From: Acidimicrobiia bacterium
GTDB lineage: Bacteria > Actinomycetota > Acidimicrobiia > IMCC26256 > PALSA-610
Assembly (NCBI GenBank): GCA_036271555.1
Contig: DATBAK010000020.1
Coordinates: 1-59,420, forward strand
Length of the DNA stretch: 59,420 nucleotides
Reading direction: 5' to 3'
Shown here: positions 1 to 59,420 of the stretch, one piece after another
How the letters are laid out: every line of letters begins with the position of its first letter
Numbering within the stretch: position 1 is the stretch's first letter
Notes under the pieces: model-generated
Told to the model about the DNA's origin: nothing
What the model saw: the letters and a program-made list of their open reading frames with translations, nothing else
Database searches by the model: none
Translations under genes and position numbers: made by a program

Positions 1-737
1 CCGGCCTCGACGAACAGCTCGCAGTACGCGAGCAGTTGGTCGGGCGAGAGCGGCTCGCCGTTCACGACCCCGCGGAGCAACTCGCTGACGAGGTCGTCGC
101 GCGGCGCGTGGCGGCGTTCGTCGATCAGCCGCACGAGATACGCGTGCAGCTCGCCGCGCGCGCGCTTGATCGTCTGCCCCGGCGACTCGCCCTCGCGCCG
201 GTACTCGGGGTCGTCCTTGCCGATGATCTCGTTGGTCCACCGGAACAGCAGCTGCCAATCGGCACTCGGCACGCCCAGGATCCACGCGATCACACCGAGC
301 GGGAAAGGCGCAGCAACGCGCTCGACGAAGTCACCGCACGCTTCCGTTCCGGCCGCGTCGAGCACGTCGACGGCGATGCGCTCGACGTCGTCGCGCCGCT
401 CGCGCACCGCGCGCGGCGTGAACCGACGGCTGACGAGCCGCCGAACCGGGCCGTGCTTGGGCGGATCGAGCAGCACGAGGATCTCCGAGGGCGGGATCGG
501 CGGCGCGCCCTCGCGCGCGAGCGTGATGCCCTGCGCGCTCGAGAACCGCTCGGGCTGCGACGCGACCTTCACGATGTCGGCGTGCTTCGTCACCGCCCAG
601 AACGGGCGGTACCCGGGCGCCTCGATGTACGCGACGGGCGCTTCGGCGCGGAGCTGCGTCCAGAGCGCGTGCGGGTAGCCGCGCTGCGCATAGCGCGCGG
701 GGTCGACGAGGTCGAGTGGGTCGACGCGCACGCTCAT
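1..737 (-). CDS. Cytochrome P450, C-terminal part beyond window edge
   Basis: The first 245 residues of a cytochrome P450 monooxygenase. They read MSVRVDPLDLVDPARYAQRG and include the C-helix motif DPPKHGPVRRLVSRRFTPRA, a strong bacterial P450 signature. The I-helix begins at the window edge (LLAYCELFVEAG). The haem-ligand cysteine and ExxR motif would lie off the edge, so activity cannot be judged. The ATG directly abuts the stop codon of the acyl-CoA dehydrogenase gene, so the two are co-transcribed and probably coupled. The pairing suggests oxidation of a lipid-like or isoprenoid-like substrate, but the substrate is not visible in the sequence. Confidence 0.88.
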   Translation of the reverse strand, partial: MSVRVDPLDLVDPARYAQRGYPHALWTQLRAEAPVAYIEAPGYRPFWAVTKHADIVKVASQPERFSSAQGITLAREGAPPIPPSEILVLLDPPKHGPVRRLVSRRFTPRAVRERRDDVERIAVDVLDAAGTEACGDFVERVAAPFPLGVIAWILGVPSADWQLLFRWTNEIIGKDDPEYRREGESPGQTIKRARGELHAYLVRLIDERRHAPRDDLVSELLRGVVNGEPLSPDQLLAYCELFVEA

Positions 738-1871
738 CTAGCGCAGCTCCCGCGGGAGACCGAGCAATCGCTCGCCGACGACGTTGCGCTGGATCTCGCT
801 CGTGCCGCCCATGATCGAGTTCGCGCGCGTCGACAGCAGGGCGCGCCCCCACTCGTTCCTGGCGAGCAGCGTGTCCTCGCCGAGCAGCGCGACCGCGGTC
901 TCCGCGAGCTGCTGGCTCGTCGCCGCCCAGAACAGCTTCACGAGGCTCGATTCGGATCCGAGCTCCTCGCCGCGCGCGAGCCGATCGAGCGTGCGCGCGT
1001 TGTGCAGCCGGAACACTTCCGCGTTGATCCACGCCTGCGCGAGACGCTGCCGGACACCGGGATCGGTGGCGAGGCCGCGGCCCGCGCACTCACGCGCGAG
1101 CGCGCGGGCCGCGAGCTCTTGGAGCACCTGCTCGCGCCAGATGAAGGACGCCCCGCGTTCGTTGGCGAGCGTCGTGTTCGCGACGCGCCAACCGTCGTGC
1201 TCCGGACCGATGAGGTGGTCGACCGGCACCTCGACATCGTCGAGGACCACCTCGCAGAACTCCTCGTCGCCGGTGATCTGGCGCAGCGGGCGCACCTCGA
1301 CACCGGGCGCGTCCATGGGAATCGCGAGCATCGAGATGCCCCGGGTCGGCTTCGCGTCGCGATCGGTGCGGACGAGCGCGATCCCGAGGTCGGCGAACAC
1401 CGCGTACGACGACCAGACCTTGCGGCCGGTGACGCGGTACACACCGTTGCGCCGCTCGGCGCGCGTCGTGAGCGACGAGAGGTCGCTGCCCGCGTCGGGC
1501 TCACTGAAGAGCTGGCACCACACGTCGGCGGCGGACAGGATCCGCTGCAACCAGCGCGCTCGCTGCGTCTCGGTCCCGTGCGCCATGAGCGTCGGCCCGA
1601 CGAGCGTCACCCCGGCCCGCCCGAGCAGTGGCGGCGCGCCGGCCCGCGCGAGCTCCCCGTTGTACGCCGCGACCTGCGTGACCGACGCGGCCCGACCGCC
1701 GTACTCGACCGGCCAGTGGATCCCGACCCAACGGTCGTGATGCAGCGCGGCTTGCCACGCGCGCAACTCCTCGGCCTCCGCGCGCGTCGTCGCGGTTTCG
1801 ACGCGCGGCGGCGGATGCTGCGCGAGCCACCCGCGCAGCTCCGCGCGCAGGTCGTCGTCCGACGCGTCCAC
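738..1871 (-). CDS. Acyl-CoA dehydrogenase family protein
   Basis: A FAD-dependent acyl-CoA dehydrogenase of about 377 residues, which would introduce an alpha-beta double bond into an acyl-CoA. Visible family motifs are WCQLFSEPDAGSDL near residue 118, the VTGRKVWSS strand, and the C-terminal NSIMGGTSEIQRNVVGERLLGLP. I chose the GTG at 1871 (VDASDDDLRAELRGWL) because homologues begin with this helix and the longer open frame upstream is unlike the family. No clear Shine-Dalgarno precedes it. It follows the aldehyde dehydrogenase remnant by 20 bases and abuts the P450 gene. The divergent TetR gene is the likely regulator. Confidence 0.87.
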   Translation of the reverse strand: MDASDDDLRAELRGWLAQHPPPRVETATTRAEAEELRAWQAALHHDRWVGIHWPVEYGGRAASVTQVAAYNGELARAGAPPLLGRAGVTLVGPTLMAHGTETQRARWLQRILSAADVWCQLFSEPDAGSDLSSLTTRAERRNGVYRVTGRKVWSSYAVFADLGIALVRTDRDAKPTRGISMLAIPMDAPGVEVRPLRQITGDEEFCEVVLDDVEVPVDHLIGPEHDGWRVANTTLANERGASFIWREQVLQELAARALARECAGRGLATDPGVRQRLAQAWINAEVFRLHNARTLDRLARGEELGSESSLVKLFWAATSQQLAETAVALLGEDTLLARNEWGRALLSTRANSIMGGTSEIQRNVVGERLLGLPRELR

Positions 1872-1891
1872 GCGAGCGCGCTCGAGGGTCG

Positions 1892-2035
1892 CTAGGGCCG
1901 GCCCGCCGACCACGACACGGTCTCGAGCTGCGGGTGCTCGAGCAGCCGGTCGGCGCCGAGCTCCCGGCCGATCCCCGACTGCTGGGAGCCGCCGAACGGT
2001 CTCCACCGGTGCGGGCCGCGGCCTCCACCATTCAT
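1892..2035 (-). pseudogene. Aldehyde dehydrogenase C-terminal remnant (47 codons)
   Basis: The frame reads MNGGGRGPH, then RPFGGSQQSGIGRELGADRL, then LLEHPQLETVSWSAGRP and a stop. This matches the last ~45 residues of NAD(P)-dependent aldehyde dehydrogenases (NGGG...PFGGxxxSGIGRE...LExxxETK). The other ~430 residues, including the catalytic cysteine and glutamate, are absent, and upstream DNA in all frames is unlike the family. The ATG has a strong AGGGGGG ribosome site five bases upstream, so a 47-residue peptide could be made. I read it as what is left after deletion of a full gene that headed the acyl-CoA dehydrogenase/P450 unit. An alternative is a functional short peptide. Confidence 0.72.
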
Positions 2036-2071
2036 GCTCGCCCCCCTCTTCCATGGTATCGGCGACCGTAG

Positions 2072-2113
2072 CGGAGAACGGCTCTCTCGACAATTGTGTA
2101 GGGCGTTCTGCCG
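2072..2113. promoter_or_regulatory. Candidate TetR operator
   Basis: Between the divergent units lies a dyad with arms CGGAGAACG (2072-2080) and CGTTCTGCCG (2104-2113). Its centre is the perfect palindrome ACAATTGT (2090-2097), AT-rich for this genome. Position and symmetry suit autoregulation by the adjacent TetR protein. No binding evidence exists in the sequence. Confidence 0.35.
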
Positions 2114-2139
2114 TTTGGGCGAGCCTGAATCGCGAACGG

Positions 2140-2151
2140 TATTCTCACGAC
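2140..2151 (+). promoter_or_regulatory. -10 hexamer of a leaderless tetR transcript
   Basis: TATTCT (2140-2145) lies six bases before the GTG at 2152 and no ribosome site is present. This is the arrangement of actinobacterial leaderless promoters and supports the chosen start. Confidence 0.5.
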
Positions 2152-2829
2152 GTGGAACCACGCGACCCCGAAGCGGCCTCCGACCAGCCCGAGTGGCGGC
2201 AACGGGCGGTGTCGCGCAGCCTCGACGCCGCCCGCTCGCGCGCCGAGCTGCGCGTCCAGCGCTTCCTCGACGCGGCCTTCGAGCTCATCGACGAACGCGG
2301 CTCGACCGAGTTCACGATCCAGGAAGTCGTCGAGCGGTCGAAGCAGTCGCTGCGCGGGTTCTACGAGTACTTCGAAGGCAAGGACGAGCTGGTGCTCGCG
2401 CTCTTCGAGGAGACCGTGCGCGAAGCCGACGACGACATCCGTGCCGCCGTAGAAGCCGAAGAAGACCCACTCGAACGGCTGCACGTGTTCGCGACGCGGC
2501 TGCACGACTGGTGCGATCCCGGCGAGACGCCGCGTAAGCGCGGGCGGCACAACCGCCGTGCGATCTCCGAGTTCTCGATGCGGCTCGCGGGCAACTACAG
2601 CGAGCGCGTGCGCACGTCGCTCGCGCCGTCTTCGAAGTTGCTGCGCGAGCTCATCGACGAAGCGACCGCCGCGGGGGTCGTGCACGTCTCCGACAGTCGC
2701 CGCGCCGCCGCCTTCGTGCAGTCGACCGTGATCTACAGCTGGTTCAGCAACCGCCTCGTCGACGACGACACGAGTCGCTTCAGCGCCGACGAGACCTGGA
2801 ACTTCTGCCTGCGCGGTCTCGGCGGCTGA
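2152..2829 (+). CDS. TetR/AcrR family transcriptional regulator
   Basis: A 225-residue TetR-type repressor. The N-terminal helix-turn-helix spans about residues 35-82 (FLDAAFELIDERGSTEFTIQ, then the recognition helix ending FYEYFEGKDELVLALF, close to the family consensus). The rest is an all-helical ligand and dimer domain that names no ligand. I chose GTG 2152, preceded by a -10-like TATTCT six bases upstream, over an in-frame ATG 99 bases further up whose extension looks like read-through of the promoter region. Being divergent from the dehydrogenase/P450 unit, it probably controls that unit and itself. Confidence 0.9.
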   Translation: MEPRDPEAASDQPEWRQRAVSRSLDAARSRAELRVQRFLDAAFELIDERGSTEFTIQEVVERSKQSLRGFYEYFEGKDELVLALFEETVREADDDIRAAVEAEEDPLERLHVFATRLHDWCDPGETPRKRGRHNRRAISEFSMRLAGNYSERVRTSLAPSSKLLRELIDEATAAGVVHVSDSRRAAAFVQSTVIYSWFSNRLVDDDTSRFSADETWNFCLRGLGG

Positions 2830-2835
2830 GGCCGC

Positions 2836-2859
2836 CACCTCGGAGCCACTCCGGAGGTG
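2836..2859 (+). terminator. Hairpin after tetR
   Basis: CACCTCGGAG pairs with CTCCGGAGGTG around a CCA loop with one bulged C, seven bases after the tetR stop. There is no T-tract. The rest of 2860-3091 holds no gene I can support. Confidence 0.45.
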
Positions 2860-3091
2860 CGAGAGCCTGGTTCAGCGCGTTTCGAGAGTGCTCCTCCATA
2901 TGAAGAGATTGCGACTCTCGTCCGACGGTGGCAATGTTCTCGCTCAGCGGCGAGATCGGCTGGGGACGGAAGGGGGGACGGGCCGGTTCTCGGTGGGCGG
3001 GGCTCACCGTTTTCGCGCCGTATCCGCGTATCCGACGCGCCGGATGTTGCGGTTCACCTCGTGAATGTTTCGACAGAGGAGAAGTGAAACC

Positions 3092-3799
3092 GTGAAGAGC
3101 TTTCGTCGGATGCTCGTCGGCGCGGCCGCGGTCGCGCTCGTCGGGGGAACGTTGGCCGCGGCGGTGCCCGCGGGCGCGTCGACAACGAATGTTGATGTCT
3201 CGAACGCGTCGGTCGCGTGCGACACCGTCACCGGCACGCTGAAATTCTCGACCCCACTTACTCTGAGCGCCGCCACGACGGGCGCCCTGACGACGACCGT
3301 CAAGGGCGCGGTCGCGGGGTGTACGTCCTCGACGGTCAACGGGGGTGGGTCGGTCTTCTCCGGAACGCTCACCGGCACACTGACGTCGTCGGGCGGCACG
3401 AACTGCACCGCGCTGCTCGGTCTGGCCGGCGATTCGGGCTCCCTCACGATCGCGTGGAAGGCGCCGAAGGGCTACAAGTTCGGGCCTCTGCAGACCGTCG
3501 GCGCGAAGACGATCGCGGCGTCGGTGCTCTCGGTGTCACAGGTCAACGGCACCGAGTACGCGGTGACGGGACAGGGCCCGTGGGGCTCGTCGTACGGCCA
3601 GTTCCAGATCGGCCAGACGTACGGCACCACCCACATCAACGTGTCGGGAGCGAACCAGGACTTCACCGGCGGTGATACCGGCCACGCGAGCTGGATCAAC
3701 GGCGTGTTCAGTCTCGGCAGCACCGACGGCTTCGCGCTGTGCGCGGGCACCGGGCTCAAGCAGGTGACCTTCGGGATCGGCGGCGCATCGGTCGCCTAG
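3092..3799 (+). CDS. Exported protein of unknown function
   Basis: A 235-residue protein with a classic signal peptide: VKSFRR, a hydrophobic stretch, then PAGA with cleavage expected near residue 29. The mature part is rich in Thr, Ser, Gly and Val, with beta-strand-like alternation and several cysteines that could form disulfides. I recognise no domain. The GTG start is fixed by an AGGAGAAG ribosome site 8 bases upstream and by the signal peptide beginning there. A GC-rich hairpin follows the stop, so it is probably a single-gene unit. Confidence 0.8.
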   Translation: MKSFRRMLVGAAAVALVGGTLAAAVPAGASTTNVDVSNASVACDTVTGTLKFSTPLTLSAATTGALTTTVKGAVAGCTSSTVNGGGSVFSGTLTGTLTSSGGTNCTALLGLAGDSGSLTIAWKAPKGYKFGPLQTVGAKTIAASVLSVSQVNGTEYAVTGQGPWGSSYGQFQIGQTYGTTHINVSGANQDFTGGDTGHASWINGVFSLGSTDGFALCAGTGLKQVTFGIGGASVA

Positions 3800-3820
3800 C
3801 TCGTGCGAGCAAGACCCGTT

Positions 3821-3862
3821 GACGGCGGGGGGCGTCCGGTGCCAGCCGGCGCCTCCCGCGTC
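3821..3862 (+). terminator. GC-rich imperfect hairpin
   Basis: Arms GACGGCGGGGGGCGTCCGG and GCCGGCGCCTCCCGCGTC form a long imperfect stem 21 bases after the preceding stop. No T-tract follows, as is usual in GC-rich actinobacteria. It is a plausible terminator. Confidence 0.4.
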
Positions 3863-3939
3863 ACGGCTCGGAGCGAGAACGACGTTCTGGAATTACGCTC
3901 CGTCCCGCTCTGCTCACTCGCGCGACCCGGGGAGGCGCT

Positions 3940-5481
3940 GTGACATCAGCTGCGCGCACCGTCCGCAGCCGGACCCTCCCGGCCGCCGCGATCCTCGGTG
4001 TCGTGCTCCTCGCGAGCGCGTGCTCGAGCAGCTCGCACTCGAAATCGACCGCCACGACCACGGCGAACGGGTCGACCGCGTCGACGGCCGCGGCGCCGTC
4101 GACCACCGCCCGTCCGGCGGGCCCCGCCGCGAACCTCGACACCGAGCTCACCGGAGGCCGCGGCCCGTACATCGCGGCAGCCACGCCCGAGGACATGGCG
4201 AGCATCGGCTACGTACAGACCGAGTACGCCGCCGCCGGAACCGCGACGTCGTACCGCGCGATCGGCCCGCTCGCGCACGACGGTCGCTGGGCGTTCGCGC
4301 CCGCGGCGTCCGCGCCGTACCGGACGCGCGTCTTGGTGCGCGCGCCCAAGGACCCGAAGAAGTTCAGCGGCACCGTGATCGTCGAATGGCTGAACGTCAG
4401 CGGCGGCGCCGACGCGGACCCCGACTGGGTGAGCCTCCGAGAGGAGATCGTGCGCGCCGGCGACGTATGGGTCGGCGTGTCGGCGCAGCGCATCGGCGTC
4501 GAGGGCGGACCCGTGCTCGTGTCGGTGAACGTGCCCGGCAACGACGCCGCGGGCAAGGGTCTGAAGAAGATCGACCCCGCGCGGTACCGCTCACTCGTGC
4601 ACCCGGGCGACGGCTACGCGTTCGACATCTTCACCCAGGTCGCGCGCGCACTGCGGACCGGCGCCGGGCTCGGCGGACTGCACGCGCAGCGGATCGTCGC
4701 CGCGGGTGAGTCGCAGTCGGCCTTCGCGCTCGTCACGTACTACGACGGTGTGCAACCGCTCACGCACGCGTTCGACGGCTTCTTCGTGCACAGCCGCGGC
4801 GCGGTCGGCCTCCCGCTCGTCGCGCCGGGCAAGTACGCCGACATCGCGGGGTCGCTCTCCGGCGGCTCCGCGATCTTCCGCACCGACCAGTCGGCGCCGG
4901 TGATGGACATCCAGACCGAGACCGACGTCGCAAGCATCCTCGACTCGTACGCGGCGCGTCAGCCCGATACCGACCGGTTCCGGCTGTGGGAGGTCGCGGG
5001 CACCGCGCACGCCGACGTGCACCTGGTCGGCGCGTCGTCGAAGTACATCGACTGCGGCGTGCCGATCAACGACGGACCGATGCACCTCGTGGCCAAGGCC
5101 GCGCTGCGCGCGCTCGGTACCTGGCTCGTCGACGGCACCCCGCCGCGCATCGCGCCACGCATCAACGTCGCGCCGGGTGCGTCCCCGACGGTGAAGCGCA
5201 CCGCCGACGGCATCGCGCGCGGCGGGATCCGCACCCCTCCGGTCGACGTGCCGGTGGCCGCGCTCTCCGGCGCGCCGGGTCCGAAGCAGTCGACGATCTG
5301 TCTCCTGCTCGGTTCGACGAAGCCGTTCACGAGCGCGCGCCTCGCCCAGCTCTATCCGTCGCGCGCGCGGTACACCGCGCAGTACGACGCCGACGCCGAG
5401 CGCGTCATCCAGCAGGGCTTCGTGCTGCCCGAGGATCGGGCCGCGCTGCTCGCCTTCGCCCAGCCGCAGCTGATCCGCTGA
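3940..5481 (+). CDS. Alpha/beta hydrolase-domain lipoprotein
   Basis: A 513-residue exported lipoprotein. The signal peptide ends in the lipobox LLASAC (Cys28), followed by a Ser/Thr/Ala-rich linker to about residue 65. The body resembles the actinobacterial alpha/beta hydrolase-domain family (PF20091-like), with the nucleophile elbow GESQS at Ser258. A likely catalytic His lies in the AHADVHL region. Substrate unknown; an ester or amide hydrolase at the cell surface is the inference. GTG 3940 follows a GGGGAGG ribosome site. A perfect hairpin follows the gene. Confidence 0.82.
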   Translation: MTSAARTVRSRTLPAAAILGVVLLASACSSSSHSKSTATTTANGSTASTAAAPSTTARPAGPAANLDTELTGGRGPYIAAATPEDMASIGYVQTEYAAAGTATSYRAIGPLAHDGRWAFAPAASAPYRTRVLVRAPKDPKKFSGTVIVEWLNVSGGADADPDWVSLREEIVRAGDVWVGVSAQRIGVEGGPVLVSVNVPGNDAAGKGLKKIDPARYRSLVHPGDGYAFDIFTQVARALRTGAGLGGLHAQRIVAAGESQSAFALVTYYDGVQPLTHAFDGFFVHSRGAVGLPLVAPGKYADIAGSLSGGSAIFRTDQSAPVMDIQTETDVASILDSYAARQPDTDRFRLWEVAGTAHADVHLVGASSKYIDCGVPINDGPMHLVAKAALRALGTWLVDGTPPRIAPRINVAPGASPTVKRTADGIARGGIRTPPVDVPVAALSGAPGPKQSTICLLLGSTKPFTSARLAQLYPSRARYTAQYDADAERVIQQGFVLPEDRAALLAFAQPQLIR

Positions 5482-5483
5482 AT

Positions 5484-5501
5484 CGGGCCGAACCCGGCCC
5501 G
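5484..5501 (+). terminator. Perfect 7-bp hairpin
   Basis: CGGGCCG and CGGCCCG are separated by AACC, two bases after the preceding stop. It lacks a T-tract but is well placed as a terminator. Confidence 0.5.
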
Positions 5502-5644
5502 CGCGGCGGCGCCGACTGGCGCGCGACCCACGCAACGAGGTTGATTAGTCGTCGTTACCGATGGGTAGATGGGCGCCCGCCGCGGGACGAGGTCGCGCGG
5601 CCTTCGTCCGAGCGCGGTCAACGCGTCGAGGGAGGCGGGACGGA

Positions 5645-7990
5645 ATGTCGAAGACGCGACCGAGCGTCCGGTGGAGCGCGCCGGTGCTCACGATGGTGTT
5701 GTGTGTCGGGTTCGCCGTCGGATCGATGACCACGGCGACGACCTCGGCGGCGGCGACGCCGACCTTCAAGGCGGCCGGCAGCGCGGAGCAGGTGGACGTC
5801 ACCGGGCTCGCACCGGCGGCGTCGGTGGCGCTGATCGACGCCAAGGGCCACACGGTCGCGACGCAGACCGCGAACTCGCTCGGCGGTTCGCTGTTCCGGA
5901 AGGTGAAGCCGGGACCCGGCTACCACGTCCGCTCCGGCGGCGCCGACTCCCCCGCGCTGGCCGTGCACACGAACCGCGCCGCGCCGTGGGATGCGTCCGT
6001 CTACAACCAGACGATCACCGACAACGGCTACCAGTACCTCACCACCCGTGACGGCACGCAGCTCGCGATCGACGTCCACCCGCCGACGAGCCCCGCGGGT
6101 GAGCCCGGTGTGCCGCCGGGCATCGACCCGCCGTCGACCAACGCCGACTTCACGCCGCCCTACCCCACGCTGATCGAGTACTCCGGCTACGGGTACGCCA
6201 ACCCCGCGGGCCCGACGAGCGGCATCGCGATCCTCGCCAACCTGATGGGCTTCGCGGTCGTCGACGTGAACATGCGCGGCACCGGTTGCTCGGGCGGCGC
6301 GTTCGACTTCTTCGAGCCGCTGCAGAGCCTCGACGGCTACGACGTGATCGAGACGATCGCGCGGCAGCCGTGGGTGAAGGCCCACAAGGTCGGCATGATG
6401 GGCATCTCCTACGGAGGCATCAGCCAGCTCTTCACGGCCGCGACCAACCCGCCCGACCTCGAGGCGATCGCACCGCTCTCGGTGCTCGACGCCACCGCGA
6501 CCACGCTGTATCCCGGCGGCGATCTCAACACCGGCTTCGCGGTCGCGTGGGCGCAGGACCGTCAGAACGAGGCGCAACCCGCGAGCCCGACCACGGGGCA
6601 GCCGTGGGCCTGGCAACAGATCCAGTCGGGCGACACGGTGTGCGCGGCGAACCAGGCGCTGCACCCCGAGGCCGCGGACCTGATGGCGAAGATCACCGCC
6701 AATTCGCACTACACACCGTCGGTCGCGGACGCGCTCGACCCGGTCACCTTCGTACACAAGATCAACGTGCCGACGTTCCTCGCCTGCCAGTTCGAGGACG
6801 AGCAGACCGGCGGTCACTGCCCCGAGCTCGCCCGGCACTTCACCGGCACCAGCGAGAAGTGGTTCACGTTCACGAACGGCGCGCACATCGACTCGCTCGA
6901 TCCCGCGACGTTCAACCGCTGGTACGACTTCCTCGAATTGTTCGTCGCGCACCAAGCGCCGCTCGTGAACTCGGCGGTGGTGCAGGCCGCAGCGCCCGTG
7001 ATCTTCCAGGTCGCGATGGGTCTCCCGTCGACCGACCTCGCGACGCTGCCGGCCGATCCGATCCAGACGAAGCTGACCTACAGCGGCGCGCTCAAGGCCT
7101 TCGAGGCGCTCGCGCCCGTGCGCGTGCTGTTCGAGAACGGCGCGGGCGCGTCGCCCACGGGCACGCAGGCCGCAGGTGACCCCTACCCCACCTTCGAGCA
7201 GAGCTTCGCCGCGCTGCCCGTCCCCGGTACGACCGCGCGCACGTGGTTCCTCGGACCGAACGGCTCGCTCAACGCCGCGAAGTCGAAGACGGCAGGGAAC
7301 GACTCGTTCACCGCGGACGCGACCGCGCTGCCCGCCAACGACTTCGGTGCGAACACCGGGACCGGCGGACTGTGGGGCAACGCGTCGCAGTGGTCGTGGA
7401 ACTGGCAGCAGAACCCGGCCGGCACCGCGGTGTCGTACGTCTCCGCGCCGCTCACGCAGAACGCGGTCGTCGTCGGCTCGGGCGCCGTGTACGTCTGGGT
7501 GAAGTCGTCGACGCCGGACGTCGACCTCCAGGCGACGATCAGCGAGGTGCGTCCCGACGGCAAGGAGACGTTCGTCCAGAACGGTTGGCTCCGCGCGAGC
7601 GAACGCAAGCTGTCGACGAACACGAACAACATGTTCAAGCAGCGCAGCAGCAAGCTCCAGCCGATCCCGACGTTCACCAAGGCCGACGCCGCGCCGATGC
7701 CGCACGGAAAGTTCGTGCAGGTCGCGATCCCGCTCTACTACGAGGGGCACGCGTACCGCGCGGGCTCGCGCATCCGAGTGACGATCGCGGCGCCGAACGG
7801 CACCCAGCCGATCTGGGCGTTCGCGCAGACCCTCCCGACCGCCAAGACGTCGACGATCGGCATCGCGTTCTCGAAGACGATGCCGTCGTCGCTCGTGCTG
7901 CCGGTCGTCCCGAACGTCGCCGTGCCGGCCGGACTGCCCGCGTGCCCGAGCCTGCGCAACGAACCCTGCCGGACGTACCAGGCGCCATAA
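5645..7990 (+). CDS. CocE/NonD-family (peptidase S15) hydrolase, exported
   Basis: A 781-residue exported hydrolase of the X-Pro dipeptidyl-peptidase/cocaine-esterase group. An N-terminal hydrophobic signal is followed by ~100 residues of beta-rich sequence. The alpha/beta hydrolase domain carries MRGTGCSGG and the nucleophile motif GISYGG (Ser255). The C-terminal jelly-roll-like domain typical of this family includes VDLQATISEVRPDGKE and IPLYYEGHAYRAGSRIRV. It would cleave esters or proline-containing peptides outside the membrane. ATG 5645 follows a GGGAGGCGGG site. It lies in tandem with the other exported hydrolase. Confidence 0.86.
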   Translation: MSKTRPSVRWSAPVLTMVLCVGFAVGSMTTATTSAAATPTFKAAGSAEQVDVTGLAPAASVALIDAKGHTVATQTANSLGGSLFRKVKPGPGYHVRSGGADSPALAVHTNRAAPWDASVYNQTITDNGYQYLTTRDGTQLAIDVHPPTSPAGEPGVPPGIDPPSTNADFTPPYPTLIEYSGYGYANPAGPTSGIAILANLMGFAVVDVNMRGTGCSGGAFDFFEPLQSLDGYDVIETIARQPWVKAHKVGMMGISYGGISQLFTAATNPPDLEAIAPLSVLDATATTLYPGGDLNTGFAVAWAQDRQNEAQPASPTTGQPWAWQQIQSGDTVCAANQALHPEAADLMAKITANSHYTPSVADALDPVTFVHKINVPTFLACQFEDEQTGGHCPELARHFTGTSEKWFTFTNGAHIDSLDPATFNRWYDFLELFVAHQAPLVNSAVVQAAAPVIFQVAMGLPSTDLATLPADPIQTKLTYSGALKAFEALAPVRVLFENGAGASPTGTQAAGDPYPTFEQSFAALPVPGTTARTWFLGPNGSLNAAKSKTAGNDSFTADATALPANDFGANTGTGGLWGNASQWSWNWQQNPAGTAVSYVSAPLTQNAVVVGSGAVYVWVKSSTPDVDLQATISEVRPDGKETFVQNGWLRASERKLSTNTNNMFKQRSSKLQPIPTFTKADAAPMPHGKFVQVAIPLYYEGHAYRAGSRIRVTIAAPNGTQPIWAFAQTLPTAKTSTIGIAFSKTMPSSLVLPVVPNVAVPAGLPACPSLRNEPCRTYQAP

Positions 7991-8017
7991 CCTCCGCGCG
8001 CCGCGGCGTGCGATCGA

Positions 8018-9244
8018 CTACTCCCGTTGCATGACGACGAGCGCCACGTCGTCGCGCGTGACGGTGCTGCCGATGAGCCGGTGCATGATGTCGCGCGCGA
8101 CCTCCTCGGGAGGACCCGGTTTCGTCGCCCGCCGGAGTCGCTCCATGCCGACGTCGAGGACCTCGCCCCGCCGTTCGACGAGACCGTCGGTATAGAACGC
8201 GACGACGGAACCGCGCTCGATCGGGATCGTCGTCGAGCTCCGCTCGATGCTCCACGGCGTGCCGATCGGCGCGCTGATGATCGTGTCGACGAGCTCGGCC
8301 GGACGGCCGGGCGCCGCGAGCACGGGTGGAAGGTGCCCGGCGACCGCGAGCCGCATCGAGTCGTACGGCGGATCGAGCGCCGCGCACAGCACGGTCGCGA
8401 TCGTGCCGATCTCGAAGTGCCGAACCTTGCGGTCGACGAGGTCGAGCGCACGCTCGGGCGGGATGTCGAGCATCGTGTACGCGCGCAGCGCGCTCCGGAT
8501 CCGACCCATCGTGACCGCGGCGCCGAGACCGTGTCCGGCGACGTCGCCGACGATGACCCAGAGCTGTCCCGACGGCAGCTCGAACAGGTCGTACCAGTCG
8601 CCGCCGACCGTGTACTCCTCGGCGGCCGCGAAGCGAGTCGCGACGCGCAACCCGGGCGGCGCCGGCAGCCTCGACGGGAGCAGGCTGCGTTCGAGCAGCG
8701 TCGTCGCGGCGCGTTCGATGTTGAGCTGGCGGGTCTGGATCGCGGCGGCGACCCGCTCCGCGACGACCTGGAGGAGCTCGACCTCGCGGTCGCTGAACGG
8801 TCGCCTCGAGAGCCGGCCGACGTGCAGCACGCCGAGGAGCTCGTTCCCGCTCTGCAGCGGAACGCCGAGCATCGTCTCGATCCCCATTTCCCAGAGGATG
8901 GGGTTCGTGACGGTGCTCGCGTCGACGTGGTCGAGGACGACCGGCGCGCGCGTCGCCGCGACGCGCCCCGCGAAGCCGGCGCCGAGCGGCACGCGCACCC
9001 CCTGACGCACCTCGTCCTCGATGCCCTGGGCGACGCGAGCGACGAGCGCGTCGGACTGCGGTTGGAGCGTCAGGACCGCGGCGGTGTCGACGTCGAGGAT
9101 CACGCGCACCCGCGTCAACAGCTCCCGCAACAGGTCGTCGACGTCGAGCTGGGTGAGCGAGCTGTCGGTCAGCGCCTGCAGGTTCGCAAGATGCTCGGAG
9201 GCCGCACCGTCGGTGGGGTCGAGCGGCGGGTTCGCAACCGTCAC
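8018..9244 (-). CDS. GAF-domain SpoIIE/PP2C-type serine phosphatase
   Basis: A 408-residue cytoplasmic sensor phosphatase. A GAF domain (about 25-180, ending near GVLHVGRLSRRPFSDREVEL) is followed by a SpoIIE/RsbU-type PP2C domain. That domain shows the metal-site motifs EYTVGGDWYDLF and VGDVAGHGLGAAVTMGRIRS, plus FYTDGLVERR. Such proteins usually dephosphorylate an anti-sigma antagonist in a partner-switching cascade; no such partner is nearby. The GTG at 9244 was chosen because upstream codons are unlike the family. It converges with the CocE gene across a 27-base gap. Confidence 0.85.
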   Translation of the reverse strand: MTVANPPLDPTDGAASEHLANLQALTDSSLTQLDVDDLLRELLTRVRVILDVDTAAVLTLQPQSDALVARVAQGIEDEVRQGVRVPLGAGFAGRVAATRAPVVLDHVDASTVTNPILWEMGIETMLGVPLQSGNELLGVLHVGRLSRRPFSDREVELLQVVAERVAAAIQTRQLNIERAATTLLERSLLPSRLPAPPGLRVATRFAAAEEYTVGGDWYDLFELPSGQLWVIVGDVAGHGLGAAVTMGRIRSALRAYTMLDIPPERALDLVDRKVRHFEIGTIATVLCAALDPPYDSMRLAVAGHLPPVLAAPGRPAELVDTIISAPIGTPWSIERSSTTIPIERGSVVAFYTDGLVERRGEVLDVGMERLRRATKPGPPEEVARDIMHRLIGSTVTRDDVALVVMQRE

Positions 9245-9306
9245 CGCCTCATCATGCCGTGCGACGGTCGTCGCGGCTCGACCGCACGGACCCGTGACGC
9301 GCAATA

Positions 9307-9320
9307 CCCCCGTTCGGGGG
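9307..9320. terminator. Short GC hairpin
   Basis: CCCCCG and CGGGGG are separated by TT (effectively a GTTC loop) between the LLM gene and the SpoIIE gene. It is a possible terminator of the upstream LLM operon. Confidence 0.35.
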
Positions 9321-9369
9321 GCAGCGTTGTGCCGGTTCGGCGACGCCGCGCGGTGGCGTTGGCCGGGAG

Positions 9370-9401
9370 CCGGCTCTGAACCGGCTCTGAACCGGCTCTG
9401 A
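9370..9401. repeat. 11-bp tandem repeat, 2.9 copies
   Basis: CCGGCTCTGAA occurs twice in full and once as CCGGCTCTG, ending at the stop codon of the LLM oxidoreductase gene. It is a slippage-type repeat in the 3' flank. Confidence 0.8.
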
Positions 9402-9402
9402 C

Positions 9403-10449
9403 TCAGGCCGACGTCGTCGCGCGGTACGCCGCGATGACGGGGCGGAGCTCGGCGGGGCTGCAGCCGTGCAGGATCACGCCGTCGCACCCGAGCGCGAGCT
9501 GCCCGCGCACCGCGGCCGCGCACTGCTCGGCTGAACCCGTCGCGCTCGGTGCCAGCCACTCGTCGGGGATCAACGTCGCGACGTGCTCGAGCTGCCCGGT
9601 CGTCGCGGTCATGTCGAGCCCGGGGACGCGCTTCACGACGTCGTCGGCGAGGAACCGCTCGAGCACCGCGTGATCCCATCCGTTGGTGCGCACGAGGAGA
9701 TCGCCGTAGCCCTGGAGGTAGGTGCCCAGCCGACCGACCGTCTTCTTGAGGCGCGCGTCCTCGGGCAGGTGATCGCCGACGGTCGCGAAGCACGACCACA
9801 CGCGTACCGACGCGGGATCGCGGCCCGCCTGCTCGGCCGCACGCTTCACCGTCCGCACGCAGCGTTGCGTCGTCTCGTCGGTGAAGTACGTGTGCAGCAC
9901 GACGTCGTCGAACACGCGGCCGCCGAGCGCGAGCGACTCCGGCCCGAACGCGACGAGGCTCATCGGCAGGTGCTCGTCGAGCGTCGAGTCGAGGTGCAGC
10001 ACCGGAAACTTCCCCGCGGGTCCGTCGTGACCGAAGATCACCTCGCCGCGGAAGAGCCGGCGCATGAGGTTCGCGAAGTCTTCGAGCTGCGCGGTCGTGA
10101 CGTGGCTCATGCCGTACGCGTCCTGGAGCGGCCGGATGCCACGACCGATGCCGAGCACGAACCGGCCGCCGGTGAGGCTCTGCATCGTGCGCGCGAAGCC
10201 GGCCGTCACCATCGGATGGCGCGTGTTGTGGTTCGTCGCCGCGGTCTCGATGCGGATGCGTTCGCTCACGGCCGCCGCCGCGCCGCTCAACGTCGCGGCT
10301 TCCTTCTTGTTGAAGCGCTCCGAGATGAACGCGGTGCCGAGCCCGAGCGACTCGCCGTCGCGCACCTCGTCGAGGAGGTCGCGCGACGTGCGGGGTTGTC
10401 CGGCGAGCGTGTAGAAGCCGAGCTCGTCGAGCGTGGTTCCGCAGGTCAC
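9403..10449 (-). CDS. LLM-class (F420-dependent type) oxidoreductase
   Basis: A 348-residue luciferase-like TIM-barrel flavin/deazaflavin oxidoreductase, resembling the TIGR03857 group. Typical stretches are LGLGTAFISERFNKKE, AATNHNTRHPMVTAGFARTM and LTGGRFVLGIGRG. Members of this group use F420 or FMN; the sequence does not name the substrate. GTG 10449 starts three bases after the stop of the upstream ligand-binding gene. Its ribosome site (GGGAGTGAG) lies in that gene's last codons, so translation is coupled. The pair therefore probably works on one compound. Confidence 0.86.
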   Translation of the reverse strand: MTCGTTLDELGFYTLAGQPRTSRDLLDEVRDGESLGLGTAFISERFNKKEAATLSGAAAAVSERIRIETAATNHNTRHPMVTAGFARTMQSLTGGRFVLGIGRGIRPLQDAYGMSHVTTAQLEDFANLMRRLFRGEVIFGHDGPAGKFPVLHLDSTLDEHLPMSLVAFGPESLALGGRVFDDVVLHTYFTDETTQRCVRTVKRAAEQAGRDPASVRVWSCFATVGDHLPEDARLKKTVGRLGTYLQGYGDLLVRTNGWDHAVLERFLADDVVKRVPGLDMTATTGQLEHVATLIPDEWLAPSATGSAEQCAAAVRGQLALGCDGVILHGCSPAELRPVIAAYRATTSA

Positions 10450-10453
10450 GTGC

Positions 10454-11527
10454 TCACTCCCACGGCTCGAAGAGGCCTTCGAATTCGAGCTTGCCGTTCG
10501 CGACGCGTCCGTAGAGCAGCCAGTCGCCGCGGAACATGCCGTGCTCGTACGGCGAGCACGCGATGTGTGTCTGCGCGGCGCCGGTCGTGCTCGGCATGAA
10601 CCGGATCGTCTCGAGTCCCGCCTTCAGTCCCGGACCCGAGAGGATCGGCGCGCGGAAGAGGCCCTCGACGAGCACGCGCGCAGTGTCGTACGCGAGCACC
10701 GGGACCGCGTTCGGCCAGAGCGGAGGCTCGCTGTCGTAGCGCGCGACGTAGCGATCGTGGAACTTGCGCGTCAACGGGTTGCGCAGGTCGAGCTGGTCGA
10801 CGCCGACCCAACCCTCGAACTTGTCGAAACCCATCAGATAGAACATGAACGCGGTACCCATGATGCGCGGCGGGTCCCACGCGAGCTCGTCGAGCGCGGC
10901 GCGCAGGAGCCCCTTCGCGGCGAGCATGCCGTAGCCCATGTAGACGAGCGCGTCGGGGTTCGCCTGGCGCAGGTTGTCGAGGTTGTCGGCGAGCCGATCG
11001 GGACTCTGGCTCACGGTCTCGACCGCGCCGATGCGCACACCGCGCCGCCGGCACTCCTGTCGGAAGAAGCGGAAGTACTCCTCGCCGTTCGGCGAGATCT
11101 CGCTCAGCACCGCGACCCGTTCGTGACCGTGTTGCTTCAGCCACGCGACGACGAGCGCGGCGTCGCCGCCGACGTCGCCGTTGCCGAGCCGGAAGCAGTA
11201 CTCGCCGCGCAGCCGCTCGGTGCCGCACCAGCTGATGAGCGGGACCTCGAGCGCGTTCGCGAGCGGCCCGACGGTGATCGCGTTGTCGGAGCTGTACGCG
11301 CCCGCGACACCGATGCAGCCCTCGTCGACGAGGAACCGGAAGCCGTCGGTCGCGTTCTTCGCCGAGCCCTGCGGCAACCCGTTCTCGGGATGCAGGACGA
11401 ACTCGTAGGGCCGGTCGAGCAGCCCGGACTCGACGGCGTCGTCGAACGCGAGCCGGTGGATCTTGTCGTAGCCCCCGCCGGGCCCGTCGAGCGCCGACCC
11501 CAGCCATCCGATCCTGATGGGTTCCAT
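10454..11527 (-). CDS. Periplasmic-binding-fold protein lacking a signal peptide
   Basis: A 357-residue type I periplasmic-binding protein of the branched-chain amino-acid (Peripla_BP_6/LivJ) type. Family features are DEGCIGVAGAYSSDNAITVG, QANPDALVYMGYGMLAAKG and the C-terminal lobe. It starts MEPIRIGWLGSALDGPGG, directly on the first beta strand, with no hydrophobic leader or lipobox, and an extended start adds only charged residues. It is therefore predicted cytoplasmic, a sensor or ligand carrier rather than a transporter subunit. No permease or ATPase gene is adjacent. It is coupled to the LLM oxidoreductase gene. Confidence 0.8.
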   Translation of the reverse strand: MEPIRIGWLGSALDGPGGGYDKIHRLAFDDAVESGLLDRPYEFVLHPENGLPQGSAKNATDGFRFLVDEGCIGVAGAYSSDNAITVGPLANALEVPLISWCGTERLRGEYCFRLGNGDVGGDAALVVAWLKQHGHERVAVLSEISPNGEEYFRFFRQECRRRGVRIGAVETVSQSPDRLADNLDNLRQANPDALVYMGYGMLAAKGLLRAALDELAWDPPRIMGTAFMFYLMGFDKFEGWVGVDQLDLRNPLTRKFHDRYVARYDSEPPLWPNAVPVLAYDTARVLVEGLFRAPILSGPGLKAGLETIRFMPSTTGAAQTHIACSPYEHGMFRGDWLLYGRVANGKLEFEGLFEPWE

Positions 11528-11622
11528 TCCTCGATCTTTGACGACGGCGCGGCGTCGGTGCGAGCCCACTATCCGGTGAACACCCGATGTGCGGGCGGGC
11601 GGTCCCGCCGTACAACAGCACC

Positions 11623-12042
11623 ATGACCACGACCACCGCGAGCCTGGCCCCCGCCGACGCGCTGCTCACCGCCCTCGCCGCCCACGACTTCGACGGGATC
11701 GCCGACGCCTTCGAGCCCGACGCGAAGCTGTCGGCGCTCCTGCCGCGCGGCTACGACGAATGGCACGACACGGCCGGCGTCCGGGCCGCCTTCGAACGCT
11801 GGTTCGGCGACGTCGAGGAGCTCGAGGTCGCCGACGCATCCGTCGGCCGGATCGGCGACCTCCTGCAGCTGCGCTGGCGCGTGCGGGTGCAGGGCGGACG
11901 CTTCGGTGCGCGGGCGATGGTCGTCGAGCAGTACGCGAGCGCACATCTCGGCCCGAGCGGACGCATCGCGCGCCTGTCGTTGCTCTGCACGGGTTTCTGG
12001 CCCCAACCGCACATCACCGATCACAAGGAGCAGGACTCATGA
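11623..12042 (+). CDS. NTF2-like (SnoaL-type) small protein
   Basis: A 139-residue cone-shaped NTF2-like fold protein. It has an N-terminal helix pair (DALLTALAAHDFDGIADAFE), DAKLSALLPRG, the W-x-D-x-x-G-V-R loop, and paired long strands (LQLRWRVRVQGGRFGARAMV, then VVEQYASAHL). The family includes ketosteroid-isomerase-like enzymes and polyketide cyclases as well as non-catalytic binders; no function can be assigned. ATG 11623 begins the fold. Its stop overlaps the next gene's start (ATGA), so it is translated together with the DsrE protein. Confidence 0.75.
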   Translation: MTTTTASLAPADALLTALAAHDFDGIADAFEPDAKLSALLPRGYDEWHDTAGVRAAFERWFGDVEELEVADASVGRIGDLLQLRWRVRVQGGRFGARAMVVEQYASAHLGPSGRIARLSLLCTGFWPQPHITDHKEQDS

Positions 12043-12413
12043 TCACCGCACCCGACGAAAAGGTCCTCGTCTGCCTGAATCACGGCGACGAGGATCCCGA
12101 GAGCGTCCTCATCGCGTACCTCGTCGGCGTGGAAGCCGTGCGCGCGGGCAAGCAGGCGCTGATGTTCCTCACGAAGGACGCGATCCACATCGCGACGAAG
12201 GGCTTCGTCGACGCGATCGACATCCCCGACGCGCCGTCGGTCGCCGCGCTGCACGACGAGTACGAGGCGAAGGGCGGACGGTTCTACGCGTGTCCCGTGT
12301 GCGTGAAGACGCGCGACCTGCACGACGCGGAGTGGGTCCCGAACAGCGAGATCAAGGGCATGCCCGCCGTCTACGAGTTCACCGCCGGCGGCGCGCTCGT
12401 CTTCAACTACTGA
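12039..12413 (+). CDS. DsrE-family protein
   Basis: A 124-residue DsrE/TusD-like protein: EKVLVCLNHGDEDPESVLIA, then AGKQALMFLTKDAIHI and PSVAALHDEYEAKGGRFYAC. The CPVC pair near residue 90 sits where family members carry the sulfur-handling cysteine. Relatives act in sulfur-transfer relays or as small redox proteins; the partner is unknown. It overlaps the NTF2-like gene by four bases, has a good AAGGAG site within that gene, and is followed after 18 bases by the DUF4242 gene. Confidence 0.82.
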   Translation: MITAPDEKVLVCLNHGDEDPESVLIAYLVGVEAVRAGKQALMFLTKDAIHIATKGFVDAIDIPDAPSVAALHDEYEAKGGRFYACPVCVKTRDLHDAEWVPNSEIKGMPAVYEFTAGGALVFNY

Positions 12414-12431
12414 ATCTGAAGGGAGAACACG

Positions 12432-12713
12432 GTGAAGACCTATGTCATCGAGCGCACGGTTCCGGGCGCGGGGCAGATGGACGCGGCGGCGCTCGCCGCG
12501 ATCACGGCCCAGTCGAACGCGGTGCTGCGCGACCTCGGTCCCGAGATCCAGTGGGTGCACAGCTACGTCAGCGACGACAAGATCACGTGCGTCTACCGCG
12601 CATCGGACCCGAACGTCATCGAGGAGCACGCGCGCTGCGGCGGGTTCCCGATCGATGCGGTGCTCGAGGTGCGCGCGACGATCGATCCGACGACGGAGTC
12701 GCTCGCCCGTTGA
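12432..12713 (+). CDS. DUF4242 (SCO4226-like) small protein
   Basis: A 93-residue ferredoxin-like-fold protein: VKTYVIERTVPGAGQMDAAA, VQ-x-H-type WVHSYVSDDKITCVYRASD, and EEHARCGGFPIDAVLEVRAT. These match DUF4242, in which some actinobacterial members (SCO4226) bind nickel. Histidine and cysteine residues in WVHSYV and EHARCGG are candidate ligands. GTG 12432 follows GAAGGGAGAA. It is probably the last gene of a three-gene unit with the NTF2-like and DsrE genes. Confidence 0.78.
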   Translation: MKTYVIERTVPGAGQMDAAALAAITAQSNAVLRDLGPEIQWVHSYVSDDKITCVYRASDPNVIEEHARCGGFPIDAVLEVRATIDPTTESLAR

Positions 12714-12729
12714 CGTCACGACCGCGCCA

Positions 12730-12741
12730 TAGGGTTGGCGC
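12730..12741 (+). promoter_or_regulatory. -10 hexamer, leaderless start
   Basis: TAGGGT (12730-12735) is six bases before GTG 12742, with no ribosome site. It gives the HD/LuxR gene its own promoter despite the 28-base gap to the upstream gene. Confidence 0.45.
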
Positions 12742-14313
12742 GTGTCGGACTCCGGCGTACGCACGACAGACCTACTGATCGCGCTGTCGCTCGCCACCGA
12801 TCTCGGCCTCGGTCAACCGTCGGAGCACATGCTGCGCGCGGCGCGGCTGGGCATGCGGATCGGCGAGCGCCTCGGTCTCGGGCCATCGGACCTGGCGACG
12901 CTCTACGACGTGAGCATCCTCACGTACGTCGGCTGTCCGATCTACGGCAACGAGTCGGCGCTCGTCTTCGGCGACGACATCGACTTCCGCGAGCGTGCGA
13001 TCCACGTCGACCTCGCCGGGATACCGGCGATGAGGTTCATGCTCGGACGCGCGGGCGCGGGCAGATCGCCGCTGAACCGGGCGCGCACCGCGGCGACGCT
13101 CATGGCCACGGGAGGACGCACCGTCGCGCAACAGATGGCGAACCACTGCTCGGCCGCGGGCACCCTCGCACAGCGGCTCGGGCTCGGGGCCGACGTGCAA
13201 GCGGGTCTCGAGCAGTCGTACGCGCGCTGGGACGGCAAGGGCGTGCCCGCGCACCTCAAGGGCGACGGCGTGTCGCTCGCGGCGCGCATCTCGCACGTCG
13301 CCGAGGCGTGCGAGGTGTTCCAGCGCACTGCGAGCGTCGACGACGCGGTCGACATGACCCGATCACGGCGGGGCACGCACTTCGACCCTGAGGTCGTCGA
13401 GGCGGTCGAGCGCGACGCGACGTCGCTCTTCGCGGGCATCGACGACGACACGGTCGACGCGCTGCTCGATGCCGCGCCCGTCGACCGTCCGGCGCTCACC
13501 GACGACGCGCTCGACGACGCGCTCGCCGCGATCGGCGACTTCTGCGACCTGCGCTGCCCGTACTTCGCGGGCCACGCCGCCGGCACCGCGCAGCTCGTCA
13601 CGACCGCGGCCGAGCGCGCGGGCATCGCGGCGCCCGAGGCGACGCTCGTTCGGCGCGCCGCGCTGATCCACGACGTCGGACGCTTCGGCGTGCCCGCGAC
13701 CGTGTGGGACAAGGCGGGCCCGCTCAACGACCGCGACCTCGAGCGGATGCGACTGCACGTGTACTACGTCGAACGCATCTTCAACCGGCCCGAGCCGCTG
13801 CGCCGCATCGGTCTGCTCGCGGCGACACATCACGAGCGCATGGACGGCAGCGGTTATCACCGCGGTGTGGGCGGCACGATGCTCTCGGCGCCCGCGCGCC
13901 TGCTCGCGGCCGCCGACGCCTACCACGCGATGACGCAGCCGCGCCCGCACCGACCGGCGTTGACGGAAGCCGATGCGGCGCGCCGGCTGCGCGCCGAGGC
14001 CGCCGACGGCAGGTTCGATCCCGCTGCGGTCGATGCGGTGCTCGAGGCCGCGGGGCACGCGCCGCGCCGGACGCGCGCCGGTGGTCCCGCGGGCCTCACC
14101 GCGCGCGAGAGCGAGGTACTCGGGCTGCTCGCGGTCGGGCTGCCGAACAAGGGCATCGCGCGCCGGCTCGGCATCAGCCCGAAGACCGTCGGCTCCCACA
14201 TCGAACGCATCTACACGAAGCTCGGCGTCTCGAACCGCGCCGGTGCGGCGCTGCACGCGATGCACCACGGGCTCGTCGGGTCGCCGGCCGCGAGCGACAA
14301 CCGACCCGAATAA
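12742..14313 (+). CDS. Tandem HD-GYP-like phosphohydrolase with LuxR-type DNA-binding tail
   Basis: A 523-residue protein in three parts. The first HD-GYP-like module (about 1-230) has YDVSILTYVGCP where HD is expected and YARWDGKGVP in place of HHERWDGxGYP. The second (about 250-440) keeps HDVGRFGVP, NDRDLERMRLH and HHERMDGSGYHRG, so metal and phosphodiester chemistry is plausible there. A LuxR/GerE helix-turn-helix closes the protein (LTARESEVLGLLAVGLPNKG, RRLGISPKTVGSHIERIY). It resembles a known actinobacterial architecture. Cyclic-dinucleotide hydrolysis linked to transcription is an inference. Confidence 0.84.
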   Translation: MSDSGVRTTDLLIALSLATDLGLGQPSEHMLRAARLGMRIGERLGLGPSDLATLYDVSILTYVGCPIYGNESALVFGDDIDFRERAIHVDLAGIPAMRFMLGRAGAGRSPLNRARTAATLMATGGRTVAQQMANHCSAAGTLAQRLGLGADVQAGLEQSYARWDGKGVPAHLKGDGVSLAARISHVAEACEVFQRTASVDDAVDMTRSRRGTHFDPEVVEAVERDATSLFAGIDDDTVDALLDAAPVDRPALTDDALDDALAAIGDFCDLRCPYFAGHAAGTAQLVTTAAERAGIAAPEATLVRRAALIHDVGRFGVPATVWDKAGPLNDRDLERMRLHVYYVERIFNRPEPLRRIGLLAATHHERMDGSGYHRGVGGTMLSAPARLLAAADAYHAMTQPRPHRPALTEADAARRLRAEAADGRFDPAAVDAVLEAAGHAPRRTRAGGPAGLTARESEVLGLLAVGLPNKGIARRLGISPKTVGSHIERIYTKLGVSNRAGAALHAMHHGLVGSPAASDNRPE

Positions 14314-14417
14314 GCAGCGCGTGCCGACGAAATAGGTACGCGCGCCCGATGGCAGCGGCGGCTTTCTTCCTTACCTTCCTCACAACGGCCGGAAGTCCCG
14401 GTCATCAGGAGGGGACC

Positions 14418-15002
14418 ATGGATCTCAGCCAGCCTTCACCGCCCGCGCGCGCCTCACGCACGCGGTCCCGCATCATCGCCGGCCTCGCCGCACTGCTGGC
14501 GATCGCCGGTCTCACGACCGGCGTCGCGATGTCGGCGTCGGCCGCAGGCCCGCGGCGCGACTTCGTGTCCGAGGTGCGCCATGCGACACGCGACTTCCAC
14601 AACGTGGACGCGGTCGAGCACGCGGGCTACGCGAAGTTCTCCGACGTCAACGGCGTCACGTGCATCAACGGCGCACCGGGACAGGGGAACATGGGCATCC
14701 ACTACGTCAACGGCGACCTCGTCGGCGACGGCGTGATCGATCCCGACCAGCCGGAAGCGGTGCTCTACGAGCACACCGCGAGCGGCCTGCAGCTCACGGC
14801 GGTCGAGTACATCGTGACGAAGGACGCGTGGCAGGGCGCGCAACCGCCCGAGCTCGCCGGCCACCCGTTCATGTTGATCACCGCGCCGAACCGCTTCGGA
14901 CTGCCGGACTTCTACGCGCTGCACGTGTGGGTGTGGAAGGACAACCCGCACGGCACGTACATGCCGTGGAACCCGAACGTCCACTGCCCGCCGGCGGGCT
15001 GA
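14418..15002 (+). CDS. Exported protein of unknown function
   Basis: A 194-residue secreted protein. Its signal peptide has an arginine-rich start (ASRTRSRIIAGLAALLAIAG) and likely cleavage near ASAAG. The mature domain has FVSEVRHATRDFHNVDAVEH, then AGYAKFSDVNGVTC, GNMGIHYVNGDLVGDGVIDP, and a C-terminal LHVWVWKDNPHGTYMPWNPN with a final cysteine. I have seen similar uncharacterised secreted actinobacterial proteins but know no function. The several His, Asp and Trp residues could form a metal or sugar site. ATG 14418 has a textbook AGGAGGGG site. Confidence 0.82.
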   Translation: MDLSQPSPPARASRTRSRIIAGLAALLAIAGLTTGVAMSASAAGPRRDFVSEVRHATRDFHNVDAVEHAGYAKFSDVNGVTCINGAPGQGNMGIHYVNGDLVGDGVIDPDQPEAVLYEHTASGLQLTAVEYIVTKDAWQGAQPPELAGHPFMLITAPNRFGLPDFYALHVWVWKDNPHGTYMPWNPNVHCPPAG

Positions 15003-15016
15003 TCCGAACCTCGTTG

Positions 15017-15050
15017 GCCGGCGCGCGACGCTCCCCCGTCGCGCGCCGGC
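15017..15050 (+). terminator. Perfect 13-bp hairpin
   Basis: GCCGGCGCGCGAC and GTCGCGCGCCGGC enclose an 8-base loop, 15 bases after the stop at 15002. This is the strongest terminator-like hairpin in the first half of the window. Confidence 0.6.
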
Positions 15051-15060
15051 TCGCGGTTCT

Positions 15061-15300
15061 CATGGTCGGGCTCGCAGGCTCGCCCTCCGCGACGCGCGCC
15101 GCGACCCGCGTGGCCGCGCCGCTCGCTCCGCTCGCGCGCTCAGACGCGCTCGCCCTCCGCGACGCGCGACGCGACCCGCGGGGCCGCGCCGCTCGCTCCG
15201 CTCGCGCGCTCAGACGCGCTCAGACGCGCTCGCCCTCCGCGACGCGCGCCGCGACCCGCGTGGCCGCTCCGCTCGCTCCGCTCGCGCGCTCAGACGCGCG
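15061..15300. repeat. Tandem repeat, three ~70-80 bp units
   Basis: Three copies begin CGCCCTCCGCGACGCGCG at 15081, 15151 and 15231 and end in CGCTCAGACGCG. The middle copy is 10 bases longer because CAGACGCGCT is duplicated. Positions 15061-15080 (TGGTCGGGCTCGCAGGCTCG) match the dispersed TGGTCG element seen elsewhere in the window. The 304-base gap between genes holds only this and the hairpin; short open frames here are repeat by-products. Confidence 0.85.
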
Positions 15301-15306
15301 TGCCCT

Positions 15307-16416
15307 TCACGACGTGGACGGCGCGCCGACGAACGCGAGCGGCCGATCGTTGGGCCGGTCGTCCGTGCCCACGGCCACGCAGTGACGGACGTCGAAGCAG
15401 TCGACTCCGTGCAGCCAGCCACTCGGGTGCACCTCGACGTCCGGATACGACCACACGGTCCCGTTCCAGGCCGCGATGAGCTGGCCGAACGTTCCCGATC
15501 CATTGGGGCCGTACCACGTGCCCACCGCGACGCAGTTGACGCCGTGCGCGCACGAGACGTCGTCGACATGGCTCCCCATCGCACCCGGCGGAACCGGGTC
15601 GGTGAGCAGCTTCCAGCGGTGGCCGTTCCATTGCTCGACGAGCGGGTCGTTGGACGCGCCCTCATCGTGCTGGCCGACCGCAAGGCAACGGTCGGGCGCG
15701 CCACACGAGACGTGCAGCAGCACGTTCGCGCCGCCCGGCAGGTTCGGCGGCGCATGGGTCGCGGTCCATTGCTCGCCGTCCCACGTCTCCGCGCGCGTGG
15801 TTGCCATGTGGCACGTCCGGCAACTGAAGGTGACGCCCACCGCGACGCAGTGTGTCTCCGAGGTGCACGAGACGTCGTACATCGCGTTCCCGTGCAACGA
15901 CATCGGCGCGGCGACGAGCGTCCACTTGCTGCCGTCGAAGCGTTCGAAGAACGCGTCCCTGGAGCCGCGGCCGGCCGCCATGCACCACGTCGCGCTGACG
16001 CAGGAGACGCCGTCGAGCTCCGAGTAGCCGCCGGGACCGGGCACCGTGCTCGGGGTCCACTCCGCGCCGTTCCAGGTATCCGCGCTCGCGCGATCGCCGG
16101 CCAGACCGACCGCGACGCACATCGTCGTCGTCGGGCAGTCGAGGCTGCCCGCGAACCGCGGTGACGTCGACTGCACGGTCCAGCGTCGGCCGTTCCACTG
16201 CAGGACGTGCTCCGGGTCTCCCTCGGTCAAAGCGAGACACGAGCGCGCCGCCGGACACGAGACCTGGGTCAGCCCAGGGGTCGCGTGCGGTGTGCGCGAG
16301 AACGTCCACGACGCCGGCGCAGCCGACGCGGTGCCGCCCAAGGTTGCGAACGCGAGCAGCACGGCCACACTGCTCGCCACAATGATGCGTCGCTGACGCC
16401 GCCCCGTACCGGACAT
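15307..16416 (-). CDS. Exported beta-propeller-like repeat protein
   Basis: A 369-residue secreted protein. After the signal peptide (VLLAFATLGGTASAAP) come about seven repeats of roughly 45-50 residues, each built as VSC-x(5)-C-x-AVG followed by a strand and a (W/E)xWNGxxWT motif. Examples are VSCPAARSCLALTEG, VSCVSATWCMAAG and VSCAHGVNCVAVG. Regular Cys pairs suggest one disulfide per blade, and the repeat fits a propeller fold. Binding partner unknown. The ATG at 16416 follows a GGTGGGTG site; GTG 16419 is an alternative. Confidence 0.8.
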   Translation of the reverse strand: MSGTGRRQRRIIVASSVAVLLAFATLGGTASAAPASWTFSRTPHATPGLTQVSCPAARSCLALTEGDPEHVLQWNGRRWTVQSTSPRFAGSLDCPTTTMCVAVGLAGDRASADTWNGAEWTPSTVPGPGGYSELDGVSCVSATWCMAAGRGSRDAFFERFDGSKWTLVAAPMSLHGNAMYDVSCTSETHCVAVGVTFSCRTCHMATTRAETWDGEQWTATHAPPNLPGGANVLLHVSCGAPDRCLAVGQHDEGASNDPLVEQWNGHRWKLLTDPVPPGAMGSHVDDVSCAHGVNCVAVGTWYGPNGSGTFGQLIAAWNGTVWSYPDVEVHPSGWLHGVDCFDVRHCVAVGTDDRPNDRPLAFVGAPSTS

Positions 16417-16466
16417 CACCCACCCCCGTGTGCTGGTCGCCCATCACGACGGGTCGAGGGTACCGG

Positions 16467-16817
16467 TCAGGGTGCGACGGTGCGAGTGACCGAGTCGAGC
16501 GAGCACTTCACCGGACCCTTGGCGTCCTCGCTGCCCGTCGCGTCCCAATGTGCGTTGCCGCCCGAGTCGACGCGGCCGACGGCCGAGACACCGTCGCCGA
16601 CGCCGTTGCCGGAGGCGTCGTCGAACTTCACGTGGATCGCGTAGGTGCTCGCCTTGCTGCTGTGATTGTGGATCGTGCCCGCGACCGTCGGGTGGCCGCC
16701 GCCCGGATCGGCCTTGCACGAGGTGATCGACACATCCTTCTTCGCGGAGCTCGACGAGCACGCCGCGCACGCGACGAGGGTGACGAGCACGCAGAGCACG
16801 AACGTTGTCCTTCGCAT
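16467..16817 (-). CDS. Small lipoprotein of unknown function
   Basis: A 116-residue lipoprotein: MRRTTFVLCVLVTLVACAAC, where Cys17 or Cys20 is the likely lipidated residue, followed by an SSSS linker. The mature part (GTIHNHSSKASTYAIHVKFD, then ...GNAHWDATGSEDAKGPVKCSLDSVTR) resembles FxLYD-type beta-sandwich lipoproteins common in actinobacteria, with two cysteines available for a disulfide. No function is known. An AGAAGGGG site precedes the ATG. It lies just upstream of the exported propeller-like gene on the same strand and diverges from the GH4 gene. Confidence 0.75.
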   Translation of the reverse strand: MRRTTFVLCVLVTLVACAACSSSSAKKDVSITSCKADPGGGHPTVAGTIHNHSSKASTYAIHVKFDDASGNGVGDGVSAVGRVDSGGNAHWDATGSEDAKGPVKCSLDSVTRTVAP

Positions 16818-16858
16818 GAACGCCCCTTCTACCCAGACACGTCGACGGCCAAGACGAC

Positions 16859-16871
16859 TAGCTTTCGCCGC
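16859..16871 (+). promoter_or_regulatory. -10 hexamer, leaderless start of GH4 gene
   Basis: TAGCTT (16859-16864) is seven bases before GTG 16872, and no ribosome site is present. Confidence 0.45.
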
Positions 16872-18152
16872 GTGCGGGAGGCGCCCACGATCGTCCTGAT
16901 CGGCGCAGGCAGTGCGTCGTTCGGGCTCACCACGCTCCACGATCTCTACGCGGACCCGGTGTTCACCGGCGCGACCGTGTACCTCGTCGACCTCGAGCGC
17001 GCGCCGCTCGAGCAGATGGCGAAGGTCGCCGCCGCGATGGAAGCCGCGACCGGACGCGGCATCACCGTCGAATGCCGGCAGGACCGCGTCGACGCGTTGC
17101 CCGGTGCCGACGTCGTCGTCGTGTCGGTCGAGGTCGATCGGGTCAACCGCTGGCTGCTCGACTTCGAGATCCCGCGCCGTCACGGTGTCGACCATCTCTA
17201 CGGCGAGAACGGCGGGCCGGGCGGCCTCGCGCACGCGTTGCGCACGGTCCCACTCGTCGTCGACATCGCGCGCGACGTCGAACGGCTCGCTCCGAACGCG
17301 CTGCTCGTCAACTTCACGAATCCTGAAGGGCGGATCTGCACCGCGTTCCGTCGCCACCTCGACCAACCCGTCGTGGGCCTGTGTCACGAGGTGAAGATCG
17401 CGAACGATCGGTTCTCGAAGTTGCTGGGTCGCCGCGTCGACACGCGCGCCGCGGGCCTCAATCACTTCACGATCCTGCTCGAGGCGTGGGATCGCGCGAC
17501 CCACGAGGACGTGACGCCGCAACTGCACGCCGCAGTGAGCGCGCTCGAGAACGGCGACGGTGAGACGTTCGATTTCGTGAAGCATCTGCACGATCGCTTC
17601 GACGCCGTGGTCGCGACGAGCGACAGCCACGCGGGTGAGTACTTCCGCGACGCGACCGAGTTCGCCGCACCGCTCGACATCGCGGCGCGTCAGATCAAGA
17701 TGCGCTCGATGATCGGCGAGGTGATCGACGTCATCCTCACCGGCACGTTCGACATGGCGCCGTTCCTCGCGTGGGTCACCGACGACTCGTTGCGCCCGAT
17801 CCTGCGCGCCGCGATCTCGGGCGAGCCGGAGCGCATCGCGTCGGCGATCCTGCCGAACGACGACCTCGTACCCGCGCTGCCGCACGACAGCGCGGTCGAG
17901 GTGAGCGGCACCGCGACCGCGACCGGCATCGTCGGCGATCGCAGCAACGACCTGCCGACCGCGATCGCGGGGGCGCTCCACACCGAGGCCACGATCCAGC
18001 AGCTCGTGAGCGACGCGGCGCTGCTCGGCTCGCGCGCGGCCGCACTGCAAGCCCTGGAGCTCGACCCGGTCGTCGGCTCCGCGCGCGCTGCGGACCGGAT
18101 CCTCGCCGACTACGAGGACGTGCACCGCGACCTCTGGCCCGCGCTGTCGTGA
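16872..18152 (+). CDS. Family 4 glycosyl hydrolase (NAD-dependent)
   Basis: A 426-residue GH4 enzyme, cytoplasmic, of the group that cleaves alpha-galactosides, alpha-glucosides or 6-phospho-sugars by NAD/Mn-dependent redox elimination. Seen are the Rossmann start IVLIGAGSASFG, NFTNPEGRI, the metal motif GLCHE (Cys171, His172), and GLNHF (His198). No phospho-sugar-specific residue can be judged by eye. The GTG start is supported by the Rossmann strand and the -10 hexamer. Its stop overlaps the start of the next gene (GTGA), so they form an operon. Confidence 0.88.
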   Translation: MREAPTIVLIGAGSASFGLTTLHDLYADPVFTGATVYLVDLERAPLEQMAKVAAAMEAATGRGITVECRQDRVDALPGADVVVVSVEVDRVNRWLLDFEIPRRHGVDHLYGENGGPGGLAHALRTVPLVVDIARDVERLAPNALLVNFTNPEGRICTAFRRHLDQPVVGLCHEVKIANDRFSKLLGRRVDTRAAGLNHFTILLEAWDRATHEDVTPQLHAAVSALENGDGETFDFVKHLHDRFDAVVATSDSHAGEYFRDATEFAAPLDIAARQIKMRSMIGEVIDVILTGTFDMAPFLAWVTDDSLRPILRAAISGEPERIASAILPNDDLVPALPHDSAVEVSGTATATGIVGDRSNDLPTAIAGALHTEATIQQLVSDAALLGSRAAALQALELDPVVGSARAADRILADYEDVHRDLWPALS

Positions 18153-19177
18153 AGGCCTGGCTCGCGACGAAGCCGGGCGCGCCGCGCGACGTGCTGCGCC
18201 TCGACGACGTCGATGCGCCCGAACCCGGCGCGAACGAGGTGCTCATCCGCGTCGAGGCGGTCACGCTCAACTTCAACGACATCGACGGCATCCACGGCCG
18301 CTACGCGACCGTCCGCACGCCGTTCCCGTACGTACCGGGTATGGAAGTGCTCGGGCGGGTCGTCGGCACGGGCGACGGTGCGTCGACGTGGCGCGACCGG
18401 CGGGTCGTCGCGATTCCGTCCGGCGCGTACGGCGGCTACGCGGAGCTCGTCGTCGCGCCGACCGCGATGACGTTCGCGATGCCCGACTCGCTGCCGCTGC
18501 CCGACGCCGCCGCGATCTACATGCCTCTCCACCTCGCGTGGCTGGCGCTGCGCGAACGCGCACGCGTGCAACCCGGCGAGACCCTGCTCGTGCACGCGGC
18601 CGCGGGCGGCGCGGGCTCCGCGGCGCTGCAGCTCGGTGTGCACGCGGGTGCGCGCGTCATCGCGGTCGCGGGTGGCGCGGAGAAGAACGCGTTCTGCCGC
18701 GAGCTCGGCGCGCACGTGACGATCGATCATCGCGAGACCGACTTCGTCGCCGCAGTGCTCGACGAGACCGGCGGGCGCGGTGTCGACGTCGCGTTCGACA
18801 CGATCGGCGGCGACATCACGGTGCAGACGTTCCGATGCATGGCGTTCAACGGACGCCACGTGCTCGCGGGGTTCGCGTCCGGCATCGAGCACGAGGACGA
18901 AGGCGTGGTGCCGCGACCCGTTCTCTTCGGCAACTTCTCGCTCGTCGGCGTGTGCCACGCCTACGCGGACGACGCGCTCGAGTTCCGCAAGCTCACGGGT
19001 CTCAACTTCCCGTCGCACGCGCAGGGTGAGGAGACGCACCGGCAGATCCTCGGCCTCGTCGAACAGGGCGCGGTCCGGCCGGTCGTCGGACGCGAGCTGC
19101 CCTTCACCGAGCTCCCCGACGGGCTCGACGCGATGGAGCGCCGCGCGACCATCGGGCGCGTCGTCGTGCGCTTGTAG
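18149..19177 (+). CDS. MDR-family quinone oxidoreductase-like dehydrogenase
   Basis: A 342-residue medium-chain dehydrogenase/reductase, apparently zinc-independent. A GroES-like N-domain (VLIRVEAVTLNFNDIDGIHG, YVPGMEVLGRVVG) precedes an NADPH Rossmann domain with LLVHAAAGGAGSAALQLG. Family members reduce quinones or enones. It is translated as the second gene with GH4 (GTGA overlap), so it may act on a product of sugar metabolism, though that is only context. The 44-base palindromic repeat follows 11 bases after the stop. Confidence 0.85.
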   Translation: MKAWLATKPGAPRDVLRLDDVDAPEPGANEVLIRVEAVTLNFNDIDGIHGRYATVRTPFPYVPGMEVLGRVVGTGDGASTWRDRRVVAIPSGAYGGYAELVVAPTAMTFAMPDSLPLPDAAAIYMPLHLAWLALRERARVQPGETLLVHAAAGGAGSAALQLGVHAGARVIAVAGGAEKNAFCRELGAHVTIDHRETDFVAAVLDETGGRGVDVAFDTIGGDITVQTFRCMAFNGRHVLAGFASGIEHEDEGVVPRPVLFGNFSLVGVCHAYADDALEFRKLTGLNFPSHAQGEETHRQILGLVEQGAVRPVVGRELPFTELPDGLDAMERRATIGRVVVRL

Positions 19178-19188
19178 CGCCGGTCTCC

Positions 19189-19232
19189 GTGGTACTGCGT
19201 TGTTCGGCGGTACGCCGACAACGCAGTACCAC
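19189..19232. repeat. 44-base hairpin repeat, copy 1
   Basis: Left arm GTGGTACTGCGTTGTTCGGC(G), loop GTA, right arm CGCCGACAACGCAGTACCAC. The arms are exact complements apart from one extra T on the left. Nearly the same element lies at 57151-57194 and 59287-59330. Here it directly follows the GH4-MDR operon and could act as a terminator or be a REP-like mobile palindrome. The remaining 240 bases to 19473 show no gene. Confidence 0.9.
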
Positions 19233-19473
19233 CGAAGCGCGGGTCGGCGCTCGGGTCGGCGGTCGCGACGCGCCGCAAGACAATCGTCGGCATCGCAACG
19301 CGTCATCCGCCACACGAGCGTCACCCGTTCGTGACATCACGCATATGCGGAGCGATTTCCGGGGTAGGACTGGCGCGCTTCCCCGGGGCGCGAGTTGGAT
19401 GGTGCTGCTTCGGGCTCGATGGACCGAGAACGCGGTGCGGGCCGCGGTGATCCGCGCACGGAGGCATACCAGC

Positions 19474-20250
19474 ATGAGCTCTATCCAGCCGCACGCGCGT
19501 TGGACTCGCGCGTGGCGAATCGTCGCTCTTCTTCTCGTCGTCGGGCTGACGCCGTGCATTGCCGTGCGCGCGCGCCTCGCCGACGCCGTGAGCTCGACGA
19601 GCGCGAAGCCGAAGGTCCTCTTCCGAGACGACTTCAGAGGCAACAAGCTCGACGCGAAGAAGTGGAACCCGAGCTGGTTCGGACACGGCAACAGTCCGAG
19701 CAACCCCGTGAACAGCAAGGAAAACGACTGCTACGACCCGCGCCAGGCGATCGTGAAGAACAGCTATCTCGTGCTCGCCGCGGTGCCGCACAACTGTCTC
19801 GGGCGCGCGTACATGTCGGGACTCGTGAACACGAACGGCAAGTTCCACTACACCACGGGTGACCTGAAGGCTCGGGTGTGGCTGCCGCCGGGGCAGGGAT
19901 CGACCGTCGACTGGCCCGGCATCTGGACGAACGGGCAGCACTGGCCCAACGACGGCGAGATCGACGTGCTCGAAGGGCTCGGCGGCAGTGACTGCTGGCA
20001 CGTGCACACCACGCGGCCGACGGTGGGCGCGTGCACCTCGACGCGCGGCGGGTGGCACGTGGTCGAGCTCGATCGCACGAGGTCGTCGTTGACGTTCTTC
20101 TACGACGGCAAGAAGGTGGGCACCGCGTCGGCGAGCGCGTTCGCGAACAGCCCGCACTACCTCGTGCTGAACCTCGCGGTGTCGAAGTCGATCAGTCCAC
20201 CCGAGAAGCCCGCGTTCATGCTCGTCGACTGGATCCAGGTCACGACCTGA
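19474..20250 (+). CDS. Exported GH16 family endo-glucanase-like protein
   Basis: A 258-residue secreted glycosidase. The N-terminal signal segment (RIVALLLVVGLTPCIAV) is followed by a GH16 jelly-roll: FRDDFRGNKLDAKKWNPSWF, WPGIWTNGQHWPNDGEIDVL, and the catalytic motif GEIDVLEG (ExDxxE form). It ends HYLVLNLAVSKSI and FMLVDWIQV, the standard C-terminal strands. Such enzymes cut beta-1,3 or beta-1,3-1,4-glucans and related polymers; specificity is not readable here. It converges with the GH-A clan gene over a three-base gap, suggesting two secreted carbohydrate-active enzymes in one locus. Confidence 0.88.
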   Translation: MSSIQPHARWTRAWRIVALLLVVGLTPCIAVRARLADAVSSTSAKPKVLFRDDFRGNKLDAKKWNPSWFGHGNSPSNPVNSKENDCYDPRQAIVKNSYLVLAAVPHNCLGRAYMSGLVNTNGKFHYTTGDLKARVWLPPGQGSTVDWPGIWTNGQHWPNDGEIDVLEGLGGSDCWHVHTTRPTVGACTSTRGGWHVVELDRTRSSLTFFYDGKKVGTASASAFANSPHYLVLNLAVSKSISPPEKPAFMLVDWIQVTT

Positions 20251-20253
20251 TCG

Positions 20254-21324
20254 TCACCGCAGCTTGTTGCGAATCGCGTTGTACGCGGGCTTCGCCTGGC
20301 CGCTCCACCGCAGGATGCCCATGTTGTCGACGAGATCCGACTTCTTCGTCGACGAGTCGCGTAGCTGGAAGATGAACATCGGCCCGGTGAACGACCACTT
20401 CTGCCAAGCCGTGATCGCGGCGACGAGGTCGTTCGCCTGCGTCTGCTCGCTCACCGCCTTCGAGCTCGTACCCGTCGGGTAGCCGATCTCGGTGCCCCAG
20501 ATCTTCTTGTTGCCGTCGCCGACGTCGGCCATGAGCTTGTGCACGGTCGGCGTGTTGTAGAAGACGTTCCACGACGCCTTCTTCATCGGCGCGTACGGAT
20601 ACGAGTACGGATGCAGACCCAGCCCGTCGAAGTTGCCCTTCGCGCCGTGGTAGTAGAGCGCGACGATGAACGACATCGGCGAGAGGTCGTTGCCCCGATC
20701 CCTCGCCGGTGCGAGCCCGCCCGAGATCACCGTGGCGTTGCGATCGGCGCTCTTGATCGCCGGATACGCACGCCGCAGCAGGGCCGCGTACGCGACCGGG
20801 TCGGCCCGCGGCGCCCAGAACACCGCCAGGTTCGGCTCGTTCCAGATCTCCCACGTGTGCACACCCATCGGCGCGTACCGGCGCGCCGCCGCGCGCGCGA
20901 AGTTCGCGTAGTCGTTCGGGTTCTTCGGCGGGTCGTGCTCGTCGGGACCGCTGCGCGCCCATCGCGGCGCATAGGCGAGCATGCCGACCACGTGCAGATG
21001 ATGTGCCTTGGCCGCCTTGACGAAGGCGTCGGTCGGACCCCAGTACCACGAGCCCGGTCCGCGGCTCTGGATCGACGACCAGAAGAAGTCGGCGCGCACC
21101 CACGTCATGCCCGCGGCCTGCATCGCGCCGAGATCCTGATTCAGCGCGGCCGGCCGCTCGTATGCGAGCCCGGGCTGCTGGCCGCCGATGCCCTGCACGC
21201 GTTGCTCGGCAACCGACTCGACCGCGCGCGCACGCGTCGGCACCACAGTCAGCGACGCTGCGATCGTGATCGTCGTCACCACGACGACAAGGCGCGTACG
21301 AACCCGCCCCGAGACGTTGTTCAC
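20254..21324 (-). CDS. Exported GH-A clan glycoside hydrolase (GH39/GH5-like)
   Basis: A 356-residue secreted TIM-barrel hydrolase. The signal region is RVRTRLVVVVTTITIAASLT. Clan GH-A hallmarks are WEIWNEPN (acid/base Glu163), the HPYSYPY strand, and IWGTEIGYPTG (probable nucleophile Glu). Early motifs such as GMTWVRADFFWSSIQ match the cellulase/GH39-like group. GTG 21324 has GGAG eight bases upstream; longer open sequence upstream is not protein-like. Substrate unknown. It probably acts with the convergent GH16 enzyme. Confidence 0.83.
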   Translation of the reverse strand: MNNVSGRVRTRLVVVVTTITIAASLTVVPTRARAVESVAEQRVQGIGGQQPGLAYERPAALNQDLGAMQAAGMTWVRADFFWSSIQSRGPGSWYWGPTDAFVKAAKAHHLHVVGMLAYAPRWARSGPDEHDPPKNPNDYANFARAAARRYAPMGVHTWEIWNEPNLAVFWAPRADPVAYAALLRRAYPAIKSADRNATVISGGLAPARDRGNDLSPMSFIVALYYHGAKGNFDGLGLHPYSYPYAPMKKASWNVFYNTPTVHKLMADVGDGNKKIWGTEIGYPTGTSSKAVSEQTQANDLVAAITAWQKWSFTGPMFIFQLRDSSTKKSDLVDNMGILRWSGQAKPAYNAIRNKLR

Positions 21325-21569
21325 CAGGGTCTCCAAACTGCGAGAGCCGATCCCCGCGCGCTTCGGCGCACAGCCTGTGCTGGTGTCGAAACGGTAGGCG
21401 CCGGCGGTACGCGGAGTCCACCCGTGCGCACTCGAAACGTGTCCCGCGGCGCGCCGAAGTGGGGCGGGTGACGTCTCGTGTCCGGCTGTGCCGATCGTGC
21501 AACGCGGTGGAATTCGGCGGCCGCTTCGCCGGCGAAGCGGAAGAATCGGCGGCCGTGTCTCATTCGAGA

Positions 21570-22454
21570 ATGCACACCGACGAGGTCGAGATCGACGACG
21601 ACCTCGTACGCGCGCTGCTCTCGCAGCAGTACCCCGAATGGGTGAGGCTGCCGCTCGAGCGCGTCGAATCGGCCGGCACCGACAACGCGATCTATCGACT
21701 CGGTGACGAGCTCGTCGTGCGGCTCCCGCGCATCGGATGGGCCGTGCACCAGGTCGAGATCGAACGCGAGTGGTTGCCGCGTCTCGCGCCGTCGTTGCCG
21801 CTCGAGATCCCGACACCCGTCGCGACCGGCGCGCCCGGCGCGGGCTATCCGTGGGCGTGGGCCGTACACCGCTGGATCCCGGGCGAGAACTTCGCGCTCG
21901 GTCGCGTCGAAGGTCTCGATGCCGCGGCGCGCGACGTCGCGCACTTCCTCGTCGCGTTGCGCACGATCGACGCGACCGACGGACTCCCCGCGCGCGCCGG
22001 ACAACGCGGCGCGCCACTCGCGCCGCGCGATCCCGATACGCGCGCCGCGCTCGAAGCGCTGCGCGACGAGCTCGACGTCGACGCCGCGCTGCGCGTCTGG
22101 GGCTCCGCGCTCGCAGCGGGTGAGTGGGGGCGCGCGCCGGTGTGGTTCCACGGCGACATGCTCCCCGGCAACGTCATCGTGCGCGACGGTCGTGTCCGCG
22201 CCGTCATCGACTTCAGCGCGGTCGGCGTCGGTGATCCCGCGTGCGACCTGATGATCGCGTGGGCGCTGTTCTCGGGCGAGAGTCGCGCGCGTTTCCGGCG
22301 CGCGGTCGATGTCGACGACGCGACGTGGGCGCGCGGGCGCGGTCATGCGCTCTCGCAGGCCGCGCTCTTCATCCCCTACTACCGCGACACGAACCCGCTC
22401 GGCGTCGCGCGTGCCCGCCACCTGATCGCCGAGGTGCTCGCCGATCCCGACTGA
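21570..22454 (+). CDS. Aminoglycoside-phosphotransferase-family kinase
   Basis: A 294-residue APH-fold kinase beginning MHTDEVEIDDDLVRALLSQQ, the standard start of this actinobacterial subgroup. Visible are the nucleotide loop AGTDNAIYRLGDELVVRLPR, hinge VHRWIPGENF, the catalytic loop WFHGDMLPGNVIV (Brenner motif, catalytic Asp) and the metal motif IDFSAVGVGDPACDL. Members include macrolide and aminoglycoside kinases, but most environmental copies act on unknown small molecules. It diverges from the GH-A gene across a 245-base gap in which I found no further gene. Confidence 0.85.
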   Translation: MHTDEVEIDDDLVRALLSQQYPEWVRLPLERVESAGTDNAIYRLGDELVVRLPRIGWAVHQVEIEREWLPRLAPSLPLEIPTPVATGAPGAGYPWAWAVHRWIPGENFALGRVEGLDAAARDVAHFLVALRTIDATDGLPARAGQRGAPLAPRDPDTRAALEALRDELDVDAALRVWGSALAAGEWGRAPVWFHGDMLPGNVIVRDGRVRAVIDFSAVGVGDPACDLMIAWALFSGESRARFRRAVDVDDATWARGRGHALSQAALFIPYYRDTNPLGVARARHLIAEVLADPD

Positions 22455-22483
22455 ACCGGTGGCGGGGCGGGTATCGCACGGAG

Positions 22484-23359
22484 ATGCCTCGATCGATCTG
22501 GACGGGCTCGATCAGCTTCGGGCTCGTCAGCATCCCGGTCCGCCTGTACTCCGCGATCCACGAGCACGACGTGCACTTCCACCAGCTCGCGCCCGACGGC
22601 TCGCGAATCCACTACGAGCGCGTCTCGGAGAAGACCGGCAAGGCCGTCGACTACGACAACATCCGTCGCGGGTTCGAGACGAGCAAGGGTCACTACGTCG
22701 TCTTCGACAAGGGTGAGCTCGACGACCTCCAGCCCGCGTCGACGAAGACGGTCGACATCGAGGACTTCGTCGGGCTCGCGGAGATCGACCCCGTGTACTA
22801 CGAGCGCACCTACCTGCTCGCGCCCGACGGCGAGGGGGCGGCGAAGGGTTACGCGCTGCTCGCGTCGGTGATGGACGACACGCAACGCGTCGCGATCGGC
22901 AAGGTCGTGATGCGCGAGAAGCAATACCTCGCCGCGATCCGTCCGTACGGCAAAGGCCTCGCGCTCTCGACGATGCGGTTCGCCGACGAGGTCGCGGCAC
23001 CCAAGAGCGTCGACGTCTTCCCGACGCGCACGGCCAGCGTGAAGCCGCGCGAGAAGAAGATGGCGAAGCAGATCGTCGACTCGATGGCGGGTGCGTGGGA
23101 TCCGACGCGCTACCACGACGACTACGAGGAACAGCTGCGCGCCATCATCAAGGCGAAGTCGAAGGGCGAGACGATCGAGGCCGAGCCGCAGGAGCAGACC
23201 GCACAGGTGATCGACCTCATGGACGCGCTGCGCGCCAGCCTCGACCGCAAGCCGTCGCGGGCGCGACGTTCCGCGAAGAAGACGGCCGCGAAGAAGCCGG
23301 CGAAGCGGACCGCGGCGACGCGACAGCCGGCGAAGAAGCGGGTGCGGAAGAGCGCGTAG
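22484..23359 (+). CDS. ku: Non-homologous end-joining protein Ku
   Basis: A 291-residue bacterial Ku, which rings DNA ends as a homodimer and recruits LigD. The core begins MPRSIWTGSISFGLVSIPVR and keeps the beta-barrel and bridge region (PVYYERTYLLAPDGEGAAKG, MREKQYLAAIRPYGKGLALS). The C-terminal ~40 residues are Lys/Arg/Ala repeats (KKTAAKKPAKRTAA), a basic DNA-binding tail seen in many actinobacterial Ku proteins. GGAG lies just before the ATG. It is followed after 33 bases by ligD on the same strand, the usual NHEJ pair. Confidence 0.95.
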   Translation: MPRSIWTGSISFGLVSIPVRLYSAIHEHDVHFHQLAPDGSRIHYERVSEKTGKAVDYDNIRRGFETSKGHYVVFDKGELDDLQPASTKTVDIEDFVGLAEIDPVYYERTYLLAPDGEGAAKGYALLASVMDDTQRVAIGKVVMREKQYLAAIRPYGKGLALSTMRFADEVAAPKSVDVFPTRTASVKPREKKMAKQIVDSMAGAWDPTRYHDDYEEQLRAIIKAKSKGETIEAEPQEQTAQVIDLMDALRASLDRKPSRARRSAKKTAAKKPAKRTAATRQPAKKRVRKSA

Positions 23360-23392
23360 ATTCGGCGCACGCCTGCTCGAGCGAGGTACGCA

Positions 23393-24952
23393 ATGACGCT
23401 GGCCCGCTACAACGACAAGCGCGACTTCGGGCGCACACCGGAGCCCAAGGGCGCGCTCGGCGACGCGCCCGGGTGGCGCTTCGTGATCCAACGGCATCGC
23501 GCGCGCCGCCTGCACTACGACTTCCGTCTCGAGGCCGCAGGCGTGCTCGTGAGCTGGGCGGTGCCGAAGGGCATCACGCTCGATCCCAAGGCGCGCCATC
23601 TCGCGGTGCACGTCGAGGATCACCCCGTCGACTACATCGACTTCGAAGGCGTGATCCCCGCGGGCGAGTACGGCGGCGGCGACGTGATCGTGTGGGACCG
23701 CGGCACGTGGGAGCTCGACAAGGGCGACGACCCGATCGCGGAGGTCGAGGCCGGCGAGGTGCACGCGGAGCTGCACGGCGAGAAGATCCGCGGGCGCATC
23801 GTGCTCATCCGCACGAAGGAGCAGGGCGGAAAAGAGCAATGGCTCGTCCTGCACAAGAAGGACGACCACTCGGTCGAAGGCTGGGATCCGGAAGCGCATC
23901 CGCGCTCGGTGATCAGTGGTCGCACGAACGACGAGGTCGCCGCGCATCCCGACCGCGTGTGGACCACGACCGGATCGGTCACCAGCGCGTCGGCCGACTT
24001 CGCGGGCGCGACCGACGACGAGCTCGCGGCGCTCGACGCGCTCGGGGCGAAGGGCCACTGGGAGCTCCAGGGTCGCGAGCTCGCGCTGACGAACCTCGAC
24101 AAGGTGCTGTTCCCGGCGCGCGGTCGCGGCAAGGGCGTCACGAAGCGCGATCTCGTGCGCTACGCCGCGACGATCGCGCCGGTGATGCTCCCCTATCTCG
24201 CGAGCCGCCCGCTCAACCTGCACCGCTATCCGAACGGCGCGGGCACGAAGGGGTTCTGGCAGAAGGCTGCGCCCGACTACGCGCCCGAATGGATCCCGCG
24301 CTGGCGCAACGAGGACGCCGACGCGGGTGAGAGCGAGGCGTACCTCGTCGCCGACAGCGCGCCCGCACTCGCGTGGCTTGCGAATCACGGCGCGCTCGAG
24401 TTGCACCCGTGGACGTCGACGGTCTTCGACGCGCACCAACCGACGTACGCGCTCATCGATCTCGATCCCGGCGAGCACACGACGTGGGACGAGCTGCTCA
24501 TGCTCGCGCGCCTGCACCGAACCGCGCTCGAGCACCTCTCGGTGCGCGGCTACCCGAAGGTCACGGGACAGCGCGGCATCCAGATCTGGATCCCGATCGA
24601 GCCGGGCCCGACGTTCGACGAGACGCGCGACTGGGTCGAGCAGCTCTCACGCGCGGTCGGCGCGACCGTGCCCGACCTCGTGAGCTGGAGTTGGCAGAAG
24701 GACGCGCGCCACGGGCTCGCGCGGCTCGACTACACGCAGAACGCGATCAACAAGACGCTCGTCGCGCCGTACAGCACGCGACCTGCGGCCGGTGCCCCGG
24801 TGTCGGCGCCGATCGAGTGGGACGAGCTCGACGACCCCGGCCTCACGCCCGACCGCTGGACGATCCGCGACATCGGTGAGCGCATCGCGGCGATCGGCGA
24901 CCCCATGGCCGGGGCGCTCGCCGACCCGCAACACCTGCCCGAGCTTCGCTGA
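23393..24952 (+). CDS. ligD: LigD-type protein: 3'-phosphoesterase plus polymerase, no ligase domain
   Basis: A 519-residue NHEJ end-processing protein. Residues ~28-160 are the phosphoesterase domain (HRARRLHYDFRLEAAG with His41, and IPAGEYGGGDVIVWDRGTWE). Residues ~220-519 are the primase-like polymerase domain (LTNLDKVLFPARGRGKGVTK, catalytic DLD at 356-358, SWSWQKDARHGLARLDYTQN). The ATP-dependent ligase domain, with its KxDG lysine motif, is absent. The order is that of Pseudomonas LigD (PE-Lig-Pol) with the middle removed. A separate ligase must seal the ends. It lies downstream of ku, presumably co-transcribed. Confidence 0.92.
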   Translation: MTLARYNDKRDFGRTPEPKGALGDAPGWRFVIQRHRARRLHYDFRLEAAGVLVSWAVPKGITLDPKARHLAVHVEDHPVDYIDFEGVIPAGEYGGGDVIVWDRGTWELDKGDDPIAEVEAGEVHAELHGEKIRGRIVLIRTKEQGGKEQWLVLHKKDDHSVEGWDPEAHPRSVISGRTNDEVAAHPDRVWTTTGSVTSASADFAGATDDELAALDALGAKGHWELQGRELALTNLDKVLFPARGRGKGVTKRDLVRYAATIAPVMLPYLASRPLNLHRYPNGAGTKGFWQKAAPDYAPEWIPRWRNEDADAGESEAYLVADSAPALAWLANHGALELHPWTSTVFDAHQPTYALIDLDPGEHTTWDELLMLARLHRTALEHLSVRGYPKVTGQRGIQIWIPIEPGPTFDETRDWVEQLSRAVGATVPDLVSWSWQKDARHGLARLDYTQNAINKTLVAPYSTRPAAGAPVSAPIEWDELDDPGLTPDRWTIRDIGERIAAIGDPMAGALADPQHLPELR

Positions 24953-24997
24953 TCCGCGGGCACATCGCGCCCGGATTCATTGGGTTTTTGCTTGTTG

Positions 24998-25020
24998 TCG
25001 AACGTGTGTTCGTGTATGGT
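24998..25020 (+). promoter_or_regulatory. LexA (SOS) box and -10 of the DUF222/HNH gene
   Basis: TCGAACGTGTGTTCGT (24998-25013) differs at one position from the actinobacterial SOS box TCGAAC-N4-GTTCGA. Immediately after it is TATGGT (25015-25020), a -10 hexamer six bases before the ATG at 25027. A bound LexA dimer would cover the promoter, so induction by DNA damage is expected. Confidence 0.75.
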
Positions 25021-25026
25021 CGTCGC

Positions 25027-26307
25027 ATGGCAACGGTGGTGCTCGAGCGATTACGCGCCGCGATCGACGAGCTCGCCGGCGAAGCCATCGAGGCCGCGCC
25101 GCAGAGTGAGTCGGTGATCGCGCTGGCGCGGGAGATGGCGCGGCTCGATGCCCAGCTCGCGCGGCGACTCTCGGAGGTCGATCGGTCGGGTGAGTGGTCG
25201 CTCGACGGGGCGCGTTCCGCGGCGGGGTGCTCGTGAAGCACACGCGTTGCGGGTCGGGTGAGGCGCATCATCGGGTGAAGGTTGCGCGTCAGCTCGGGCA
25301 GATGCCGATCGCGAGTACGGCGTGGGAGCGCGGGGAGATCGGGAGCTCGCACGTCGCCGCGCTGGCGAGGGTGCGCCACGCCGCGGCCGCGGACGCGGCG
25401 TTCGCAGTGTTCGAGCCCGCGCTGGTCGACACGGCGCGCGCCGGCCGGCCGGACGATGTCGTCAATGTGGGGAAGCAATGGCGTGACGCGCTCGATGACG
25501 CGTTGGATCGCGACGGCGCCGCACCCGTGGATCGTGAGCACGAACGCCGCGGCGTGCAGTTCTCACGCGCGCTCGACGGCATGGGACTCCTCCACGGCAC
25601 GTTCGACTCCGAGGGTGCCGAGATCGTGGAGAAGGGCCCTGAAACGCAGTTACGACCGGGCCCACGCGGCCGGCGATCCGCGCACTCCGGCGCAGCAGCG
25701 CAGCGACGCGATCGTGGAGATCTTCCGTCACTACCTCGACGGCCAACCGCGCGGCACGAACCGGCCGCACATCATCTACGTCGTGAGTGTCGAGACGATC
25801 AGCGGTGGGGCGGTCGGGATCTGCGAGACGCTCGACGGCCGCCGCGTCTCCCCCGAGATGTTGCGGCGAATCGCGTGCGATTCGATCGGTCAGCTCCTCA
25901 TCGTCGACGGCGATGGTGTGCCGCTCGCGATGGGTGGCGCGACGCGGACCTTCACGCCCGACCAGTACCGGGCGATCATGGTGCGCGACGGCGGCTGCCG
26001 CTGGCCCGATTGCGACGCCCCACCCCGCGACTGCGAAGCCCACCACGGCAAGGAGCGGGCGCTCGGCGGCTTGACCGATGTCGACAACGGCTCGGCCGCG
26101 TGCAGGGGCCGCGGCCACCACCAGCTCGTGCACGAAGGCGGCTGGACCGTGCGCGGCGACCCGAACGGCGAGCTCACCTTCTCCGACCCCGACGGCAACT
26201 GCCGCGGGAGTAGCCGACCCCGCAAGCGCCCACCACCCATCCTCACCCGAGCCGGTGAGCTCGCCGCACTCGCACGCGAACGCGCTCGCGCCCTCGCTGC
26301 CGCGTGA
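25027..26307 (+). pseudogene. DUF222/HNH endonuclease (13E12-like) gene with two frameshifts
   Basis: Read in three segments, the frame gives a near-complete DUF222 protein with a C-terminal HNH nuclease. Segment one (MATVVLERLRAAIDELAGEA to DGARSAAG) ends at a stop near 25234. Adding one G at TGCTCGTG near 25218 restores WLVKHTRC and continues through VEKG. Removing one G from the GGG run near 25637 restores ALKRSYDRAHAAGDPRTPAQ. The HNH part (DGGCRWPDCDAPPRDCEAHH, then the GGLTDVDNG loop) is intact. Both lesions are single-base changes at G runs, so this is either a recent pseudogene or two sequence errors. Confidence 0.85.
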
Positions 26308-26413
26308 GCGAACCCAGGCCTCCGATCGACCCGCGGGTCGCGGCGCAGTGTGGGCTCGACGGATGCGACGAGGGGCGCAGGTCTCGCGACGGCCCCCGAG
26401 TTCGGATTCCAGA

Positions 26414-26794
26414 TCAGGAGCTGCTCGACTGGTTCGTCCTCACCGCGTACCAGTACAAGTCACGCACGTTGAACGTTCCCGGCACGTTCTTGCGGGAGAT
26501 GCCTTTCCGCGTCAGCGTTCCGTACATCGTTGTGCCGCACAGTTCGCAGTAGATCGTGATGTCGTTCTTCTGGTTCGACCAAACGAACTTGTAAGCACCC
26601 TCGATGAGGCCGGTCCCATCGGCTCTGATCTTCATCTGGCCCCGACCGCGCCAGTCGTTCGGCGGATACTCGACGTGGAGCCGATACGTGCCGACGAACT
26701 CCGGCGCATGGGCGGCCGAAGCCGCGCTGACTGCCGCCGGCGCTGCGGTCACGGCAGCCAGGCCGAGAAGCACCGCAAGCACGAGCCGTCGCAT
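26414..26794 (-). CDS. Small exported protein of unknown function
   Basis: A 126-residue protein with a clear signal peptide (MRRLVLAVLLGLAAVTAAPA, AxA cleavage near ASAAHA). The mature domain runs EFVGTYRLHVEYPPNDWRGR, GQMKIRADGTGLIEGAYKFV, then YCELCGTTMYGTLTRKGISR. The pattern is that of a small beta-barrel or lipocalin-like fold, with a CxxC pair that may form a disulfide. No family recognised. The ATG is preceded by GGTGGGGGTG. Open frames on the other strand are shadows. Positions 26308-26413 hold nothing evident. Confidence 0.72.
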   Translation of the reverse strand: MRRLVLAVLLGLAAVTAAPAAVSAASAAHAPEFVGTYRLHVEYPPNDWRGRGQMKIRADGTGLIEGAYKFVWSNQKNDITIYCELCGTTMYGTLTRKGISRKNVPGTFNVRDLYWYAVRTNQSSSS

Positions 26795-26956
26795 CGACAC
26801 CCCCACCTCGGAACCGCCCCAGGCTAACGGCGCGGCTCGAGCCGGGCCACTGCCGACCGGCGCGACGTTTCGTGCTGGCACCCCTCCGCACGCGGACGCG
26901 TGGGCTTAGCATCGGCACGAATCCAGCGGCGGTGGGATACGCAGCGGGAGCGGGGC

Positions 26957-28582
26957 GTGGGTCGGAAGTGGGCAGCAGTGGCGACGGCGGTCGCCGTGTT
27001 CATCGCGTTCGCGGCATCGGTCGGCGTGTCGTCGACCGCCGGCGCGACTCCAACGGTGACTCGCACCGCGGCACAGGCAGCCGGTGCCGGGGCGCGCGCC
27101 GCGGGGTGCACCAACGCGCACGGGACGCATCGCGCGCACTGCTACCTCGCGGTCGCGCCTGCGAACGCACCGCGGGCGAGCGCGCGTTCGACGACGACGT
27201 GTGCGGTCGACGAGTCCGCGGGCTACACGCCCTGCAACTTGCAGGCCGCGTACGGCCTCACGAAGTTGTCGGCGAGTCACGGGAAGGGCGTCACGGTCGC
27301 GGTCGTCGACCCGAACGACGATCCGAGCGCAGAAGCCGATCTCGGCGTGTACCGCGCGACGTACGGGCTGCCGAAGTGCACCACGAAGAACGGCTGCTTC
27401 CGCAAGGTCGACCAGGATGGCGTGCAGGGCAGCTACCCGGCGGCCGATCCAGGCGACGCGCAGGAGATCGCGCTCGACATCGACATGGTGTCGGCGGTCT
27501 GCCCGCACTGCCACATCCTCCTCGTCGAGGCCGACAGCAACGGCTTCGGCGATCTCGGCACCGCCGAGAACGAAGCGGTGACGCTCGGCGCCAAGGTCGT
27601 CTCGAACAGTTGGGGCACGGGCGAGTTCGACGGCGAGACGGGTTGGGACGGCGACTGGGATCACCCCGGTGTCGCGATCACGTTCAGCTCCGGCGACGCC
27701 GCGTACGGCGGCGGCGTGCAGTATCCGTCGGCATCGCCGTACGTCACGTCGGTCGGCGGCACGGAGCTCACGCCGGCGACGACCACGCGCGGCTGGACCG
27801 AGGCCGCGTGGGTCACGCCGGGGCGGCCGATCACGCAGGGTTCGGGCAGCGGCTGCTCCGCGTACGAGCCGAAGCCCGCGTGGCAGACCGACGCGGGGTG
27901 CGCGAACCGCATGACCGCCGACGTGAGCGCGGTCGCGGCCGACGTCCTCAGCTACGACACCTACGGCAGCGGCGGTTGGGTCTACGAGTTCGGCACGAGC
28001 GTGTCGTCGCCGATCACCGCCGCGCTCTACGGGCTCGCGAACAACCCGGGCGGTGCCGCGATCCCCGCGTCCGCCGCGTACGCGGCGCGCGCGACCACGC
28101 GGCACGACATCACGAAGGGCAAGACCGGCGCGTGCTCACCGCTCTACTTCTGCAAGGCGGCGAAGGGCTACGACGGCCCAACCGGTCTCGGATCGCCGCA
28201 CGGCATCGGCGAGTTCGTCGTGCCGTACGTCGCGCCACCGACGATCGACGGCGTCGCGTTCACGGGACCGACGTCGGCCCCGACGGTCACGATCAGCGGC
28301 TCGAACCTCGGCGCGACCGCGCCGACGGGCTCCGCGATCAACTGCTTCGGTGGCGACACCGGCGACACGTTCGGATCGACGGGCCTGTGGTTCGCCGATA
28401 CGAATGCGAGCTGGACGGCGGGGCAGGCCGGTGACTGCATCGGCATCGTCCTGCAGTCGTGGAGCACGACGCAGGTCGTGTTCCAGCTCGGCAACGGCTA
28501 CGACCACTATCAACCGATCGCACACGGCGACGCGATCGAGGTCGAAGCCGAAGGCACGACCTTCGGCGGCTTCCTTCCGTGA
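26957..28582 (+). CDS. Sedolisin-type (S53) serine-carboxyl peptidase, exported
   Basis: A 541-residue secreted peptidase. A signal peptide (VAVFIAFAASVGVSSTAGA) leads almost directly into the catalytic domain, without the ~180-residue pro-domain usual in S53 enzymes. Catalytic residues are present: the Glu/Asp pair in EIALDID, the oxyanion Asp in SSGD, and Ser in FGTSVSSP. Cysteine pairs (CTNAHGTHRAHC, CTTKNGC, CPHC) suggest disulfides. The last ~120 residues form a beta-sandwich-like tail (TIDGVAFTGPTSAPTVTISG). GTG 26957 follows GGGAGCGGGG. It probably digests protein outside the cell. Confidence 0.85.
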   Translation: MGRKWAAVATAVAVFIAFAASVGVSSTAGATPTVTRTAAQAAGAGARAAGCTNAHGTHRAHCYLAVAPANAPRASARSTTTCAVDESAGYTPCNLQAAYGLTKLSASHGKGVTVAVVDPNDDPSAEADLGVYRATYGLPKCTTKNGCFRKVDQDGVQGSYPAADPGDAQEIALDIDMVSAVCPHCHILLVEADSNGFGDLGTAENEAVTLGAKVVSNSWGTGEFDGETGWDGDWDHPGVAITFSSGDAAYGGGVQYPSASPYVTSVGGTELTPATTTRGWTEAAWVTPGRPITQGSGSGCSAYEPKPAWQTDAGCANRMTADVSAVAADVLSYDTYGSGGWVYEFGTSVSSPITAALYGLANNPGGAAIPASAAYAARATTRHDITKGKTGACSPLYFCKAAKGYDGPTGLGSPHGIGEFVVPYVAPPTIDGVAFTGPTSAPTVTISGSNLGATAPTGSAINCFGGDTGDTFGSTGLWFADTNASWTAGQAGDCIGIVLQSWSTTQVVFQLGNGYDHYQPIAHGDAIEVEAEGTTFGGFLP

Positions 28583-28588
28583 CGCGCG

Positions 28589-29722
28589 TCAGTCCGTATT
28601 GAACCAGCGGCGGCGCCGCGTCGCGCCGAAGTCCTTCTTCGACTCCGCGAGCTCGAGCGACGGTTCGAGGAACACACCGGTGGGCGTCGGGCCGCCGAGG
28701 AAGTTCACCTCGAACTTGGCGACCTCCGCACCGCCGAACTCGATGTAGCAGGTCGCGATACCCGGATACGGCGGCGGCTCGTCGCCGCCCTTCAAGCGGT
28801 GCACGAGCACGTCGGCGACCGTGCCGGCCTCGCCCTCGGCGATGACACCGACGCGCGGCACCGGCGCGCTCGTGATGTCGCCCACCGCGTAGACATTGGG
28901 GAAGCGCGTCGCGAACGTCTTCGGGTCGACCGGGATCCAGCCGTCGACGGTCAACCCCGACTCCACGACGACGGGCGGCGCCTCGTGCACGGGCACGCCC
29001 AGGAACAGGTCGTAGTTCAGCGTGCGTCCGTCGCGGAGCGTCGCAGTGTGCGTCGCGGGATCGAGCGCGGTGACGACGGTCTCCGGGCAGAACTCGATGC
29101 CGCGCGCCGCGAGCGCACCGAGGATCCCACCGGAAGCTTCCTTCGAGATGGGGATCGGCATCCCCATCGGCGTGAGCACCTTGATCGTCGTCGCGCCGCG
29201 CACACCGCGCGACTCGAGGTGGTCGTGCAGCATCATGGCGCACTCGTACGGTGCGGCCGGGCACTTGAAGAACGGCCCGAGCACGCTGACGATCGCGTCG
29301 CCGCGGTCGAAGCGCGGGATCACCTCACGCAACCGCTCCGCACCCGCGACCGTGTAGAACTCGTTACCGCCTTCGACGAGGCCGGGCGTGCGTGCCGGCA
29401 CGATGTCGGCGCCGAGCGCGACCACGAGCACGTCGGCGTCGTACGTTGCGCGATCGGTCGTCACCGTTCGGCGCTCCGGATCGATCGCGGTCACGCTCTC
29501 CTGCTTGAACGTGACCGACGGCTTGTCGATGTCGGAGTACGACATGCGCACCGCCTGGCGCGTCTGCCGTCCGTACATGACGTCGAGCTTCGAGTAGCCG
29601 AACACGAAGGCGTCGGCTGCGTCGATGAGCACGACCTCCACCTCGTCGGCGACTTCGTCGGACAATCGCGTCGCCAGCTCCAGCCCCGCGAAGCCGGCCC
29701 CCAGAATCACGACCCGCTCCAT
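28589..29722 (-). CDS. FAD-dependent oxidoreductase, sulfide:quinone reductase-like
   Basis: A 377-residue pyridine-nucleotide-disulfide-type flavoprotein. The FAD Rossmann motif is VVILGAGFAGLELATRL, the second dinucleotide region surrounds LVVALGADIV, and the C-terminal FAD motif is NVYAVGDITSAPVPRVGVIA. FFKCPAAPYECAMM carries a cysteine where sulfide:quinone and flavocytochrome-c-type enzymes have a redox cysteine, and a second occurs in FCPETVV. Sulfide or quinone chemistry is therefore plausible, not proven. The ATG has its own -10 hexamer upstream, between it and marR. Confidence 0.82.
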   Translation of the reverse strand: MERVVILGAGFAGLELATRLSDEVADEVEVVLIDAADAFVFGYSKLDVMYGRQTRQAVRMSYSDIDKPSVTFKQESVTAIDPERRTVTTDRATYDADVLVVALGADIVPARTPGLVEGGNEFYTVAGAERLREVIPRFDRGDAIVSVLGPFFKCPAAPYECAMMLHDHLESRGVRGATTIKVLTPMGMPIPISKEASGGILGALAARGIEFCPETVVTALDPATHTATLRDGRTLNYDLFLGVPVHEAPPVVVESGLTVDGWIPVDPKTFATRFPNVYAVGDITSAPVPRVGVIAEGEAGTVADVLVHRLKGGDEPPPYPGIATCYIEFGGAEVAKFEVNFLGGPTPTGVFLEPSLELAESKKDFGATRRRRWFNTD

Positions 29723-29735
29723 GGCGCGCAATCTA
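29723..29735 (-). promoter_or_regulatory. -10 hexamer, leaderless start of flavoprotein gene
   Basis: On the minus strand TAGATT (29735-29730) is seven bases before ATG 29722, inside the 18-base gap to marR, with no ribosome site. The flavoprotein may thus be transcribed both alone and with clc-marR. Confidence 0.45.
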
Positions 29736-29740
29736 GGCGG

Positions 29741-30157
29741 TCAGCCCAGTTCGTGGAGGAGGTCGGCCATCTCTTCGCGGAAGCGGCGCAGCTCTTCGCG
29801 ATGGGCGGCGGAGAGCCGCGCGAGCGCGCGCTCGCCGCGCGCGGTGAGCGTGAGCCGTTGCCGCCGCCGATCGCGCGCATCGGTGTGGCGCTCGATGAGA
29901 CCGGCTTCGACCGCGCGATCGACGAGCTCGACGGCCGAGTGATGACGGAGCTGCAACCAGTCGGCGACGTCCGACACCGTCGGCGCGCCGTCGTCGAACC
30001 CGCGGATCGCGAGCATGAGCTGATGCTGGTTGGGCGTGAGGTCGGCGGCGCGCGCCGCGTCCTCGGAGAAGTGCAGGAACAGACGCAGCGCCCGCCGGAA
30101 GCGCGCGAGCACGTGGTACTCGGCGTCGGAGAGCTCGGCGGTGCGACGACGCGTCAT
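29741..30157 (-). CDS. MarR-family transcriptional regulator
   Basis: A 138-residue winged-helix regulator. The dimer helix is FRRALRLFLHFSEDAARAAD, the HTH is PTVSDVADWLQLRHHSAVEL, and the wing contains RHTDARDRRRQRLTLTARGE. Its start overlaps the stop of the CLC gene by ATGA, so regulator and channel are translated together. The large palindrome over the clc start is the obvious candidate operator, giving autoregulation and possibly control of the divergent mscL. No effector is evident. Confidence 0.88.
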   Translation of the reverse strand: MTRRRTAELSDAEYHVLARFRRALRLFLHFSEDAARAADLTPNQHQLMLAIRGFDDGAPTVSDVADWLQLRHHSAVELVDRAVEAGLIERHTDARDRRRQRLTLTARGERALARLSAAHREELRRFREEMADLLHELG

Positions 30158-31464
30158 CAGTCGTCCGGATGCAGGGGCTCGGGGTCGTAGGTCGTGCCCG
30201 TCGAGGTATCCGTACGGCGGCGCTGGCTCTCGATGAGCGCCACGTTCGAGGTGAGCACGAGCGCGACCGCGGCCGCGATCAGCGTCGTCGGCAGCAGCGC
30301 GACGCCGGCCATCTCGGTCACGACGAGCACCGATCCGATCGGTGTCTTCGTGACGCCGACATTGCAGGCCGCCATCAACGCGGCCATGAGCACGGCTTCG
30401 TTCGTGTCGTGGAACACGATGTGACCCGCCTGTCCGAGGCACGCGCCCATGAAGAAGAGCGGGATGATGAAGCCGCCCTTCCATCCGCTCGACAACGTGA
30501 CGCTCGAAGCCAGCAGCTTCGCGAGCACGGCGAGCAGGAGGATGTGGAGCGCGAGCGAAGTGGTCGTGAGGTGGCCGAGCTGCGCCTCGCCGAAGGTCAG
30601 CGCGTACGGCGACATCCACGCGAGGAACGCGAGCACGACCGCGCCGATCACCGGCCGGCTGATGTCGGGGACGCGCTCGAACACGGCGCGCAGCAGTTGA
30701 TTCAAATACGTGAACGCGGTCGCGATCACTGCGCCGACGACACCGCACGCGACCGCCCACAACAGATCACCACCGTGCACCGCGCCCGCGGCCGGGAGCT
30801 GCCACACCGGCTTCAGGCCGACTCCGGTGATCAGGATGTAGATGGCGTAACCCGTCAGTGAGCCGAACACCGCCGGCATGAGCGCCTCGTAGTACTCGAG
30901 GCCGCGCCGGTGCAGGATCTCGCACGCGAACACCGCGGCGCCGAGCGGCGCGCCGAACAGCACGGTGAAGCCCGCGGCCATCCCGGTGATCGTCACGACG
31001 CGCACGCTCGCGGTGTCGAGCGAGAAGCGGTTCGCCGCCCAGGAGCCGACCGAACCCGTCGTCTGCACGAGCGGGGCCTCGGGACCGAGTCCGCCGCCCG
31101 CGGCGATGCACAGCAACGAGATCGGGATGAGCGCCGGGAGGTCGCGCAGGTCTTCCGCACCACCCGACACGTGGATGTTGTCGACGAGCAGCTCGACGTT
31201 GCCGCCGTTACCGAGCGCGTGCGTCAGCACGACGACGCACACCCCGATGCCGACGAGGATGCAGCCGTGAACGAGGAGACCCGAGTGCGTCGGCCACAGG
31301 CCATGTTGCAAGAGGTGCAGCAGCGCGAGGTACGCGGCACCGATGCCGCCCCCCAGCAGTCCCGCGGCGAGCGTGATCCAGAACACGCGGCGCGCGGGAT
31401 TCGCGAACGTCTGCGCAAAGATCCACCGGCCGCGCGCGCGGAACGGATGGGATTCCGAGCTCAC
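30157..31464 (-). CDS. CLC-family chloride channel or H+/Cl- exchanger
   Basis: A 435-residue membrane protein with about ten hydrophobic segments and the three CLC signatures in diverged form. These are GGGLGPEAPLVQTTG (gating-type Glu129), GWKGGFIIPLFFMGAC, and NVGVTKTPIGSVLVVTEMAG. There is no C-terminal CBS pair. It would move chloride across the inner membrane, as channel or antiporter. GTG 31464 has no ribosome site but has TACGAT seven bases upstream, consistent with a leaderless mRNA. It forms an operon with marR. Confidence 0.88.
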   Translation of the reverse strand: MSSESHPFRARGRWIFAQTFANPARRVFWITLAAGLLGGGIGAAYLALLHLLQHGLWPTHSGLLVHGCILVGIGVCVVVLTHALGNGGNVELLVDNIHVSGGAEDLRDLPALIPISLLCIAAGGGLGPEAPLVQTTGSVGSWAANRFSLDTASVRVVTITGMAAGFTVLFGAPLGAAVFACEILHRRGLEYYEALMPAVFGSLTGYAIYILITGVGLKPVWQLPAAGAVHGGDLLWAVACGVVGAVIATAFTYLNQLLRAVFERVPDISRPVIGAVVLAFLAWMSPYALTFGEAQLGHLTTTSLALHILLLAVLAKLLASSVTLSSGWKGGFIIPLFFMGACLGQAGHIVFHDTNEAVLMAALMAACNVGVTKTPIGSVLVVTEMAGVALLPTTLIAAAVALVLTSNVALIESQRRRTDTSTGTTYDPEPLHPDD

Positions 31465-31496
31465 GATTCATATCGTAGCACGATATGAATGTGAGC
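31459..31496. promoter_or_regulatory. Large palindrome over the clc start, probable MarR operator
   Basis: ATTCATATCG (31466-31475) and CGATATGAAT (31481-31490) are perfect 10-base arms around TAGCA. GCTCAC and GTGAGC extend the dyad to 31459-31496 with one bulge. It is strikingly AT-rich for this genome. On the minus strand it contains TACGAT (31477-31472), the likely clc -10, and the GTG start. A bound MarR dimer would block clc-marR, and it lies 79 bases before mscL. Confidence 0.8.
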
Positions 31497-31574
31497 CGGC
31501 ACGAGCGTTCCGGCATGGCCACCGGTACATTCCGCCTCGTCCGATCCGACGGGCGGAAGTCGAGGAGGCCCACC

Positions 31575-32009
31575 ATGGTCAAGGGGTTCAAGAACTTCCT
31601 GATGCGCGGTGACGTCGTCGTCGTCGCCATCGGCTTGATGGTGGCACTGGCGTTCAGCACCCTCATCAAGGCGTTCACCGACACGATCATCACGCCGATC
31701 CTGAACCGCTTCCAGGGTGGCGGCGGGATCGGACTCGGCATTCAGCTCGGCCAGAAGAACAACCCGAAGACGTTCGTCGACATCGGCTCGCTCATCTCCG
31801 CGGCGGTCTACTTCGTGGTCTTCATGGCCGTCCTGTACTTCTTCATCGTGGTTCCGTACAAGGCGGTCATGGCGCGGAGCGGCGCGAGCGTCTTCGGTGA
31901 GCCGGCTCCGGTGAAGACCTGCCCCGCCTGCCTCTCCGACGACCTGCCCCGCGGGGCCGCGAAGTGCCGCTACTGCGGCACGGACCAGCCGGCGACCGCC
32001 TCGGCCTGA
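31575..32009 (+). CDS. mscL: Large-conductance mechanosensitive channel MscL with C-terminal zinc ribbon
   Basis: A 144-residue MscL. The N-terminal helix and TM1 (VKGFKNFLMRGDVVVVAIGL, then MVALAFSTLIKAF) and TM2 (ISAAVYFVVFMAVLYFFIVV) match the pentameric tension-gated channel that vents solutes on osmotic downshock. In place of the usual helical bundle the tail has a zinc-ribbon pattern CPAC...CRYC (Cys116, 119, 131, 134). ATG 31575 has GAGGAGG upstream; an in-frame ATG at 31485 lies in the palindrome and looks unlikely. Divergent from clc-marR. Confidence 0.9.
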   Translation: MVKGFKNFLMRGDVVVVAIGLMVALAFSTLIKAFTDTIITPILNRFQGGGGIGLGIQLGQKNNPKTFVDIGSLISAAVYFVVFMAVLYFFIVVPYKAVMARSGASVFGEPAPVKTCPACLSDDLPRGAAKCRYCGTDQPATASA

Positions 32010-32052
32010 TCGCTCGGGCGCGGCGGGGCGGACGGCGCCGCGCATCTGCTCC

Positions 32053-32068
32053 GCGCGCCCGGGCGCGC
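32053..32068. terminator. Perfect 16-base palindrome after mscL
   Basis: GCGCGCCCGGGCGCGC, 44 bases after the mscL stop. As RNA it forms only a short-loop hairpin, so termination is uncertain. The remainder to 32174 contains a possible -10 (TAGCGT, 32152-32157) for the next gene and a 22-codon frame that I do not call. Confidence 0.3.
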
Positions 32069-32174
32069 TCCGATAGGACACTCATGAGCCGCGACCCGGC
32101 GCGGCGCGACCGCGCGCCGGAGCCCAATCGTCCTCCCCTGCGCCGATCGCGTAGCGTCGCAGCCCTGGACCCCC

Positions 32175-33605
32175 ATGACGAACACCCGGCCCGGCGGGCG
32201 GAGCGCCATCTCGATGGAGAGCGATGACGGCGGTCGCGGCGCCGTGAGCGAGTCCGCTCCGCTGTCCCGGCTCGAGCGCGGGCGGCGCCTCGCGGCGCGC
32301 GCACCGGTCCCCCAGGGCACGTTCGCCGTCGGCGCGGGCCTGGTCGTCGCGGGGATCGCCACCTACGCGTTCCAGATCCTCGCGTTCCGCAACCTGAACA
32401 AGCTCGACTACGGAGCGCTCAACACGCTCTGGGTCGTCGTGTTCGTGCTCGCTCCGGGCATCTTCCTGCCGCTCGAGCAGGAAGTCGGGCGCGCGATGGC
32501 GGCGCGCAAGGTGCACGGGCTCGGCGGCGCGCCGATCGTGCAGCGCGCCGGCACGGTCGGCGCCTGGTTCGCCGTCGTGATCACCGTCGCGGTGCTCGTC
32601 GTCGCCTTCACGACGTCGCTCGTGTCGCGCTTGTTCGCGGGGCACGTCGGGCTCGTCGTGTGCCTCGTGATCGCGCTGTACACGTTCGGTGTCGAGTACC
32701 TCGCGCGCGGCGCGTTCGCGGGCACCGGACACTTCGGCGCGTACGGCGTCAGCATGGCGGCCGAGGCGATGCTGCGACTGCTGCCGTGCATCCCGCTCGC
32801 GATCGTCGGCTCCAAGGACCCGGTGTGGTTCGGCCTCTGCCTCGCGGTCCCACCACTGCTCGCGACGGCGATCGCGCTCAAGGGACCGAAGGAGCTCATG
32901 CAGCCCGGCCCCGCCGCGCCCTACAAGGAGATCTCGGCGAACCTCGGGTATTTGCTCGGAGGATCACTGTTCGCCCAGGTGCTCGGGTACGCGCCGTTCC
33001 TCGGTGCGCAGGCGCTCGCCACGAAGGCACAGCGCACGAAGGTCGCCGACTTCATCGTCGGCCTCTTCCTGTCGCGCATTCCGATCGTGCTCTTCCAGGC
33101 CGTGCAGGCCGCGCTGCTCCCGGGACTCACGTCGCTCGTGAGCGCGGGTCGCAGCGACGAGTTCCGAGTCGGCGTGCGCCGCCTCGTGTACGTCGTGGTC
33201 GGCATCGGCGTGCTCGGTGTCGCCGGCGGCTGGGTCGCGGGACCGTGGGCGGGCAAGCTGCTGTTCGGTTCGAAGTTCAACCTCGGTCGGGGCGACGTCG
33301 CGCTGCTCGCAACCGGCAGCGGGCTGTTCATCCTCTCGCTCACGATGTCGCAGGCGATCATTGCCCTCTCGGGACACGCGCTCACGATGTACGCGTGGCT
33401 CGTCGGCCTCATCACGTTCCTCGTCGCGACCGCGGTCTCGACGCACGAGCTGTTCCTGCGGGTCGAGCTCGGTTCGATCGCGGGCGCGGCCGCGAGCCTG
33501 TTCGTGATGGCGCTCTTCTTCGTGCGCCGGGTCCGCAAGGGTGTCGCGCCGACCGACCTCGTGCACCTCATCGAACAGCTCAACTACGAGCCCTTGGAGA
33601 TCTGA
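32175..33605 (+). CDS. Polysaccharide-biosynthesis/flippase-like membrane protein
   Basis: A protein of up to 476 residues with 11-13 hydrophobic helices, resembling Wzx/MurJ-type lipid-linked saccharide flippases of the MOP superfamily. Family-like features include the first helix pair (GAGLVVAGIATYAFQILAFR, then NLDYGALNTLWVVVF-type), GVEYLARGAFAGTGHFGAYG, and regularly spaced Gly/Pro-kinked helices. No glycan genes adjoin it, so the cargo is unknown. Three in-frame starts (ATG 32175, ATG 32214, GTG 32244) all lack a good ribosome site; I give the longest. Confidence 0.72.
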   Translation: MTNTRPGGRSAISMESDDGGRGAVSESAPLSRLERGRRLAARAPVPQGTFAVGAGLVVAGIATYAFQILAFRNLNKLDYGALNTLWVVVFVLAPGIFLPLEQEVGRAMAARKVHGLGGAPIVQRAGTVGAWFAVVITVAVLVVAFTTSLVSRLFAGHVGLVVCLVIALYTFGVEYLARGAFAGTGHFGAYGVSMAAEAMLRLLPCIPLAIVGSKDPVWFGLCLAVPPLLATAIALKGPKELMQPGPAAPYKEISANLGYLLGGSLFAQVLGYAPFLGAQALATKAQRTKVADFIVGLFLSRIPIVLFQAVQAALLPGLTSLVSAGRSDEFRVGVRRLVYVVVGIGVLGVAGGWVAGPWAGKLLFGSKFNLGRGDVALLATGSGLFILSLTMSQAIIALSGHALTMYAWLVGLITFLVATAVSTHELFLRVELGSIAGAAASLFVMALFFVRRVRKGVAPTDLVHLIEQLNYEPLEI

Positions 33606-33610
33606 GCTCG

Positions 33611-33640
33611 CTGGTCGGGCTCGCAAGCTCGCCCGCCTCG
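33611..33640. repeat. Dispersed TGGTCG-type repeat copy
   Basis: CTGGTCGGGCTCGCAAGCTC followed by GCCCGCCTCG, nearly the same as 15061-15090. It lies just after the flippase-like gene. The other bases to 33776 show no gene. Confidence 0.6.
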
Positions 33641-33776
33641 ACGCCTCAGTCCCACCTCGGGCCGGCCGCAGCGCGACCCGCCCGTCCTCGCGGAACGGAA
33701 CCGCGTCTCGCACGCTCGCCCTCCACTTTGCGACATCCAATGGCCCGTACGGGCATTCAGTGTCGAGAAGTAGCGG

Positions 33777-34658
33777 CTATCGGCGCTGCGTCTTGCGGCC
33801 GCGGCGTTCCCAGCGGCGGGCGCCGGCACCGACCATGACGTCGCGCACGCGGTCGGGGGCGAGCCGCAGCACGTGCCCGAACAGCCGCGCGTCCGGGCCG
33901 ACGAGGTACCGCGCCTTCGGACGCCGTGCCGTCAGCGCGTGCTCGACCGCGTCCGCCACCTTGCTCGGCGGTACGCCGCGCTCGCGACTCTCGTCGATGA
34001 AGCCGCGCGACTGGTCGAGCAACCAGCCGTAACGATCGCGGCCCTCGCCGTCGAGCCGGCGCTCGAGGTCGGCGACGGTCGTGTCGGCCTTCTCCCAGAT
34101 CGCGGTCGCGACCGCGCCCGGTTCCACGAGCGCGACGCGCACCTTCGTCTTGGCCCGCGCGAGCTCGTGGCGTTGCGTCTCGGCGAGCGCTTCGAGCGCG
34201 TGCTTCGACGCGCTGTACGGCGCGAGCCCGGGCGACGCGACGCGCCCGCCGATCGAGCCGATGTGCACGATGCGACCCGAACCCGCGCGCAGCAACGGCA
34301 TCGCCGCACTCGTCATCGCGACGACACCGAACAGGTTCACCTCGAACACACCCCGCCAGTCGGCGTCGTCGAGGTACTCGACCGGACCGCCCGCGCCGAC
34401 CCCGGCGTTGTTCACGAGACCCTGGAGCCCGTCACGCGCGATCTCGCCCTGGATCTCGGCGACCACGTCGGCGATCTGCTCGCGATCGGTCACGTCGAGA
34501 CGGACGGGCCGCACATCGCCGGCGGCGCGCTCGCGCAGCCGGTCACCGTCCTCGGGCTTGCGCACGCCCGCGTAGACCCGCCACCCGCGCTCGGCGAGCC
34601 GCACCACACACGCCTCGCCGATGCCGGTCGAGGTCCCCGTCACGAGCGCATTGGGCAT
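33777..34658 (-). CDS. Short-chain dehydrogenase/reductase
   Basis: A 293-residue classical SDR. The NADP motif is TGTSTGIG (TGxxxGxG) at the N-terminus, NNAGVG follows strand 4, and SIGGRV...YSASKHA supplies catalytic Ser, Tyr and Lys. It reduces or oxidises a carbonyl/alcohol with NAD(P); the substrate is not evident. The C-terminal ~50 residues (RPKARYLVGPDARLFGHVLR) are like those of SDRs that act on retinol- or steroid-like molecules. The ATG is preceded by GAGAG. Confidence 0.88.
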   Translation of the reverse strand: MPNALVTGTSTGIGEACVVRLAERGWRVYAGVRKPEDGDRLRERAAGDVRPVRLDVTDREQIADVVAEIQGEIARDGLQGLVNNAGVGAGGPVEYLDDADWRGVFEVNLFGVVAMTSAAMPLLRAGSGRIVHIGSIGGRVASPGLAPYSASKHALEALAETQRHELARAKTKVRVALVEPGAVATAIWEKADTTVADLERRLDGEGRDRYGWLLDQSRGFIDESRERGVPPSKVADAVEHALTARRPKARYLVGPDARLFGHVLRLAPDRVRDVMVGAGARRWERRGRKTQRR

Positions 34659-34769
34659 GCGCCACTCTCATCCACGCCCGCCCTCGGGGCAAGCGCCGCT
34701 CGCGTTCGACGAGCCTCCAATACCGCTCGGAGGGATCGACGGCACCTCAATCGCGACCGTCCCGACCGA

Positions 34770-35258
34770 TCACGCGACCGGGCGGATGCGCCCGGTCTCG
34801 ACGTCGAACACGAACCCCGCGACGTCGTCGGAGACGACGAACGGCGACCGCTGCAAGCGCGCGATGGATTCGCGCACGCTCGCGTCGGCATCTTGGAACG
34901 CCTCGATCGCGAAGCCGGGCCGCTCCCCCGTCGCGGCTTCGAGCTCCGACGCGAACTCGTCGTCACGCAGCTTCGTCATCCCGCAGTCCGTGTGGTGCAC
35001 GAGCACGATGCCCTTCGTGCCGAGCTTGCGCTGCGAGATCGCGAGCGAGCGGATCACGTCGTCGGTGATCACCCCACCGCCGTTGCGGAGCACGTGCGCG
35101 TCGCCGACCTCGAGCCCGAGCAGCGCGAAGAGATCCATGCGGCTGTCCATGCACGCGACGATCGCGAGCGCGCGGCGCGGCCGCAGCGGCCGCGCACCCG
35201 GGAATCCATGCTCGACGTAGCGCGCGTTCGCGGCGATCAACTCGTCGGAGAGACTCAT
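34770..35258 (-). CDS. Beta-class carbonic anhydrase
   Basis: A 162-residue beta carbonic anhydrase, hydrating CO2 in the cytoplasm. Zinc ligands are the Cys of ACMDSRMD and the His/Cys of HHTDCGM; the Asp-Arg dyad of CMDSR is present. It is close in size and pattern to the small mycobacterial enzymes (Rv1284 type): LRNGGGVITDDVIRSLAISQ. ATG 35258 begins MSLSDELIAANARYVEHGF. It lies on the same strand as the SDR gene after a 111-base gap. Confidence 0.9.
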   Translation of the reverse strand: MSLSDELIAANARYVEHGFPGARPLRPRRALAIVACMDSRMDLFALLGLEVGDAHVLRNGGGVITDDVIRSLAISQRKLGTKGIVLVHHTDCGMTKLRDDEFASELEAATGERPGFAIEAFQDADASVRESIARLQRSPFVVSDDVAGFVFDVETGRIRPVA

Positions 35259-35311
35259 GGCCCCGATGGTGACCGCTCCCCCGCGCCTCCGGCCAGTCGG
35301 GGAGGAACCAC

Positions 35312-38300
35312 TCACGCCGTCTGCGAATCCACCAAGCGCAGGATCGGGCGGATGGCTTCCACGGGCGACGCGACCGCGTTGCGGTTCCACTGCTGGGGGC
35401 GGCCGAAGAAGTAGCCCTGCGCGAGCCGGCAGCCGAGGTCGAGCAGCCGCTGGGCCTGCTGCGCGGTCTCGACGCCCTCGGCGATGACCTCGAGCCCGAG
35501 TCCGTGCCCGAGGTGGATGATGCCGCTGACGAGCGTCTCGCAGTCCTCGCGCTCGCCGAGGCCGGCCACGAAGCTGCGGTCGATCTTGAGCTGGTGGATC
35601 GGCAGCGCGCTCAGGTACGAGAGGCTCGAGTAGCCGGTGCCGAAGTCGTCGAGTGCGAGCCGCACGCCAAGGTCGGCGAGCTCCGCGAGCGTCGCCGCGA
35701 CGCGCTCGGGCTCGTCGATGAGCAGGCTCTCCGTGATCTCGAGCGTCAGCAGGTTGCGGGGTACCGACGTGAGCATCTCGGTGAGGCGGGGCATGAAGTC
35801 GGCTTCCGACAGCTGCCGCGCCGACACGTTCACCGACACGTTGAGGTCGGGACGATGCCGCAACCGCCGCAGCACGTGCTCGAGCACGCGCCAGCCGAGT
35901 GGCACGATCAGGCCGGTGTCCTCCGCGAGCGGGATGAACTCGCCGGGCAGCACGAGGCCGAGATCCGGGTGGTTCCAGCGCACGAGCGCCTCGGCCGACA
36001 TCGGCTGGCGCGACGCGATGTCGACGATCGACTGGTAGTGCACGACGAGCTCGTCACGCTCGAGCGCGCGGTGCAACGCGGTGATGCGCGCGAGCGGGTT
36101 CGCGATGCTCGTCGTACCGTTCGTCGACTGGTACTCGACGCTGCCGCGCCCGCGCTGCTTCGCGCGGTACATCGCGTCGTCGGCTTCACGGAGCACGTCG
36201 GTGAGCTGCGCGACGTCACGCGCGACCGCGACGCCGACGCTCGCACTGACGAAGATCGTCTCGCCGTCGACTTCGAAGGGCTGCTCGAGGATGTCGACGA
36301 CGCGCTGCACCGCGGCGTGCGCGTCGTCGTCGTTCTGGATGTCGTCGACGAGCACGACAAACTCGTCGCCACCGAGCCGGCCGACGGTGTCGGTCGCGCG
36401 CAGACCACCGCGGAGTCGTTTCGCGACCTGCACGAGCAGCCGGTCGCCGGCGTCGTGGCCGAGGCTGTCGTTCACGAGCTTGAACCGGTCGAGGTCGAAG
36501 AACACGACCGCGACCGCGTGATCCTGCCGCGGCGATCGCGCGAGCGCGTGCGCGAGCCGGTCGTTCAGCAGCGCGCGGTTCGGCAGGCCCGTGAGCTCGT
36601 CGTGGAACGCTCGGTGCTCGAGCTCCTCGCGCGCCTGGGCCTGCTCGATTGCCACCGCCGCGAGCGACACGACCCGGTCGACGATCGGACGGTGCGCTTC
36701 GCAGTCGACATCGGTGCGATCGAACACCAGCGTCAGCGTGCCTGCGACCGCGTTCCGGTTCGGCAGCTCGACGGGCATGCTCCAACTCGCGCGAATCCCG
36801 ATCGACTCGGCCAGCTCATGACGGGGTGAGTCGGCCGACACGAGGTCGAACACCTCGTCGCGCGCGCTCGCCGCGCGTCCCGACGGCAGCGGATCGTCGA
36901 CGGTGATCTCCGCAATCTGCTCGAAGACATCGCTCGGGAGTCCGGGCGCGGCCGCGAGCCGCAGCGTGTCGCCGTCGAAGAGACGGATCAGGCAGTAGCG
37001 CGCATCCGTGTAGAGCGCGGTCAGCGATGCCGAGCGGTCGAGCACGACCTCGAGCGGCTCGCCCCACGCGATCATCTCGAGAACACGAGACTCCTCGGCG
37101 AGCAGGTCGTCGAGCGCGCGGCGCTCCGACACGTCGCGGATGTTGAGGATCATCCCGCCGATCGACGAGTCCGCCAGACGGTTCGAGATCGAGATCGCCT
37201 GCCAGTGCCAGCGGCCGTCGGCGTGCCGCACCCGCGCCTCGACGGTCGTCGTCTCGTCGGGATGCTCGAGCATGCGGCTCCACGCCGCGGAGATCGCGGG
37301 CAGGTCGTCGGCGTGCCCGAAGTCGCGCATCGGGCGCCCGATCAGCTCGGCGCTCGTGTAGCCGGTCATCCGCTCGTACGACGCACTGGCGTACGCGCAG
37401 CGCGCGTCGTCACCGAGGATCACGATCCCGTCGGCCGCGTTCTGCACGAGCGAGCGGAAGCGCTCCTGGGCCGCGGCGACGCCGGCCTCGGCCTCGCGGC
37501 GCTCGGTGATGTCGTGGACGTTCGCGACGATGCCCTCGATGACGGGGTCGTCGAGCCGGTTCGTGACCGTCACCTGGCACCACCGGATGCGGCCGTCGCG
37601 GTGCCGGATCCGCATGTCGGATCGGAGGGTGCTCCCGGGTTCCTCGAAGAGCTCGGCGCGCTGCTGCACCCGCAACAGATCCGAGTCCTCGGGCTCGACG
37701 ATGTCGCTGGCCTCGAGGTTTCCGACGAGCTCCTCGACCGCGTAGCCGGTCAGCGCCTCGATCGCGTCGGTCGCGAACACGATCCGTCCCGAGCGGTCGA
37801 GCACGACGACCGCGTCGGCCGCGTTCGCGAGCAGTCGGCGGAAGCGGTCCTCGCTGTGCGCCAACCCTTTGATCGCCACTTCCCGTTCGCTCGCCTGCAC
37901 CCAGAGGATGCGCATCACGAACACGAGCCCGACCGCCATCAGCCCCGCGATGCCCGTGCTGTCGACGCGGCTGATCATGCTCGGCAACCAGCCGAGCGCG
38001 ACGCCGGCCTGCGCCAGCGCGAGGCAGACGAGCGTCCAGATCGTGACGGGGAAGACCGCCTCCGATCCGTCGGCGCCCACGGCCTGGGCCGCGCAGAACA
38101 CGTAGCCGACCGAGAGGATCGACCCCCATCCGGTCGTGAAGATGACGCAGGTCGTGCCGACGACCTGGAGGCCGACGCGCACGCTCACCGGCAGCGCCTC
38201 ACGGACGCGCTCGGAGTGCTGGGTCACGATCGAGAGCGAGATCGCGCCGAGCACCACCGCGACCAGCACGGCGATCGGCACGCCCGCGTCGACGCCGCCG

Positions 38301-38383
38301 ACGTCGAGCGCGAGGAGGGCGGCCAGCGCGAGGACGGTCATGGCCAACGCCTCGCGCACCTTCGCCACCCGCGCGCGTTCCAT
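35312..38383 (-). CDS. Membrane PAS-PAS-GAF-GGDEF-EAL signalling protein
   Basis: A 1023-residue cyclic-di-GMP enzyme. Four to five hydrophobic segments span residues ~12-160. They are followed by PAS1 (~180-300), PAS2 (~305-425), GAF (~430-590), GGDEF (~590-755) and EAL (~765-1010). The cyclase site RLGGDEFVVLV and the phosphodiesterase motifs EALVRWNHP, EITESL, DDFGTGYSSLSYL and AEGVET are all intact, so both synthesis and breakdown are possible. PAS and GAF domains presumably sense small molecules or redox state. ATG 38383 was chosen because it opens the membrane region. Confidence 0.92.
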   Translation of the reverse strand: MERARVAKVREALAMTVLALAALLALDVGGVDAGVPIAVLVAVVLGAISLSIVTQHSERVREALPVSVRVGLQVVGTTCVIFTTGWGSILSVGYVFCAAQAVGADGSEAVFPVTIWTLVCLALAQAGVALGWLPSMISRVDSTGIAGLMAVGLVFVMRILWVQASEREVAIKGLAHSEDRFRRLLANAADAVVVLDRSGRIVFATDAIEALTGYAVEELVGNLEASDIVEPEDSDLLRVQQRAELFEEPGSTLRSDMRIRHRDGRIRWCQVTVTNRLDDPVIEGIVANVHDITERREAEAGVAAAQERFRSLVQNAADGIVILGDDARCAYASASYERMTGYTSAELIGRPMRDFGHADDLPAISAAWSRMLEHPDETTTVEARVRHADGRWHWQAISISNRLADSSIGGMILNIRDVSERRALDDLLAEESRVLEMIAWGEPLEVVLDRSASLTALYTDARYCLIRLFDGDTLRLAAAPGLPSDVFEQIAEITVDDPLPSGRAASARDEVFDLVSADSPRHELAESIGIRASWSMPVELPNRNAVAGTLTLVFDRTDVDCEAHRPIVDRVVSLAAVAIEQAQAREELEHRAFHDELTGLPNRALLNDRLAHALARSPRQDHAVAVVFFDLDRFKLVNDSLGHDAGDRLLVQVAKRLRGGLRATDTVGRLGGDEFVVLVDDIQNDDDAHAAVQRVVDILEQPFEVDGETIFVSASVGVAVARDVAQLTDVLREADDAMYRAKQRGRGSVEYQSTNGTTSIANPLARITALHRALERDELVVHYQSIVDIASRQPMSAEALVRWNHPDLGLVLPGEFIPLAEDTGLIVPLGWRVLEHVLRRLRHRPDLNVSVNVSARQLSEADFMPRLTEMLTSVPRNLLTLEITESLLIDEPERVAATLAELADLGVRLALDDFGTGYSSLSYLSALPIHQLKIDRSFVAGLGEREDCETLVSGIIHLGHGLGLEVIAEGVETAQQAQRLLDLGCRLAQGYFFGRPQQWNRNAVASPVEAIRPILRLVDSQTA

Positions 38384-38450
38384 CTCCGTATATCGGGCTC
38401 CGGAGAGCAAAACGTGACCGGCCCGTGTCAAAAATCGGCGCTGCGTGTAC

Positions 38451-38490
38451 TGGTCGCCTCGCTTCGCTCGCCGCGGCCGACACCTCGGCG
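38451..38490. repeat. Dispersed TGGTCG-type repeat copy
   Basis: TGGTCGCCTCGCTTCGCTCG followed by CCGCGGCCGACACCTCGGCG. It sits in the 195-base gap between the divergent GGDEF-EAL and ABC genes. A related stretch occurs near 44600. Confidence 0.55.
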
Positions 38491-38578
38491 CCCGGCTCGG
38501 GCGGGCGGCCGGGCGACCCGCCCGTTCGTGCGGCGACCGAGGTCCGGGGGATGGCCATGGCTGTGGGAACGTGAGGCG

Positions 38579-40501
38579 ATGGGCATGCCGATGGGTCACG
38601 GGGGCGGAGGCGGTCGAGGCGCCGGCCCCAGCGGATGGGGTGTCCTCCGGTCGCTGCGCCGCGACGAGAGCGTCACCGAGGAGAAGCTGCCCCGCGGGAT
38701 CGTCCGCCGCATCGCCGGCTTCGCCCGTCCCTACCGGTTCCTGCTGCTCACCTTCCTCGGCCTGATCTTCGCCGACGCCGCGCTCGGCGTGGTCAACCCG
38801 CTCATCCTGCGGGCGATCATCGACGACGGGATCCTCAATCACGACACGTCGCTGATCGTCGACCTCGCGCTCCTCGTCGCGGGCCTCGCGGTCATCGACG
38901 CCGGCCTCTCCCTCTGGCAGCGCTGGGTCTCCGCGCGCATCGGCGAGGGCCTCATCTTCGACATGCGGCACCAGGTCTTCAGCCACGTGCAGGAGATGCC
39001 CATCGCCTTCTTCACGCGCACGCAGACCGGCGCGCTCGTGTCGCGCCTCAACAACGACGTGCTCGGCGCCCAGCAGGCGTTCACCGACACGTTCTCGTCG
39101 GTCGTCGGCAACGCGGTCGGGGTCACCGCGACGCTCGTCGCGATGTTCGTGCTGTCGTGGCAGATCACGCTGGTCGCGCTCGCGCTGCTGCCCGTGTTCA
39201 TGCTGCCCGCACGTTGGATGGGTCGCCGCATGGCCGCCCTCACGCGCGAGTCGTACGGGCTCAACGCGCAGATGAACACGACGATGACCGAACGGTTCAA
39301 CGTGTCGGGCGCGCTGCTCGTGAAGCTCTTCGGCGACCCGCGTGAGGAGTCGCGCGTCTTCTCCGATCGCGCAGGGCGCGTGCGCGACATCGGTGTGACC
39401 CAGGCGATGTACACGCGCATCTTCATGGCGTCGCTGCTGCTGACCGCGTCGCTCGCGACCGCGCTGGTCTACGGCTGGGGAGGTGTGCTCGCCGCGCACG
39501 GAACGCTGAAGGTCGGCACGGTCGTCGCGCTCACCGCCTACCTCGCGCGTCTCTACGGACCGCTCACCGCACTGTCGAACGTGCAGGTCGACGTGCTGAC
39601 GGCACTCGTGTCGTTCGACCGGGTGTTCGAGGTGCTCGACCTCCCGCCGATGATCGCGGAGCACGAGGGCGCGGTCGACGTGCCGCGCGGGCCCGCAACC
39701 GTCGAGTTCTCGCACGTCGACTTTCGCTACCCCCGCGCCGAGGAGGTCTCGCTCGCCTCGCTCGAGGCGGTCGCAGTGCTCGAGCAGTCGCCGACGCAGC
39801 AGGTGCTCTTCGACGTGTCGTTCCGCGCCGAGCCCGGGCAGCTCGTCGCGCTCGTGGGGCCCTCCGGCGCGGGCAAGACCACGCTGAGCCACCTCGTGCC
39901 GCGGCTGTACGACGTGCGCGCGGGCGCGGTGAGCATCAACGGTGTCGACGTGCGCGACGCGACGCTGCCGTCGATCCGCGCCGCGATCGGCGTCGTCACC
40001 CAGGACGCGCACCTGTTCCACGAGACGCTCGGGGCCAACCTCCGCTACGCGAAGCCCGACGCGACCGACGCCGAGATCACGGAGGCCTTGCGCGCCGCGC
40101 ACATCCTCCCGCTCGTCGAGTCGCTGCCCGACGGACTCGACACCCTCGTCGGCGACCGCGGCTATCGACTCTCCGGCGGAGAGAAGCAGCGGATCGCGAT
40201 CGCGCGGCTGCTGCTCAAGGCGCCCGACATCGTCGTGCTCGACGAGGCGACCGCGCACCTCGACTCGGAGTCGGAGCTCGCGGTGCAGCACGCGCTCGCG
40301 AGCGCGCTCGAGGGGCGCACGTCGATCGTCATCGCGCACCGGCTCTCGACGGTGCGGGAAGCCGATGTGATCCTCGTGCTCGACGAGGGCCGCATCGTCG
40401 AGCGGGGCACCCACACCGAGCTGCTCGCGGCCGACGGGCTGTACGCGGAGCTCTACCGCACGCAGTTCCGGAACCAGCAGCCGGCCCCGCCGGAAGAATG
40501 A
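38579..40501 (+). CDS. ABC exporter, fused permease and ATPase (half-transporter)
   Basis: A 640-residue ABCB-type half-transporter. A Gly-rich N-terminus precedes a six-helix membrane domain (~45-330) and a nucleotide-binding domain. That domain has Walker A GPSGAGKTTLSHL, signature RLSGGEKQRIAIARLLL, Walker B IVVLDEATAHLD and H-loop IAHRLSTV. It probably works as a homodimer exporting a lipid or drug. The stop overlaps ATGAGAGG, an alternate start of the next gene, so the methyltransferase is co-translated. Confidence 0.9.
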   Translation: MGMPMGHGGGGGRGAGPSGWGVLRSLRRDESVTEEKLPRGIVRRIAGFARPYRFLLLTFLGLIFADAALGVVNPLILRAIIDDGILNHDTSLIVDLALLVAGLAVIDAGLSLWQRWVSARIGEGLIFDMRHQVFSHVQEMPIAFFTRTQTGALVSRLNNDVLGAQQAFTDTFSSVVGNAVGVTATLVAMFVLSWQITLVALALLPVFMLPARWMGRRMAALTRESYGLNAQMNTTMTERFNVSGALLVKLFGDPREESRVFSDRAGRVRDIGVTQAMYTRIFMASLLLTASLATALVYGWGGVLAAHGTLKVGTVVALTAYLARLYGPLTALSNVQVDVLTALVSFDRVFEVLDLPPMIAEHEGAVDVPRGPATVEFSHVDFRYPRAEEVSLASLEAVAVLEQSPTQQVLFDVSFRAEPGQLVALVGPSGAGKTTLSHLVPRLYDVRAGAVSINGVDVRDATLPSIRAAIGVVTQDAHLFHETLGANLRYAKPDATDAEITEALRAAHILPLVESLPDGLDTLVGDRGYRLSGGEKQRIAIARLLLKAPDIVVLDEATAHLDSESELAVQHALASALEGRTSIVIAHRLSTVREADVILVLDEGRIVERGTHTELLAADGLYAELYRTQFRNQQPAPPEE

Positions 40502-40512
40502 GAGGTTCGGGA

Positions 40513-41136
40513 ATGCCCGACCATCGGACCGACCAGACCGCCGAATGGAACGCGCGGTACGGCGAGAAGGACGCGATGTGGAGCGGTCGCCCGAACGGAC
40601 GGCTGGTCGCAGAGCTCGAAGGGCTGACTCCCGGTCGCGCGCTCGACGTCGGTTGCGGTGAGGGCGCCGACGCGATCTGGCTCGCGCAGAAGGGCTGGAC
40701 GGTCACCGCGATCGACGTGTCCGACGTCGCCATCGACCGCGCTCGCGCCGCCGCGGCGCGTGCGGGCGCCGCGGTCGAGTGGATCTGCGGCGACGCGCAG
40801 CAGACCACCGAGTTGCCGGCACGCGCGTTCGACCTCGTGTCGATGCAGTACCCCGCGCTGCCGAAGGCCGCGGGCGACGCCGCCGTGCGGACGCTGCTCG
40901 CCGCGGTGCAGACCGGCGGCGTGCTGCTCGCCGTCTACCACGACCTCGACGACGAGCACCGCGCGCACATGAAGTCGCGCGGCCACGACCCCGACGACTA
41001 CGTCGGCGCCGACGACCTCGTCGGTCTGCTCGGCGACGACTTCACGCTCGAGCTGCACACGGTCGAGCCGCGCGTCGACCCGCCTCCCGACACACCGCAC
41101 ATCGCCGACATCGTCGTGCGAGCCCGGCGCCGCTGA
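40513..41136 (+). CDS. Class I SAM-dependent methyltransferase
   Basis: A 207-residue Rossmann methyltransferase. Motif I is ALDVGCGEGADAIWLAQKG, the acidic loop is AIDVSDVAIDRAR, and the N-terminus DHRTDQTAEWNARYGEKDAM with GRPNGRLVAELE matches the small TehB/thiopurine-like group. Substrate unknown. I prefer ATG 40513, with GAGAGG eight bases upstream; ATG 40498 overlapping the ABC stop is the alternative. It may modify what the ABC protein exports, or simply share its operon. Confidence 0.86.
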   Translation: MPDHRTDQTAEWNARYGEKDAMWSGRPNGRLVAELEGLTPGRALDVGCGEGADAIWLAQKGWTVTAIDVSDVAIDRARAAAARAGAAVEWICGDAQQTTELPARAFDLVSMQYPALPKAAGDAAVRTLLAAVQTGGVLLAVYHDLDDEHRAHMKSRGHDPDDYVGADDLVGLLGDDFTLELHTVEPRVDPPPDTPHIADIVVRARRR

Positions 41137-41154
41137 TCGCGCCGGGCGTCACGC

Positions 41155-42369
41155 TCAGCTGCGACGATCGAGCAGTGCGACCGGGTCGAGGTTCGTGCCG
41201 CCGACCCCGAGGCCACCCAACCAGCTCGTGCCGTCGGGCTCGGTCGCCGCCGCGTGCAGCCGCGCGTAACCGCCGCTGTTCGTGCCGACGAGCTCCTTGC
41301 GCCACTTCCCGTTCGGCAGCAGATGGAGCGCAAAGCTCGCGGTCGGATTGCCGTGCGGCGTCGCCGTGAGCTGACCCGCGATGAACACACCGCCGGGGCC
41401 GACGGAGAGCGCGCCGACCGGCCCGCCGAAGTGCGGCGAATGGCGGACCGGCACCTGCGTGAAGCCCGCGGCCGCGGTTCCGTGGAACACGAGCGGGAAG
41501 GTCGCATCCTGTTCGCCGCGGAAGTACGTGTTGCCCGCGACCCACACCTCGCCGTGGTATGTGGCGAGCTCCTTGAGCTCGGCCGCGCCGTTGGCGCGCA
41601 GCACGAGCGTCCACGACCCGCCGTCCCAGTGCGCGACGAACCCCCGCTCGCGGCCGATCGGCTGCGACTGGCACCAGCCCGCGACGTACACGTCGGTCGG
41701 ACCGACCGCGTCGACGGCCTCGAGCTCACCGCGCGACGCCGCGTTGCAGCCGGGAACGGTGAGGTCGAACGGCACCTGCGACCACGTGCCGCCGGAGCGG
41801 TGCAGGACCATGGCGTTGTAGTCGGAGACTTCCGGATTGGTCGCGTCACCGACGGCCCAGATGTCGCCGGGCCCGCTCGCCGACGCCGCGAGCAACTCGC
41901 GGCGCACGCCCGGGTCGGGCACGGTGTTGTCGATCGTCCAGTGCGCGCCGTCCCAGTGCTCGACCAGGTTCCGGCTCGCCTGGTTCCCGGGTGCCGTGTC
42001 CGAGTGACCCACGATCCAGACGTCGTTCGGCCCGGTCGCCGCCGCGCCGTCGATGAAGTCGTGCGCCGGCGTCGTCTCGCGATCGAGCGTGTTCAGGCGC
42101 GTCCACGTCGATCCGTTCCAGTGCTCGCCGAGCACGCGCCACTCGAAGGTGCCCGCGATGTTGGCGCGGTCGAACCCGAACGCCCACAGGTCGTCGGTGC
42201 CGGTCGTGACCATCGCGTCGATCTCGCTCGAGTTGCCGCTGACGTGGGGGCTCGTGACCTCGTTCCACGTCGGCGCGGGTGCCGCACCGGCGGCCGTCGC
42301 CGCCGCGATCACCGAGATCACCGCGACGAGCGCGCCGATCCGAACCGAAAGCCCCCGTCGCCCCGTCAT
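41155..42369 (-). CDS. Exported propeller-like repeat protein
   Basis: A 404-residue secreted protein. The signal peptide (SVRIGALVAVISVIAAATAA) is followed by five to six diverged repeats of the form (A/G)-x-G-P-x-D-(V/I)-W-x-V-G...(V/L)-x-HWDGxxWT. Examples are ATGPNDVWIVGHS, GPGDIWAVGD and VEHWDGAHWT. The pattern is that of a beta-propeller. It recalls the exported protein at 15307-16416 but lacks its paired cysteines. Function unknown. The ATG has GGAGGGG upstream. It converges with the methyltransferase gene. Confidence 0.78.
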   Translation of the reverse strand: MTGRRGLSVRIGALVAVISVIAAATAAGAAPAPTWNEVTSPHVSGNSSEIDAMVTTGTDDLWAFGFDRANIAGTFEWRVLGEHWNGSTWTRLNTLDRETTPAHDFIDGAAATGPNDVWIVGHSDTAPGNQASRNLVEHWDGAHWTIDNTVPDPGVRRELLAASASGPGDIWAVGDATNPEVSDYNAMVLHRSGGTWSQVPFDLTVPGCNAASRGELEAVDAVGPTDVYVAGWCQSQPIGRERGFVAHWDGGSWTLVLRANGAAELKELATYHGEVWVAGNTYFRGEQDATFPLVFHGTAAAGFTQVPVRHSPHFGGPVGALSVGPGGVFIAGQLTATPHGNPTASFALHLLPNGKWRKELVGTNSGGYARLHAAATEPDGTSWLGGLGVGGTNLDPVALLDRRS

Positions 42370-42435
42370 CGCGTCCCCTCCGGCACCGCGCTGCGTGCAC
42401 CGGAGACTACGCGGCGTCGACGCGAGGCGACAGCT

Positions 42436-42801
42436 CTACTGCGACGCGGCGTTCGCGGAGTCCCAGACGACGCGGGGTGCGTCGGCCCACAGCCGCTCGA
42501 GCCCGTAGTACTCGCGGGTCTCGTCGAGGAACACGTGCACCACGATGTCGCCGTAGTCGAGCAGCACCCACGACGAGCCGTCGCGGCCCTCCTCGGCGCG
42601 CGGCCCGACGCCGGCTCGCTGGTGCAGCTGCGCCTCGACCGCGTCCACGATGGTGCGGACCTGCCGGGTGTTGCCGCCGCTCACGATCACGAAGTAGTCG
42701 GTGATCGAGATGATGTCGCCGACATCGAGGACGACGATGTCGTGGGCCAGCTTGTCGGCGGCCGCTGCGGCGGCGGCGAGTGCTCGGTGCTCCGCGTCCG
42801 T
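42436..42801 (-). CDS. rsfS: Ribosomal silencing factor RsfS, non-canonical start
   Basis: RsfS binds ribosomal protein uL14 and blocks subunit joining in starvation. The full domain is present: DKLAHDIVVLDVGDIISITD, YFVIVSGGNTRQVRTIVDAV, SSWVLLDYGDIVVHVFLDET and REYYGLERLWADAPRV. However, no ATG, GTG or TTG occurs in frame between an upstream stop and GTG 42690, which already lies inside the conserved core. A strong TGAGGAG site at 42814-42808 is followed six bases later by ACG (42801), which I take as the start. It overlaps the end of the LytR_C gene region. Confidence 0.8.
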   Translation of the reverse strand, partial: TDAEHRALAAAAAAADKLAHDIVVLDVGDIISITDYFVIVSGGNTRQVRTIVDAVEAQLHQRAGVGPRAEEGRDGSSWVLLDYGDIVVHVFLDETREYYGLERLWADAPRVVWDSANAASQ

Positions 42802-42811
42802 GGTGCGCTCC

Positions 42812-43993
42812 TCAGTGCCTCTCGGGGTGGAAGTCTGCCCCGGCGACGACGGTCACATCGACGACGTCCAGCGGGACGTTGCCGAGGGCGACGCTACCAA
42901 CACCGAGCGCGGCCGCGACCCGCTTTGCCGCGGCCAGCGCGTCGGGCCGGTAGTACACGACCGTGGTGTGCTTCACGCCGAACCCGGGCACGTTGCCGGT
43001 GAGCGTGACCTCGCCACCCGCGGGCACGACCAGCCGGGCGACCTGCTGGGTCAGCGCGATCGCTCCGGTCCCGTTGAGGATCTCGACGCGCGGCCGGTGC
43101 GCGGTCGTGATGAGCGCGTCGGGCAGGTCGGCGCGCACGAGGCGCGCGGTGTCGTGGTCCTCGAGCTCGTAGATCGTCGCCGAGCCACTCGTGAGCGTCG
43201 TCACCGGCGCGGTGTCGAACCGGACCTTGGAGTGTGCGAGCGCGACGAGTGACCACGCCGCGCTCCGCACCTTCGCGGTCGCGCGCGCGACCGCCGGGTC
43301 GCGCAGGCGCGCGAACCATCCCTCGAAGACGTCCTGCACGACCGCGAGGTGCGCGAGGCCACCGCCGGTCGTCGGGCCGATCACGAGCCGGATCGCGTCG
43401 GCCGCGCCGAGGTGCGCGCGGCCGGCCGTGAACCCGAGGTTCCCCGCGGCGTCGTTCACCTGGACGGGGTTCTCGAGGTCGACGTCCATGCGACCCGCGG
43501 GCGTGAGCAGATCGGTGAGCTGCGCGTCGGTGAGCACGATGACGCGGTTGACGCCCACGTCGAGCGCGTTCGCCACGGACGTCGCGAGCAGACCCGATCC
43601 ACCCAGCCGGTACACGTCGGAGACGCGTTGGCTGTCGAACGCGGGCACCTGCACGAGCGTCGCGGTCGGCACGAACACGACGGCGCCCGCGCGCCCACCG
43701 CGCCGCACGCCCATCAGCGCGAGCAGGTCGACGGCACCGCGCGCGTTCACGTGCGCGAGCAGGAGCGTCTGCGCCGGCGACGGGGGCGGCGCGGTCGTCG
43801 TGGTCGGCTCGACCGCGCCCGCGCGCGCGGTGCCGTTCCGGTTCGTGCCGAGCGCGCCCGCGACGATCCCGACGATGGCCGCGATCGCGACGACCGCGAG
43901 CTGCGTCCGGCGGTCGCGGCGGTGCCGCGTGGTCCGCTCGCTCTCGGTCCGGGAACGCGCGGCGCGGGGTGCGTCGTCGCGCGGGTCCGGCAT
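42812..43993 (-). CDS. Membrane-anchored LytR_C/LCP-like protein
   Basis: A 393-residue protein with a basic cytoplasmic start, one membrane helix (TQLAVVAIAAIVGIVAGALG, ~28-50), and a diverged LytR-CpsA-Psr-like domain (TLLLAHVNARGAVDLLALMG, then VVFVPTATLVQVPAFD). A LytR_C domain closes it (RVEILNGTGAIALTQQVARL, GVKHTTVVYYRPDALAAAKR). LCP proteins attach glycopolymers to peptidoglycan, but the key LCP arginines are not obvious, so catalysis is doubtful. ATG 43993 overlaps the nadD stop by ATGA; rsfS follows. Confidence 0.78.
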   Translation of the reverse strand: MPDPRDDAPRAARSRTESERTTRHRRDRRTQLAVVAIAAIVGIVAGALGTNRNGTARAGAVEPTTTTAPPPSPAQTLLLAHVNARGAVDLLALMGVRRGGRAGAVVFVPTATLVQVPAFDSQRVSDVYRLGGSGLLATSVANALDVGVNRVIVLTDAQLTDLLTPAGRMDVDLENPVQVNDAAGNLGFTAGRAHLGAADAIRLVIGPTTGGGLAHLAVVQDVFEGWFARLRDPAVARATAKVRSAAWSLVALAHSKVRFDTAPVTTLTSGSATIYELEDHDTARLVRADLPDALITTAHRPRVEILNGTGAIALTQQVARLVVPAGGEVTLTGNVPGFGVKHTTVVYYRPDALAAAKRVAAALGVGSVALGNVPLDVVDVTVVAGADFHPERH

Positions 43994-44568
43994 CAGGATC
44001 GAGTGTAAAGACGCCTCTCGCGGATGACGCGGACCGCCCCTGGCGGCACGAGCACGTCGATCGGCTCGCCGCGCGCGACGCGGGCCCGCAGGTCGTGCGA
44101 CGCGACGTCGAGCCTCGGAATCGGGACGCATCGGACACCGGGCTCGGACGCGGCGTCACCGTTGCCGTCGCGTGTGACGACGACGAGCGTGGCGGCGGCG
44201 CGCACCTCGTCGGCCCGGTGCCAGCTGTCGAGCCGGGCGGCGACGTCGGCGCCGACGATCAGGAAGAGCTCACGATCCGCGCCTTCCAACGCCCGCAACG
44301 TGTCGATCGTGTAGGTCGGGCCCGGGCGCTCGACCTCGATGGCGCTGACCTCGATCCCGTCGAGGCCCTCGACCGCGGCCTGGGCCATGGCCAGGCGATC
44401 CTGCGCCGACGCGACGACCGTGCCCTCCTTCTGCCACGGGTCGCCCGCGACGACGAGCAGGACCCGATCGAGGGCGAGCGAGTGGCGGACCGAGACCGCG
44501 GCCACGAGGTGCGCGATGTGGATCGGGTCGAAGGTGCCGCCGAGCACACCGATCCGCTCGGCCGTCAT
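43993..44568 (-). CDS. nadD: Nicotinate-nucleotide adenylyltransferase
   Basis: A 191-residue NadD, which makes deamido-NAD from nicotinate mononucleotide and ATP. The nucleotidyltransferase signature GVLGGTFDPIHIAHLVAA opens the protein. RPGPTYTIDTLRAL and FLIVGADVAARLDSWHRADE follow, and the ISSTxIR-type motif is diverged to VASHDLRARV. ATG 44568 has no ribosome site but TACACT six bases upstream. nadD, the LytR_C gene and rsfS form one unit, as in many actinobacteria. Confidence 0.93.
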   Translation of the reverse strand: MTAERIGVLGGTFDPIHIAHLVAAVSVRHSLALDRVLLVVAGDPWQKEGTVVASAQDRLAMAQAAVEGLDGIEVSAIEVERPGPTYTIDTLRALEGADRELFLIVGADVAARLDSWHRADEVRAAATLVVVTRDGNGDAASEPGVRCVPIPRLDVASHDLRARVARGEPIDVLVPPGAVRVIRERRLYTRS

Positions 44569-44580
44569 CGCGGGAGTGTA
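44569..44580 (-). promoter_or_regulatory. -10 hexamer, leaderless nadD start
   Basis: Minus-strand TACACT (44580-44575) is six bases before ATG 44568, with no ribosome site. Confidence 0.5.
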
Positions 44581-44689
44581 GGAAGTTTCGCGGGTCGGAC
44601 CGGCGCGCTTCGCCCTCGCCGCCACCTCGGCCCCACCGGCGCGAACCCGCATGTCATACGCCCGAAACGCGCGGGCCGACCTCGCCCCC

Positions 44690-44701
44690 TACGCTGCCCG
44701 C
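44690..44701 (+). promoter_or_regulatory. -10 hexamer, leaderless start of ACT gene
   Basis: TACGCT (44690-44695) is six bases before ATG 44702. With the nadD hexamer it forms a divergent pair of leaderless promoters in a 133-base gap. Confidence 0.5.
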
Positions 44702-45385
44702 ATGGACGCTCCGGCCGCGCCCGACCGGAAGCGGCGCGACGCCTTCACGCGCTTCCTCGTACGCGTCTGGCTCCCCGACCGGCCGGGCGCGCTCGGTGCC
44801 GTCGCGTCGCGCATCGGGGCGCTCGGCGCCGACATCGTCGGCATCGAGGTACTCGAGCAGGGCGACCGCGTCGCGGTCGACGAGTTCGCGATCACGCTCC
44901 TGCGCGCCGACCTCGTCGACCTGCTCGCGCGCGAGATCGAAGAGGTCGACGGCGTCTCCGTCGAGGCGTGGCGGCGCGTCGACCACTTTCCCGATCCGCG
45001 CATCGACTTCCTCCGTCTCGTCGAGGAGCTGATCGCCGCGCCCGACATCGCGACGCTCGAGACCCGACTCGTCGAGGCGATCGTGCACGAGTTCACCGCG
45101 CAGTGGTCGGCGATCGTCGGGCCCGATGTGCTCGTGACCGCGGGCGAGCCGCCCGACCGCGAAGTGCTCGAGGCGCTCGCCGCGGGCACCGGCGCGTCGC
45201 CCCTCGTGGCAAGCGGCGTCACCGGCCCCGACGACCTCGCCGTCGGCTCGATGCCCGCACGCGGCGCGACGCTGCTCTCCGGTCGCGAGGGACACCCGTT
45301 CCGCGCGCTGGAGCGCCGTCAGCTCCTCTCGCTCGCGCGCATCGCCGACCGCCTCCCCGCCCTCGGTTCGGGCTCCGGCTCCTAA
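44702..45385 (+). CDS. ACT-domain protein
   Basis: A 227-residue cytoplasmic protein. The N-terminal ~80 residues are an ACT domain (FLVRVWLPDRPGALGAVASR, IGALGADIVGIEVLEQGDRV), a fold that binds amino acids or other small ligands. The remaining ~140 residues (DFLRLVEELIAAPDIATLET... to ...EGHPFRALERRQLLSLARIA) look like a GAF-type sensor, with the final helix characteristic of that fold. No catalytic residues seen. Its 3' end overlaps that of rsgA by four bases on the opposite strand. Confidence 0.78.
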   Translation: MDAPAAPDRKRRDAFTRFLVRVWLPDRPGALGAVASRIGALGADIVGIEVLEQGDRVAVDEFAITLLRADLVDLLAREIEEVDGVSVEAWRRVDHFPDPRIDFLRLVEELIAAPDIATLETRLVEAIVHEFTAQWSAIVGPDVLVTAGEPPDREVLEALAAGTGASPLVASGVTGPDDLAVGSMPARGATLLSGREGHPFRALERRQLLSLARIADRLPALGSGSGS

Positions 45386-46422
45386 CTCGGGCGGGGGCGC
45401 TGGTTCGCGCGCCGGCGCTCCTCGCGGTCGCGTTCGACCTCGCGGTCGGCGAGCCGGTCGAGCTCCGCGTCGAGGTGGACGTACGCGTCGACACGATCCT
45501 CGTCGAGGTCGCCACGCGCGACCGCGGCGCGCACCGCGCAGCCCGGCTCGGAGCGATGCAGGCAATCGGCGAAGCGGCAGTCGCGCGCCAGCGCCTCGAC
45601 ATCGGCGAAGGCCTCTTCGAACCCGTCGTCGGAATCCCACAGTCCGACCGACCGCAAGCCGGGAGTGTCGACGACGATCCCGCCCGAGTCGAGCAGCACG
45701 AGGTCGCGAGCGACCGTCGTGTGCCGTCCGCGCCGATCGTTCTCGCGCACCTCACCGGTCGGCAGGAGCTCCTCGCCCACGAACCCGTTGATGAGGGTCG
45801 ACTTCCCCGCGCCCGACGGCCCGATGATGGCGACGGTCCGGCCCGGTTCGACCGACGCGCGCAGTGCGTCCATCCCCGCCGTCGTGCGCGCGCTCACGGC
45901 GTGTACGGCCACGCTGCCGACGACGGCGCGCGCCGCACCGACGCGCGCGTCGACGTCGTCGACGAGCTCCGCCTTGGTCAAGACGACGACGGGCTCCGCG
46001 CCCGCGTCGTGCACGACGACCAGCTCGCGCTCCAACCGGCGCGCCCGCAACGGCACGTCGATCGCATGCACGATGAACACGCGGTCGACGTTCGCGGCGA
46101 CGACCTGGGCCGCCGCCGCGTCGGTTCCGCCTTCGGTCACACCGCGCACGAGCGCGCTTCGACGCGGCAGCACCTCGACGAGCGCGTCGCCGCGCACGAT
46201 CACCCAGTCCCCCACCGCGGGCCGGCGCATCGGATCACGGTGCCGGCCGAGGCCCGCGGCGCGTGCTCGCAGCGGCTTGCGGCCCGTGAACACGGTGATC
46301 CACCCGCGGTCGACGCGCCCCACGCGCCCGACGACGTCGTTCGGCTCGACCCGCGCCGCGGCCTCGGCGGCCCGTTCGTCGTCCCACCCCAGCCGCGCCA
46401 ACTCCGCCGGTACTGCACTCAT
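45382..46422 (-). CDS. rsgA: Ribosome small-subunit-dependent GTPase A
   Basis: A 346-residue circularly permuted GTPase that checks late 30S maturation. An OB-fold (~30-90) precedes the GTPase motifs in permuted order: G4 TKAE (149-152), G5 SA, G1 GPSGAGKST (201-209), G3 DTPG. The zinc site is C-x4-C-x-H-x5-C in CRFADCLHRSEPGC. Its first seven codons (MSAVPAE) lie in one arm of a diverged copy of the 44-base palindrome, and no ribosome site is apparent. It converges on the ACT gene. Confidence 0.92.
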   Translation of the reverse strand: MSAVPAELARLGWDDERAAEAAARVEPNDVVGRVGRVDRGWITVFTGRKPLRARAAGLGRHRDPMRRPAVGDWVIVRGDALVEVLPRRSALVRGVTEGGTDAAAAQVVAANVDRVFIVHAIDVPLRARRLERELVVVHDAGAEPVVVLTKAELVDDVDARVGAARAVVGSVAVHAVSARTTAGMDALRASVEPGRTVAIIGPSGAGKSTLINGFVGEELLPTGEVRENDRRGRHTTVARDLVLLDSGGIVVDTPGLRSVGLWDSDDGFEEAFADVEALARDCRFADCLHRSEPGCAVRAAVARGDLDEDRVDAYVHLDAELDRLADREVERDREERRRANQRPRPS

Positions 46423-46448
46423 TGCGTATGCGCAATCGATGCAGTACC
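46409..46448. repeat. Diverged copy of the 44-base hairpin, over the rsgA start
   Basis: GGTACTGCACTCATTGCG, loop TATG, CGCAATCGATGCAGTACC. The outer eight bases of each arm match the GGTACTGC core of the other copies, while the inner part differs. 15 of 18 positions pair. The rsgA ATG is inside the left arm. Confidence 0.7.
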
Positions 46449-46500
46449 AGGTACGGATTCAGGCATCAGCGCGTGAGCGGCGCGAGCGAGCCCGACCAAG

Positions 46501-47949
46501 TCAACTTCCGTCGACGACCGAGGTCACGAAGCGCTGGAGCTGCCGGAGGTTGCGGCATTCGTGGACGCCGTCGGTGTAGCGCGCGTACTCGGAGACGATC
46601 GAGTCGCCGGTGTCCCAGTAGCCGCGTGGCTCGGGGTCGAGCCAGAACACGCGCCGCGCGCGCTTGCCCATCTCGCCGAGCGTCCACGCCTGCGACGCGT
46701 GGTAGTTGTTGCGCGCGTCGCCGAGGATGATGATCGACGTCTTGTTCGTGACCTCGCGGATGTGGCGCTCGTGCCAGATCTCGAACGCGTGGCCGTAGTC
46801 GGAGTGGCCGTCGACCCACACGACGTCGGCTTCGGTGTTCACGCGGTGGATCGCCTCGCCGATCTCGTCGGCCTCGTCGAAGAAGCGCGTCACCTCGTCG
46901 ATGCCGTCGATGAACACCCACGAACGCACCTTCGAGAACTCCGACGACATCGCGTAGACGAATTGCAACGTGAAGCGGGCGAAGCTCGCGACCGAGCCGG
47001 AGATGTCGGCGATCACCATGATCTCCGGCTTCGACGGCTTCGGGTTCTTGAACTTCAGCTCCGCGGGCACGCCGCCGTACGACAGCGAATGGCGCACGGT
47101 ATTGCGGAAGTCGAGGTGGCCGCGGTTGCGACGCTTGCGCCGTTGCGCGAGGCGCGCCGCGAGCGCGCGCGTCAGCGGGTAGATCGCGCGCTGCAACGCC
47201 TGCATCTCGTCGCGCGACGCGTGCATGAAGTCGACGTCCTCGGGCAACGGCTTGCGCAGCGTGCGCGCCATCGCCTCGATGCCGCGGTCCGCGACGAGGC
47301 GGCGCCGGATCTCGGCCTCGACCATCTGCTTGAGGACCGCGAGCCGCGACTCGAAGTCCTCGCGTGCGAGGCGCTCGTCGAACGCCCCGTCGCCGATGTC
47401 GCCCGCGTCCTGCGCGCGCTGCATCATCTGGCCGACGAGACCCTCGGCGTCGAGCTGCCGCAGTGTTCGGTACAGGTAGTACGCGCCGCCGACGGGACGC
47501 CCGGGCTCCATGCCCGCGAAGCGACTCACCGCTGCGGCCGCGAGCGCGCGCATCTGCTCGCGGTCCATGCGCATGAGCGCCTCGAGCAACATGCGCGCGA
47601 GCTCCTCGTTGCTCACGTCGCCCATCGCGCCGCCACCGTCGCCGGGCGCGCGGAACTGCTCGCCGTCACCCTCCGCGCCGTCGGCCCCCTCGCCTTCCGC
47701 CATCTCGGCGTCGACACCCGCGCTGAACAGCGAGAAGTACACGTCGAAGACGGTCTCGAACGCGGGCCAGTGACCGTGGTGCTTCACGAGCGTCGTGCCG
47801 AGCGCGGCCTTGAACGCGTCGCGGTCGTCGAACGGGATGTGCTCGGCCGCGCGCATCGCGTCGAGGTTCTCCGTCATCGACACCGGCAGGCCCGCGGCGC
47901 GCAGCTCCTGCACGAATCCCTGCATCACGTCGAGCAGGGTCGCACTCAT
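46501..47949 (-). CDS. CoxE-like VWA-domain protein
   Basis: A 482-residue protein. A helical N-terminal region (SATLLDVMQGFVQELRAAGL) and an acidic Gly/Asp/Glu-rich stretch (~90-115) precede a C-terminal von Willebrand A domain of the CoxE type. The MIDAS motif is DISGSVA (DxSxS), with RSWVFID, VDGHSDYGHAFE and NKTSIIILGDARNNYHASQ. Such proteins work with a MoxR-type AAA+ ATPase as chaperones inserting cofactors or metals into enzymes; the client is not evident here. The upstream gene supplies the ATPase. Confidence 0.85.
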   Translation of the reverse strand: MSATLLDVMQGFVQELRAAGLPVSMTENLDAMRAAEHIPFDDRDAFKAALGTTLVKHHGHWPAFETVFDVYFSLFSAGVDAEMAEGEGADGAEGDGEQFRAPGDGGGAMGDVSNEELARMLLEALMRMDREQMRALAAAAVSRFAGMEPGRPVGGAYYLYRTLRQLDAEGLVGQMMQRAQDAGDIGDGAFDERLAREDFESRLAVLKQMVEAEIRRRLVADRGIEAMARTLRKPLPEDVDFMHASRDEMQALQRAIYPLTRALAARLAQRRKRRNRGHLDFRNTVRHSLSYGGVPAELKFKNPKPSKPEIMVIADISGSVASFARFTLQFVYAMSSEFSKVRSWVFIDGIDEVTRFFDEADEIGEAIHRVNTEADVVWVDGHSDYGHAFEIWHERHIREVTNKTSIIILGDARNNYHASQAWTLGEMGKRARRVFWLDPEPRGYWDTGDSIVSEYARYTDGVHECRNLRQLQRFVTSVVDGS

Positions 47950-48060
47950 GGTCGCGCTCGCCTCGCTCGCCGCTCCGTGACGCGGGATGGGAGCAGCCGA
48001 GGCCGCGCCGCTCGCTCCGCTCGAGCGCTCCGCCGCGTTCATGGTCGCGCCCGCTGCGGG
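47950..48060. repeat. Dispersed GAGCGGCGAGCG-type repeat, two copies
   Basis: Directly abutting the VWA gene start is GTCGCGCTCGCCTCGCTCGC, continuing CGCTCCGTGACGCGGGATGGGAG. It is nearly identical in inverse orientation to 52066-52116. A second partial copy (GCTCGCTCCGCTCGAGCGCT, then TCATGGTCGCGCCCGCTGCG) fills most of the gap to moxR. No gene in 47950-48121. Confidence 0.7.
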
Positions 48061-48121
48061 TCGGGACTCACGAGCGATCCGAAGTCCCTGATCGAGCTTC
48101 GCCCATTGCACGACGGCAACG

Positions 48122-49018
48122 TCAGCGCCGGGTTCCCGTCAGCGGCGGCGAGCCGTCGACGCCGAGGTCCTTGCGCGCCTTGGTGAGATCCGACTGGTAC
48201 TTCAGCAGCACGTGCAGCGTCTCGCCCAGCGTCTCGGGACCGATCTCGTTGCGACCGAGGAAGAGCAGCGTGCGCGCCCAGTCGATCGTCTCCGAGATCG
48301 ACGGCGCCTTCTTGAGGTCGAGCGCGCGGATCGACGCGACGACCTTCGAGATCTGGCTCGCGAGCGACGCGTCGATCTCGGGCACCCGGATGCGCACGAT
48401 CTCCTCTTCGCGCTCGAGCTCCGGGTAGTCGATGTGGAGGTAGAGGCAGCGCCGCTTCAGCGCCTCGGACAGCTCGCGCGTGTTGTTCGACGTGAGGAAC
48501 ACGAACGGCCGTTGCGTACCGACGATGGTGCCGAGCTCCGGGATCGAGACCTGGAAGTCGGAGAGCACCTCGAGCAGCAGCGCCTCGGTCTCGATCTCGA
48601 CGCGGTCGACCTCGTCGATGAGCAGCACGATCGGCTCGTCGGCGCGGATCGCCTCGAGCAGCGGACGGGTGAGCAGGAACGACTCGGAGAAGATGTCGCT
48701 CTCGACGGTGTCCCAGTCGCGCTCGTGCTCGCGATCCGCTTGGATGCGCAGCAGCTGCTTCTTGTAGTTCCACTCGTAGAGGGCCTTGCTCTCGTCGAGG
48801 CCCTCGTAGCACTGCAGCCGGATGAGACGCGCGCCCGAGCTCTGCGCGACCGCTTTCGCGAGCTCCGTCTTGCCGACCCCCGCGGGTCCTTCGATGAGCA
48901 CCGGCTTCTCGAGCCGGTCCGCGAGATAGACCGCGCCCGAGATCGACGGGTCGGCGAGGTAGTCGACTCCGCGGAGCCGGTCGGTGACGTCGGCCACGGA
49001 TTCGAACCGTTGGGCCAT
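48122..49018 (-). CDS. MoxR-family AAA+ ATPase
   Basis: A 298-residue AAA+ ATPase. Walker A is GPAGVGKTELAKA, Walker B is IVLLIDEVDR, sensor 1 is FVFLTSNNTRELS, and the arginine-finger region is LKRRCLYLHIDYP. MoxR/CoxD proteins partner VWA proteins in enzyme maturation, and here the VWA gene is directly downstream on the same strand. Subtype matches the CoxD-like group (VADVTDRLRGVDYLADPSIS). It follows proA by 42 bases, so may be co-transcribed with it. Confidence 0.9.
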   Translation of the reverse strand: MAQRFESVADVTDRLRGVDYLADPSISGAVYLADRLEKPVLIEGPAGVGKTELAKAVAQSSGARLIRLQCYEGLDESKALYEWNYKKQLLRIQADREHERDWDTVESDIFSESFLLTRPLLEAIRADEPIVLLIDEVDRVEIETEALLLEVLSDFQVSIPELGTIVGTQRPFVFLTSNNTRELSEALKRRCLYLHIDYPELEREEEIVRIRVPEIDASLASQISKVVASIRALDLKKAPSISETIDWARTLLFLGRNEIGPETLGETLHVLLKYQSDLTKARKDLGVDGSPPLTGTRR

Positions 49019-49060
49019 GGTGGGCGTCTCGCTTTCTTCGGTGCTCGGTCGTGGGTGCGG

Positions 49061-50323
49061 TCAGCTACGGATCTGACCGTCGCCCCACACGAGGTACTTG
49101 TACGTCGTGAGCTCGCGCAGCCCCATCGGTCCGCGCGCGTGGAGCTTCTGCGTCGAGATGCCGATCTCCGCGCCGAAGCCGAACTCCTCGCCGTCGGTGA
49201 AGCGCGTCGACGCGTTCACGACGACGGCGGCGGCGTCGACCTCGCGTGTGAAGCGACGAGCCGCGTCGAGGTCGGCGGTGAGGATGGCCTCGGTGTGCCC
49301 GGTGCCGTAGCGGTTGACGTGCGCGATCGCGGCGTCGAGCGTCGGCACGACCGCGACGCTGATCTTCAGGTCGAGGAACTCGCGCCCGAAGTCGTCGTCG
49401 GTTGCGGGCGCGATCTGCGGCGCAAGCTGTTGCGCGGTGTCGTCGCCGACGAGCTCCACGCCCCGCTCGCTCAGCGCGTCGGCCGCACGCGGCACGAACT
49501 CGTCGGCGACCGCCGCGTGCACGACCAACGACTCGGCCGCGTTGCACACGCTCGTCCGCTGCGTCTTCGCGTTGACCACGATCGCGATCGCGTTGTCGAG
49601 GTCGGCCGACGCGTCGACATAGATCTGGCAGTTGCCGTCGCCGTCGATGATGACGGGGACGGTCGCGTGCTCGCGGATGCTCTGGATGAGCGCGGGCCCA
49701 CCGCGCGGGATGAGGCAGTCGACGTAGTCGGTGAGCTTCATCACCTGGACCGCGGTCTCGTGGTACGGGTCGTCGACGAGGATCACGCCGTCGTCCGGGA
49801 GATCGGACTTCACGAGCGCGTCGCGCAGCACGGAGGCGAGCGCGAGGTTCGAGCGCAGCGCGCTGCCCGAGCCTCGGAGCAGCGCGGCGTTGCCGGACTT
49901 CAGGCAGAGCCCGGCCGCGTCGGTCGTGACGTTGGGCCGGTTCTCGTAGATGATCGCGACCACGCCCAGGGGGACGCGCACCCGCTCGATCAGCAGCCCG
50001 TTGGGCCGGCGCCAGCCGTCGAGCACCTCGCCGACGGGATCCGGCAGCGCGGCGACGGTGCGCAGCCCGTCGGCCATCGAGGCGAGCCGGGCGTCCGTGA
50101 GCCGCAGGCGGTCGAGCGGGCCCGCCTCCATCCCGTTCGCGGCCGCGGCTTCGAGATCGATCTCGTTCGCGGCGAGGAGGTCGGCGCGGCGGTCGGCCAG
50201 GAGATCGGCGGCCGTGAGGAGGGCCGCGTTCTTCGCGGCGCTCGGCGCCGTGGCGAGCACGCGACTCGCGACCTGTGCCCGGCGCCCGAGGTCGACGACC
50301 CGGTCCGCCGGGGTCTCAGCCAT
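49061..50323 (-). CDS. proA: Gamma-glutamyl phosphate reductase
   Basis: A 420-residue ProA, the second step of proline synthesis, reducing gamma-glutamyl phosphate with NADPH. Hallmarks: [40 protein letters not shown], the catalytic Cys in [16 protein letters not shown], and [20 protein letters not shown] near the end. ATG 50323 has no ribosome site but a TAGGCT hexamer six bases upstream. It is separated from proB by htrA. Confidence 0.95.
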
Positions 50324-50335
50324 CCGCCGAGCCTA
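50324..50335 (-). promoter_or_regulatory. -10 hexamer, leaderless proA start
   Basis: Minus-strand TAGGCT (50335-50330) is six bases before ATG 50323. proA therefore seems to have its own promoter. Confidence 0.5.
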
Positions 50336-50343
50336 CCGGTGCT

Positions 50344-50400
50344 CATGGTCGCACTCTTTCGCCCTTTCGGGCGCGGTCGCCGCTCCGTGAGGCGCGATGG
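50344..50400. repeat. Dispersed TGGTCG-type repeat copy
   Basis: TCATGGTCGCACTCTTTCGC, then GGTCGCCGCTCCGTGAGGCG and ATGGGA. It has the same framework as 47949 onward, with a CGCCCTTTCGGGCG insertion. It lies between htrA and proA. Confidence 0.65.
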
Positions 50401-50409
50401 GAAGGACGA

Positions 50410-50439
50410 CGGGCAGGCCGCCGCGAAGCGACCTGCCCG
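50410..50439 (-). terminator. Hairpin after htrA
   Basis: CGGGCAGG (50410-50417) and CCTGCCCG (50432-50439) form a perfect 8-bp stem with a 14-base loop, 34 bases downstream of the htrA stop. No T-tract. Confidence 0.45.
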
Positions 50440-50472
50440 TTCGGGCGGGAACGATCGACCTCCCCGTCCGGG

Positions 50473-51894
50473 TCAGGTGCCGGAAGTGGAACCCAAGGTG
50501 ACGCTCGCGGTGTGCGCGTGGCCGTTGCGCTGGTACGTGACCTGCACGGTCGCGCCGGGCTGCGCCTGGCGGATGATCGCGGTCAGCGACGTGGCGTCCG
50601 AGATCGGAGTCGAGCCGATCTTCGTGATGATGTCGCCCTGCTGGATGCCGGCCTTGCCGGCGGGCGATCCGTTCTCGACGCTGACGATGAGCGCGCCGTT
50701 CCCGACGATGCCCTGACCCGAGTCCTGGCTCTGCACGCCGAGGAAGGCGAACGTGACCGGCTGGCCCGAGACGATCTTGTCGGCGACCGCCTTGGCGGTG
50801 CCGATCGGGATCGCGAAGCCGACGCCGCTGCTGCTGCCCGACTCGCTCTCGATCTGGTCGTTGATGCCGATGACGCGGCCGCTGAGGTCCGCGAGCGGAC
50901 CGCCGGAGTTCCCGGGGTTGATCGGCGCGTCGGTCTGCACCATGTCGATCGCGCCCGTGGGCGTCTGCATCGCGCGGTCGACCGCGCTGACGATGCCCGC
51001 GGTGACGGTCTGCTCGAGACCGAACGGGCTGCCGATCGCGACCGCGGTCTGACCGACCTGCAACGGGCTGCTGAGCGCGAGGCTCGCGGCCTTCGCCTTC
51101 GTGCCGCCGAGGTCGATCTTCACCACGGCGACGTCGGTGTTCTCGTCGGAGCCGACGACGCGGCCGGTCTGTTTCGTTCCGTCGGCGAGGCGCACGGTCA
51201 CCGTGTTGCCCGCACCCTCGACGACGTGCGCGGCGGTGAGGACGTGACCGTCGGTGTCGTAGATGAAGCCGGAACCGAGTCCCTGGCTGGTCTCGATCTG
51301 AACGACCGACGACGCGAGCGTCTGCGCGACCGCGGCGACGGGTTCCTCGGAGCTCTTGCCGCTCCCCGACACCGTCGGGCTCGTCGAAACGGTCGCGGTC
51401 GTCGCGTCGGTGCCGGCCTGAATGATCTTCGTCGTGTGCCCCGACGAGCGCGCGACCGCGATGCTGCTCAGGACGACCGAGAGCACGACGAGCACGGCGA
51501 GCACCGGCGTCCAGAAGTGGCTCGACGACCCGCCGGTTCCGTCGGACGGGCGCGGCGCGGGCGGCGGCGCGACCGGGGGTACCGGCGCATACGAGGCGGT
51601 GTCGTCGGCCGGGGTGCTCGCGCTCCAGGTCGAGCCGGGCGCGGGCGCGGGCGCGGGATCGCCCGGAGGTCGGTAGGCGCCGGAGTCGTACGGGCTCGCC
51701 GGCTGCGGGGCGGGCTCGTACCGGGGCGGCGCGAAGGGGTCGTTCGGCGGCGGGACCGCGGGCGTCGGTTCGGTCGGCTGCGCCGGCTCCGCCGCGGCGG
51801 GGGGCTCGGAACCGGTCTGCAGCTCCGATTCGGGCTCGGGGTTTGCCTCCGACTCGGGGTCGCGGCCGAGACGGTCACCGAAGGGGTCGAACAT
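50473..51894 (-). CDS. HtrA/DegP-like membrane serine protease with PDZ domain
   Basis: A 473-residue S1C protease. A Pro/Glu-rich cytoplasmic region (~1-125) and one membrane helix (FWTPVLAVLVVLSVVLSSIA) lead to a trypsin-like domain with catalytic His (LTAAHVV), Asp (DVAVVKI) and Ser (GNSGGP). A C-terminal PDZ domain follows (SPAGKAGIQQGDIITKIGST). It degrades or refolds damaged envelope proteins, as PepD/HtrA do in mycobacteria. GGAG is nine bases before the ATG. It is inserted between proB and proA. Confidence 0.9.
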   Translation of the reverse strand: MFDPFGDRLGRDPESEANPEPESELQTGSEPPAAAEPAQPTEPTPAVPPPNDPFAPPRYEPAPQPASPYDSGAYRPPGDPAPAPAPGSTWSASTPADDTASYAPVPPVAPPPAPRPSDGTGGSSSHFWTPVLAVLVVLSVVLSSIAVARSSGHTTKIIQAGTDATTATVSTSPTVSGSGKSSEEPVAAVAQTLASSVVQIETSQGLGSGFIYDTDGHVLTAAHVVEGAGNTVTVRLADGTKQTGRVVGSDENTDVAVVKIDLGGTKAKAASLALSSPLQVGQTAVAIGSPFGLEQTVTAGIVSAVDRAMQTPTGAIDMVQTDAPINPGNSGGPLADLSGRVIGINDQIESESGSSSGVGFAIPIGTAKAVADKIVSGQPVTFAFLGVQSQDSGQGIVGNGALIVSVENGSPAGKAGIQQGDIITKIGSTPISDATSLTAIIRQAQPGATVQVTYQRNGHAHTASVTLGSTSGT

Positions 51895-52009
51895 GGGCGC
51901 TCCATTGCAGGGCGGGCGATGCTCCGATCATCCCCACCGAAGTTGTGAGTTCCCTGTGGGCATCCTGAACAGCGTTGCAGAAGCTGAGAGCGCCTCAGAC
52001 CCGAGGGGC

Positions 52010-52116
52010 CGAGCGCCGAGCGGCGAGTGCCCGAATGGCCGAGCGGAGCGAGCGAACGGCCCGACTCGCTCCCATCCCGCGTCCCGGAGCGGCGAGCGTC
52101 TGCGAGTGCGACCAGG
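52010..52116. repeat. Dispersed GAGCGGCGAGCG-type repeats, two copies
   Basis: Copy one: GAGCGCCGAGCGGCGAGTGC then CGAGCGGAGCGAGCGAAC. Copy two: CTCCCATCCCGCGTCCCGGA then GCGGCGAGCGTCTGCGAGTG and CGACCA. The second is the reverse complement of 47949 onward with few changes, and ends two bases before the proB stop codon. The rest of 51895-52117 has no gene. Confidence 0.7.
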
Positions 52117-52117
52117 A

Positions 52118-53212
52118 TCACGGCAGCATGACGAGATCGTCGCGGTGGATCACCTCGTGCGGGGCGCCTTCGGGGAGGTCGGCGGTGCGGCGACCGAGGA
52201 TCGTGCCGAGCGTCCGCGCCCGGTAGCGGCTCAGGCCCTTCGCGAAGGCGCGGTCGTCCGGGCCGACGACCTCCACCGCGTCGTCGACGTCGAAATCGCC
52301 TTCGACTCCGCGCACGCCCGCGGGCAGGAGCGAGCGACCACCATGCATCAGCGCGTCGCGCGCGCCGGCGTCGACGACGATGCGACCGGTGGCGCCGCGC
52401 GCGAACGCGATCCAGAGCTTGCGGCTCGCGAGTCGCTGCGCGCGCGGTGGGAACACCGTGCCGACCGGACGACCTTCGAGCGCGTCGAGCACGACGCCTT
52501 CCGTTCTCGCCGAGGCGATCACCGCGCGCACGCCCGACCACGCCGCGATCTTCCCGGCTGCGAGCTTGCTCGCCATGCCTCCGCTCCCCGCCGCGCTACG
52601 ACTCGCACCCGCGACCGCTTCGAGCGCGGCGTCGACCTCGAGGATCTCCTCGATGAGCGACGCGTCCGAGTCGAGGCCGGGATCGGCGGTGAAGAGTCCG
52701 CCGGTGTCGGTGAGCAGGAGGAGCGTGCGCGCGCCGAGCAGGTGCGACACGAGTGCCGCGAGCCGGTCGTTGTCGCCGTAACGGATCTCGTCGTCGGCGA
52801 TCGTGTCGTTCTCGTTGACGATCGGAAGCACGCCGAGCTCGAGCAATCGGCGCAACGTCTCGCGCGCGTGCAGGTACTGACTCCGCGAGAAGAAGTCCAT
52901 CGGGGTGAGCAGCACCTGGCCGGCGACGATGCGGTGCGGCTCGAGCAGCGAGGCGACGCGCGCGTAGAGCAACGGCTGCCCAACCGCCGCGATCGCCTGC
53001 AACGTGCCCGTGTCGGTCGGACGGCGCGTGAAGCCGAGCGCGGGCAGTCCCGTCGCGACCGCGCCGGACATGACCACGACGATCTGATGCCCTTCCGCGC
53101 GCGCGACCGCGATGTCGGCGCAGAGCTTCGCGAGCGCGACGTCGTCGATCTCGCCGTCGGCGCGCGTCACCGACGACGTGCCGATCTTCACGACCGAGAG
53201 TCCTGTCGCCAT
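52118..53212 (-). CDS. proB: Glutamate 5-kinase
   Basis: A 364-residue ProB, first step of proline synthesis. The amino-acid-kinase domain begins LSVVKIGTSSVTRADGEIDD and contains VVVMSGAVATG, PIVNENDTIADDEIRYGDND, LLLLTDTGGLF and GSGGMASKLAAGKIAAWSG. A C-terminal PUA domain is present (GRIVVDAGARDALMHGG, then AFAKGLSRYRARTLGTILGR). Feedback inhibition by proline is usual. ATG 53212 overlaps the obg stop (ATGA). Confidence 0.95.
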   Translation of the reverse strand: MATGLSVVKIGTSSVTRADGEIDDVALAKLCADIAVARAEGHQIVVVMSGAVATGLPALGFTRRPTDTGTLQAIAAVGQPLLYARVASLLEPHRIVAGQVLLTPMDFFSRSQYLHARETLRRLLELGVLPIVNENDTIADDEIRYGDNDRLAALVSHLLGARTLLLLTDTGGLFTADPGLDSDASLIEEILEVDAALEAVAGASRSAAGSGGMASKLAAGKIAAWSGVRAVIASARTEGVVLDALEGRPVGTVFPPRAQRLASRKLWIAFARGATGRIVVDAGARDALMHGGRSLLPAGVRGVEGDFDVDDAVEVVGPDDRAFAKGLSRYRARTLGTILGRRTADLPEGAPHEVIHRDDLVMLP

Positions 53213-54441
53213 CAGTCGCCTTCGTACTCGAGCTCGGTGCCGCCGATACGCACGACGTCGCCGTCGCGCGCGCCGGCGCGCGCGAGCGCGCGGTCGACGC
53301 CGATGCGTTGCAGCCGCTGTTGCACGTACACGAGCGCGTCGGGATCCGCGATGTCCGACACCGCGACCGCGCGCTCCGCGATCTTCCCGTGCACGCGCCA
53401 TGCGTTGTCGCCCTCGCGCTCGATCGAGATCCCTTCTTCGCGCGGCCGCAGGATGACGACGGGATCGGGCGCGTCGGCTTCCGCGCGCGCGTCGTCGATC
53501 AGCGCGGCGACGCGGCCGAGCACCTCGTCGAGTCCGTCCCGCGTCGCGGCCGACACCCGCAGGCCGTCGTACGGCTCGGTCGCGACGTCGGCCTTGCTGC
53601 CGACGACGAGCCGGGGCCGGTCGAGCAGCTCGGGCAGGTAACGGCCGAGCTCACCGAGCAGGATCGCCTGCTGCTCCGCGGGCGTCGGTCCCGCGACCGG
53701 CGCGAGGTCGAGCAAGAGCACGAGCACCCGCGCCCGCTCGATGTGGCGGAGGAACTGGTGGCCGAGCCCGCGGCCTTCGGCCGCGCCCTCGACGAGCCCC
53801 GGGATGTCGGCCAGCACGAACTCGTGCTCGTGGAACCGAACGACGCCGAGGTTCGGGACCAGGGTGGTGAACGGGTAGTCGGCGATCTTCGGCTTCGCCG
53901 CGCTCACCGCCGCGATCAAGGTCGACTTCCCGGCGTTCGGCAGGCCGACGAGCGCGGCGTCGGCCATCAACTTCAGCTCGAGCTTCAGCCAGCGCTCCTC
54001 GCCGTACTCGCCCTGCTGGGCGAACGCCGGCGCCCGCCGCGCGTTCGACAGGAACCGCGCGTTGCCCTGACCGCCGCGGCCGGCGCTCGCTGCGAGCCAA
54101 CGGTCGCCGTGGCGGAGGAGGTCGGCGAGGAGACTGCCGTCTCGGCCCCGGACGACCGTCCCTTCGGGAACATCGACGACGAGGTCGGAGCCGCCGGCGC
54201 CGTGACGCTTGTCGCCCTTGCCATGGGTGCCCGACGTCGCCCGGCGGTGCGGGTGGTCCCGGAAGGCGAGCAGCGAAGCGACGTTGCGGTTCGCCCGCAG
54301 CCAGACGTCGCCGCCCTTGCCGCCGTCGCCACCGTCGGGCCCGCCCTTGGGCGTGTGCGACTCCCGGCGGAACGAGACCGCGCCGGCGCCGCCGTCACCG
54401 GCACGCACGTTGATCTGGGCCTCGTCGACAAAGTTGGACAT
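53212..54441 (-). CDS. obg: GTPase Obg (CgtA)
   Basis: A 409-residue Obg, acting in 50S assembly and stress signalling. The glycine-rich Obg fold is INVRAGDGGAGAVSFRRESH with GGPDGGDGGKGG. G motifs are GLPNAGKST (G1), DIPGLVEGAAEGRGLGHQFL (G3) and SKAD (G4). A C-terminal OCT domain is present (VVILRPREEGISIEREGDNA). TATCCT lies nine bases before the ATG as a possible -10. In most actinobacteria obg follows rpmA directly; here 4.9 kb on the other strand intervenes. Confidence 0.95.
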   Translation of the reverse strand: MSNFVDEAQINVRAGDGGAGAVSFRRESHTPKGGPDGGDGGKGGDVWLRANRNVASLLAFRDHPHRRATSGTHGKGDKRHGAGGSDLVVDVPEGTVVRGRDGSLLADLLRHGDRWLAASAGRGGQGNARFLSNARRAPAFAQQGEYGEERWLKLELKLMADAALVGLPNAGKSTLIAAVSAAKPKIADYPFTTLVPNLGVVRFHEHEFVLADIPGLVEGAAEGRGLGHQFLRHIERARVLVLLLDLAPVAGPTPAEQQAILLGELGRYLPELLDRPRLVVGSKADVATEPYDGLRVSAATRDGLDEVLGRVAALIDDARAEADAPDPVVILRPREEGISIEREGDNAWRVHGKIAERAVAVSDIADPDALVYVQQRLQRIGVDRALARAGARDGDVVRIGGTELEYEGD

Positions 54442-54540
54442 CGCCGCCACAGGATACGGAGCGGGTCGGTCGACACCCCGGAAGCAGGGGCGCCTGGGCG
54501 GCGCGAGCACACGACCACGTGCGCTCCCACCCCGCTGCAC

Positions 54541-54748
54541 GAGCGGCGAGCGCCCGCGGGACGGGTATCCCGGCCCGCAGCGAGCGCGACCAAACGCACC
54601 GAGCGCCGAGCGCCCGCGGGACGGGTATCCCGGCCCGCAGCGAGCGCGACCAAGAGCACCGAGCGGCGAGCGCCCGCGGGACGGGTATCCCGGCCCGCAG
54701 CGAGCGCGACCAAGAGCACCGAGCGGCGAGCGCAGCGAGTGCGACCAG
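54541..54748. repeat. 60-bp tandem array, three full and one partial copy
   Basis: Units begin GAGCGGCGAGCGCCCGCGGG at 54541 and 54661; the unit at 54601 has GAGCGCCGAGCG. Each carries GACGGGTATCCCGGCCCGCA and ends CGACCAA-A/G-A/C-GCACC; the units differ at only a few positions. A short final copy (54721-54748) lacks the 23-25 base centre and ends GTGCGACCA. The unit is an expanded form of the dispersed element. The whole 54442-54786 gap holds this array, the helD promoter and no gene. Confidence 0.9.
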
Positions 54749-54754
54749 AAAGCG

Positions 54755-54760
54755 TAGAAT
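54755..54760 (+). promoter_or_regulatory. -10 hexamer of helD
   Basis: TAGAAT, seven bases past the repeat array and 27 bases before GTG 54787. A GGGGAG ribosome site at 54775-54780 fits a short leader. Confidence 0.45.
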
Positions 54761-54786
54761 TTCTCTTCCCCCACGGGGAGTCGTGC

Positions 54787-57135
54787 GTGACCGAGCAGCA
54801 GGTCTGGGACCCGGAAATCAACAGCGAGCAGGCCTATCTCGACGCGGCGTACGCGCGGCTCGAGTCCATGCGCGGTGCCGCCCGCCAGGTCCAGGACGCC
54901 TACTCCGACGTGCGCGCGGGCGGCACCCACCAGGCCCGACTCGAGCGCGACATCGCCCACAACATCACGCAGCGTCGCCTCGCGGACCTCGAGATCGGCG
55001 AGACACCGCTGGCCTTCGGCCGCCTCGACCTCGAGTCCGGTGATCCGTACTACATCGGCCGCCTCGCGGTCGAGGACGCCGACCACTCGCCGCTCGTCAT
55101 CGACTGGCGCGCGCCCGTCGCCGAGCCCTTCTACCGCGCGACCGCGGTCGCGCCGATGGGCGTCGTGCGGCGGCGCCACTTCATCACCCGCCACGGGCGC
55201 GAGATCATCGCGCTCGACGACGAGGTGTTCGACCGCGACGCGAGCGAGTCTGCGGGCCTGCAGGTCAGCGGCGAGGGCGCGCTGCTCGGCGCGCTCGAAC
55301 GCGATCGCACCGGTCGCATGGGCGACATCGTCGCGACGATTCAGTTCGAGCAGGACGAGGCGATCCGCGCCGAGCTGCCCGGCATCCTCGTCGTCGGCGG
55401 CGGTCCCGGAACCGGCAAGACCGCGGTCGCGCTGCACCGCGCCGCCTACCTCCTCTACACGCACCGGCGCCGGCTCGCCTCACAAGGCGTGCTGCTCATC
55501 GGGCCGAGCCCGGTGTTCCTCCGCTACATCGAGCAGGTGCTGCCGTCGCTCGGCGAGCAGGACGTGCAGCTCTCGACGCTCGCGGGGCTCAAGCCGCAGC
55601 TCGACGCACGGCGTCGCGACCCTCGCCCCGTCGCCGCGCTCAAGGGCGACGGACGCATGGCGAAGATCATCGCGAAGGCAGTGAGCGATCGGCAGCGCCC
55701 GCTGCCGCGTGACCTGAACTTCGTGATCGACGGCCTGCGCGTCACCTTGCGCCGCGACGACTCCGCGCGCGTCGTGCACGGCGCCCGCCGCCAGCGCGGT
55801 ACCCACAACGAACGCCGGCGCAGTGTGGTGCGGCGCACGATCGACATGCTCGTCGCGCGCTACAAGACCGCGGCGATCCGCGCGTACCAGGAAGCGCGCG
55901 TCGACAACGGGAGCGCGAGCCTGACGCTCTTCGGCGGATCGCGGGGCGCGATCAGCGGGCCCGATCCGTTGATCGGCCGCGCGCTGTCCGAAGGCGATCC
56001 GCTGCCCGAAGGGTGGGAGAAGGATCTCGGCGAGCGCATCCGCCGCCGCCCGGAGGTTCGCGAGGCGCTCGATCGCATGTGGCCGGTGATCTCCGGCCCG
56101 GAGCTCGTGAACGATCTCCTGGGGTTCCGCGCGCTCGTGCGCTCCGCGGCTTCCGGAATCCTCGATGCCGACGAGCAGGACCGCTTGCACCGCCCCCGCG
56201 CGGCCGACGTCGCGCACGCATCGTGGACCGACTCCGACGTCGCGGTCATCGACGAGGCCGACGCGCTGCTCGGCCCGGTCGAAGCCGCGCGTCCGCGCTC
56301 CCGGCGCCGACGCGGGCACGACGCCGAGGCCCTCGAGACTGCGCAGGGCGTCGTCGCCGAGCTCGGTCTCAGTCGTTCGATCAGCGGCGCGAGCCTGCTC
56401 GCGCGCTACGGCGAGAACGGCGACGGTGAGCCGAGCGATCTCCCGGAGCCGCGCGTGTTCGGGCACGTGCTCGTCGACGAGGCGCAGGACCTCAACGCGA
56501 TGCAGTGGCGGATGCTGTCGCGGCGATGCCCGTCGGGATCGATGACGCTCGTCGGCGATCCTGCGCAGGCGAGCCGCGCCGCCGCGGTCGCGGATTGGGA
56601 TTCGATCCTGGCGCTGCTGCCGCGGCACACCCCGCCGCGAGCGACGACCCTCACCGTCAACTACCGCACGCCGAGCGAGATCATGGACGTCGCCAACCGT
56701 CTGCTCGCGGCGGCGGCGCCGACGGTCGAGCCGTCACGATCGGTGCGCAGCACTGGTGAGCGACCGCAGTTCGTCGCGGTCGCGGCGAACGAGCTCGTGG
56801 CGCGGGCCGCGGAGGTTGCGGCCGAAGCGTCGGACCGCGGCGGCAAGGTCGCGCTCATCGCACCCACTGCGTGCCACGCGGATCTCGTCGACCGGCTCGC
56901 GGCGCGCGGCGCGGCGTCGGACCCCGCAGTCGCGCTCGACGCGCCGATCGCGGTGCTCGACGCGACCGACGCCAAGGGCCTCGAGTTCGATCACGTCGTC
57001 GTCGTCGAGCCCGCCGAGCTCGTGCAGACCGACCGCGCCGGGCTGCGCCTCCTCTACGTCACGATCACGCGTGCGACCAAGACCCTCGCGGTCGTCCACG
57101 CCCAGCCCCTGCCCGAGGCGCTCGACCTCATCTGA
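54787..57135 (+). CDS. HelD-like superfamily 1 helicase (RNA polymerase recycling type)
   Basis: A 782-residue UvrD/HelD-type ATPase. The N-terminal coiled region (SEQAYLDAAYARLESMRGAA, ARLERDIAHNITQRRLADLE) and VIDWRAPVAEPFYRA are typical of HelD. Motor motifs are Walker A GGGPGTGKTAVALHRAAYLL (Lys211), motif II VDEAQDLNAMQW, motif III LVGDPAQASR, motif IV-V VNYRTPSEI and DATDAKGLEFDHVVVVEP, and motif VI LYVTITRATK. Actinobacterial HelD/HelR strips stalled RNA polymerase from DNA and can protect against rifamycins. It stands opposite to obg, between obg and rpmA. Confidence 0.9.
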   Translation: MTEQQVWDPEINSEQAYLDAAYARLESMRGAARQVQDAYSDVRAGGTHQARLERDIAHNITQRRLADLEIGETPLAFGRLDLESGDPYYIGRLAVEDADHSPLVIDWRAPVAEPFYRATAVAPMGVVRRRHFITRHGREIIALDDEVFDRDASESAGLQVSGEGALLGALERDRTGRMGDIVATIQFEQDEAIRAELPGILVVGGGPGTGKTAVALHRAAYLLYTHRRRLASQGVLLIGPSPVFLRYIEQVLPSLGEQDVQLSTLAGLKPQLDARRRDPRPVAALKGDGRMAKIIAKAVSDRQRPLPRDLNFVIDGLRVTLRRDDSARVVHGARRQRGTHNERRRSVVRRTIDMLVARYKTAAIRAYQEARVDNGSASLTLFGGSRGAISGPDPLIGRALSEGDPLPEGWEKDLGERIRRRPEVREALDRMWPVISGPELVNDLLGFRALVRSAASGILDADEQDRLHRPRAADVAHASWTDSDVAVIDEADALLGPVEAARPRSRRRRGHDAEALETAQGVVAELGLSRSISGASLLARYGENGDGEPSDLPEPRVFGHVLVDEAQDLNAMQWRMLSRRCPSGSMTLVGDPAQASRAAAVADWDSILALLPRHTPPRATTLTVNYRTPSEIMDVANRLLAAAAPTVEPSRSVRSTGERPQFVAVAANELVARAAEVAAEASDRGGKVALIAPTACHADLVDRLAARGAASDPAVALDAPIAVLDATDAKGLEFDHVVVVEPAELVQTDRAGLRLLYVTITRATKTLAVVHAQPLPEALDLI

Positions 57136-57150
57136 GCCCCACCGTTCCTA

Positions 57151-57194
57151 GTGGTACTGCGTTGTCGGCGTATCGCCGAACAACGCAGTACCAC
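57151..57194. repeat. 44-base hairpin repeat, copy 2
   Basis: GTGGTACTGCGTTGTCGGCG, loop TAT, CGCCGAACAACGCAGTACCA(C). It is the inverse of copy 1 (the extra base is on the right arm) and 15 bases after the helD stop. A terminator role is possible. Confidence 0.9.
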
Positions 57195-57251
57195 CGCGAG
57201 CCCGGCGGACGCGTGTGACGGATTGCTGGCCGTCGGCGGTTACGTGCGGTA

Positions 57252-57737
57252 GTGAGCGCAATCGTGGGTGAGGGCGAGGTCGTGGCGATCACCGAGGACT
57301 TCGACTCCTTCGTCGCCCGGTGCGGACCCGACCTGCGGCGCGTGCTGGTGGCCCGCTACGGGCTGGAGGTCGGGCTCGAGGCCGCGGCCGACGCGCTCGC
57401 GTACGCGTGGGAGCGATGGGCGCGCGTCGGCGCGATGGCGAACCCGACCGGCTATCTCGTGCGCGTCGGGCAGTCGGCGGCGCGCCGCTATCGACGGCGA
57501 CCGGTCGGGCTGCCCGACGCCGCGCCGGGCGCCGACTCGACCTTCGACCCCCGCCTGCCGCGCGCGCTCGAGCACCTGTCGCCGCGCCAACGCAGCGCGG
57601 TCGTCTTGATCTGCGTGCACGACTGGACCTACCCGGCGGCCGCGGCCGCGCTCGGCGTGTCGGAGTCGACGTTGCGCAATCACGTGCGGCGCGGGCTCGA
57701 GTCGCTGCGCCGCGAGCTCGGAGAGGACACGCGATGA
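57252..57737 (+). CDS. ECF-type RNA polymerase sigma factor
   Basis: A 161-residue sigma-70 family protein of the small SigE-like group. Region 2 (residues ~15-75: FDSFVARCGPDLRRVLVARY, ADALAYAWERWARVGAMANP) and region 4 (~105-155: HLSPRQRSAVVLICVHDWTY, AAAALGVSESTLRNHVRRGL) are present, with no long linker. GTG 57252 is the longest start; GTG 57282, with GGGCGAGG before it, is also possible. Its stop overlaps the PASTA gene start (ATGA), so the two are co-made and likely regulator and target. Confidence 0.86.
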   Translation: MSAIVGEGEVVAITEDFDSFVARCGPDLRRVLVARYGLEVGLEAAADALAYAWERWARVGAMANPTGYLVRVGQSAARRYRRRPVGLPDAAPGADSTFDPRLPRALEHLSPRQRSAVVLICVHDWTYPAAAAALGVSESTLRNHVRRGLESLRRELGEDTR

Positions 57738-59278
57738 ACATCGCGGAGCAACTGCGCGAGTACCGCAGCACCCTCGACACCGCGACGCAGAGCGCGACGA
57801 CCGAGTCGCCGCGCGTCGCACCCGTCATCCGGTTGCACCCGGCGCGCACGTTGATCATCGCCGCGGTCGCGGTTGCCGCCGCGATCGGGATCGCGTTCGT
57901 GGTCGTCGGCACGACGAACAAGCGCTCGACGCCACCCGCGGGTGTGACCACGTCGACCGGTGTCGCGCGCTCTGCACGCGTTCCGAACGTCCTGGGCGTC
58001 GACCGGCGCCACGCGGTACGGATGCTCACGGCGGCGGGGTTCGTCGTGTCGGAACAGATCGTGCCCAGCGACACCGTCCCGGTGCAGTTGGTCGTCGCGC
58101 AATCGCCGGTCGCCGGCTCGTCCGTGCGGATCGGCTCCGCGGTCACCGTGCGGGTGTCGAGTGGCCCGGCACGCGGCGGGAGCCTGGAAGTCGGCGTCAC
58201 CGTGTGCCCGACGCAGCAGAGCGTCGCGCCGGGCCCGTTGGATCCCGATGCGCCATCGACGATTTTGATCCCCGCCGTGTCCCTCGCGAGCCCCGCGCCC
58301 GCGGCGTACAGCGGGAAGCGCGGCTTCCTCGTCATCACCGCACCCGCGGGTTGGAGCTGCAAGGCCATCGAAGCGGGCGACGGCAGCCAGGGAATCGGCG
58401 TCACGCCGCCGGGTTCGACACCGCGAGAACGTTGGGGCAACCCCGGCCAGGTGACGAAGCCGCTCACCGACGGCGTGTTCGCGATATCGGTCCCCACCTG
58501 CCAGGGATGCGTGTACGACGAGATCTGCGGGATCGTCCCGTCCGCGTCGGCGGACTTCCCCGGCTTCGCGTCACTGCCCTGCTCGCGACCGCCCGGTGAG
58601 ACGGCCATCGATCGCGGGAACGGCGTCTACGAGTTCGACGATCCCGCGGGCACGATCGGACCCGACGCGGCGCGATCGATCCTCCGCTACGTCTCCCGAA
58701 CTGCGCAGACCGACGCGACGGTGGTCCGCGAGACCTGCATCCTGCCGGCGTCGCAGCACAACCTCTGCGACACGCTGTTCGCAGAGTTCTTCGCGCTGCA
58801 GCCCACGCCGTGGAATCAGCCGACGCTCACGATCAGCCCGACCGCGCTCGGCGCGGTCACCCTCGGCGACAACCTGTCGGTGGCGCAGGAAGCCGCGGGC
58901 GAGACCTTCGACGGGACCGGCGACGGCTTCTACTACTCGAGGGCCCACGACGGCACGGGCCTGCACCTCTTCGTCGGCGTTTCGACGGGCAAGACCGTTC
59001 ATTGCGTCGGCGCCGAGCTGATTATCTCGCCCCACGCACCCAAGCAGCGCGTCGTCACGCCCGAAGGCTTCACGCTCGGCGGGACCGTGCAGCTGCTGCT
59101 CGCGATCTACGGGCAGCGCGCGGTGTACGTCCCTGCACCGAAGCGCGGCATGACGACGAACGCGGGCTACGTCGTGAAGGAAGGCGTCGGCGCGCTCGCG
59201 TTCGCCGTGCACCAGAACAAGGTGTTCGAGATCGCGGGCGGCCCCGCGACCATCACGCCCAACACCTGCACGGGTTAG
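57734..59278 (+). CDS. Single-pass membrane protein with PASTA domain, sigma-factor partner
   Basis: A 514-residue type II membrane protein. A short cytoplasmic N-terminus (MNIAEQLREYRSTLDTATQS) precedes one membrane helix (~39-59) and a PASTA domain (~82-146: VPNVLGVDRRHAVRMLTAAG, VVAQSPVAGSSVRIGSAVTV). A ~360-residue external domain with many cysteines follows that I do not recognise. PASTA domains bind peptidoglycan fragments. Position after an ECF sigma gene suggests an anti-sigma or sensor role, but no ZAS-type anti-sigma motif is visible. Confidence 0.75.
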   Translation: MNIAEQLREYRSTLDTATQSATTESPRVAPVIRLHPARTLIIAAVAVAAAIGIAFVVVGTTNKRSTPPAGVTTSTGVARSARVPNVLGVDRRHAVRMLTAAGFVVSEQIVPSDTVPVQLVVAQSPVAGSSVRIGSAVTVRVSSGPARGGSLEVGVTVCPTQQSVAPGPLDPDAPSTILIPAVSLASPAPAAYSGKRGFLVITAPAGWSCKAIEAGDGSQGIGVTPPGSTPRERWGNPGQVTKPLTDGVFAISVPTCQGCVYDEICGIVPSASADFPGFASLPCSRPPGETAIDRGNGVYEFDDPAGTIGPDAARSILRYVSRTAQTDATVVRETCILPASQHNLCDTLFAEFFALQPTPWNQPTLTISPTALGAVTLGDNLSVAQEAAGETFDGTGDGFYYSRAHDGTGLHLFVGVSTGKTVHCVGAELIISPHAPKQRVVTPEGFTLGGTVQLLLAIYGQRAVYVPAPKRGMTTNAGYVVKEGVGALAFAVHQNKVFEIAGGPATITPNTCTG

Positions 59279-59286
59279 TGGTTTTG

Positions 59287-59330
59287 GTGGTACTGCGTTA
59301 TCGGCGTATCGCCGAAGAACGCAGTACCAC
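59287..59330. repeat. 44-base hairpin repeat, copy 3
   Basis: GTGGTACTGCGTTATCGGCG, loop TAT, CGCCGAAGAACGCAGTACCA(C). It lies between the convergent ends of the PASTA gene and rpmA. Confidence 0.9.
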
Positions 59331-59344
59331 TGACGCGCGGGAGG

Positions 59345-59420
59345 TCAGCCCTGGACGATGTCGACGAGCTTGCGGCCGCCGCGCTTGCCGAACTTCACGA
59401 CACCGTCGGACGTCGCGAAC
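59345..59420 (-). CDS. rpmA: Ribosomal protein bL27, C-terminal end only
   Basis: The last 24 residues read FATSDGVVKFGKRGGRKLVD then IVQG and a stop, the conserved end of bL27 (DGxVKFxKxGxxxxxVxI). The rest lies beyond the window. Its place next to the obg block is as expected for the rplU-rpmA-obg order, apart from the helD/sigma/PASTA cassette between. Confidence 0.88.
   Translation of the reverse strand, partial: FATSDGVVKFGKRGGRKLVDIVQG

Follow-up and report, generated by a model that had tools for sequence, protein, structure and literature searches.

HelD-type ATPases recycle RNA polymerase, and their DWR motif is named in an excerpt of PMC8655204. For mycobacteria, 'I-shaped' terminators that lack a U-tract and lie within 50 bp of a stop codon have been described (excerpt of PMC12288462), and REPs elsewhere favor convergent and unidirectional gaps between genes (excerpt of PMC3733652). 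The ending of transcripts without U-tracts in high-GC actinobacteria is a disputed question, and the hairpin set described here bears on it. Literature searches covered HelD with rpmA and obg, HelD in Actinobacteria, palindromic repeats of Acidimicrobiia, terminators between convergent genes of actinobacteria, REPs with stop codons and RAYT, and PASTA proteins with ECF sigma factors; among the matches listed, none gave an account of our hairpin family or of the helD position reported below.

Gene order in the window

The window, the 59,420 nucleotides of DNA analyzed here, is the entire contig C20 of a 4.68-Mb draft genome that is 95.8% complete. In it, the minus-strand halves of one operon, rplU-rpmA and obg-proB, are separated by three plus-strand genes, as the initial annotation had stated: helD (54787-57135; 782 amino acids from an inferred GTG start), a small ECF-type sigma factor gene (57252-57737; 161 amino acids) and a gene for a PASTA protein (57734-59278; 514 amino acids, PASTA domain at residues 82-143). 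The downstream half begins with obg, which encodes the GTPase Obg/CgtA (53215-54441, minus strand, start at 54441; 466 bits with NF008955, above its cut-off). At the other end, rpmA (minus strand) is truncated by the contig end, and its 3' part occupies 59347-59420, with the stop codon at about 59347. The remainder of rpmA is found on contig C95 of the same genome, bases 1-141 of which exactly overlap the end of C20 (window 59280-59420); past the overlap, C95 (record L082) continues with the rest of rpmA, rplU and an RNase E/G-type gene, the last by ORF reading. This exact 141-bp overlap adjoins the sigma-PASTA addition and is possibly an assembly fork; it may reflect strain variation at the sigma-PASTA site.

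Two 44-nt palindromes lie at gene ends in this region, hairpin 1 (57151-57194) 15 nt past the helD stop and hairpin 2 (59287-59330) between the stop codons of the PASTA gene on the plus strand and rpmA on the minus strand. In addition, a 60-bp tandem array (54540-54733; 3.2 copies, 97% match) occupies the divergent intergenic region between obg and helD. Rfam gave no family at gathering score anywhere in the window, and a T-box resemblance of the hairpin arms was dropped, since no T-box was found in Rfam up to E 10 across 54000-59420. A rifampicin-associated element near helD was also considered, and its 19-bp motif had 0 matches in the window. A separate GC-rich tandem array with a period of 70-80 bp is present at 15078-15314.

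We read the locus, with a probability of roughly 0.6, as layered: helD is family-wide, the sigma-PASTA pair belongs to the lineage of the window only, and the REP-like hairpins at gene ends are specific to this genome. In the first layer, the family ancestor would have gained helD, antisense, between rpmA and obg, mostly together with an HhH-GPD-like gene; obg would then need its own promoter opposite helD. In the second, confined to the window's lineage, the ECF-type sigma and PASTA genes would have been added between helD and rpmA; the HhH-GPD-like gene is absent from this locus. In the third, a genome-specific REP-like palindrome would have come to stand both at the 3' end of helD and where the PASTA gene and rpmA meet tail to tail, so that hairpins would set sigma-PASTA apart from helD and also part the PASTA gene from rpmA on the opposite strand.

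A hairpin family at gene ends

Both 44-nt hairpins at gene ends are real, and they belong to a family with the formula TGGTACTGCGTT-N18-AACGCAGTACCA; a third copy in the window (19189-19232) lies directly behind a plus-strand gene. The genome contains 54 copies with exact arms and, with up to 3 mismatches, 65 copies (one of them counted twice via the C20/C95 overlap), while the reversed control gave 0. We examined 59 distinct copies; one further copy (C103, L186) lies outside this set. The 13-nt arms are nearly invariant across the 59 copies, and the inner 18 nt are variable. Lone arms are nearly absent, with at least 59 arms per strand versus 54 exact pairs, and among the matches listed, eight of the nine arms outside exact pairs are accompanied by a diverged second arm at the expected distance, the arm at C4:42169 being without one. 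A reading as integron attC sites or uptake sequences was dropped because the arms rarely occur alone.

The family appears confined to one lineage. Its 42-nt form was found in none of 60 relatives, and none was detected in GTDB r220 contigs and IMG/VR by scans that may omit the own genome and its near neighbors. The sole copy seen outside the window's genome is a lone palindrome in G005 (C27:6928-6971, record L144), with the same 12-nt arms and a 20-nt middle. Another relative, G003, has a 42-nt family of its own, GTGGTCACC-N24-GGTGACCAC with a central ACAT, in 3 copies in 400 kb (L159:3465, L165:8233, L166:2101), which lie away from gene ends according to the gene caller. A hairpin family common to the relatives was therefore rejected, the G003 family being a different one and not at gene ends.

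On the plus strand, hairpins 1 and 2 have folding energies of -36 to -38 kcal/mol (z -6.9 and -6.4), and shuffled window sequences contained no such 44-nt palindromes. Over the aligned copies, the drawn structure is paired in 89.0% of cells versus 84.2% after shuffling, and changes on both sides were counted in 44 cells versus 18.6 in the shuffles (0 of 500 reached 44) and 6 to 24 in slid versions; this supports covariation of the inner stem but does not prove it, because the shuffles ignore relatedness and the copies were oriented by pairing. The orientation of the bulge did not follow the direction of transcription significantly (12 of 17; p = 0.14).

Placement relative to genes was analyzed with a home-made codon-usage gene caller. 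Fifty-seven of the 59 copies are intergenic, namely 34 in convergent, 20 in co-directional and 3 in divergent gaps, and the other 2 overlap genes predicted by the caller. Because the contig end truncates rpmA, we assigned the copy at 59287 to the convergent class by hand. Among 73 background gaps of at least 30 bp, taken from 139 kb of this genome, only 8 are convergent, 45 are co-directional and 20 divergent, so that hairpins are enriched between convergent genes (Fisher p = 4e-9). Of the 88 gene 3' ends that face a hairpin, 78 are at most 20 nt and 85 at most 48 nt away, and at 31 the hairpin includes the last base of the stop codon. Counted without the gene caller, 36 in-frame stops directly abut a hairpin; every one of them is TAG, compared with 25 TAG among 107 background stops. 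Furthermore, the 15 nt downstream of the 20 co-directional copies contain 9% T, and thus no U-tract.

From their fold and placement, we infer that the hairpins are REP-like, U-less and often bidirectional 3'-end or terminator hairpins. Most likely, the transcribed hairpin would, by its strong fold, end or stabilize transcripts that arrive from either side, with no need of a U-tract. The helD transcript would end at hairpin 1, and those of PASTA and rpmA at hairpin 2, which they would reach from opposite sides. The position of hairpin 1 between helD and sigma argues for two transcription units, and closure by the hairpins would make helD and sigma-PASTA two units and the split operon tolerable. 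Several points count against this interpretation: 3 of the 59 copies lie between divergent genes, and mycobacterial RNA polymerase is said, in work ascribed to Czyz in 2014, to require a U-tract for termination. Since only 60-odd gene junctions bear a hairpin, it is not the general terminator, and its 13-nt arms show much stronger conservation than the stem of a terminator would require, which points to recognition by a protein or to a mobile origin. The constancy of the arms may stem from shared ancestry that included a mobile phase, or from a factor recognizing them.

Mobility could also be the whole explanation: a REP- or MITE-like palindrome would have inserted at stop codons, and its place at gene ends would reflect insertion bias and no host role. 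The one-lineage distribution, the fixed length, the 60-odd copies and the TAG built into the hairpin foot all fit such an element, as does the preference of REPs elsewhere for convergent and unidirectional gaps (excerpt of PMC3733652). However, no Y1/RAYT transposase gene (PF01797) was found in the 95.8% complete genome, with the E. coli control positive; GTAG stands at only 12 of the 118 hairpin ends, and CGTC is not among the end tetramers listed. Moreover, fixed arms combined with a diverging inner stem and covarying pairs are unlike recent copies of one element. We regard a mobile repeat with no host role as unlikely, though worth keeping in mind. A bolder version of the 3'-end reading, which we put forward as speculative and improbable, is a one-lineage module whose hairpin, together with the stop codon, makes up a single palindrome, TAG-TGGTACTGCGTT...AACGCAGTACCA-CTA. 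The module would act on both strands for convergent genes, its fixed arms would be read by a dedicated RNA- or DNA-binding factor, and it would have spread without a known transposase; if true, it would amount to a system for termination or 3' processing that is sequence-specific and U-independent.

More doubtful still is that the palindrome acts as double-stranded DNA, with two 13-bp half-sites separated by 18 bp, and that a dimeric protein bound there blocks RNA polymerase between genes or insulates it. The near-invariance of the 13-nt arms in 59 copies and the rarity of lone arms (8 of 9 listed unpaired arms with a diverged partner, 1 of 9 without) would suit such a site, but covariation of the inner stem is not needed by it and no candidate protein was identified.

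The 60-bp array is probably a local amplification of a dispersed repeat that contains CAGCGAGNGCGACCA. This core motif was counted 66 times across the genome (control, 1), mostly as single copies, and some copies adjoin a GGGATACCCG palindrome. It had been described as bordering the three genes; the array itself exists, but it borders their obg/helD side only. With its core motif at 66 genomic places, an insertion scar was rejected as the simplest reading of the array, and a hairpin-bounded cassette was likewise rejected, the hairpins occurring at gene ends genome-wide. Since both repeats are dispersed across the genome, neither the hairpins nor the array motif can be taken as evidence for the borders of an insertion. 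A duplication around sigma-PASTA could conceivably have given rise to hairpins 1 and 2, but both are at the family's usual position, after stop codons.

helD, sigma and PASTA genes in relatives

We used obg to extract the locus from 60 relatives and searched for HelD and the PASTA protein in the same set. HelD, whose gene had rightly been recognized as that of an RNA polymerase recycling factor and which falls into the HelD family by sequence, is present in all 14 genomes of the window's family, the own genome included. A HelD of at least 61% identity adjoins obg in 13 of them, and G011 has both on different contigs; throughout the family, helD is antisense to obg. In 11 of the 14 genomes, rpmA lies on the far side of helD (own genome, G001-G004, G006-G009, and G010 and G011 via records L196 and L192). 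As to the other three, G005 has helD adjoining obg, yet no rpmA in the stretch examined, the contig ends in G013, and G012 was not included. In most relatives, an HhH-GPD-like gene (Pfam 21.2 bits, below the 26.2 cut-off) lies between helD and obg; where it is missing, the helD-obg gap is 345 bp in the window and about 100 bp in G002. At the helD/rpmA junction of G008 (L048, about 2600-2720) and G013 (L071, about 1-225), copies of another palindrome, TGTTGCAAACTGTTTGCAACA, were seen.

Outside the family, HelD was found near obg at 0 of 25 loci, in line with the earlier observation that the rpmA-obg junction is interrupted here, unlike the wider gene order. Indeed, rpmA and obg are within about 300 bp of each other in 17 of the 23 non-family loci with a recognized rpmA. 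Other genes stand between them in the remaining 6 (L054, L058, L060, L064, L076 and L077), different genes in each case; Pfam analysis of six chosen interrupting ORFs gave HDOD, HD, LemA, histidine phosphatase, PEP-utiliser and amidohydrolase domains. Of the best 80 named HelD loci in GTDB contigs, 7 include obg and 6 include rpmA; every one of these belongs to the eight closest records, which are MAGs labeled Actinomycetota or Actinomycetes; of the 50 loci with more than 3 kb on both sides, 3 contain obg. Since HelD adjoins obg family-wide and is absent at the 25 obg loci tested from other families, its presence at the rpmA/obg site is an old, family-level relocation.

The sigma and PASTA genes behave differently from helD. 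By tblastn, neither was found at the obg locus of any relative examined. The PASTA domain itself being common, the C-terminal 367 residues of the protein were used for a search in 58 genomes of the order, own included. This part is an orphan, with weak matches (26-30% identity) outside the own genome only in G048 and G045, and occurs in 1 of 14 family genomes. By these searches, helD at obg is shared family-wide and old, and sigma-PASTA is a separate addition, seen at the site only in the window's genome. All three genes have host-like codon usage, which gives no sign of recent foreign origin of sigma-PASTA.

The two genes overlap as ATGA. In the sigma factor, region 4 is clear and region 2 absent from the Pfam output; its nearest family is TIGR02983 (residues 14-159 aligned), at 69 bits under a cut-off of 141. 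The label 'envelope-type' is not supported by these matches. The PASTA protein has a hydrophobic stretch at about residues 39-60, read from the sequence, behind about 38 N-terminal residues; its AlphaFold model has a mean pLDDT of 35, and no anti-sigma domain was found in the protein. The gene overlap, the hydrophobic stretch and the PASTA domain suggest a sigma factor with a membrane sensor partner, so the two probably form a sigma/membrane-sensor pair, with the PASTA protein as the candidate membrane partner.

That the three genes are one inserted transcription-stress island, working and moving as a unit, as initially proposed, would suit their common strand opposite to the operon, the action of both HelD and the sigma factor on RNA polymerase and the repeats at the edges, but it is very unlikely and, to judge from the phyletic pattern, already largely refuted: helD is family-wide without the other two genes (HelD in 14 of 14 genomes, the PASTA C-terminal part in 1 of 14), hairpin 1 stands in the gap from helD to sigma, the hairpins as well as the array motif occur genome-wide, and codon usage in all three genes is host-like. 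By the same genome counts, the helD, sigma and PASTA genes do not occur together. In summary, comparison with relatives breaks the apparent island up into layers, and the locus as such reflects ordinary genome evolution. More interesting is the hairpin family, which deserves a modest second look: its 60-odd U-less hairpins at gene ends are nearly identical, with arms that stay constant around variable cores, and as a natural set they are a good test object.

Comparison with described systems

The HelD of the window is nearest to the class II (mycobacterial) HelD. Most of its length is similar to the protein of Mycobacterium smegmatis (PDB 6yxu; E 4.6e-99), with which it shares the DWRAP and GGPGTGKT motifs, the latter for ATP binding. 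It differs in scoring below the NCBIfam HelD/HelR cut-offs (469 of 1100, 422 of 1051 and 394 of 750 bits) and in being encoded beside obg in its family. The sigma-PASTA pair resembles pairs of ECF sigma factor and membrane anti-sigma factor in that a small sigma gene overlaps the gene of a partner whose short N-terminal part is followed by a hydrophobic stretch and then by an outer domain of sensor-like type. It differs from them in its PASTA-type sensor with an orphan C-terminal part and in that no anti-sigma domain was found.

Like a canonical intrinsic terminator, the hairpins are GC-rich, but they lack the U-tract. They are closer to the mycobacterial 'I-shaped' terminators, as far as these are described in the excerpt of PMC12288462: both are GC-rich hairpins directly past the stop codon and have no U-tract. 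Here, by contrast, the arm sequence is identical at 60-odd sites, and the terminator role is inferred. With REP elements, as excerpted from PMC3733652, the hairpins share the form of short intergenic palindromes, the many copies, the location mostly in convergent and co-directional gaps and the restriction to a lineage. They differ from the GTAG and CGTC superfamilies described in that excerpt in having no constant GTAG or CGTC tag and no Y1/RAYT gene found with them. Furthermore, measured against the same excerpt, their arms are more constant than the inner stem, and TAG stop codons are included in the element.

Follow-up and report, generated by a model that had tools for sequence, protein, structure and literature searches.

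The sigma factor gene and its membrane partner

The window, by which we mean the entire stretch of 59,420 nucleotides that was analysed, carries two genes that code for an ECF-type (group 4) sigma factor and a membrane protein, hereinafter the partner (Table 1). The stop codon of the first gene and the start codon of the second overlap as ATGA, as reported in an earlier note on this DNA and confirmed here at 57734-57737.

Table 1. Features of the sigma factor-partner locus, with positions in the window
Feature	Positions	Strand	Basis
Candidate autoregulatory ECF promoter, TGTGACGGA-N12-GGCGGTTAC	57214..57243	+	Weak match; modal position and spacing
Sigma factor gene, ECF-type (group 4), 161 aa	57252..57737	+	Pfam, TIGR02983, AlphaFold2 (AF2), Foldseek; start GTG 57252, stop TGA 57735-57737
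Partner, proposed anti-sigma factor, 514 aa	57734..59278	+	ATGA overlap; layout shared by clade loci; start ATG 57734, stop TAG 59276-59278
Proposed minimal anti-sigma segment, partner residues 1-35 (helix 3-17)	57734..57838	+	Motif, held-out HMM, mirror-tree
Single membrane helix, partner residues 36-59	57839..57910	+	Hydropathy; AF2 pLDDT about 95
PASTA domain, partner residues 82-143	57977..58162	+	PF03793, E 3e-11, 43.5 bits, cut-off 23.2
Cys-rich outer domain, partner residues about 155-364	58196..58825	+	Homologous small proteins in genomes G048 and G045
C-terminal outer region, partner residues 365-514	58826..59275	+	AF2 not confident, pLDDT about 30-55

Region 4 of the sigma factor is recognised by the Pfam model Sigma70_r4_2 (PF08281, E 5.9e-15). 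No Pfam region-2 model matched the 161-aa protein, and its assignment to the ECF (group 4) sigmas, which consist of sigma2 and sigma4 only with a short linker between them, depends for region 2 on TIGR02983 and the AF2 model. TIGR02983 (SigE family) spans residues 14-159 with an E-value of 4.3e-19; at 69 bits against a curated cut-off of 141.55 the protein falls outside the SigE-fam_strep family that this model defines. The AF2 model (pLDDT 86.6, from 55 aligned sequences) is all-helical, with two domains and the ECF fold, and solved ECF sigmas are the best matches in both Foldseek and profile searches. Foldseek places the model near the RpoE sigma in the NepR complex (5uxx, TM 0.62), and its matches also include the SigW-RsiW (5wuq) and CnrH-CnrY (4cxf) complexes. 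This likeness to sigmas of anti-sigma complexes is suggestive only, because the model was built without the partner.

The earlier note described the partner as having a short N-terminus, one membrane helix, a PASTA domain and a Cys-rich outer part, a layout borne out by Pfam, hydropathy, the AF2 model and the presence of ten cysteines, all on the outside (the outer regions of sibling partners have a median of two). The match to PF03793 exceeds the curated cut-off and identifies a PASTA-domain protein, in which Pfam finds no known domain besides PASTA. No kinase model was found in the partner that would relate it to the PASTA Ser/Thr kinases (PknB/Stk), and NF033483 covers only residues 37-146, scoring 39 bits where its cut-off is 450. 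The Cys-rich outer domain has no relative in Pfam or the PDB; its homologues, matched over residues 155-364, are a protein in G048 (2.2e-8) and proteins in G045 (1.1e-6 and 5.5e-5). By eye, the G048 homologue and the first of those in G045 (1.1e-6) are proteins of 243-259 aa that begin with a hydrophobic stretch resembling a signal peptide, and no adjoining sigma gene was recognised for either. A homologue search with residues 365-514 returned none, and the AF2 prediction for the fold of the outer domain is not usable.

Conservation and range of the pair

A search for relatives of the sigma recovered a group 38-53% identical to it and marked by the signature N-P-x-G-Y-L-x-R-V-G-Q-S, and a scan of GTDB genomes gave 80 loci of this sigma clade. 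A partner lies downstream of the sigma gene at all 94 clade loci, almost always overlapping it: at 92 of them the start of the downstream gene falls in the interval from 19 nt ahead of the final base of the sigma stop codon to 2 nt past it, and the remaining two (L142, in which the sigma gene reads as frameshifted, and L150) also have a partner. A few of these loci are near-duplicates and in some the partner is truncated by a contig end, and statistics were computed on 88 distinct pairs. Because it is found at 94/94 loci, the arrangement is confirmed to be far beyond chance, and the claim that the two genes are conserved as neighbours holds. No natural fusion of sigma and partner occurs among the loci checked.

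Four clade sigmas are encoded in the genome of the window, and another member, L135, comes from the named strain Desertimonas flava. The clade was seen only in Acidimicrobiia. Of the 247 genomes of this class that were searched, 60 contain members by profile search (E 1e-28 or better); most of these members score >145 bits, and the same profile gave no match >88 bits in 296 genomes drawn from across the phylum outside Acidimicrobiia. One locus, L127, comes from a record titled Acidobacteria; it groups tightly with an Acidimicrobiia sequence (100/99 support) and is probably a mislabelled bin.

A conserved cytoplasmic tail that diverges with the sigma factor

The earlier statement that the partner has no recognisable anti-sigma domain stands with respect to domain libraries, as its tail matched no known anti-sigma family and had no credible match among solved anti-sigmas in the PDB, but it does not stand for the first ~35 residues, which form a conserved, family-specific segment. 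Across the family these residues follow the motif M-x-D-L-x-x-Q-L-R-x-Y-x-D/E...P-V-x-x-E-E-V, the first half of which is clearer in the window member (M-N-I-A-E-Q-L-R-E-Y) than the second. The AF2 model has an amphipathic helix at residues 3-17 with a pLDDT of about 90. The length before the first membrane helix has a family median of 46 residues and is about 35 in the window member; from charge bias, 83 of the 88 members are predicted to be N-in, and the zinc anti-sigma motif (HxxxCxxC) is present in 0/88. Most partners have one clear membrane helix. One subclade (L113, L115, L119, L130, L132, L141 and relatives) has about three, along with a V-E-R-V/I tail motif, and includes the most exact copies of the promoter described below.

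When tail HMMs were built with half of the family left out, they recovered 151 of 176 held-out partners (86%) as against 2 of 176 decoys (1%), the decoys being partners with the first 45 residues shuffled. In a mirror-tree comparison, sigma and tail distances are correlated with r 0.53, the maximum over 2000 permutations being 0.12; the control comparison of the sigma with the membrane helix plus 20 residues, a region that aligns poorly, gave r 0.14. The tail tracks the sigma about as tightly as the two halves of the sigma track each other (sigma2-tail 0.48, sigma2-sigma4 0.50), and co-inheritance of adjacent genes could yield part of the sigma-tail correlation.

A shared promoter

The upstream regions of the clade share the element TGTCGCCCA-N12/13-GATGGTCTA, which is present at about half of the sigma genes. 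Eighteen upstream regions lie within four mismatches of it as against 0.2 expected, with the consensus itself derived from these regions. Under cross-validation, the 1% null threshold was exceeded in 212 of 440 held-out tests (48%), with sites mostly 70-87 nt upstream of the conserved domain, and a reverse-strand control gave 3/89. As this promoter is common to about half of the clade, autoregulation is implied, and the sigma factor is probably autoregulated. For the window copy, whose candidate element scores weakly (p 0.18 over 260 nt, 0.04 when limited to the last 100 nt), we infer the same; transcription from this element, if used, would begin near the annotated GTG. A loose version of the pattern has one match in the genome of the window, directly upstream of the paralogue on contig C30, and leaves the window copy unmatched. 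The strict consensus has five matches in the 247 genomes, two of them upstream of clade sigmas (G126, G195) and one in G219 ahead of a gene for a small lipoprotein-like protein; the remaining two look like chance. The lipoprotein-like gene (L200) has an exact copy of the clade promoter in a genome with two clade sigmas and is a candidate target. In form the clade promoter resembles that of ECF41, TGTCACA-n16-CGTC (PMC3426412).

Comparison with known sigma/anti-sigma systems

By likeness of layout, the pair works most like SigI-RsgI and the class II anti-sigma factors, of which CnrY is membrane-anchored, and by membership tests it belongs to neither. SigI is not known to be an ECF sigma and the sigma of the partner is one, which sets the partner apart from the RsgI family; RsgI also differs in having a periplasmic autocleavage domain, and the families listed for the partners include no RsgI-type model. 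The shared traits are nevertheless several: Clostridium thermocellum likewise has multiple paralogous SigI-RsgI pairs, and RsgI likewise combines a short sigma-binding N-terminal domain (residues 1-54 in an RsgI6 construct), one membrane helix and divergent, exchangeable outer sensors, with release by intramembrane cleavage (PMC12203970). The class II anti-sigma domains (CnrY, NepR; PMC8103513) are similarly short, comparable with the segment of about 35 residues that precedes the helix in the window member, but come from other phyla with other sensors; against the PDB, the tail profile matched neither CnrY nor NepR up to E 10, in a search where short profiles have little power.

The class I regulators (RsiW, RskA, RsrA) are also co-encoded, neighbour-conserved regulators of ECF sigmas and often membrane-anchored, but their anti-sigma domains average 101 residues (PMC7406223), as compared with the median segment of 46 residues without a zinc motif in the clade. 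The partner accordingly lacks the approximately 100-residue domain, often with HxxxCxxC, that typifies this class, and no Pfam family of this type is among those listed. The nearest named sigma family, aligned over the full length, is TIGR02983/Streptomyces coelicolor SigE (ECF39). That SigE is without anti-sigma control, and many of the promoters listed for it have the form GGGAAC...CGTC (PMC6767563), unlike the clade promoter, which starts with TGTC. In the titles and abstracts examined, no ECF sigma/PASTA anti-sigma pair is evident, the groups of the 2021 ECF re-classification lying outside this comparison.

A proposed membrane switch and its alternatives

From these sequence-based observations, we judge it likely, with a probability of roughly 0.75, that the locus encodes an ECF sigma along with a membrane-anchored anti-sigma factor for it, the latter belonging to a family that combines a minimal class-II-like tail with exchangeable outer sensors. 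In the tail of about 35 residues, the amphipathic helix leads into a short stretch that reads P-V-x-x-E-E-V in most relatives; as short class II anti-sigma domains do, this tail would keep the sigma closed and inactive. The membrane helix would join it to an outside sensor made up of PASTA and a Cys-rich domain related to secreted proteins, and an outside signal, possibly a wall fragment bound by PASTA, would lead to release of the sigma, probably through in-membrane cleavage. Once free, the sigma would transcribe the operon that encodes it, together with a small number of targets. Sigma-partner binding, inhibition, proteolysis and the signal are the steps we infer. A site-2 protease homologue is encoded in the genome, but as it is likewise found in 14/14 control genomes, it permits proteolysis without being an argument for it.

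The same sequence evidence would be expected if the partner binds the sigma and acts positively or both ways, for instance by being cut to free an activating tail; RskA has been proposed to act both ways on SigK. Dual roles are described in the literature (PMC7509140). We hold this to be improbable, since inhibition is the usual logic of coupled ECF-membrane pairs and nothing at these loci indicates activation specifically.

The outer regions bear on two further readings, both less probable still. The earlier note had suggested a possible new class of cell-wall-sensing anti-sigma factors, and of this the anti-sigma part is supported by the conserved coupled pair, the expected topology and the co-diverging tail. 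A distinct class defined by the PASTA domain is quite unlikely: the domain itself is real, a few sibling partners have a transpeptidase, YkuD or PG_binding domain, and a partner with PASTA-like sequence is likewise encoded after L177, a SigE-like sigma from outside the class, but among 83 partners Pfam finds PASTA in only three, at three different positions and in unrelated outer regions. In the sigma tree, moreover, the sister of the window sigma (L072) and that of L134 (L135) both have partners without PASTA. On account of these counts and sister pairs, PASTA was rejected as the defining feature, and a class defined by it is largely refuted. Other outer domains, each in one or two of the 83 partners by Pfam, include transpeptidase, PG_binding, YkuD, kelch, PQQ, PD40, BNR, SnoaL and F5/F8 among others, so that propellers are represented too, and similarity of the outer regions is detectable in <2% of pairs at sigma distances >0.4. 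By sequence comparison, the outer regions are unrelated and swapped between partners. Cell-wall sensing by the window member is plausible. Such free variation is also what would be expected of cargo, but that the partner is just a surface protein sharing the transcript of the sigma without affecting it, whether as target or as passenger, is equally doubtful given that the conserved part diverging with the sigma is the cytoplasmic tail, not the outer region, and that the overlapping coupling is retained throughout.

Similar layouts beyond the clade

Downstream of SigE-like sigmas outside the clade, the same layout was found in 20 of 20 sampled cases; in 19 of them a membrane helix close to the N-terminus is clear. 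The clade tail motif is present in only two of these partners, and the other 18 are unrecognised by the clade profile; the layout is therefore widespread, and the tail follows its sigma. It is possible, though we put it at somewhat below even, that SigE-like ECF sigmas across Actinomycetota are under a large undescribed receptor family whose cytoplasmic anti-sigma segment is minimal and evolves fast, and, as part of the same tentative reading, that the outer sensors are freely exchanged and one Acidimicrobiia lineage uses the TGTC-type promoter. The partner that follows the SigE-like L177 is a 218-aa membrane protein in which the PASTA-like sequence, as read by eye, comes just after the helix.

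If the preferred reading of the pair as sigma and anti-sigma factor is right, the partners would constitute a compact, modular membrane switch in which a short sigma-specific tail and one helix are combined with any outer sensor, and they would test how small an anti-sigma domain can get. They would also offer a route to reading what many uncultured Acidimicrobiia sense, and matched triplets of sigma, tail and promoter could be used in circuit building.

Genomic surroundings

A 44-bp palindrome, GTGGTACTGCGTT-18 nt-AACGCAGTACCAC, occurs in the window at 19189-19232, 57151-57194 and 59287-59330, and has 54 copies in the genome. Its outer arms are exact and its inner arms vary with compensating changes, giving it a REP-like character; Rfam gave no match in the window. 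The two copies that flank the pair were ruled out as part of it, the element being a genome-wide repeat. Within 53212-59420, the pair and a helicase-like gene (extending to 57135) lie between an obg-like gene and a fragment, both on the minus strand; the fragment is at the end of the contig and by eye resembles the terminal part of ribosomal protein bL27. The obg-bL27 region often forms one operon, and here the pair and the helicase-like gene lie inside it.
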